28,138 nucleotides of DNA from IMG/VR virus record IMGVR_UViG_3300028173_000046, positions 1-28,138 of that record; one strand, 5' to 3'. The position numbers were made by a program, and so were the translations under genes. The DNA comes from a virus. Within the stretch, counting starts at the first letter, position 1; each line of letters begins with the position of its first letter. The notes beneath the pieces are model-generated. The model did not search any database and had not been told where the DNA came from. It saw only the letters and a list, made by a program, of their open reading frames with translations. Of this stretch, positions 1 to 28,138 are shown in pieces.

Positions 1-51
1 AGTGACTGTAAAGAACACTGCGACCCTATAAATGAAGAGGAGGAATCATGA
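1..51 (+). CDS. 3' end of an upstream gene (partial)
   Basis: Frame 1 is open from the window edge and ends in TGA at 49-51, giving 16 codons that end in the acidic run NEEEES. The stop overlaps the ATG of the next gene as ATGA (48-51), the same coupling seen at more than ten other junctions here. That makes it likely to be the tail of a real upstream gene rather than noise. Nothing can be said about its function. Confidence 0.55.
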   Translation, partial: SDCKEHCDPINEEEES

Positions 52-260
52 GCCAAGACCAAAGACTATTAGATTATCTTAGAGATAATAAACAGATTGA
101 CCCACTTACATCATGGAAGGAGTTAGGTATTTACAGACTATCTTCTTGTGTCCACAGACTGCGTAAGCAAGGTTGGGATATAAATACAGGACGTAAGGCA
201 ATTATTAACTCGCATGGAGAGTCATGTGTTGTTGCCCTATATAAGTTGAGAACGTCATGA
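48..260 (+). CDS. Small helix-turn-helix protein, copy 1
   Basis: A 70-residue protein with a strong Shine-Dalgarno (GAGGAGGA) just before the ATG. Residues about 4-45 read as a winged-helix or HTH domain, with blocks IDPLT, WKELGIYRLS and VHRLRKQGW. This is a layout common in small phage DNA-binding proteins, where a leading helix and an 'LGIxRLSxxxHRLR' recognition helix are followed by a short wing. It is a close paralogue of the gene at 1084-1299. The likely role is DNA binding, perhaps regulation of the early operon; the target is unknown. The next gene starts inside its stop codon (ATGA at 257-260). Confidence 0.8.
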   Translation: MSQDQRLLDYLRDNKQIDPLTSWKELGIYRLSSCVHRLRKQGWDINTGRKAIINSHGESCVVALYKLRTS

Positions 261-535
261 GTGACTTAATTAAAATGGTTGATATTTTCTCAAACGAATC
301 CATGAGACCGCCAATGATTTCAATTTCCGAGTTGTGGGGCAAAAAAAGAATAGAGTTGTTACATTGGCAACATGATAGTAATTTAAGAAATCAAGATATT
401 GTTGGAGATGATATAGGCATATCTTTTTGGTTTGAGTTAGATGGTAGTTTTGTAGATATTGAAGCTACTAATAATTTTAACCCGATTTATGTTTATAACA
501 ACCTAAGCAAAATGAAAGAAGAGGGGAAGATATGA
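257..535 (+). CDS. Hypothetical phage protein (92 aa)
   Basis: I do not recognise this protein. It is 92 residues with no transmembrane segment or cysteine motif. The middle is acidic (around DIVGDDIGISFWFELDGSFV) and looks like beta-strands. It is coupled by ATGA to the HTH gene upstream and by ATGA (532-535) to a tiny membrane ORF downstream. The coupling and codon pattern support a real gene; the function is unknown. Confidence 0.65.
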   Translation: MSDLIKMVDIFSNESMRPPMISISELWGKKRIELLHWQHDSNLRNQDIVGDDIGISFWFELDGSFVDIEATNNFNPIYVYNNLSKMKEEGKI

Positions 536-612
536 TTTTTGAAATATTAGTAGGCTTGATGATATTGTTCCAAGCATGGGTTTGGTATATGATTTTAGGA
601 GATGAAGAATAA
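532..612 (+). CDS. 26-residue putative membrane peptide
   Basis: A short ORF of 26 codons (ATG at 532, TAA at 610-612), starting in an ATGA overlap and ending in a TAATG overlap with the next ATG at 612. GGGGAAGA lies just upstream as a possible Shine-Dalgarno. Residues 2-22 are almost entirely hydrophobic (IFEILVGLMILFQAWVWYM), followed by a charged GDEE end, consistent with one membrane-spanning helix. Exact fit between two coupled neighbours is the main argument that it is translated. Its function is unknown. Confidence 0.55.
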   Translation: MIFEILVGLMILFQAWVWYMILGDEE

Positions 613-875
613 TGGCAAGTGACTTAAAAAATATGCTGATGGTTCTTACTAGCGCAAACAGTAAGCTTACCGTTTCACGTCGTGGTTTTCGTAGAGTTGT
701 AGTATTAGAAGGCCACGTTGGTAGAAATGATAAATTAATTAAATCATGTAAGGCGGTGTTTAACTTTGAAGAGGACACTGATAAATTTATAGGTATGGGT
801 TTAGAGGTTGAACTTGAATCTGATGAACCAAAAAATAAAATTAAAGATATTGCTAAACAATTAAAGGGAGAATGA
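612..875 (+). CDS. Hypothetical phage protein (87 aa)
   Basis: I do not recognise this 87-residue protein. It has a basic N-terminal half (VSRRGFRRVVVLEGHVGRND) and an acidic, lysine-mixed C-terminal half that should be helical. It begins at a TAATG junction with the membrane peptide and ends just before the Shine-Dalgarno-driven start of the next gene. It is probably a small cytoplasmic accessory protein. Confidence 0.65.
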   Translation: MASDLKNMLMVLTSANSKLTVSRRGFRRVVVLEGHVGRNDKLIKSCKAVFNFEEDTDKFIGMGLEVELESDEPKNKIKDIAKQLKGE

Positions 876-877
876 AT

Positions 878-1087
878 ATGGGCGCAATAACCGAGCCGTG
901 GCAGATAGCACTTTACAGAATGAAGGCGCTAACTAAGGCATTAGAACTAGAAACAAAAGGGCTAAAGAGAAGAGGCAAATCAGCATACTCAATAGCAAAA
1001 GAGCAATACAGCCTAACAGGAAACAAGATGACAGTATTAGAAAAACTAAACGCCTTATACGAGGCTGAATTGGAGATGTGGAAATGA
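878..1087 (+). CDS. Small conserved phage protein (69 aa)
   Basis: The start is placed at ATG 878 rather than 872. The AGGGAG motif at 865-870 is 7 bases from 878 but only 1 base from 872. The 69-residue product is helical and basic, with the pattern MKALTKALELETKGLKRRG, then SAYSIAKEQYSLTGNK and VLEKLNALYEAE. Proteins with this 'L-x-L-E-x-KG-RRG-SAYSI' layout are widespread in phage early regions, but their function is unknown to me. The stop overlaps the next start (ATGA at 1084-1087). Confidence 0.7.
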   Translation: MGAITEPWQIALYRMKALTKALELETKGLKRRGKSAYSIAKEQYSLTGNKMTVLEKLNALYEAELEMWK

Positions 1088-1299
1088 ATCAAGAACAAAG
1101 ACTAATGGAATACTTAACAGATAACATGGGAATTGACCCTTTAACAGCATGGAAGGAGTTGGGAATATACAGACTGTCTGCTGTTGTTCATAGACTTAGA
1201 ATGGAGGGCTTTAATATTATTACAGAGCGTAAAGATGTTAAGAACCGTTTCGGTGAGAATAGCAATGTTGCTTTTTACAAATGGAGGATTGTATGTTAA
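1084..1299 (+). CDS. Small helix-turn-helix protein, copy 2
   Basis: A 71-residue paralogue of the protein at 48-260, sharing MxQxQRL, IDPLTxWKELGIYRLS and VHRLR in the same order and at the same spacing. A GTG at 1078 is in frame, but ATG 1084 is chosen: GGAG at 1072-1075 is spaced for it, it makes an ATGA overlap, and the N-terminus then aligns with copy 1. Likely a winged-helix DNA-binding protein. The C-terminal wings differ more than the helix region, so the two copies may recognise related but different sites. Confidence 0.8.
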   Translation: MNQEQRLMEYLTDNMGIDPLTAWKELGIYRLSAVVHRLRMEGFNIITERKDVKNRFGENSNVAFYKWRIVC

Positions 1300-2048
1300 A
1301 TGAATTACAAAAGCCGTTATCGGCAAAGCAGATAGACTTTCGTGTACAGTCAATCAACAAGGGTCAGTATGTAACAATTCTCGCGTATAAAGATGCTAGA
1401 GTTGATATGGAAAGACTGGATGAAGTAGTTGGAGCGTTGAATTGGAAGCGTGAACATTCAAGAGATAACCATAACTGCACAGTGTCGCTTTATAACAAAG
1501 AGATTCAAGAATGGATTAGCAAGGAGGACACAGGTACTGAGTCACAAGCTGAAGCACAAAAAGGACTAGCAAGTGATTCTTTCAAGCGTGCTTGTTTCAA
1601 CTGGGGTATTGGTCGTGAGCTATATGATTACCCGTTAATTCAATTTAAGTTGAAAGATTCTGAAGTAACAAAAAATGGAGATAAGTTTCGACCGTCATGG
1701 GGCTTTAATTTAAAAGAGTGGAGCTGGTATACAGAGTTCAAAGATAACAAGCTCACATTTATAGCTTGTAAGGATGTTAAAGGAGTTGTACGTTGGAAAT
1801 GGGGAGAAATGAAGGATAAGAAATTTTTAAAAAAACCGACAAAAACTGAAAAGAAACAGTATAATGAAACTCCGACACAAAAGAGAAATAGTGAGATAAA
1901 CGAAAAGTTTGAAGAGCTTGAAGAAGCTAAGAAAGCCTCAGATAAAGAGTCAGCTGATGCAATATGGGATTGGGCTGAACTTCACGGACATACTCAAGTG
2001 TTAGATAGATATATATCTTTGTTCGGAGATGTAAGACAGAATTTTTAA
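1293..2048 (+). CDS. Rad52/Rad22-like single-strand annealing protein
   Basis: A 251-residue protein with features of the Rad52/22 superfamily. An N-terminal 'AKQIDFRVQSINKGQYVTIL' segment is followed by the conserved strand-helix AYKDARxxMERLDEVVGALNW, a beta-sheet (CTVSLYNKEIQEWISKED), and the signature GLASDSFKRACFNWGIGREL at about residues 91-110. These proteins form rings that anneal complementary single strands during phage recombination and replication. The C-terminal 70 residues are lysine- and glutamate-rich and probably flexible. ATG 1293 follows GGAGG at 1283-1287; an in-frame ATG at 1281 overlaps that motif and is less likely. The SSB-like gene downstream supports a recombination role. 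Confidence 0.85.
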   Translation: MLNELQKPLSAKQIDFRVQSINKGQYVTILAYKDARVDMERLDEVVGALNWKREHSRDNHNCTVSLYNKEIQEWISKEDTGTESQAEAQKGLASDSFKRACFNWGIGRELYDYPLIQFKLKDSEVTKNGDKFRPSWGFNLKEWSWYTEFKDNKLTFIACKDVKGVVRWKWGEMKDKKFLKKPTKTEKKQYNETPTQKRNSEINEKFEELEEAKKASDKESADAIWDWAELHGHTQVLDRYISLFGDVRQNF

Positions 2049-2200
2049 ATTAGTGAGGTTGACTACCTTCCATTAGTCGGTGGCGTTATCTACAACTCTC
2101 CTCAGAGCATCGTATCTCCCGTCATCGTTAGGTTCAGAAGAATAGTCCGATTTGTTACCGTAAGTAACTCTAAATTCAAGACTAAATAAAAGGAGAAAAA
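2049..2200 (+). other. Non-coding gap in the early region
   Basis: A 152-base gap unusual for this packed genome, and visibly richer in G and C than its neighbours. It holds several small inverted repeats: GACTA/TAGTC (2061-2065 with 2074-2078), CTCT/AGAG (2096-2099 with 2104-2107) and GTTAC/GTAAC (2154-2158 with 2164-2168). The last part (AAAAGGAG) is the ribosome binding site for the gene at 2201. On the minus strand about 35 codons, ending in TAA at about 2073-2075, read like protein but have no start of their own. It could be a small RNA, a leader or an inverted gene remnant. Confidence 0.4.
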
Positions 2201-2521
2201 ATGTCAGAATACGATAATACAAATACAGCGATAGCATTCGTTGACCAAGGTTTATTTTGTGCGGAAGGAGTGAAAGCAAAAGGTAGAGCGCCAATACTAA
2301 CAGTTAAAGTTAATGTAGATGGCGTAGAAAAGGAAATAGGATTGTGGTTTGCTACTGATAAGGAAACGGGTAAGTATCGTTTAACTAAGAATGGTAGTAA
2401 GATGTTGACAGGTCAAGTTAAAGCCCCATATCAGACAGATAGTCAGCCTAGCCAAACAACCACACCCGTAGCTAATGTTAATGCCCCACAGGATGGATTT
2501 GACGATGAGATTCCGTTCTAG
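2201..2521 (+). CDS. Putative single-stranded DNA-binding protein
   Basis: A 106-residue protein. The first 70 residues look like a small beta-barrel (strands around PILTVKVNVDGVEKEIGLWF). A proline-, glutamine- and threonine-rich linker follows, and the protein ends in GFDDEIPF. An acidic tail of the DDxIPF type is the hallmark of bacterial and phage SSB proteins, where it docks replication and repair partners. The body is shorter than classical SSB and I cannot align it residue by residue, so it may be a divergent or different OB-fold protein. Position right after the Rad52-like gene fits. The Shine-Dalgarno is AAAAGGAG. Confidence 0.65.
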   Translation: MSEYDNTNTAIAFVDQGLFCAEGVKAKGRAPILTVKVNVDGVEKEIGLWFATDKETGKYRLTKNGSKMLTGQVKAPYQTDSQPSQTTTPVANVNAPQDGFDDEIPF

Positions 2522-2546
2522 TAAATAAAAATAAATGTTAAATCGC

Positions 2547-2575
2547 TTGACAGTTACGACTTTATAACGTATAGT
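2547..2575 (+). promoter_or_regulatory. Sigma70-type promoter
   Basis: TTGACA at 2547-2552, a 17-base spacer, and TATAGT at 2570-2575. This is a near-perfect vegetative promoter with a perfect -35 and one mismatch in the -10. Transcription should begin near 2582, leaving about 80 bases of leader before the gene at 2664. Confidence 0.85.
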
Positions 2576-2663
2576 GAACACTATGAAGTTAAAAAATTAT
2601 CTTCATTTTGAACTGAGCCACGATGGTTCGGTGTTCTTTAAAAACCAAATAAAGGAGTACGAT

Positions 2664-3113
2664 ATGGAAAAGATTTCGTTTAAGGAAAACGATGGCGGTA
2701 GAGATACTGCAGGATATAAGGGCTATACTGGAGATTGCGTAACAAGAGCAATAGCGATAGCAACTAAAACGCCATACCAAGATGTATATGATTCATTATA
2801 CGAATTAGGTAGAAATTGGGAAGGTCGAAGTAAGATAGCTAAAGCAATTCGGAAAAGCCCATCACCTCGTAACGGATGTCATGTTCCTGTTGCTGAAAAA
2901 TACCTAGAAACATTAGGTTGGGTCAAAGTTAAAAACAAACTGAGACTAGATGATAAGAAGTTTAAGTCTGGTCGATATATTTGTTCTGTACGAAGACATT
3001 ACACAGCAATGATAGACGGAGTGCTTAACGATACTTATGATTGTCAGATGACTAGCGGTATGTACGCAGAAAAGACAATCAAGACAGCATTCCACCATTA
3101 CGAGAAAACATAA
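2664..3113 (+). CDS. Papain-like-fold protein, possible cysteine peptidase
   Basis: 149 residues from ATG 2664, which follows AAAGGAG (2651-2657). The frame is open back to a GTG at 2574, but that GTG lies inside the promoter's -10 box and cannot be on the transcript. The protein matches a phage and bacterial family with NDGGR, then GDCVTRAIAIAT (Cys25 at the start of a helix), RHYTAMIDG (His112) and NDTYD (Asp123/Asp126). That Cys-His-Asp order is what a papain/NlpC-like fold would show. The family has no confirmed activity that I know of. It might process a phage or host protein or act as an inactive fold. Confidence 0.7.
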   Translation: MEKISFKENDGGRDTAGYKGYTGDCVTRAIAIATKTPYQDVYDSLYELGRNWEGRSKIAKAIRKSPSPRNGCHVPVAEKYLETLGWVKVKNKLRLDDKKFKSGRYICSVRRHYTAMIDGVLNDTYDCQMTSGMYAEKTIKTAFHHYEKT

Positions 3114-3121
3114 ACCAAAAC

Positions 3122-3137
3122 GGGGTGTAAAAACCCC
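3122..3137 (+). other. Small stem-loop upstream of the DUF488 gene
   Basis: GGGGT (3122-3126) pairs with ACCCC (3133-3137) around a 6-base A-rich loop, 23 bases before the next ATG. No T-run follows, so it is not a convincing terminator on the + strand. It may be an mRNA structure affecting the neighbouring ribosome binding site (AGAGGAG). Confidence 0.4.
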
Positions 3138-3160
3138 AACTTATAGAGGAGAAAGAAAGT

Positions 3161-3592
3161 ATGAAAACAAGTTATTTTTATCAAATTCAAAAAGGAGTTA
3201 CAGGTGGGGTATCTATATCTGTGGGAAAGCCAAAGTATGTAGAGATTGACGCTGAGTTTAAACAGCTAGCTCCATCATGGAATTTGTTAAAAGCATTTCA
3301 AGATGACAAGATTGATGAGGCAGGATATGTTGAGAGGTTCAACTATCAATTAAGTAAGATGAATGCAAAGAGTGTTATTGACCATCTGCATTATCTAACA
3401 CACGGAGAAGAGCCAGTATTAATGTGCCACTGTGGAAAGGATAAATTCTGTCATAGACATTTAGTGGCTGAATGGTTAGAAAAAGAAACAGGTCAAAAGA
3501 TTGAAGAATATGGTGTAGGTGTCGTGAATAGAACCAATGGAAGAATAGTTGGTGCAGGAAAGGAAGTGAAAGATATGCTTGACCTTTTATGA
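3161..3592 (+). CDS. DUF488-family protein
   Basis: A 143-residue protein. Its C-terminal third holds MCHCGKDKFCHRHLVAEWL (Cys89, Cys91, Cys97-His98-Arg99), the signature of DUF488, where a CHR motif follows a short cysteine pair. The N-terminal part fits the family's 'SYFYQ...G...SIS' opening and a long helical middle. DUF488 proteins are small cytoplasmic proteins of undefined biochemistry, sometimes found near nucleic-acid modification genes. The ATG follows AGAGGAG. The stop overlaps the next start (ATGA 3589-3592), linking it to the enzyme cassette. Confidence 0.8.
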   Translation: MKTSYFYQIQKGVTGGVSISVGKPKYVEIDAEFKQLAPSWNLLKAFQDDKIDEAGYVERFNYQLSKMNAKSVIDHLHYLTHGEEPVLMCHCGKDKFCHRHLVAEWLEKETGQKIEEYGVGVVNRTNGRIVGAGKEVKDMLDLL

Positions 3593-3969
3593 GAATAGAG
3601 CCTATGACTTTAGACATGGTAAAGAGTGTCTATTTTTTTATACAAGCAGTAGAACTTGAGGATGACGTTTTTATAAAAAGCACAGAAAAAGAAATATCTG
3701 AAAAAGTTAAAGAATCGATAGTTTGTTTTGACGATGGAGAATTGATAGGTGTACTGCTAAAGGTTGGTAGCTATATTGATACTGTTGTTTCAACTAAGGG
3801 TTGTGGGCGCAAGATGATTAAGTCATTAGGTGAAGGATATTACCTAACAAATATTTCTAGTAAAAACACGCCAAGTATTAAGATGTTCAGAAAATTAGGG
3901 TTTGGTCATGTAGGTGATGAAATACTTTGTGGACAGAAAAGAGGGAAGTATGCGGGTTATATTCGATAA
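3589..3969 (+). CDS. GNAT-family acetyltransferase
   Basis: 126 residues with the shape of a small GNAT enzyme, which transfers an acyl group from acyl-CoA to an amine. A central strand (CFDDGELIGVLLKVGSYID) leads to STKGCGRKMIKSL at about residue 68, the position of the pyrophosphate-binding loop and helix. The C-terminus holds NISSKNTPSIKMFRKLGFG, the usual 'N-x-x-S-x-K-x-F-x-K-x-GF' closing motif. It is on the short side. The start is ATGA-coupled to the DUF488 gene. It is the first gene of a cassette with an amidoligase, so its substrate may be a product of that enzyme. Confidence 0.75.
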   Translation: MRIEPMTLDMVKSVYFFIQAVELEDDVFIKSTEKEISEKVKESIVCFDDGELIGVLLKVGSYIDTVVSTKGCGRKMIKSLGEGYYLTNISSKNTPSIKMFRKLGFGHVGDEILCGQKRGKYAGYIR

Positions 3970-4696
3970 GTCAATTATGACAGCCAACGGCATTGCTATT
4001 GTTGACTGGTCAGTAGAAAGACAAGTTGAGATAGCTTGGATGATTAAACATCAGTTCGACTCTTTGCACATAAGAGATATTCTGAAAACGATGCAAGTCT
4101 ATACGACAAAGAAGGATAAGTATTGGGAATGTATATACACAAGCCCAAGGATTACGATTGTTGATGCTTTCGATAGAAGAGAAGGTGTTACAGTGAAAGA
4201 AGCGAAGTTGGTAGAAAACAAAGATATAGCTATTGTGAATTTTTATTGCTGTAATGAGATAAAGCCAACCGTTGATGATTTGAATCGTATTTATGAGTCA
4301 TTGAAAGACATGGGTTTTAAGTGGATTTCGTACGGTGGCAGTATGATGCTTAACTATGAGAAGTTCTTGTGTGATGAAGTTCGTGTGGGCGAGGCATTGC
4401 TAACAGGTTATTCAACAGTTGATGATTGTTATTTTCCTAATATGACCAACCCGTATTCAGTAATTTTAGATGTTATGGCAAGTAGTGAAGATGGTGTTGT
4501 TGTGAAACATGGATTCCTTGAGATAGGTGGATTTACAGATATAGAGGCACGATGTGTTAATACTGATTGTTCTGTATTGATGATTGAAGACTGGCAAAGA
4601 TATTCAGCAGGCTCAAAGATAAAAGTACAGCCTGATTACTTCACGTTGATTAAATTAGCAGACAAAGGATATTTAGAAAATGTTGAAACTATCTAA
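3950..4696 (+). CDS. Unknown cassette protein (248 aa)
   Basis: I do not recognise this protein. ATG 3950 is preferred over an in-frame ATG at 3914 because GAGGGA at 3941-3946 is well placed and the overlap with the GNAT gene falls to 20 bases. The 248-residue product is a mixed alpha/beta soluble protein with scattered cysteines (two adjacent in NFYCCNE, others in ARCVNTDCSV). The segment TVDDLNRIYESLKDMGFKWI looks like a regular helix-strand unit. It lies between GNAT and YkgJ-type genes and overlaps both, which implies a shared pathway. Confidence 0.6.
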   Translation: MRVIFDKSIMTANGIAIVDWSVERQVEIAWMIKHQFDSLHIRDILKTMQVYTTKKDKYWECIYTSPRITIVDAFDRREGVTVKEAKLVENKDIAIVNFYCCNEIKPTVDDLNRIYESLKDMGFKWISYGGSMMLNYEKFLCDEVRVGEALLTGYSTVDDCYFPNMTNPYSVILDVMASSEDGVVVKHGFLEIGGFTDIEARCVNTDCSVLMIEDWQRYSAGSKIKVQPDYFTLIKLADKGYLENVETI

Positions 4697-5102
4697 CGGT
4701 TTAATTAATCACTGTGTCAACTCAGGTTGTGGGTGGAAGTGTTGCGACTTTGGAAGTGAAGGCCATATCATAATGTTGCCTACAGAATATGAAAAGGCAG
4801 GAGATGTTAGCCATATTAATGTGATTGATGATGACTATATGGGTGGCAAGAAAGTAAAGTGTGTAGCCAAAGACAAAAAAACGTGTGACGGAGGGTATAA
4901 ACCAATACAGTGCAGGACATTCCCGTTGTGGGTAAGGTCAGACGAAAGAATTGAGCAAAGTACAAGGTGTCCGTTAAATAGTTCTCAGACTAAAGAGCAT
5001 GAGGCTATTGCTATTAAGATGGTAAATGAATTTGGTGTAAGTGATGAGTTTTTAGATAAAGCGGAGGTCTGTAGGTATGTCGAAAAAGATGCCGATATTT
5101 AA
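4680..5102 (+). CDS. YkgJ-type cysteine-cluster protein
   Basis: 140 residues matching the YkgJ (zinc- or iron-chelating) family. Cys12, Cys17, Cys21 and Cys22 lie in HCVNSGCGWKCC, Cys61 and Cys69 flank a lysine-rich loop, and Cys78 sits in the diagnostic CRTFPLW, with Cys97 in RCPL. The family is thought to bind a metal or Fe-S cluster through these cysteines; some members are linked to protein or small-molecule modification. The start overlaps the preceding gene by 17 bases and the end overlaps the amidoligase by 26 bases, so translation is tightly linked to both. Confidence 0.85.
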   Translation: MLKLSNGLINHCVNSGCGWKCCDFGSEGHIIMLPTEYEKAGDVSHINVIDDDYMGGKKVKCVAKDKKTCDGGYKPIQCRTFPLWVRSDERIEQSTRCPLNSSQTKEHEAIAIKMVNEFGVSDEFLDKAEVCRYVEKDADI

Positions 5103-7104
5103 TAGAACATTCGGCTTTGAGCTTGAGTTTGGAAATGTAAAGAAAGAAGAGGCTGACTTGCCTGTAGGATATAGTTGGTCGCCTGATGAGAGAAGTATTG
5201 TAAATTCAAATTCAAAGAAAGCCACGCCAACAGGTGATTTTGGTGGTGAGTTAAATACCCGCCCACTAAAGCCAAACCTGTCAGATGTTAGAGAAGTTAG
5301 GTCTGTAATAAAAAAATGCCTAAAAGCTGATGGGGTGTTAATGTGGAATACGGGCTTTGACGGTCATATTTACATAGGTGACTTAGAGCTTGATGATTTG
5401 AAAAAAATTTTTGCGTTAGGCTTTTACGTTTCGCCTTTGTTGAATAAGATGTTTAAATTAGGGGAGTGGTTTAATGTGCCACACCTAGTTCCAACACCTA
5501 CGTTTGAATTTTTAGATAAGGTTCAAGATGTTCAAAGTATTGATGGACTAAGGAATGTATTTGCTAATTCTTCAAATGTCGGTCATTTCAGATTCCAGAT
5601 AAATTTAATGTCGTTCTATAAGACTGAAACGCTAGAGTTCAGACTTTTTAATAGCTCAGAGAATTTTAGAGATACGCTAGAGACGATTAAGTTCATGTAC
5701 TCATTCCTTGAATATGCTTTAACTAAAGACATAAAAGATTTTCAAGCAATAAAGACAGAAGAAGACTTCATTAGAGAGTTTGGTATTACTCATGAATTTG
5801 CTGACAAGACTCCCCCTTTAATATTCGCTGAAAGTCATCATGAAGCAACTAGAAATATAGCCAAAGGATTTTCCCCGTCCAGAAAGATAATTAGCGCAAT
5901 CATTAACGACACAGCTGATAAGTTAATCATAGTCAACCCGTTCTATTACCAAACTGAGTTATCGCTGTATAAGGTTAAACATTTAATCGTGTATAACAAT
6001 TCAGAGTTTAATCATGTTGTTTATTTGATTAGCAAAGGTGAGTTGACTATAGACTATGAGAATCACTTTGAAATATTAGGTGAGTATAAAGATGGCACTA
6101 TAGAAACAGAACTAAGTCTGTTCTTTATATTTGCTAGGATTCAGAAGTACGACATGAATACCGAATATGGTATGAATGAATATCTATCTTATGCGAGCAA
6201 GATTAAAGAAAGCCTTGAAAAGATTGGGTCAAATTCAATAGAATTGGTTAGTTTATTAAAAACAGCCGATTATAGATTAGGTACTTTGAGAGATGCAATT
6301 CAACAAGCCAACATGGAGAAGATTGATGTCGTGTTTCAACAGGAATATAACAGTAAAGCTAATTCTGCATTAACTGCTTTAAAGAAGCACACTAACTATG
6401 GGCTAGAATTTGAAAGAACAGAGATGCGGTACGAGAAAGTTAAGTCAAGTCTAAAGAAAGGCATTAAATTATTGATTGTCAGTAAGAATGAATTCTTGCC
6501 ATACGAAAAGATAGCAAAAGATTTAGATGTTACGTTGTACTCTAGTCAGAAAAGTTACCTTGGTGTAAGACAGGTCATGGACGAAGGTTTAAATATCTCC
6601 ATAACAATACCTGATGATGATTTTGAAATAAAGAAGAAGACAAAGATAACAGTTCATGAAGTAATGCCGTCATTGTTTAGCGTGCTACAGGCTAAGTTCG
6701 TCAAGAAGGTAGCCAAGTTCACACAGCCAAAGATTTGCTATACAGTAAACAGTGGAAAAACTATCTTGGGAGCGTTCGGCTTTGACTATTCCAAAGACAA
6801 GGGTTATAGTCTATGGTTATTGAGTGACTTCTGTACGAATAATAACGTACCTATGTTAAGTAAGTTCATCTTGTATGTGATTAGAACACGAGAAGTTAAA
6901 AAGATGATTGAGAGGAAGTTAGTCAACAGAGTATCAAGAGGTTATACGAAAGTTTATACCACAATGCCAGTAAGTATGAAATACAGGGGTGCGTTTAAGA
7001 AAGTCGGTGGAGATGGAAAGATACTTGTTTATGATTTTGCGTTCGGTAGTATTAGGCACATGTCAGAGGCAAAGCAAGAATACTTTAAAAAGGTTAATAA
7101 ATGA
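5077..7104 (+). CDS. Amidoligase with C-terminal GNAT/Mom-like region
   Basis: 675 residues. The first ~215 match the Amidoligase_2 (glutamine-synthetase-fold COOH-NH2 ligase) pattern: GFELEF (Glu15, Glu17), GGELNTRPL (56-64), GHIYIG (96-101) and TLEFRLFN (185-192). Such enzymes use ATP to join a carboxylate to an amine. A long middle (about 250-540) matches nothing I know. The end (about 560-650) has a strand 'LWLLSDFC', a helix after VPMLSKF, and TMPVSMKYRGAF. This resembles the GNAT-derived fold of Mom-type DNA-modifying proteins; I call that tentative. ATG 5077 follows GGAGGT. The stop overlaps the ParB gene (ATGA). Confidence 0.75.
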   Translation: MSKKMPIFNRTFGFELEFGNVKKEEADLPVGYSWSPDERSIVNSNSKKATPTGDFGGELNTRPLKPNLSDVREVRSVIKKCLKADGVLMWNTGFDGHIYIGDLELDDLKKIFALGFYVSPLLNKMFKLGEWFNVPHLVPTPTFEFLDKVQDVQSIDGLRNVFANSSNVGHFRFQINLMSFYKTETLEFRLFNSSENFRDTLETIKFMYSFLEYALTKDIKDFQAIKTEEDFIREFGITHEFADKTPPLIFAESHHEATRNIAKGFSPSRKIISAIINDTADKLIIVNPFYYQTELSLYKVKHLIVYNNSEFNHVVYLISKGELTIDYENHFEILGEYKDGTIETELSLFFIFARIQKYDMNTEYGMNEYLSYASKIKESLEKIGSNSIELVSLLKTADYRLGTLRDAIQQANMEKIDVVFQQEYNSKANSALTALKKHTNYGLEFERTEMRYEKVKSSLKKGIKLLIVSKNEFLPYEKIAKDLDVTLYSSQKSYLGVRQVMDEGLNISITIPDDDFEIKKKTKITVHEVMPSLFSVLQAKFVKKVAKFTQPKICYTVNSGKTILGAFGFDYSKDKGYSLWLLSDFCTNNNVPMLSKFILYVIRTREVKKMIERKLVNRVSRGYTKVYTTMPVSMKYRGAFKKVGGDGKILVYDFAFGSIRHMSEAKQEYFKKVNK

Positions 7105-7811
7105 ATAACAAGTGGAAAGTAAAAGAAGTTGATATTAAGGATATTGAAGGCACAGAGATAAACGCCAACAGTATGACCAAGAAGAATTTCACCAAGCTAT
7201 GCAAGAACATTGAGAAGAGTGGATTATCATCAATGATTGCTTGTTATTTAAGAAAGGATGGTAAGTATGTAATCATAAGTGGTAATCATAGATACAAAGC
7301 TTGTGTTACTCTAGGTTATAGTAAGCTACATATTCTGTATGCTGAAGAAAAAGAATTAAGTAAAGACGAGATAGTAGCATTACAATTAAGCCACAACACT
7401 CTTCATGGTGAAGATGATAAAGGAATACTGAAGCGTTTATTTGATGAGATTGATAATATCGATTGGAAAGAAGTGGCTCATATCTCAGTAGATGATTTAG
7501 CAGTAGAAGATATGTTTAGTGGTTCAATTGTTCCAGTATCTGAACACTATCGAGTAGGGTTAGTTCTATATCGCAAGGATATGGATTTAATAGATGAATT
7601 ATTAGAAATAGTCAAAGAAGAAAAGGATGCCTCAGACATGGTTATCTTGGCAGACGGTGATAAGATAGAAGATGACTTCCTTGATACAATTACTCAAGTA
7701 AAGACTGAGTTTGAGATTAAAAGCGTATCAATAGCATTCGGTAAAATACTTGAATTAGCTAAGGAGGCTTTAAGTACAAAGGTGACAGAAAACGACAAAA
7801 AGGAAAAGTAG
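7101..7811 (+). CDS. ParB/Srx-type domain protein
   Basis: A 236-residue protein. The N-terminal 110 residues carry the ParB-like fold: an opening strand with KEVDIKDIEG, a helix ending in KSGL, then VIISGNHRYKACVTLGY (the family's G-x-H-R at 61-64) and a helix with IVALQLSHN. In ParB the equivalent motif is in the CTP-binding region; related phage proteins act as nucleases or DNA-binding adaptors. The C-terminal half is acidic and helical and I cannot assign it. It sits between the amidoligase (ATGA overlap) and TerS, a typical place for ParB-type proteins in phages with unusual DNA chemistry. Confidence 0.85.
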   Translation: MNNKWKVKEVDIKDIEGTEINANSMTKKNFTKLCKNIEKSGLSSMIACYLRKDGKYVIISGNHRYKACVTLGYSKLHILYAEEKELSKDEIVALQLSHNTLHGEDDKGILKRLFDEIDNIDWKEVAHISVDDLAVEDMFSGSIVPVSEHYRVGLVLYRKDMDLIDELLEIVKEEKDASDMVILADGDKIEDDFLDTITQVKTEFEIKSVSIAFGKILELAKEALSTKVTENDKKEK

Positions 7812-8141
7812 ATGAAATTCTCTAAAGAAAAGACAGTTGAAGTGTTTAAAAAGAAGGGTTGTAACGTATCAGCAACATGTAGTGCGTTGGGTATATCAAG
7901 AAACACTTTTTACAAAGAAAGAAAGAAAAATTCAGATTTCAAACAAGAGTTGATAGATGCTGAAGAGGCTGTTATTGATAATGTAGAAACAAAGCTATTG
8001 TCAAAGATAAATGACGGTGATACAACTTGTATGATTTTCTTCTTAAAGACAAAGGGTAAGAAGCGTGGATATATCGAGAGGCAAGAGGTTGAAATGGATA
8101 TTGACGGCACAATGGACTTGACAGTTCAGTTCATTGAGTAA
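7812..8141 (+). CDS. terS: Terminase small subunit
   Basis: A 109-residue protein that should recognise phage DNA and guide TerL to it. Residues 1-40 form a helix-turn-helix (KGCNVSATCSALGISRNTFY). The remainder is the family's oligomerisation region, with 'DAEEAVIDNVE', then DGDTTCMIFFLKTKGKKRGY and an acidic end. The next gene starts within its last codons, so the two subunits are translationally coupled. It follows the ParB gene directly (start one base after that stop). Confidence 0.85.
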   Translation: MKFSKEKTVEVFKKKGCNVSATCSALGISRNTFYKERKKNSDFKQELIDAEEAVIDNVETKLLSKINDGDTTCMIFFLKTKGKKRGYIERQEVEMDIDGTMDLTVQFIE

Positions 8142-9330
8142 ATTAGTAAAAATTCCCAAACCGTTCAAACCGTTATTTAAACCAAAGAGATATAAGGTTT
8201 ATTACGGAGGACGAGGTGGTGCAAAATCATGGAGTTTTGCACTTTGTCTATTAATCATAGGCGCAAGAAAAAAAACCCGTGTTTTATGCACTAGGGAAGT
8301 TCAGTCATCAATGAGAGAGTCAGTACATAAGTTGCTCACGACCTGTATTGAGATGTTAGGTTATGAAAGATTTTATCAAGTAACTAGAGACGCAATAATT
8401 GGCAAGAATGGCAGTGAGTTTATCTTTCATGGAATACGTCATGACCCAATGCAAATTAAGTCGCTTGAGGGTGTTGATATTTGTTGGGTGGAAGAGGCTC
8501 AAAAAGTCAGTAACGAAAGTTGGGATATATTGATTCCAACTGTTCGTAAGGCTAAAAGTGAAATATGGATTTCATTCAATCCAAGCCTAGAAACAGACCC
8601 AACATATGACAGGTTTGTTGCTCCTGATAGAGAAGACACTCTTAAAGTGAAGATAAATTACGACCAGAACCCGTATTTCTCAGACGAACTAAGAGCTGAA
8701 GCGGAATATCTAAAAGAGCTAGACTATAACGAGTATTTACACATTTGGGAAGGAGAGTGTAAGACATACTCAGCCTCTCAGATATTCAAGAATAAGTACA
8801 CTGTTGAAGACTTTGATGCTCCGCCTGAAGCTGTGTTTTATTATGGATTAGACTGGGGCTTTTCACAAGACCCTACAGTAATTATTAGATGTTTTATTAA
8901 TGACCAATGTTTGTATATTGATTATGATGCTGGTGGAAGGCAAATTGAATTAGATAACACATACAGGCTAATTGATGCCATACCTGACGCAAAACAATAT
9001 ACAATAAGGGCGGACTCGGCACGACCTGAAAGTATTAGTTTTGTCAGAAGACAGGGCTATAAGATAGAATCAGTTCATAAGTGGGGTGGAAGTGTTGAAG
9101 ATGGAGTGGAATTTATTAGAAGCTTTAGAAATGTATTTATTCACACTAGATGTACGGAAACAGCAGGAGAGTTCGCAAAGTATAGTTATAAGATTGATAG
9201 AGTGACAGGAGATGTGTTGCCACAGATTGTAGATAATCATAACCATTACATAGACGCTCTCAGATACGCATTACAACCAATGATTAAACAAAAAGGAAAA
9301 CCGAAACTTGCAAGAGTTGTAGGAATTTAA
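8134..9330 (+). CDS. terL: Terminase large subunit
   Basis: 398 residues, the packaging motor ATPase and nuclease of the PBSX-like TerL group. Walker A is GGRGGAKS at 25-32, and Walker B is VDICWVEEA at 114-122 with the catalytic glutamates. A probable coupling strand is 'IWISFNPS'. The nuclease domain has its first acidic residue in YYGLDWGFSQDP (about 236-247) and a last one in YIDALRYAL (about 372-380). No ATG or GTG is available at the front. The only initiator in the short space after an upstream stop is TTG 8134, which overlaps the terS end by 8 bases and lacks a clear Shine-Dalgarno. Confidence 0.95.
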   Translation: MSKLVKIPKPFKPLFKPKRYKVYYGGRGGAKSWSFALCLLIIGARKKTRVLCTREVQSSMRESVHKLLTTCIEMLGYERFYQVTRDAIIGKNGSEFIFHGIRHDPMQIKSLEGVDICWVEEAQKVSNESWDILIPTVRKAKSEIWISFNPSLETDPTYDRFVAPDREDTLKVKINYDQNPYFSDELRAEAEYLKELDYNEYLHIWEGECKTYSASQIFKNKYTVEDFDAPPEAVFYYGLDWGFSQDPTVIIRCFINDQCLYIDYDAGGRQIELDNTYRLIDAIPDAKQYTIRADSARPESISFVRRQGYKIESVHKWGGSVEDGVEFIRSFRNVFIHTRCTETAGEFAKYSYKIDRVTGDVLPQIVDNHNHYIDALRYALQPMIKQKGKPKLARVVGI

Positions 9331-9340
9331 GGAGCAAAAC

Positions 9341-10648
9341 ATGGGAATCGAATCAAAACATCCGTATTACACAGAAGCGGCACAACAGTGGTCACGTATT
9401 AGGGATTCATACAAGGGCAGTGATGCTATTAAGAAACAAGGTCAAGCCTATCTACCTAAGCTAAGTGGTCAGGATAAAGACCAGTATGAAGCTTATAAAT
9501 TAAGAGCTATGTATTACAACGGTATTGAGAGAACAGTAAAAGGTTTAATCGGTGCTGTGATGAGAATCGAACCTATTGTTGAAGCCCCTGATAAAGTTAA
9601 AGCTTGGTTAGATGATATTACTGGAACAGGTATAGCATTCAATGATTTTGTTTCTTACTTACTTAGTGAGCAATTACTAATGGGAAGACAAGGAATCTTA
9701 GTTGATAGAAGCGAAGAGCGTCCTTACTTGACAGGTTATTGCACAGAGCAAGTAACCAACTGGATTGATGACGCTGTTGTCCTACAAGAGACATACAGAA
9801 AGATTGACCCTAAAGACCCGTATATGTCTGAGTACGATGTTCAATACAGAGAGCTTACAAAAGACGAAGATGGTAATTACGTTGTTCGTATTTGGAGAGA
9901 TAACAAAGGTTGGGCAGTTTGGCAAGAGATTTACCCTACACAAAGGGGTGATGCGCTAGATGGTATTCCGTTCATTGCTATGAGTGGTGAAGGTTTCAAT
10001 TTCGAGCCAGTAACATCTTCTATGTTAGCTTTAGCAGATACAAGTTTATCTCTATACAGAACATCAGCAGACTTAGAGCATGGTCGTCATTTCACAGCAT
10101 TACCTACGCCGTACGTTACAGGTATTGATGCCGATAGCGAATTAAGAATCGGTTCGGGTGAAGCATGGATTCTACCTGATACTGGAAGTAGCGCAGGCTA
10201 CCTAGAATTTAGTGGTCAAGGTCTTCAGGCTTTAGAAAAGGCTATGGAAGAGAAGCGCTCTATGATGGCAAGTCTAGGCGCGCAGTTATTACAATCTCAG
10301 AAGGCAGGTGTTGAAGCTGCAGACTCAGTTAGACTAAGACAGAATGCTGAAGCATCTACATTGGTTACTACAGTTAAAGCTGTAGAGAGAGCGATTACCC
10401 ATGCCCTAGAGGTTATGGCTGAATGGGATGGTATTCAAGGCGAGATTAAAGTAACACTTAATACTGACTTCGTTGATACCAAGATTGATTCAACAGACAT
10501 GACTTCACTTATGGGTGCTTGGCAGTCGGGTGGTATTAGTCATGAAACATTCTTATGGAATATGAAGAGAGGCGAGATACTTCCACCTGATACTTCTATT
10601 GAAGATGAGAAAAGTCTAATTGATGTTGACCCTATGTTAAATGTCTAA
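9341..10648 (+). CDS. Portal protein, DUF4055 type
   Basis: 435 residues with the DUF4055 portal-like layout. The opening is HPYYTEAAQQWSRIRDSYKG. A helix with YNGIERTVKGLIGAVM follows, then the LLSEQLLMGRQGILVDR segment that is very typical of this family, and a C-terminal LQSQKAGVEAADSVRLRQNA stretch. Portals form the 12-subunit ring through which DNA is pumped. The start follows AAGGAG. The end overlaps the MuF gene by 8 bases. Position between TerL and MuF is the standard order. Confidence 0.9.
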   Translation: MGIESKHPYYTEAAQQWSRIRDSYKGSDAIKKQGQAYLPKLSGQDKDQYEAYKLRAMYYNGIERTVKGLIGAVMRIEPIVEAPDKVKAWLDDITGTGIAFNDFVSYLLSEQLLMGRQGILVDRSEERPYLTGYCTEQVTNWIDDAVVLQETYRKIDPKDPYMSEYDVQYRELTKDEDGNYVVRIWRDNKGWAVWQEIYPTQRGDALDGIPFIAMSGEGFNFEPVTSSMLALADTSLSLYRTSADLEHGRHFTALPTPYVTGIDADSELRIGSGEAWILPDTGSSAGYLEFSGQGLQALEKAMEEKRSMMASLGAQLLQSQKAGVEAADSVRLRQNAEASTLVTTVKAVERAITHALEVMAEWDGIQGEIKVTLNTDFVDTKIDSTDMTSLMGAWQSGGISHETFLWNMKRGEILPPDTSIEDEKSLIDVDPMLNV

Positions 10649-12428
10649 AACCGTAAATGAGAAAGTCAAAGATGAAATAATAGGTCATTCGATTGACCTG
10701 AATCGTCTTGAAACTCAAATGAAGCGTGATGTTATCAAGGAATTGAAAAGCCTTGAGGCAGACTTGATTGAGCAGTTACAAAAGTCTAATATCTTGAATG
10801 GTAAGCCCATGACAAGGTTTAAACAGAAGCGTTTGCAAGTTCTACTTAAACAAACCAAAGAAACAATTCAAACAGTCTATAAGAAAGCTAAAGACTCTCT
10901 TACCGATGACTTAATTAAAGTAGCAGGCATATCTGAAGCGCAGACAATAAGCGCTCTTAATACGTCAATAAATGCAGAATTGCTCTCTACAGGTTTAAGT
11001 AAGCAAGCTCTAAAGGCGATAGCATCTCAATCTCTAATTGAAGGCGCTCCATCTAAGGAGTGGTGGTCAAGACGAGGCACAGCATTTAAAGATAAGTTCT
11101 CAGATACAGTGAGAAAAGGAATGTTGGCAGGTGATACAACTGATAGTGTGGTTAGGTCACTACGAGGCACAAGAGCTTTAAGATATAAAGACGGTGTACT
11201 TAACGGCAACTATAGAAGCGCCGAGGCATTAGTAAGAACCAGTATTCAAACAGTAGCCAATGAAGCGAGAATAGAAACATATCGCGAGAATGATGACTTG
11301 ATTAAAGGTATTGAATGGTCAGCAACATTTGACAGTAGGACTTCTGAAATTTGCGCATCACTAGATGGCGCTCAGTGGGATTTGGATTACAATCCTATAG
11401 GTGGAAGTGGCGAACCCTTTCCTGGCTTTATTGCTCATTGGAATTGTCGCTCAACTACTGTAGCTATTGTTAAAAGCTGGAAAGAGTTAGGTGCTAAAGG
11501 AAAGTTCCAAGAAATTCCTAAAAGTACCAAAGCTTCTATGGATGGTCAAGTATCAGGAAAGAAGAATTACGAAGGTTGGCTTAAAGGGAAAGACAAGAAA
11601 ACCCAAGAAGAAGTATTGGGAGTCGGTAAACGTAAACTATGGAAAGAGGGCAAGCTAGGCTTTAGTGATTTAGTTAGTGGCAGTGGAAAACCTTTGACAC
11701 TTGAACAGTTACAAAGTAAAGTTGGAATTAAGACTGCAAAAGGTAGAAGCCCTATAACAATAGAAGGTTTCATAGCTCAGAATAAATCTGCAAAAAAGTT
11801 GAGGGATATTGAAAAAGGTTCTGCTGACTTGAACATGGGTAGTAATGGTGATGAAGTTCTAAATAAGTTGCAAGAGTCAAGAGGTTTTACAGGCTTGCCA
11901 AAAGTTGTATCTGAAAAGGAATTTAATAAGACACAAGGCTATATATGGGAAGGAGTTGATACAAGCCAAGGTAAAGGCAAGAAATCCGATATATTTTATA
12001 GGGGAGAAAGTAAGCTAAGCCATAAAGAGCAGTTTTTAACAGGCGAGTATAGAACGGGTAGTGGTGTCTTTGGTAATGGAACGTATGGTCACCCGCAATA
12101 TGATTATGCGATTGGCTATGCGAATTTTGAAAAAGCAAACATGATAACAATGAAGTTGGCAAAAGATGCTAAGGTTGCAGATACATTTGACATCCTTAAA
12201 GAAGCGAGAAAGATATACAAGCTTCAAAAAGAAACCGCTATTGTTAACGAGGGATTAATAGCCGCAGGAAAGATGACAGTAAAGGAGTCCGAGAATATTC
12301 TTAAACACTTGCATTCAATGCAAGACCCAGGAAGAATTGCAACAATGTTAGGCTATGATGCTATATACGTTGATACTGTGGGCGAGATAATTGTTCTAAA
12401 TAGGTCTAAATTGGTGGTGTTAAAATGA
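10641..12428 (+). CDS. MuF-type head protein fused to an ADP-ribosyltransferase-like domain
   Basis: 595 residues. Residues about 150-280 are a MuF head-morphogenesis domain, with ALVRTSIQTVANEAR, TFDSRTSEICASLDGAQW and GFIAHWNCRSTT. After a linker, residues about 440-595 look like an ADP-ribosyltransferase. FYRGE holds Arg454, GVFGNGTYG (475-483) matches the NAD-binding glycine loop followed by AIGYAN, and a final strand GEIIVLNRSKLVV carries Glu582. The R...G-x-G-x-Y...E order matches phage-borne MuF-ART proteins. Such domains are thought to enter the host with DNA or to decorate head-bound targets. The catalytic assignment is by pattern only. Confidence 0.85.
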   Translation: MSKTVNEKVKDEIIGHSIDLNRLETQMKRDVIKELKSLEADLIEQLQKSNILNGKPMTRFKQKRLQVLLKQTKETIQTVYKKAKDSLTDDLIKVAGISEAQTISALNTSINAELLSTGLSKQALKAIASQSLIEGAPSKEWWSRRGTAFKDKFSDTVRKGMLAGDTTDSVVRSLRGTRALRYKDGVLNGNYRSAEALVRTSIQTVANEARIETYRENDDLIKGIEWSATFDSRTSEICASLDGAQWDLDYNPIGGSGEPFPGFIAHWNCRSTTVAIVKSWKELGAKGKFQEIPKSTKASMDGQVSGKKNYEGWLKGKDKKTQEEVLGVGKRKLWKEGKLGFSDLVSGSGKPLTLEQLQSKVGIKTAKGRSPITIEGFIAQNKSAKKLRDIEKGSADLNMGSNGDEVLNKLQESRGFTGLPKVVSEKEFNKTQGYIWEGVDTSQGKGKKSDIFYRGESKLSHKEQFLTGEYRTGSGVFGNGTYGHPQYDYAIGYANFEKANMITMKLAKDAKVADTFDILKEARKIYKLQKETAIVNEGLIAAGKMTVKESENILKHLHSMQDPGRIATMLGYDAIYVDTVGEIIVLNRSKLVVLK

Positions 12429-12580
12429 TTAAAGTAGACGAAAGTAGGAAAATGGCAATGGTTACAAATTCTAATCCTGTGTTTCTTGCCATGTCCATGG
12501 AAAGCCAAACAAAGTTACGCTTGAGGATTGGAAGGGATATAACCACAGCAAAACAACTTAGAAAAGAGCTTGACAAATAA
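12425..12580 (+). CDS. 51-residue ORF after the MuF-ART gene
   Basis: A basic 51-residue ORF whose ATG overlaps the MuF stop (ATGA 12425-12428), so it can be read by the same ribosomes. It begins MIKVDESRKMAMVT, has several methionines, and ends in a charged helix (AKQLRKELDK). I do not recognise a family. As a small ORF directly behind a predicted toxin-like domain, it could be an inhibitor or accessory of that domain, or just a small head-region protein. Confidence 0.5.
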   Translation: MIKVDESRKMAMVTNSNPVFLAMSMESQTKLRLRIGRDITTAKQLRKELDK

Positions 12581-12615
12581 ACTTTCATTTTTGTGAGGTT
12601 TTCTATAAAATACAC

Positions 12616-12630
12616 ATTGTCAGTGACAAT
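12616..12630 (+). promoter_or_regulatory. Perfect palindrome before the scaffold gene
   Basis: ATTGTCA-G-TGACAAT is a perfect 7+7 inverted repeat around one central base, located 23 bases before the scaffold ATG. The loop is too small for an RNA hairpin, so it is more like a protein-binding operator on DNA. No well-spaced promoter was found around it, although TATAAAAT lies just upstream. Confidence 0.4.
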
Positions 12631-12653
12631 TTAATAATTATTCGGAGAATAAA

Positions 12654-13316
12654 ATGAGCGACCCAAAGACATACACAGAAGAAGAATTCCTAGACCTACA
12701 AACTAAGTCAGAAGAGACCAAGACAAAGTTAGATGAGTTTCGTGCAAACAATGTAAAACTACTAAAAGACATGGAGACATTGAGCGCTAAGTTTGATGGC
12801 ATTGATTTAGAAAATTACAATGAAATGGTTAAACTACAACAAGAGCAGAAAGATAAGACTCTTATTGACGCAGGTAAGATTGACGAGTTACTAGAAGAGC
12901 GTACTAAAGCTATGGTGAAGACTCATGGCGATGATATGGACAAACTAACTAATGAGAACACTGTATTGAACAGTCAGTTAGCAGGATTAGTTATTGATAG
13001 TGCAGTTAGAGACTCAGCAGTTAAATCAGGAGTTGTAGATACAGCTATTGATGATATTCTTTTACGCTCTAAAGCAGTATTCAAATTAACAGAAGGTCAA
13101 GCTATTCCACATGACAATGACGGAAATGTTATTTACGGCAGTTCTTCAGCAGAACCTATGACAGTAGAAGAGTGGGTTAAAGGTCAGCAAGACTTAGCGC
13201 CACATTTGTTCAAGTCTTCACAAGGTGGTGGCTCAGAACATGGAAAAGGATTTAACGGTGTGAAGAGTGAAAACTTAACAGCCTTAGAAAAATTGCAAGT
13301 GGGATTTGCTAAATAA
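12654..13316 (+). CDS. Head scaffold protein
   Basis: A 220-residue acidic, strongly helical protein. A coiled-coil N-terminal half (LQTKSEETKTKLDEFRANN, then repeated charged heptads to about residue 110) is followed by a 'VIDSAVRDSAVKSGVVDTAI' helix. A glycine- and serine-rich loop and a short basic end (LTALEKLQVGFAK) complete it. This is the standard look of scaffolds that direct capsid assembly and leave the procapsid. No capsid protease gene was seen nearby. The start follows CGGAGA. A terminator lies right after the stop, before the capsid gene. Confidence 0.8.
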   Translation: MSDPKTYTEEEFLDLQTKSEETKTKLDEFRANNVKLLKDMETLSAKFDGIDLENYNEMVKLQQEQKDKTLIDAGKIDELLEERTKAMVKTHGDDMDKLTNENTVLNSQLAGLVIDSAVRDSAVKSGVVDTAIDDILLRSKAVFKLTEGQAIPHDNDGNVIYGSSSAEPMTVEEWVKGQQDLAPHLFKSSQGGGSEHGKGFNGVKSENLTALEKLQVGFAK

Positions 13317-13346
13317 ACCCTCTAGATAAAAACCTCCATGTTTTTG

Positions 13347-13372
13347 CCCTCTTTAGCTAGAGGGTTTTTTTT
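13347..13372 (+). terminator. Rho-independent terminator after the scaffold gene
   Basis: CCCTCT (13347-13352) pairs with AGAGGG (13359-13364) across a 6-base loop, followed by eight T residues. An upstream ACCCTCTAG (13317-13325) is a perfect 9-base partner for the overlapping CTAGAGGGT (13357-13365), so a longer stem that shares the 3' arm is also possible. Confidence 0.85.
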
Positions 13373-13381
13373 GTTCAAAAT

Positions 13382-13411
13382 TTGACATATTGTTTCAAGA
13401 TATGTTATATT
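13382..13411 (+). promoter_or_regulatory. Strong extended -10 promoter of the capsid gene
   Basis: TTGACA (13382-13387), an 18-base spacer, and TATATT (13406-13411), preceded by TG at 13403-13404 as an extended -10 element. It lies directly after the terminator and gives the capsid gene its own transcript start near 13418, 115 bases before the ATG. Confidence 0.85.
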
Positions 13412-13417
13412 AGCGCT

Positions 13418-13532
13418 AACCGTCATAGAATGGCGACAAACCCTACATAGAACCCGTGGTGATATAGTAGCAGAATATTTTTTTTCCTGCCCTATAAAAC
13501 TTATTAACGGGCAATATATAGGAGATTCCATT
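13418..13532 (+). other. Structured capsid mRNA leader
   Basis: The untranslated leader holds two hairpins. CGTCAT/ATGGCG (13421-13426 with 13430-13435, one G-U pair, 3-base loop) sits at the probable 5' end. TGCCC/GGGCA (13488-13492 with 13509-13513) closes a loop with an inner ATAA/TTAT pairing just before the AGGAG site. A 5'-end hairpin of this kind often stabilises abundant messages, which would fit a capsid gene; that role is inferred. Confidence 0.5.
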
Positions 13533-14453
13533 ATGGCATCTGTAACTCTTGCTGAATCAGCAAAACTATCACAGGACATGCTTGTAGCTGGCGTTATTGA
13601 AAACGTCATTACAGTAAATCCTTTTTATGACATCTTACCGTTTCAATCAATTGACGGTAACGCATTATCTTACAACCGTGAGAACGCATTAGGCGCAGCG
13701 GAATGGACAGGCGTAGGCTCTACAATCTCTGCAGGTAAAGCGGCAGCGACTTTTAACACTGTAACATCTACGTTGACAACATTAGTTGGTGACGCTGAAG
13801 TAAACGGTTTAATCCAAGCCACACGTTCAAACATTACTGACCAGAAAGCAGCACAAGTTGCTTCTAAGGCTAAGTCAATTGGTCGTGCTTATCAAGATAA
13901 ACTAATCAATGGTGCTGGTTCAAGTAACCAAATCACAGGTTTATTGTCTTTAGCTACAGCAGCACAAACTAAGACAGGCGCAACTAACGGTTCTGCTTTA
14001 TCTTATGACTTGTTAGATGAGACTTTAGACAAAGTAACTGATAAAGACGGTACTGTTGACTACATGATGATGAACGCTCGTACGATTCGTTCTTACTACG
14101 CATTGCTTAGAGCATTGGGTGGCGCAGGCATCGGTGAAGTTATGACTTTACCTTCAGGCGTTCAAGTACCTACTTACCGTGGTATTCCAATCTTCCGTAA
14201 TGACTACATCCCTGTAAACCAGACGCGTGGTTCAAGTTCAACTTGTACTTCAATTGTTATGGGTACATTAGATGACGGTTCAATGACACACGGTATCGCT
14301 GGCTTAACTGCTGCTGGTAACGCAGGTGTTTCTATTGAAGAGATTGGCTCAAGTGAGACTAAAGACGAGACTATTACTCGTATTAAGTTCTACAACGGCT
14401 TAGCTAACTTCTCTGAGAAGGGTCTAGCAATGTTAAACGGTATTAATAACTAA
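13533..14453 (+). CDS. Major capsid protein (HK97-like fold)
   Basis: 306 residues, identified by gene order and by features of a family of HK97-fold capsid proteins. The helical N-terminus (TLAESAKLSQDMLVAGVIE) is followed by FYDILPFQSIDGNALSYNRE, a central domain with IGRAYQDKLINGAGSSNQI and MMMNARTIRSYYALLRALGG, and a 'VPTYRGIPIFRNDYIPVNQ' loop. The closing strand is ITRIKFYNGLANFSEKG. No N-terminal processing region like HK97's delta domain is present, in keeping with a separate scaffold. It has its own promoter, and its codons favour more G and C in wobble positions than the early genes, suggesting high expression. Confidence 0.9.
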   Translation: MASVTLAESAKLSQDMLVAGVIENVITVNPFYDILPFQSIDGNALSYNRENALGAAEWTGVGSTISAGKAAATFNTVTSTLTTLVGDAEVNGLIQATRSNITDQKAAQVASKAKSIGRAYQDKLINGAGSSNQITGLLSLATAAQTKTGATNGSALSYDLLDETLDKVTDKDGTVDYMMMNARTIRSYYALLRALGGAGIGEVMTLPSGVQVPTYRGIPIFRNDYIPVNQTRGSSSTCTSIVMGTLDDGSMTHGIAGLTAAGNAGVSIEEIGSSETKDETITRIKFYNGLANFSEKGLAMLNGINN

Positions 14454-14469
14454 TACAGTTTGATGAAAT

Positions 14470-14495
14470 CCCCCTTGGTTTCATTACCTTGGGGG
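14470..14495 (+). other. Stem-loop between capsid and neck genes
   Basis: CCCCC (14470-14474) pairs with GGGGG (14491-14495), with an inner GG/CC. No T-run follows, so full termination is unlikely; partial attenuation or protection of the capsid message is possible. An alternative stem ATGAAA/TTTCAT (14462-14467 with 14479-14484) overlaps the first stem's loop and cannot form at the same time. Confidence 0.45.
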
Positions 14496-14514
14496 TACTT
14501 ATTAAGGAAAAATT

Positions 14515-15018
14515 ATGGCATTAGACGCAACTCCAAACGGCTCTTCTTCGGATAGCTATGTTTCAGTATCAGACGCTGATGCCTACCACGCAACACATTT
14601 ATACGCTTCAACATGGACAGGTGCTACAGAACCTAATAAAGAGATAGCCCTAAAGATGGCTACTCGTATATTAGATGAGAAGATTGACTGGTCAGGCAAC
14701 AAGGCTTCTAGCACTCAAGCACTAGCTTGGGGCAGAACAAACGTATCTGATGACGGTTACAATGTTGATTCAACAATCGTACCACAACCCGTAAAAAATG
14801 CTACAGCAGAATTTGCTAGACATTTGATAGCGGCAGACCCAACAGGTGACGCTCAAGGTAAAGGTCTTGAAAGTATGAGTGTTGGCTCTATATCACTAAC
14901 CTTTGATAAAACAGATACAGCAGGTGTATTGCCATCAATTGTTCAAGAAATGCTCAGAGGTTGGGGTTCTATTCATGCTCGTGCTAAGTTTAGCACTGTG
15001 GCGGTAGTGAGAAGCTAA
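14515..15018 (+). CDS. Head-tail adaptor (DnaT-like connector family)
   Basis: 167 residues with the layout of the 'DnaT-like' phage neck adaptors. The opening is DSYVSVSDADAYHATH, followed by NKEIALKMATRILDEKIDW, LAWGRTNVSDDGY and VKNATAEFARHLIA. Members bind the lower face of the portal after packaging. The gene follows the capsid gene and begins at an AAGGA-preceded ATG. Its stop overlaps the next start (TAATG). Confidence 0.85.
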   Translation: MALDATPNGSSSDSYVSVSDADAYHATHLYASTWTGATEPNKEIALKMATRILDEKIDWSGNKASSTQALAWGRTNVSDDGYNVDSTIVPQPVKNATAEFARHLIAADPTGDAQGKGLESMSVGSISLTFDKTDTAGVLPSIVQEMLRGWGSIHARAKFSTVAVVRS

Positions 15019-15389
15019 TGGGTCTTAGAGATGCGTTACTTAGCGCAGTAAGTTCAGCAATTACAGCAACAGGTGACATTGCAGAAGACTTAACCTATGT
15101 TATTAAAACGAATGCTAAGTATGATATATACTCAGGCAAGAAAGAAGCCACAGAGACTACTTATGCTTTAAAGGCTATTGTTAGTATTGTGGGTGCTAAT
15201 GCTAAGACTGGTGAAATTGTATCAGGAAGCACTGGTGAATTAAGTGTTATGTTTGCCTCTAAGGGGCTTACGTTTACACCTAAAACCAACGATACTATCA
15301 TTCGTAATTCAGAGCAATACAGCATCAATAAGATTGATACAGACCCTGCTAATGCGTCATACACTTTAACCATAAGGAGAGTCGGATGA
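15018..15389 (+). CDS. Head closure (stopper) protein
   Basis: A 123-residue, beta-rich protein. A short helix at the front (LRDALLSAVSSAI) is followed by strands including AIVSIVGANAKTG, the TPKTNDTIIRN turn and a final SYTLTIRRVG strand. This is the usual shape of small stopper proteins that close the neck channel. Identification rests mainly on position, second after the capsid between adaptor and HK97 gp10-like genes. It overlaps both neighbours by stop/start coupling. Confidence 0.75.
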   Translation: MGLRDALLSAVSSAITATGDIAEDLTYVIKTNAKYDIYSGKKEATETTYALKAIVSIVGANAKTGEIVSGSTGELSVMFASKGLTFTPKTNDTIIRNSEQYSINKIDTDPANASYTLTIRRVG

Positions 15390-15766
15390 GTATTCAATCG
15401 TTTGGCGCTGAGTTAAACGCATTCAGTAAAAAAACTGGTGTTGAGGCAAATATAGCTGTTCGTAAAGTTGCTTTACAGATATTCGATGGCGTTACTGCAA
15501 TGACACCTGTTGACACTGGTCGTGCCAAGGGTAACTGGAACTTGTCTATTAGCCACATGGATACATCTACAGATGATAACGCTTCAAGCACATCACAAGG
15601 TCGTCCTGCGAAAGCGCCAAGCTTGCGTACATACAGTGGCTTGAGAGATATTTACATAACTAATTCATTGCCTTACATCTTTGCATTAGAGCATGGTCAT
15701 AGTGGCAAAGCGCCACATGGCATGTTGTCAGTCACAGTTAATGAAATAAGGTCTAGTCTAATATGA
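15386..15766 (+). CDS. HK97 gp10-like neck/tail-completion protein
   Basis: 126 residues with the signature of this family. An N-terminal helix (EANIAVRKVALQIFDGV) leads into TPVDTGRAKGNWNLS, then ITNSLPYIFALEHGHSGKAPHGML and a C-terminal helix (VTVNEIRSSLI). These proteins occupy the neck or tail-top in siphoviruses. It is ATGA-linked on both sides. Confidence 0.9.
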   Translation: MSIQSFGAELNAFSKKTGVEANIAVRKVALQIFDGVTAMTPVDTGRAKGNWNLSISHMDTSTDDNASSTSQGRPAKAPSLRTYSGLRDIYITNSLPYIFALEHGHSGKAPHGMLSVTVNEIRSSLI

Positions 15767-16143
15767 GTTTTGTTGATGAAAGATTAGCAATTGAAGATAG
15801 ACTTCAAGAGTTTTGGAATTACACTGATATTGCTTGGGCTAATGTTGATTTTGACGTACCTAACAATAACGACTGGATAAAGTTAAACATCTTAAACGGT
15901 AATAGTAATTACAGAGCTATTGATAATAAGAAGCGTCATACTGGTGTTATCTCGGTACAAGTTTTTTCACCTGTGAATACAGGAACTAACAAAGTTAGAG
16001 AGTATAGTGATACAATAGCCAGCATATTTGACAGCAAGACTTTTAGTGGTGTTGTTTGTGGTGTTGCAAGTATTGTAACAATAGGAGCAGATGACAGGTT
16101 TTATCAAGTGAATGTAACAATTCCATATTGGAGAGACGAATGA
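15763..16143 (+). CDS. Tail terminator protein
   Basis: A 126-residue alpha/beta protein in the usual tail-terminator slot before the tail-tube gene. It has an N-terminal helix (VDERLAIEDRLQEFWNY), a VNTGTNKVREYSDTIASIFD helix and edge strands, like lambda gpU-type and DUF4128 proteins. Such proteins cap the finished tail tube and contact the neck. It overlaps both neighbours by ATGA. Confidence 0.8.
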   Translation: MSFVDERLAIEDRLQEFWNYTDIAWANVDFDVPNNNDWIKLNILNGNSNYRAIDNKKRHTGVISVQVFSPVNTGTNKVREYSDTIASIFDSKTFSGVVCGVASIVTIGADDRFYQVNVTIPYWRDE

Positions 16144-16295
16144 AAGCAGTAGTTTTATACTCACCTAACGGTGATAAAGAAGGTGTAACGCCACACCCTT
16201 CAAAGATTGAAGAAATGAAGGCGAAAGGTTGGGCGGAAAAGTCTAAAACAAAAACAAAAACAAAAGTAAAGGAGCAAGAAGATGGCAAATCATAA
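16140..16295 (+). CDS. Small lysine-rich protein before the tail-tube gene
   Basis: A 51-residue ORF starting in an ATGA overlap and ending 14 bases inside the next gene. The first part (VTPHPSKIEEMKAKGW) looks like a short helix-turn typical of small phage proteins found between terminator and tube genes. The second part is a run of alternating Lys-Thr (KTKTKTKVK) encoded by an AAAACA-type repeat. Its role is unknown. The Shine-Dalgarno of the tube gene (AAAGGAG) lies inside it, which supports coupled translation. Confidence 0.65.
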   Translation: MKAVVLYSPNGDKEGVTPHPSKIEEMKAKGWAEKSKTKTKTKVKEQEDGKS

Positions 16296-16674
16296 AGGTA
16301 GCGAAGGAACGGCTAAAATCGGTTCAAACGTAATCGCAGAAGTAAAGGATTGGAGTATCTCAGAGTCAGCAGAGACTATTGACGACACTACACTAGGCGA
16401 CACAGCACGCACTAAGACTGTAGGTTTAACATCAGCAAGTGGTTCTATGACTGCTTTTTGGGATGAGACAGATACAACAGGTCAAGGTGCAATGACTGCA
16501 GGTGCTGAAGTTGCATTAAAGCTATACCCTGAAGGCGCTACAACAGGCGACACATTCGCTTCATTGTCAGCAATCATTACTGAGAAGGGTGTATCAACTA
16601 CACTAGACGGTATGGTTGAGACTTCAATGAGTTTTGAAGCTAATGGTGTTGTTACTTGGGCTGCTGTTGCATAA
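16282..16674 (+). CDS. Major tail tube protein
   Basis: A 130-residue beta-rich protein. It opens NHKGSEGTAKIGSNVIAEV, then has KDWSISESAETIDDTTLGDT, a helix-free middle with GSMTAFWDETDT, and a strand SMSFEANGVVTW near the end. Lambda-like phages have a tube subunit of this kind right before the chaperone pair and tape measure. The short length and wobble-base preference suggest an abundantly made subunit. A TAATG overlap links it to the chaperone gene. Confidence 0.9.
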   Translation: MANHKGSEGTAKIGSNVIAEVKDWSISESAETIDDTTLGDTARTKTVGLTSASGSMTAFWDETDTTGQGAMTAGAEVALKLYPEGATTGDTFASLSAIITEKGVSTTLDGMVETSMSFEANGVVTWAAVA

Positions 16675-17012
16675 TGGGAATTAAGGAAAATGCAACTACT
16701 CACTTTACAGCTAAGTTGTCTGGTGAGTTATTATCTATTGATGTGCCTGAGTGGGATGGGAAGATTTACTACAAAGGTGCTGTAACAGGTAAGCAACAAA
16801 CCCAAATCTTCAAGCTTTATTCACAAGATAAGCAGATTGAAGCAGTCTATATGTCTCTGATTATGAGAGCATTAGATGAAGATGGCAAGCCTATTTGGCG
16901 CACACATGAATTAAATGAAATGATGCGTACTTACGACCCTGAAGTGGTTAGTCGTATTGTCGAAGAGCTTGCTAATGATGAGCCTACGGTAGATGATGTA
17001 AAAAAGTCTTAA
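16674..17012 (+). CDS. Tail assembly chaperone, G-type
   Basis: 112 residues from ATG 16674 (TAATG overlap); an in-frame TTG at 16656 would run back into the tube gene and is not preferred. It holds a beta start (HFTAKLSGELLSIDVPEWDG), a helical middle (QTQIFKLYSQDKQIEAVYMS) and an acidic end. It is the short member of a G/GT pair that coats the tape measure during tail assembly. Near its stop is the slippery A AAA AAG, where some ribosomes shift to make the longer GT protein. Confidence 0.9.
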   Translation: MGIKENATTHFTAKLSGELLSIDVPEWDGKIYYKGAVTGKQQTQIFKLYSQDKQIEAVYMSLIMRALDEDGKPIWRTHELNEMMRTYDPEVVSRIVEELANDEPTVDDVKKS

Positions 17013-17155
17013 AGTCGGATAGCGACTTACTGTTTTATTGTCATTTGGCAGACCATTTGCAAAAGTCTATTAGTGAGGTTATGGACTTTACTACAATCGA
17101 GCTTAAAACTTGGGCTGCGTATTTTGAATTAAAAGGTGAAAAAAATGGCAACTAG
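16674..17155 (+). CDS. Tail assembly chaperone GT fusion by -1 frameshift
   Basis: Shifting -1 at 17000-17006 continues the reading frame to TAG at 17153-17155, for 160 residues. The extra T part begins VLKSDSDLLFYCHLADHLQK and ends with TIELKTWAAYFELKGEKN, the helical 'ELxxWxAYFxL' pattern seen in T-domains of siphovirus chaperones. The fusion protein recruits tube subunits to the tape measure. The T extension has no start codon of its own in a good context and overlaps the tape-measure start by 11 bases. Confidence 0.88.
17000..17028 (+). promoter_or_regulatory. Programmed -1 frameshift signal
   Basis: The heptamer A AAA AAG (17000-17006) is in the correct register for tandem slippage. Five bases later a perfect 6-base-pair stem, AAGTCG (17012-17017) with CGACTT (17023-17028), closes a 5-base loop. 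The zero-frame stop TAA (17010-17012) lies between them. Slippery site plus downstream stem is the classic arrangement for G/GT expression. Confidence 0.9.
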
Positions 17156-19331
17156 TTTAGCTACTCTTGGAATAAAGATTAATGCCACACAAGCATTAAT
17201 AGGATTAAAGAAACTTGACCACAAACTAAAAAGTGTTGGTCTATCAAGTTCTCAAGTAGGTGCGAAGCTTACACAGTTTGGTAAAGTCGCGGGTGCTGCT
17301 TTAGGTGGTCTTGCAATTATGTCTATTAAGACAGCGGCAGGCTTTGAAGAGTCAATGAATAAAGTGTCTGCTATCGGTGGGCATACAGGTGATGTTTTAT
17401 TAGCTCTAGAGAATCAAGCTCGTGACTTAGGTAAGTCAACTGTCTTCTCAGCATCAGAAGCTGCGGATGGAATGACATTCCTAGCTATGGCAGGCTTTGA
17501 CGCTCAACAGACAATGGCATCAATGCCAGGAATATTAAACCTAGCATCAGCATCGTCAACCGACTTAGCAACTTCAGCAGATATTGCTTCAAACATTCTT
17601 TCAGGTCTTGGATTAAAAGCAAACAAAACAGGTAAGTTAGTAGATGTTATGGCTAAAGCCACAGCAAGTGCTAATATGAATGTGATAGAGCTTGGCGAGG
17701 CTATGAAGATGGCTTCACCTATGGCAGAGGCAGCAGGACTGTCAATGGAAGGCATGACTGCCGTTATCGGTAAGATGGCTGACGCAGGTATCAAAGGCTC
17801 TCTAGCAGGTACATCACTAAGAGCAGGAATATCAAAACTACTTAAACCAACCTCAGAAATGACAGAGATGTTAGATATGCTGGGTGTGAGTATTAATAAC
17901 TCTGACGGCTCAATGCGTAACTTCATTGACATCCTACAAGACTTAGAGAATGCAGGTGCTGGTGCTACTGAAATGGTTACTCTATTCGGTATGCGTGCTG
18001 GACCATCTCTTATGGCTGCAATGTCAGAAGGTGTTGGTGGCATCAAAGGGTTGAGGGCAGAGCTTCAAAATGCAGGTGGTACAGCTAAGAAGATGGCTGA
18101 TACTCAGCTTCAAGGCTTAAACGGAGCGTTAAAAAAACTGAAGTCAGCTTGGGAGGAGCTTCAGATTAAATTCGCCAAGACTGGTGTACTTTCAGCCCTA
18201 ACAAAAAAAGTTGAAGAGTTGACAGATGCCCTTGGAAAACCTGAAACTATCGAACAGATTAAAGCGTTTGGACGTGGTGTACTAAGTGTAGGTAGCGCAA
18301 TAAAAGAAACATTCGTTGCTTTCATGAATATACCTGCTTGGATTAGAGAGATTGGTATTGTGATGGCATTCCTAGGAGGTAAGAAAGCTAAGTTAGTTCT
18401 TGCAGGTATTACAGCCTTGTCATGGGGTATTGGTAAAATCGGTGACGCTATCGCAGGTGTAGGTGATGAAGCTGAAGCAGCCATGCCTAAGTTAGATAAG
18501 TTTAGCGCTTTCAAAAGATTCCCGTCAATAAAACCATTCACCGATAAAAGGGTTGTAAACGCAGAAGATACAACGCCAAAAAACACTGGCGGTCTAGGAA
18601 AAGATATTGCAGCAGAGATTCTAGCCACAAGCAAGATTGCCCAATCGATAGATGACTACAAAGAATCTATTGCAGGTCTTGGTATAGAAATGACTGAACA
18701 AGAAAGAGTTGGTCAAGAGTTTGAAAAACAAAAGAAAAGTATTACAACCGCTATGATTTCAGCAGGAAAGACAGAAGCATTCCAAACCACTCAAATAGCT
18801 ACCATGACAACAGCTTATGAAGATGCGATTAATCGTATGGAGGAGCTTGATATTGCTAACAAAGTTAAAGCATTAACAGACTCCATGGCAGGTTCTATAA
18901 CTAGTATGATTATGAATATCGGACAAGGCACTAACTCACTTAAAGATTCAGTTAAAGACATGGCAAGAATTGTTCTTGCAGAATTTATTAAGATTAAAGT
19001 TGCACAGCCTATGGCTCAAGCTATGGCAGGAGCATTCAACTTCTCAAGTTTCTTTAGAGCTGATGGTGGTACTGTAACTGGAAACAAGCCTTATATTGTA
19101 GGTGAGCAAGGCGCTGAAGTATTCGTTCCTAATAAGACAGGTACAATCGTACCAAATGATGAACTAGGTGGAGGTGGTACTGGTGGTGAGAGTAACGTAA
19201 ACGTAAGTTTCAATATCACAGCTAACGACACAACAGGATTTGATGATTTATTAGACTCACGTAGAGGAATGATTGTGGGTATTATTAATCAGGCAATGAA
19301 CGATAGAGGAATGACAGGAGTGACTTCATAA
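17145..19331 (+). CDS. Tape measure protein
   Basis: 728 residues from ATG 17145; AAAAGG at 17131-17136 is well spaced, and an in-frame GTG at 17136 lies within it. The N-terminal part is a helical tail-tape domain of the TP901 type (SASEAADGMTFLAMAGFD, then AMKMASPMAEAAGLSMEGM, down to about residue 300). A hydrophobic segment (about 400-435, near VMAFLGGKKAKLVLAGI) may act in membrane passage. The C-terminus has FFRADGGTVTGNKPY and VGEQGAEVFVPNKTG, the classic end of lambda-like tape measures. Length sets tail length and suggests a fairly short siphovirus tail. Confidence 0.95.
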   Translation: MATSLATLGIKINATQALIGLKKLDHKLKSVGLSSSQVGAKLTQFGKVAGAALGGLAIMSIKTAAGFEESMNKVSAIGGHTGDVLLALENQARDLGKSTVFSASEAADGMTFLAMAGFDAQQTMASMPGILNLASASSTDLATSADIASNILSGLGLKANKTGKLVDVMAKATASANMNVIELGEAMKMASPMAEAAGLSMEGMTAVIGKMADAGIKGSLAGTSLRAGISKLLKPTSEMTEMLDMLGVSINNSDGSMRNFIDILQDLENAGAGATEMVTLFGMRAGPSLMAAMSEGVGGIKGLRAELQNAGGTAKKMADTQLQGLNGALKKLKSAWEELQIKFAKTGVLSALTKKVEELTDALGKPETIEQIKAFGRGVLSVGSAIKETFVAFMNIPAWIREIGIVMAFLGGKKAKLVLAGITALSWGIGKIGDAIAGVGDEAEAAMPKLDKFSAFKRFPSIKPFTDKRVVNAEDTTPKNTGGLGKDIAAEILATSKIAQSIDDYKESIAGLGIEMTEQERVGQEFEKQKKSITTAMISAGKTEAFQTTQIATMTTAYEDAINRMEELDIANKVKALTDSMAGSITSMIMNIGQGTNSLKDSVKDMARIVLAEFIKIKVAQPMAQAMAGAFNFSSFFRADGGTVTGNKPYIVGEQGAEVFVPNKTGTIVPNDELGGGGTGGESNVNVSFNITANDTTGFDDLLDSRRGMIVGIINQAMNDRGMTGVTS

Positions 19332-19909
19332 TGGCATATCCAACTACACCCGTATTTCAGTCGGTGAACCTAAAGTCTAATGATAAGACTCTAACATCAC
19401 AAACTGTAAACGGTAGAACACAATCAAGAAAACTAGCAAGTCAGTATTGGGAATTCTCAGCTAAATACCCACCTATGACCCAAGCAGACTTTATGCCTGT
19501 ATATGCTTATGTAATGAAGCAACAAGGTCAGTCAGAAACATTCACAGTGAGAATCCCTGTATTAGAAGACGCTAGAGGCACAGCATCAGGTACGTTTAAA
19601 GTAAATGGCGCTAAGTCAGCAGGTCAAACTACAATTGTGGTTGATGGAATTACAGGAACTATCGTAGAAGGTGACTTAATCAAATTTAGCCATGATAAGG
19701 TCTATATGGTCGTTGGTCATACCGAAACATCAAGTAACACGACATCTATCGATATACAGCCACCTCTGCGCTCTAATGTAGCAGATAACGAAACAATTAC
19801 CTACGATAACGTAGAGATGAAAGTCAGACTAAGAAACGACATACAATCTTTCGGTCTTGGTAATAACGGATTAATTAGTTACGAAGTAGATTTCATTGAG
19901 GCTCTATGA
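19331..19909 (+). CDS. Distal tail protein (lambda gpM position)
   Basis: 192 residues, beta-rich, directly after the tape measure with a TAATG overlap. The segment SQTVNGRTQSRKLASQYWEF, then KYPPMTQADFMPVYAYVMKQ, is typical of distal tail proteins in proteobacterial siphophages. Later strands carry VNGAKSAGQTTIVVDGITG. It probably joins the tube end to the tail tip. It is ATGA-coupled to the next gene. Confidence 0.8.
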   Translation: MAYPTTPVFQSVNLKSNDKTLTSQTVNGRTQSRKLASQYWEFSAKYPPMTQADFMPVYAYVMKQQGQSETFTVRIPVLEDARGTASGTFKVNGAKSAGQTTIVVDGITGTIVEGDLIKFSHDKVYMVVGHTETSSNTTSIDIQPPLRSNVADNETITYDNVEMKVRLRNDIQSFGLGNNGLISYEVDFIEAL

Positions 19910-20460
19910 GTAGAAGCATACCCTCGTCATTACTGACAGTATTAGATGACGATTCAATCAATATGTGTCATTTGTTGGAGATACACTTATCATCAACATC
20001 TTATCTAACTGACGCAGGACAAGATATTAGTTACAACAGTAATTCTTATGTAGCCAGTAGCCACTTCCTTAATGTTCAAACAGTTAAGGAATCGTCAGAA
20101 TTACGAGTTGGTTCAACTAAGTTAGTTTTATCAGGCGTAGAACAATCATTTATATCTTCATTTTTATCATCAGGTTATGTCTCAAGACAAGTTAGAGTAT
20201 TAAGGGTATTCTTAGATGGGAATAACGCTATTATTGGTAGCCCTGTACTAATTTATGATGGTCGCATTAACGGATACAATGTTAAAGACACGCAAGATAC
20301 TTCAGTTGTTGAATTAGATATAGCATCACATTGGTCTGATTTTGAAAAGCGTTCAGGTAGAAAAACCAATAGCAATTCACAGTCGTTATTCTTCACAGGG
20401 GATTTGGGCTTCGACTTCTCGGCAAATATAGTTAAAGACCTGAAGTGGGGTAAATCCTAA
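19906..20460 (+). CDS. Minor tail protein, DUF2163/gpL-like
   Basis: A 184-residue protein. An N-terminal part has HLLEIHLSSTSYLTDAGQDI, a pattern of DUF2163-like minor tail proteins. A beta section follows with VGSTKLVLSGVEQSF, then VRVLRVFLDGNN. It ends GFDFSANIVKDLKWGK, a common closing motif of minor tail proteins of the lambda gpL group. It likely sits between the distal tail ring and the J-like tip. ATGA and TAATG overlaps link it to its neighbours. Confidence 0.75.
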   Translation: MSRSIPSSLLTVLDDDSINMCHLLEIHLSSTSYLTDAGQDISYNSNSYVASSHFLNVQTVKESSELRVGSTKLVLSGVEQSFISSFLSSGYVSRQVRVLRVFLDGNNAIIGSPVLIYDGRINGYNVKDTQDTSVVELDIASHWSDFEKRSGRKTNSNSQSLFFTGDLGFDFSANIVKDLKWGKS

Positions 20461-22487
20461 TGTTTGAATGGCTTGTAAGTTTTGTAGTGTCTGCTGTTAT
20501 ATCGTGGGCGTTGTCTCCTGACCCTGAAGATGTAGAAGAGCAACAAGACGGTGTTTTATTAAACAAACAGAGCAACATTGCTCAAATACCTGTCATTTAT
20601 GGCAATCGTAAGGTCGGTGGAACTAGAGTATTTGTTGAGACTAGTGGTGCAGATAATGAATATCTTTATATTGCTTTAGTCTTATGTGAAGGTGAAATTC
20701 AAAGTATAGGTAACGTATGGATTAATGACGTTCTATCAACAGATAGTAAGTTTAGTGGTTTAGTTACTATTAACAAACACTTAGGTACTGATAGTCAGAC
20801 AGCAGATACAACCCTTACAAGTGCGCCTAGTTGGACTACAAGCCACAGACTTAGAGGTGTTGCTTACTTAGGTATTAGATTGAAATGGGATAGAGAGGTG
20901 TTCGGCTCAATCCCCACTATTCAGGCAGATGTACTTGGTAAGAAGGTGTATGACCCTAGAAATAGTAGTACAGCGTATTCACAGAATCCTGCTTTATGTT
21001 TGTTAGATTATATGACTAATTCTCGTTATGGTAAAGGACTATCGAGTTCAGTATTTGAATCAGATTATGCGTCATGGAAAACCTCAGCAGATATATGTGA
21101 CATCAATGTAACGCCTTATAGTGGTGGTTCTACAATAGATACATTTTCTTGTAATGTAGTAATTAATACAGACAAAACCCTTATGGAGAATATAAAGGTG
21201 TTTATGTCTGGTATGCGAGGAATTGTTCCTTATACACAAGGTGTTTATAAGTTGATTATTGAGGCTTCAGGAACAGCAACATTTGCCTTTACTGAAAACC
21301 ATATTATTGAAGGCATTAGTTTTGAAGGTGAAAAGAGAAGCAATAGATACAATAGAGTAATTGCTACATTTACTAACCCTGATAAGAATTGGCAAGAAGA
21401 TACTGTTGAGTATCCTGATGCAGGTAGTAGTGAGTACACAACTATGTTATCTGAGGATGGTGGCTTTGAATTAGAGTCAAGAGTAGCACTCCCAACTATT
21501 ACAAATGTATATCAAGCTAAATACATGGCTCAATCAATCTTAAAGAAATCAAGAGATGGAATAAGGTGTTCTTTTTTATCTACAGCAGAGGCTTTACAAG
21601 TAGCTATAGGTGATATCGTTAGTGTTACTCATAGCACCCCTGCTTGGAACGCTAAACCCTTTAGAGTGATGGAGTTGTCTTTAAAAGACGATGGAAATGT
21701 TATTGTAGTGTTGTCAGAACATCAAAATACTTTCTATGCGTGGTCATCAACAACTGAAGTACCGAGTTATCCTGATACTAACTTACCTAACCCTTATAGT
21801 GCTTCAGCACCAACAGGTCTATCTATATCAAGTGGTGAGAATTACCAAGTAACAAACAATGACGGTTCAACAAGCCCTAGAATCTATGTGACTTGGACGG
21901 CATCTAATGATAGCTTTGTTGATTACTATGTTATTCAGGCAAGGGTAGCAGGTGGAACACCTACTGAGAACGCTTGGGATATAGAACACACAACAGACAG
22001 CTCACCTTTATACATATCAGGTGTCGCATCGGGTACAACTATTGATGTAAGAATCAAGGCTGTAAATGCTATGGGTGTTTCATCTTCATGGGTTCAAGTA
22101 GACAACCATGCTATTGCTTCACTAGTTGGCGGTGGTGCAGGTGGTGTAACTACATTCTCTCAAACATCAGCACCTACAGCAGACTTAGAAGTTGGTGATT
22201 TATGGTTTGATACAGATGACAGTAATAAGATGTATCGTTATGAAGGTTCACCTACTCCTGCTTGGATTGCTAAAACTGGAACAATGGCAGGGATTGATGT
22301 ACCTACTACACTATCAACAATAACACCATCAGCAGGAACGCTAACTTCAGGAACACTACAAGTGGGGTCAGGCGGTATTAATATTATTGGTGGTACGGTA
22401 GGTGGCTCTAGGCTAGAGATAGATAACGAAACATTGAGCGTGTATGACGGCTCAACCCTGCGCTTAAAAATAGGGAAACTATCATGA
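20460..22487 (+). CDS. Tail tip attachment protein (lambda gpJ-like)
   Basis: 675 residues. It begins with a hydrophobic stretch (LVSFVVSAVISWALS) and the conserved IPVIYGNRKVGGTRVFVET, then GVAYLGIRLKWDREVFG and NPALCLLDYMTNSRYGKG, all typical of the central hub of lambda-like tips. A fibronectin type III-like domain lies at about 450-550 (GLSISSGENYQV to VDVRIKAVN-like strands). The last 130 residues are a short extension with SAPTADLEVGDLWFDTDD. It is smaller than lambda J, and no gpK/gpI-type genes lie before it, so the tip is compact. Confidence 0.9.
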   Translation: MFEWLVSFVVSAVISWALSPDPEDVEEQQDGVLLNKQSNIAQIPVIYGNRKVGGTRVFVETSGADNEYLYIALVLCEGEIQSIGNVWINDVLSTDSKFSGLVTINKHLGTDSQTADTTLTSAPSWTTSHRLRGVAYLGIRLKWDREVFGSIPTIQADVLGKKVYDPRNSSTAYSQNPALCLLDYMTNSRYGKGLSSSVFESDYASWKTSADICDINVTPYSGGSTIDTFSCNVVINTDKTLMENIKVFMSGMRGIVPYTQGVYKLIIEASGTATFAFTENHIIEGISFEGEKRSNRYNRVIATFTNPDKNWQEDTVEYPDAGSSEYTTMLSEDGGFELESRVALPTITNVYQAKYMAQSILKKSRDGIRCSFLSTAEALQVAIGDIVSVTHSTPAWNAKPFRVMELSLKDDGNVIVVLSEHQNTFYAWSSTTEVPSYPDTNLPNPYSASAPTGLSISSGENYQVTNNDGSTSPRIYVTWTASNDSFVDYYVIQARVAGGTPTENAWDIEHTTDSSPLYISGVASGTTIDVRIKAVNAMGVSSSWVQVDNHAIASLVGGGAGGVTTFSQTSAPTADLEVGDLWFDTDDSNKMYRYEGSPTPAWIAKTGTMAGIDVPTTLSTITPSAGTLTSGTLQVGSGGINIIGGTVGGSRLEIDNETLSVYDGSTLRLKIGKLS

Positions 22488-22843
22488 GTTATGGTTTCCA
22501 AATATACGGTGATGATGGCTCGTTACAGTTTGACCACAGTAGCGTAGCACTAATGTTGCATGACTCTTTTGAAGTGACAGGAACGTCAGCATATAGCAAG
22601 TCTTATACATGGGCTAATGATGTAAATTCAGCCTTTTTAGTTATTGAGACTTCCTTAGATAATACGCCTGATTTTATGTTTAATGTATTTCCTAACTACG
22701 GAGCAACAGTAACAAAGAATACAACGACTAGAACAGTCACAATAACAGGAACGCCTTCATATACAAATGTAGGTAAATCAGTAGGCTCATGGAGTACCTA
22801 CGTTAGTAATTGTAAGATGAAATTTTTGGTGTATGTAGAATGA
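22484..22843 (+). CDS. Tail accessory protein, MSYG family, short copy
   Basis: A 119-residue beta-rich protein that begins MSYGFQIYGDDGSLQFDHSS. The following gene starts with a similar MSYG...DDG block, and a third related block lies inside that protein. It sits directly after the tail tip with an ATGA overlap on each side. It is probably a small tip or fibre-associated decoration protein; I do not recognise a named family. Confidence 0.7.
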   Translation: MSYGFQIYGDDGSLQFDHSSVALMLHDSFEVTGTSAYSKSYTWANDVNSAFLVIETSLDNTPDFMFNVFPNYGATVTKNTTTRTVTITGTPSYTNVGKSVGSWSTYVSNCKMKFLVYVE

Positions 22844-23724
22844 GTTACGGAATGGAATTTATCAATGATGATGGTATCCGAGTCATTGGTAAGGAAGAAG
22901 ATAACCTAAGGTTTATTAGCAAGGTAACTAGCTATACGACCTCTGTTTATAACTATATGTACTATTTAACATTTACCGTGACCTCTACAGAGTTTCCAAT
23001 TGTTTACTTATATATTCCTTATGATGATGTAGGTACTTGTTCAGATACAGCATATACAGACCATACCACTTGCCTTTTAGGTGGTGGTAGTTGGACTTGG
23101 ACTAATAATAATGAGAAAAATTTTGGTGCGGTTCATAATATTTATAACACATCAGGTAACACATGGAAGGTAACTGTTATCGGTGGGATGGGTGGTTATG
23201 CTAAAGACGCTTGTCTTTATGTTTTTAATACAGTAGGCTCTACCGCTTCGTCAGATACTTATGGTTTTAGAACTTATAAAGCAGACGGAACGACTTTGGC
23301 TTTTGATAGTGGATTTACACCTTTACAAGCAAGATGGGGCGCTGAGTTTACAAGTTTGTCATTCGGAACATACGGTATGACAGGGAAGTCATTTACCACA
23401 GGTGATTGGTCAACGAGAAGTGTGAGCAAACCTGCTTTTAATTGTAGTATTAACAATATGGCTTATACGAGATGGTGTGCAGGGTTTTGTTTTGATGGTG
23501 ATATGTATTGGTATATGTTGTATTACAGGATGTATATGTCAGTCACTTCAGATGGTGTAGCTATTTGGTCAATTTCACCTTCAGGTAGGGGCTACCCAAA
23601 TCTTGATTATGTTACGACAAATAATTCTTGTGATTGCTCAGTATCGCCCTTTGCAGGTACGGCTGGTGCTTGGTATGCCTACACTAAAACATTACCTTTT
23701 ATTGATGGAGCAGATTATGACTAG
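22840..23724 (+). CDS. Tail accessory protein, MSYG family, long copy
   Basis: 294 residues, beginning MSYGMEFINDDGIRVIG. A second block, YGFRTYKADGTTLAFDSGF (about 147-165), resembles the start of the preceding protein, so this looks like two fused modules. It holds several cysteines, including CSDTAYTDHTTCLLGGGSW, a short two-cysteine loop also seen in other environmental phage virion proteins, and NSCDCS near the end. Aromatic residues are frequent (MYWYMLYYRMYMS). It is likely exposed at the tail tip. Function is unknown. Confidence 0.7.
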   Translation: MSYGMEFINDDGIRVIGKEEDNLRFISKVTSYTTSVYNYMYYLTFTVTSTEFPIVYLYIPYDDVGTCSDTAYTDHTTCLLGGGSWTWTNNNEKNFGAVHNIYNTSGNTWKVTVIGGMGGYAKDACLYVFNTVGSTASSDTYGFRTYKADGTTLAFDSGFTPLQARWGAEFTSLSFGTYGMTGKSFTTGDWSTRSVSKPAFNCSINNMAYTRWCAGFCFDGDMYWYMLYYRMYMSVTSDGVAIWSISPSGRGYPNLDYVTTNNSCDCSVSPFAGTAGAWYAYTKTLPFIDGADYD

Positions 23725-23839
23725 ATTGTTAGAGGATAGCGTAGAATTAGAACAAGAATTTGAAGGGTTTATAGATTTTGAACCTGTAGAACCTACAGAA
23801 GAAGATATACAAAAAGCAAAAGAAGAATCAGGAGAATAA
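23717..23839 (+). CDS. 40-residue acidic protein
   Basis: The frame is open from 23603, but ATG 23717 is chosen because GGAG (23707-23710) is 6 bases away and upstream codons lie inside the preceding gene. The 40-residue product is highly acidic (ELEQEFEGFIDFEPVEPTEE) and ends in a charged helix. It overlaps the previous gene by 8 bases. It may be a small linker or chaperone-like protein for the fibre region. I do not recognise it. Confidence 0.6.
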   Translation: MTRLLEDSVELEQEFEGFIDFEPVEPTEEDIQKAKEESGE

Positions 23840-23840
23840 T

Positions 23841-24221
23841 ATGGCGTATTACAACACAATTAAATTAGTATCAGGTGATGACCTCCCTGAGCTAAATATT
23901 ACGCTACGAGATAGCAATGAAGCAGCGACAGGTGCTACCTTGGATATTACAGACCCGTCAACTTGGAATCCGATTGACTTGACTGCCGTATCCGCTGTAA
24001 GAATTAAGTTTAGAGCAGTTGGCTCAACTACATTGACATCAACAGTAGCCTGTACACTTGTAGCACCACTAACTGATGGCATTGTTAATATGTCTTGGGG
24101 ATTGACAGACCTAGACGGCATTAGCGGTGATTACGAAGGTGAGATTGAATTAGAATACTCAAGTGGCAGATTCTTATCTGTGCCTGACCTATTGAAGTTT
24201 GACGTAAGAGCAGGATTCTAA
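23841..24221 (+). CDS. BppU N-terminal-like baseplate or fibre protein
   Basis: 126 residues matching the beta-sandwich pattern of the BppU N-terminal domain: LVSGDDLPELNITLRDSN, then DLTAVSAVRIKFRAVGS, a middle GIVNMSWGLTDLDGISGDYE and a closing EIELEYSSGRFLSVPD. In lactococcal phages this domain holds receptor-binding proteins on the baseplate. Here it is a stand-alone copy, so it probably links a fibre to the tip. The start follows AGGAG. Confidence 0.75.
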   Translation: MAYYNTIKLVSGDDLPELNITLRDSNEAATGATLDITDPSTWNPIDLTAVSAVRIKFRAVGSTTLTSTVACTLVAPLTDGIVNMSWGLTDLDGISGDYEGEIELEYSSGRFLSVPDLLKFDVRAGF

Positions 24222-24222
24222 A

Positions 24223-26046
24223 ATGGCTATCAGAGCGACAATTACAGTTGTTCGGGCATCAGCAGAACCTACTTATGTGGCGCTATCTGCTAGTACGACT
24301 AATGTAAACTTAGAAGCAATAGCTACACTTAACTATGATTATAAGAATCAATACTTTTACGATACATCAACTCTAAGTGAAGTACAGTTTGTATTAGTTG
24401 AAAAGAATTTATCTGAAACCCTGACTATTGATGAAACAGTCGGTTTGGATTACAGTAAACCTAACGTAGAAACACTGGCATTAGTTGAGACGTTTGTTAA
24501 AGCGGTCACATTCAACAGGTCGTTTACAGATGCCTTTACATTGGACGACCTAAGTCAGATAGACAAAGACTACTTTGGTGCTAAAGGCAATGTAGCGTTT
24601 ATGACTGATATTATCGGTCTTGACCAAGAAAAGGTATTATCTGACAGCTACACTGTAGCCGATGTAGTCACTATTGCTGTTAATTACATAAGACCATACG
24701 CTGACAGCTACACATTGGCTGATGAATCAAGTTTCACGTTTGTTAAGAATGTGGAAGATGCTATCACTTTAGACGATACATCACTAATCAATAAAGACTT
24801 TGATAATCAGAGTCAAAACACATTTGGTTTTACTGATTTACTAGGTAACGATTTTGGTAAAGTATTAGTAGAGAATATATCGCACTTGGATGAAGTATCT
24901 ATCCTTCAGGGCTTAAACAAGTCTGATTCTACCACTTTATCAGATACATACGAAAGAGAGCTAAATAAGGCAATATCGGACGCATTTACACTAGATGACA
25001 GTGCTTTAATTGACAAAGACTACTTTGGAGATAAAGGAAACGTCTTAGGCTTTAGTGATGTGCTTAGTTATGATGCAAGTAAAGAATTAACAGACGGAAT
25101 AGCATTAGTTGAATTAGTAGGGTTTGTGTTAAATCACCCTGTAGAAGATTCGTTCACAATTAGCGATGAAAGCATACTTCATGCTGCTCTAGGTCGCACA
25201 GAAACTATAGGAATTTCAGAGTCTTACATAAGAAGCATTATTAAGAACCTTACTGATGGTTTAGCGTTAGACGATACAACTCTAGTAAACAAAGATATCG
25301 ACTCAACCAAGGGCAATATTATTACCTTTGGTGATGTTGTTGATATTGCGTTACAAAAAGTGAGAGAAATTGCTGATAGCTACACCTTTACAGATGAATC
25401 AAATAGACAAATAGACAAAGGTATCGCTGAGAGTTTAGTATTTAGTGAATTGGTTGATATAGCGACTAACTATAACAAAGCAATATCAGATACATTTGTT
25501 TTAGATGATAGCGCCTTAGTAGATAAAGATTACTTCGGGAATAAGGGGAATGTTGTCGGGCTTAGTGAAGTTGTATCACAATCATTAGGCAAAGAGATAA
25601 CAGACAGCACCTCGGTATCAGATGTTTATGATGTGTTGATGACTAAGATTCTTGTAGAGTCACTTACTTTAACCGAAACAATAGAATCAGCACTCAACAA
25701 GACACTGACTGATACGCTAACCCTGACAGACGGAGCTAGTATAGATTTTGCTTCAGGTGAAATTAGTTACGCTATAAATACATTTACACTAAACAATTTC
25801 TTGCTAAATGGTGGTATAGGAGAGGCAGAAAATTTGCTGGATTCATCTACACTTATTGATGTTTATGGTTTACAATTAGTAAAAACTTTATCTGACGGTT
25901 TTACGTTAGATGATTCCGCCTTAATTGACAAAGATTACTTTGGAGATAAGGGCAATATAGTAGGGGTTTCAGACCAAGTTACCGTAGATTATTATTACGG
26001 TGGGTTGTTAGGACAAAGACCTTTAAATACAATGTCATTTAACTAG
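24223..26046 (+). CDS. Repeat-rich tail protein (607 aa)
   Basis: 607 residues made largely of divergent repeats. Six copies of a block like FTLDDSALIDKDYFGDKGN occur near codons for 24535, 24760, 24985, 25260, 25495 and 25900, about 215-405 bases apart, with shorter units such as DSYTLADES between them. Composition is rich in Asp, Ser, Thr and Leu, with no cysteine pattern. The architecture suggests an elongated beta fibre or a surface-binding stalk. Located after the BppU-N-like gene, it is probably distal on the tail. Confidence 0.75.
   Translation: MAIRATITVVRASAEPTYVALSASTTNVNLEAIATLNYDYKNQYFYDTSTLSEVQFVLVEKNLSETLTIDETVGLDYSKPNVETLALVETFVKAVTFNRSFTDAFTLDDLSQIDKDYFGAKGNVAFMTDIIGLDQEKVLSDSYTVADVVTIAVNYIRPYADSYTLADESSFTFVKNVEDAITLDDTSLINKDFDNQSQNTFGFTDLLGNDFGKVLVENISHLDEVSILQGLNKSDSTTLSDTYERELNKAISDAFTLDDSALIDKDYFGDKGNVLGFSDVLSYDASKELTDGIALVELVGFVLNHPVEDSFTISDESILHAALGRTETIGISESYIRSIIKNLTDGLALDDTTLVNKDIDSTKGNIITFGDVVDIALQKVREIADSYTFTDESNRQIDKGIAESLVFSELVDIATNYNKAISDTFVLDDSALVDKDYFGNKGNVVGLSEVVSQSLGKEITDSTSVSDVYDVLMTKILVESLTLTETIESALNKTLTDTLTLTDGASIDFASGEISYAINTFTLNNFLLNGGIGEAENLLDSSTLIDVYGLQLVKTLSDGFTLDDSALIDKDYFGDKGNIVGVSDQVTVDYYYGGLLGQRPLNTMSFN
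24523..25962 (+). repeat. Six diverged direct repeats in the 607-aa gene
   Basis: The block encoding 'DxFTLDDxxxIDKDYFGxKGN' recurs six times (starting near 24523, 24754, 24971, 25251, 25487 and 25890). The third and sixth are most alike, and the second and fourth most diverged. Spacing is not constant, so units have been lost or added. Confidence 0.75.
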
Positions 26047-26056
26047 GAGAACGACA

Positions 26057-26485
26057 ATGATTAACGATAACTTAGCACTAACAGGTGCATTAACAATAGC
26101 AGTAAACAATGAAGTAGTACAGGAAACTAACAATCTTGTAGTAACAGCAGGTAAAAACTGGGTAGCTGACCGTATGGCTGATGCTAATACAGTAATGACT
26201 CACATGGCTATTGGTACAGGTACAACAGCAGCAGCAGCAGGTGACACAGCGCTTGGTACAGAATTAGACAGAAACGCCCTAACTACTTCAGGTGGTACTG
26301 TTACATCTAACACTATTCAATATGCTTGTACTTGGGCTGCAGGTGATGGTACTGGCGCAGTAACTGAAGCAGGTATTTTTGACGCTTCTACAAGTGGTGA
26401 TATGCTTGCTCGTACTGTATTCTCAGTAGTAAACAAAGGCGCATCTGACTCTATGACTATCACTTGGACTATCACAGTATCTTAA
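26057..26485 (+). CDS. Tail fibre-associated protein
   Basis: 142 residues with the pattern of a marine-phage fibre family: NNLVVTAGKNWVADRMADAN, MTHMAIGTGTTAAAAGDTAL, then TEAGIFDASTSGDMLARTVF and a closing MTITWTITVS. The beta content and position before a long fibre suggest a fibre-base or fibre-tip component. The Shine-Dalgarno is AGGAG. I know of no tested function. Confidence 0.75.
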   Translation: MINDNLALTGALTIAVNNEVVQETNNLVVTAGKNWVADRMADANTVMTHMAIGTGTTAAAAGDTALGTELDRNALTTSGGTVTSNTIQYACTWAAGDGTGAVTEAGIFDASTSGDMLARTVFSVVNKGASDSMTITWTITVS

Positions 26486-26512
26486 TAGCTATCTAATCAA
26501 AGGAGGACAGCT

Positions 26513-28138
26513 ATGTCTGTTAAGTTTAGTAACAATGCGGTCACTACACTGACTGCAGGTATTTCTGTCGGAGCTACAAGTTTTACAGTAGCCTCCGCTT
26601 CTTTATTCCCAGCTTTGGCTGGAGGCGATTGGACGTATGTAACAATTGGCTCAGAGGTTATAAAAATAACAGCTATTAGTGGCACTACATTCACTTGTGA
26701 TGCTACATCTGCCTCACACTCTACAGGCGATAATGTAGAACTGCGTATGACAGCCGAACTCTTAAATGATTTCGCTGAAGATACAGAAGCACTACCTATT
26801 AGTGGTGGCGCTTTAACGGGTGCAGTAACAACAACCTCAACCTTTGATGGAAGAGATGTTGGTACAGATGGTACTAAGCTAGACAATATTGAAGCAAGCG
26901 CTGATGTGACAGACACAACTAATGTTGTAGCTTCATTGACAGCAGGTACTAATGTTGCAATTTCAGCTGGTGGTACGATTAGTTCAACTGATACTAATAC
27001 TACTTATTCGGTTGGTGATAACGGATTGACTCAAAAGAATTTCACTACCACGCTTAAGTCTAAACTAGACGGTATTGAAACGTCAGCAGACGTAACTGAT
27101 ACCACTAACGTAGTAGCTTCTCTTACAGCGGGAACGAATGTTACTATCTCAGCAGGTGGTACTATTTCATCTACTGATAACGATACCACTTATTCAGTAG
27201 GAGACGGTGGTCTTACAGCTAAGAACTTTACGACTACGTTAAAGACGAAATTAGACGGTATTGCTACTTCAGCAAACAATTACACACACCCTACAGGTGC
27301 AGGTAATCTACACGTTCCAACAGCAGGTACAGTTGGTCAGGTATTGACTAACACTGCTAGTGGTACTGGTACTTGGCAGGATGCTGCTAGTGGAACGCCA
27401 GAGGGTACATCAATTTTATCTACGGGTGAAACTGGTGGTACTAAATACCTAAGAGAAGATGGTGACGGTACGAGTTCTTGGCAAGCAGTAGCAGGTGGTG
27501 GTGGTGCTTCAGATATTGATGGTTTAACTGATGGTTATAATGTTGGTAACTCTGTTGGCTTAGGTACTAATGCGTTACTTAATGATGATGGTACTACTAA
27601 TTTCAATACTGCTGTAGGTACTGATGCTTTAAAAGCTAACACATCAGGCTCTTATAACACAGCTAGTGGCTCTTACTCTTTAACAGCTAATAATACAGGT
27701 GATTATAATGTAGCTAATGGTTATAAGGCTTTGTTAGCTAACACTACAGGCAGTGAGAACACAGCTACTGGTATGTACGCTTTATCATCTCACACCACAG
27801 CTAGTCGTAACACAGCTACTGGTTTTAGAGCTTTACAAAGCAGCACAGCTAATAATAACACAGCTACGGGTTATTATGCTTTAAAAGCTAACACCACAGG
27901 GTACAACAACACAGCTAGTGGTTATGCAGCTATGCTCAACAACACCACAGGTACATACAACACAGCACTAGGGTCAGATGCCCTACAAGGTAGCACAACC
28001 TCTAAACTCACTGGCTCATACAACACAGGAGTAGGATACCAAACTGGCTTAAACCTAAGCACAGGTCAATACAACGTACTGAATGGTTATCAAGCTGGTT
28101 ATGGTTTGACGGCAGGTTCTTATAATCTATGTCTAGGG
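26513..28138 (+). CDS. Repeat-rich tail fibre (3' end outside window)
   Basis: The frame is open from ATG 26513 (after AAAGGAGG) for 542 codons to the window edge, with no stop. The N-terminus (LTAGISVGATSFTVASASLF) is a common fibre attachment region. Next is a 62-residue near-exact tandem repeat containing KLDGIETSADVTD and NVVASLTAGTN. From codon 364 on, a 17-residue repeat of the form ALxxNTTGxxNTATGxx runs to the edge. Such repeats form beta-roll trimeric stalks in fibres and adhesins. The receptor-binding end is not in the window. Confidence 0.85.
   Translation, partial: MSVKFSNNAVTTLTAGISVGATSFTVASASLFPALAGGDWTYVTIGSEVIKITAISGTTFTCDATSASHSTGDNVELRMTAELLNDFAEDTEALPISGGALTGAVTTTSTFDGRDVGTDGTKLDNIEASADVTDTTNVVASLTAGTNVAISAGGTISSTDTNTTYSVGDNGLTQKNFTTTLKSKLDGIETSADVTDTTNVVASLTAGTNVTISAGGTISSTDNDTTYSVGDGGLTAKNFTTTLKTKLDGIATSANNYTHPTGAGNLHVPTAGTVGQVLTNTASGTGTWQDAASGTPEGTSILSTGETGGTKYLREDGDGTSSWQAVAGGGGASDIDGLTDGYNVGNSVGLGTNALLNDDGTTNFNTAVGTDALKANTSGSYNTASGSYSLTANNTGDYNVANGYKALLANTTGSENTATGMYALSSHTTASRNTATGFRALQSSTANNNTATGYYALKANTTGYNNTASGYAAMLNNTTGTYNTALGSDALQGSTTSKLTGSYNTGVGYQTGLNLSTGQYNVLNGYQAGYGLTAGSYNLCLG
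26876..27247 (+). repeat. Two tandem 186-base repeats in the fibre gene
   Basis: Units 26876-27061 and 27062-27247 each encode 62 residues that are nearly identical (LDxIExSADVTDTTNVVAS and the following TAGTNVxISAGGTISSTD). A third, short partial copy begins at 27248 (KLDGIATSAN). Confidence 0.85.
27602..28138 (+). repeat. 51-base coding repeats in the fibre gene
   Basis: About ten units of 17 codons, each with an N-T-A-x-G core and A-L-x-x-N-T-T-G. The later units are more diverged, and one has an insertion (GSTTSKLTG). The array runs to the window edge. Confidence 0.8.

Follow-up and report, generated by a model that had tools for sequence, protein, structure and literature searches.

Our findings suggest that a set of six overlapping viral genes makes up a modular system for the hypermodification of phage DNA, in which an amino-acid-derived group would be attached to the genome by an amide bond; we put the probability of this reading at roughly 0.6. 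The window (that is, the whole stretch of 28,138 nucleotides that was analysed) covers positions 1 to 28,138 of the IMG/VR virus record IMGVR_UViG_3300028173_000046, and the cassette spans positions 3161-7811 of its + strand, on which all of the genes described here lie, as one chain immediately upstream of the packaging genes. The original prediction had described five open reading frames that overlap end to end (3589-3969, 3950-4696, 4680-5102, 5077-7104 and 7101-7811) and are followed directly by the gene for the small terminase subunit, TerS. All five were found at these positions, the motifs quoted from their products (GFELEF, GGELNTRPL, TLEFRLFN, CRTFPLW and SGNHRYKA) are present in the sequences, and TerS, which serves as a position marker outside the cassette, does start at 7812 (7812-8141; phrog_309, E 2e-14). 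Note that the chain does not start with the GNAT gene as had been proposed; an open reading frame at 3161-3592, which had been missed, overlaps the start of the GNAT gene and encodes a 143-aa DUF488 protein.

The product of the largest gene (5077-7104; 675 aa) had been described as an amidoligase, and Pfam and structure comparison indicate that it is instead an enzyme of three domains. Residues 3-240 (5083-5796) match Amidoligase_2 (PF12224) with 23.2 bits against a cut-off of 22, as do all 17 of 17 relatives, and comparison with YbdK, plant GCL and GS gave Z-scores of about 10. In this domain E15, E17, E58, H97 and R189 are invariant in 17 sequences and are candidate catalytic Glu, His and Arg residues. 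We therefore class the N-terminal domain as a putative amidoligase of the glutamine-synthetase (GS) fold, predicted from its sequence to form amides in an ATP-dependent manner. Many other phage amidoligases align only across this domain, and thus the domain by itself does not imply that DNA is the target.

Residues 263-492 (5863-6552) match PF22556 (E 1.5e-18) and adopt the Dam fold, aligning with E. coli Dam across 186 residues at Z 10.2; hhalign against small Dam-like proteins gave 96.3% (E 1.7e-9). SAM motif I and the (D/N)PP(Y/F) motif are both absent from the Dam-like domain of the window, with NPFYYQTE and QQEYN aligned in their places, and the small versions have CSGNF and FPPTY/FPPF at the methyltransferase motif positions. 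Because motif I and DPPY are replaced, methyltransferase activity was rejected as a reading of the 675-aa protein. The third domain, at residues 518-660 (6628-7056), matches PF22559 (GNAT-phage-like; E 4e-23) and carries the signature SDFxxN..LSK..PVSMKYRG. Its top match in the PDB is Mom of phage Mu (8bv8; Z 11.2 over 134 residues), with other GNATs tied (10.5), and hhalign against 12 Mom proteins gave probabilities of 14% and 5%, neither of which is significant. Thus, we do not claim homology to Mom by sequence; the link to Mom is structural only and is tied with that to other GNATs.

The 248-aa protein (3950-4696), previously listed as unknown, can now be assigned a fold. Its AF2 model (pLDDT 93) matched fold-type III PLP enzymes in Foldseek (E 3e-8), and comparison with the type-III PLP fold gave a VIA Z of 16.7 over 244 of 248 residues. 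Judged by this predicted structure, by fold comparison and by its motifs, the protein is a contracted member of the superfamily of racemases, D-Ser dehydratases and D-Thr aldolases and a predicted PLP enzyme. Lys33 (4046-4048), which directly follows the strand at residues 27-32 and is invariant in 16 sequences, is the candidate PLP lysine, and SxGGS and RxGE are likewise invariant in the family. The fold, the Lys and the PLP-loop pattern are shared with ornithine and alanine racemases and with D-Ser dehydratase, whereas the protein is ~120 residues shorter than these enzymes. The HMM for the ornithine racemase Orr (NF040742) matched one relative with an E of 1.2e-6; we do not regard the protein as Orr, because the best score was 27.8 bits against a curated cut-off of 480, a likeness at the superfamily level only.

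Support for the four remaining proteins is uneven. The DUF488 protein matches PF22751 (DUF488-N3a) well above the cut-off (E 8e-18; 65.2 bits against 27), and its site CHC...FCHRH is conserved in the alignment. For the small GNAT acetyltransferase-like protein (3589-3969; 126 aa), the profile score of the window protein itself is weak (FR47, E 0.015), whereas the original GNAT call is secure through its relatives, which match Acetyltransf_1 (E 2.6e-8 and 5.4e-7). The cysteine-cluster protein (4680-5102; 140 aa) had been called YkgJ-type. Its eight cysteines (C12, C17, C21, C22, C61, C69, C78 and C97) are indeed invariant across three aligned copies, but the window protein gave no YkgJ match among Pfam or NCBIfam profiles; hhalign against one YkgJ protein gave 1.4%, and one relative scores weakly against DUF3109 (E 0.004). 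In two loci (L014 and L022) this protein is fused with the GNAT. Lastly, the 236-aa protein (7101-7811) matches phrog_7405 (E 1e-55) and phrog_498, annotated as DNA methyltransferase (E 2e-12), and also scores strongly against ParB-like PHROGs; on the basis of its sequence we name it ParB-like only, and not a ParB partition protein. Since its ParB_N score of 21.3 bits is under the cut-off of 26.3, a role in partition was dropped. A known defence system was also rejected, PADLOC having matched only DUF488 (PDC-M45C, E 1e-9) and, weakly, the ParB-like protein.

We examined 38 loci that encode the three-domain protein and have enough flanking sequence. The ParB-like gene follows the three-domain gene in 38 of 38 loci and DUF488 lies upstream in 37 of 38, against a background in which just 79 of 50,697 phage records contain a related DUF488. 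A terminase gene is found downstream in 34 of the 35 full loci. Rather than co-occurring rarely, the genes are found as a group across many phage backbones, one of them that of L006, in which the cassette comes after TerL, with a different gene order and a different placement relative to TerL. That the set is found grouped and unbroken again in relatives sharing 28-88% identity puts the association beyond chance. (The constant site before the terminase could in part reflect shared ancestry of that region of the genome.) The core is not the five genes originally proposed, however, but DUF488, the three-domain enzyme and the ParB-like protein. The GNAT, the PLP enzyme and the cysteine-cluster protein are one of several exchangeable side arms: the 38 loci contain the PLP enzyme in 21 cases, an opine dehydrogenase (PF02317, E down to 3e-31) in 14 and an ATP-grasp ligase (Dala_Dala_lig_C, E down to 6e-22) in 8. 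The opine dehydrogenase takes the place of the PLP enzyme and the two never occur in one locus, an exclusivity that, according to the tree, rests on about one replacement, so that multiple independent swaps are not supported; the ATP-grasp ligase needs about six changes. Note that a C5-methyltransferase-like reading of an extra gene in L018 and L015 was dropped, there being no Pfam support for it, and that a host-range search, in which 1 of 194 genomes of G001's class matched, was uninformative on the host.

A version that lacks the amidoligase, consisting of a Dam-like and GNAT-like protein followed by ParB, occurs in cultured actinophages that infect Gordonia and Mycobacterium, and also in prophages; DUF488 often accompanies it, and half of these small versions do not adjoin the terminase. 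Full-length copies of the three-domain protein (at least 80% query coverage) were absent from the 50,697 phage records and from 72,556 plasmids, and one viral protein with a full-length match, A0A8S5SJK3, bears no annotation beyond "Amidoligase enzyme".

Several observations lead us to favour DNA hypermodification: amidoligase, Dam-like and GNAT/Mom-like domains are joined in one chain; the trio of DUF488, three-domain enzyme and ParB-like protein is present in 37-38 of 38 loci; the amidoligase-less version exists; the side-arm genes are all of amino-acid chemistry; and there are the CmoX/CmoY precedent, the Mom/ParB-like pair of Pickles13 and the terminase in 34 of 35 loci. The original prediction had proposed an amide-linked group with DNA as one possible target, and this idea gains support from the fusion with Dam-like and GNAT/Mom-like domains, the constant ParB-like partner and the CmoX/CmoY precedent. 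From the domains, folds, motif loss, conservation and gene association that we observed, we infer a scheme for the target, the base, the order of the steps, the substrate of each, the chemistry and the protective role. The small enzymes would make an amino-acid-derived building block; in the window phage, the PLP enzyme may racemise or otherwise convert an amino acid whose amine the GNAT would then acylate, and in other phages the opine dehydrogenase and/or the D-Ala-D-Ala-ligase-like ATP-grasp enzyme would do an equivalent job. The 675-aa enzyme would join the building block to the phage genome: its degenerate Dam-like domain may bind DNA and present a base (probably adenine, a guess, because this domain is without the SAM and DPPY motifs), its GNAT/Mom-like domain may place or accept the acyl group, and its GS-fold amidoligase would use ATP to make the amide link. 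Loading or targeting of the enzyme on DNA may fall to the ParB-like protein, and DUF488 would carry out a conserved step. As the genes lie just ahead of the terminase, the mark would precede packaging, and it probably serves resistance to host nucleases.

An unlikely alternative is that a protein is modified (host RNA polymerase, the ribosome, a cell-surface component or a virion protein), with the Dam-like and ParB-like parts only localising the amidoligase to DNA. GS-fold amidoligases have reportedly been proposed (Iyer et al. 2009, as cited in a later paper) to modify proteins and to make novel metabolites, and some phage GNATs are known to acylate proteins of the host; against this, the Dam-like domain is fused in every full copy, the smaller Dam-like, GNAT-like and ParB version exists, and the only conserved protein partners are the ParB-like protein and DUF488. 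Less probable again is a diffusible amino-acid, opine or dipeptide-like molecule that would serve in signalling or in excluding superinfection, with the Dam-like domain as a relic. Enzymes of the racemase-like, opine dehydrogenase and D-Ala-D-Ala-ligase-like kinds typically belong to metabolite synthesis, and the catalytic motifs are gone from the Dam-like domain, yet the constancy of the Dam-like and GNAT-like fusion and of the ParB-like partner, and the site ahead of the terminase, argue otherwise. The least probable is processing of DNA ends or packaging sites by DUF488, the ParB-like protein and the three-domain enzyme, rather than genome-wide base modification: the 34 of 35 full loci directly ahead of the terminase fit it, as do DUF488 relatives reportedly predicted to process DNA ends, but amino-acid biosynthetic side arms would be needless, and half of the small versions and the L006 cassette are placed elsewhere.

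If DNA hypermodification is correct, the cassette, whose genes stay together immediately ahead of the packaging genes in dozens of viruses, would be a second path by which amide-linked bases arise in phage DNA, one that evolved independently, and would give viruses a new means of disguising their genomes. The attached group would differ according to whether a phage carries the PLP enzyme, the opine dehydrogenase or the ATP-grasp ligase, which predicts an unusual nucleoside whose mass shifts with the side-arm swap. It would also account for a protein that viral metagenomes list simply as "amidoligase enzyme", and would provide new enzymes for DNA labelling. The core can be tested directly in cultured phages that carry the small version, such as Gordonia phage Sting and Mycobacterium phage Megabear.

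The cassette had been put forward as possibly undescribed. In the part of the literature covered, no paper was found that treats the Dam-like and GNAT-like domains and the genes for the amidoligase, PLP enzyme, opine dehydrogenase, ATP-grasp ligase and DUF488 as a single system; several of the constituent domains, however, are already named in Pfam as DAM-like-phage1/2 (PF22555/PF22556), GNAT-phage-like (PF22559) and DUF488-N3a. The N-terminal domain is shared with the phage "amidoligase enzymes" of Amidoligase_2, most of which match across that domain only. Mom of phage Mu has the GNAT fold in common with the C-terminal domain but stands alone, with neither amidoligase nor Dam-like fusion, and in Microbacterium phage Pickles13 a Mom homologue has a ParB-like gene as its neighbour. 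The closest precedent is the CmoA-CmoX-CmoY system of Synechococcus phage S-B43, which places an amide-linked amino-acid group on DNA, as shown by LC-MS (PMC12783734). There, CmoX is a cytosine C5 enzyme that uses carboxy-SAM, CmoY is asparagine-synthetase-like and joins glycine to 5-carboxymethylcytosine in DNA by amidation, and ParBc genes are present on many CmoX/CmoY contigs (PMC12783734). An ATP-dependent ligase, predicted in the case of the cassette, and a ParBc or ParB-like neighbour are common to both systems, whereas the DNA product of the cassette is a prediction from its genes. Among the cassette proteins, Pfam gave no match to an Asn-synthetase-like ligase, a C5-cytosine carboxymethyltransferase or CmoA. 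We tentatively entertain the idea, possible but doubtful in this specific form, of a modular family of phage DNA hypermodifications in which one Amidoligase-Dam-like-Mom-like chain attaches an amino acid or an opine, set by the swappable biosynthetic genes, to adenine by an amide bond, as the counterpart, built from unrelated enzymes, of CmoX/CmoY on cytosine. By analogy, then, the cassette resembles CmoX/CmoY in outline and is not a member of that system, its ligase being of the GS fold, fused to Dam-like and GNAT/Mom-like domains and accompanied by PLP, opine or ATP-grasp arms.

The original prediction described five open reading frames that overlap end to end, and these were confirmed in the window, as was a TerS gene that starts directly after the last of them. 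The cassette nevertheless turned out to be one gene longer than the five predicted, with a DUF488-N3a gene at its head (3161-3592; PF22751, E 8e-18) that overlaps the start codon of the GNAT gene. (Note that the 28,138-base virus record, which the window covers entirely, may itself be a fragment.) The gene directly upstream of the cassette encodes a 179-aa phrog_3754 protein (2574-3113; GDCVTRAIAIAT...) that by eye is possibly papain-like, and a paralogous winged-helix pair (HTH_39; 48-260, E 7e-14, and 1078-1299) lies close together in the early region. Elsewhere in the window, a MuF-type head protein (10641-12428) carries a C-terminal extension, FYRGESK...GVFGNGTYG..., at about residues 420-595; it resembles an ADP-ribosyltransferase by eye, a likeness that was unsupported by Pfam and PDB sequence searches. 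A protein in the tail region (24223-26046) contains numerous diverged repeats of the DSFTLDDSALIDKDYFG type.

The 675-aa protein (5077-7104) had been called an amidoligase. Pfam did find Amidoligase_2, but it also found DAM-like-phage2 and GNAT-phage-like domains, and Amidoligase_2 and GNAT-phage-like are common to all 17 aligned members of the family. In a structural model of this protein (pLDDT 84), residues 3-240 match YbdK, plant glutamate-cysteine ligase and glutamine synthetase (Z about 10), residues 263-492 match E. coli Dam (Z 10.2), and residues 518-658 have phage Mu Mom as their top match (Z 11.2), with other GNATs no more than 1 Z unit away. Comparison of sequence profiles gave no confirmation of the kinship of the GNAT-like domain with Mom. 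The putative catalytic Glu, His and Arg positions of the amidoligase domain are invariant among the aligned members. The Dam-like domain aligns by profile with small Dam-like proteins (96%, E 1.7e-9). Because in this alignment NPFYYQT and QQEYN of the 675-aa protein occupy the same columns as CSGNF and FPPTY, respectively, of the small proteins, methyl transfer by this domain is unlikely; its role would presumably be to bind a base or DNA.

The 248-aa protein, previously listed as unknown, can be assigned a racemase/dehydratase-type fold from its AlphaFold2 model (pLDDT 93), which matches D-threo-3-hydroxyaspartate dehydratase, D-Ser dehydratase and alanine racemases (Foldseek E 3e-8; VIA Z 16.7 over 244 residues). 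Its sequence alone suggested an alanine/ornithine-racemase pattern, in which a lysine early in the chain follows a strand and the motif RxGExxLxG is present. Longer relatives match the ornithine racemase model (7 of 16 members, best E 1.2e-6) and the D-serine dehydratase C-terminal domain (five members, best E 4e-5). There is good support for the prediction that the 248-aa protein is a PLP enzyme whose barrel is shortened, since 19 positions are invariant across 16 sequences, including K33, S127/G129/G130/S131, R145, G147 and E148.

Relatives of the cassette were taken from viral and genome contigs, and neighbours were counted in the 38 loci that had the full three-domain protein and sufficient flank; these 38 are contigs rather than independent lineages, and L067/L087 and L056/L088 are pairs of loci with identical or near-identical proteins. 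A ParB-like gene is present in all 38 and DUF488 in 37, while related DUF488 genes are scarce among cultured phages (79 of 50,697). The side genes are a PLP enzyme (21 loci), a GNAT (19), an opine dehydrogenase (14), a Cys-cluster protein (10) and an ATP-grasp enzyme (8), and Pfam confirms the side-arm families (PF02317, E 1e-26 to 3e-31; PF07478, E 1e-11 to 6e-22). The PLP enzyme and the opine dehydrogenase occur together in none of the 38 full loci. In the tree, the PLP arm is scattered across several deep branches, the opine arm took the place of the PLP arm about once, and the distribution of ATP-grasp requires about six changes. A terminase gene lies within 2.5 kb downstream in 34 of 35 full loci as opposed to only 8 of 16 loci with the small version; in one locus, L006, the cassette genes are in a different order and follow a distant TerL. 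In another contig (L012:3701-5389), the cassette comes shortly after a PAPS-reductase-family gene (E 8e-23) and a second gene of radical-SAM/SPL-like type, and two loci have an additional 244-aa gene between the three-domain enzyme and ParB (L018:10046-10780 and L015:3324-4055).

The small version, a Dam-like+GNAT-like protein followed by a ParB-like protein, is found in Gordonia phage Sting (gp28-29) and Mycobacterium phage Megabear (gp70-71). Comparable pairs, some with DUF488, occur on viral contigs L098, L099, L101 and L115, in a Salmonella plasmid-borne prophage and in a Peribacillus phage-plasmid. (On the Peribacillus plasmid L134, the ParB-like gene 3' of the small Dam-like+GNAT-like gene appears split into two annotated ORFs, 5260-6191.) In Faecalibacterium phage FP_Brigit, a DUF488-like stretch, a protein of about 480 aa and ParB lie directly ahead of the terminase. 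That the small version nests within the full one suggests, if the direction of change that we infer is correct, that a DNA-directed core came first and that the amidoligase and amino-acid chemistry joined later.

We consider it somewhat probable (roughly 0.6) that the cassette is a DNA hypermodification system, for which we infer the amide chemistry, the target base and the order of steps. Either of the main side arms would yield an amino acid whose amine is blocked (N-acyl or opine) but whose carboxylate is free. Such a product would fit ATP-dependent amide formation with an amine linked to DNA, which the Dam-like and GNAT/Mom-like domains would hold in place.

Amide-linked amino acids on phage DNA have been demonstrated for the CmoX/CmoY system, which ParBc genes frequently accompany; a preliminary search by the authors of that study identified no adenine N6-carboxymethyltransferases (PMC12783734). 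An earlier bioinformatic description of the present cassette may exist. Several of its component domains are already named in Pfam, and a related kind of system has been proven chemically.
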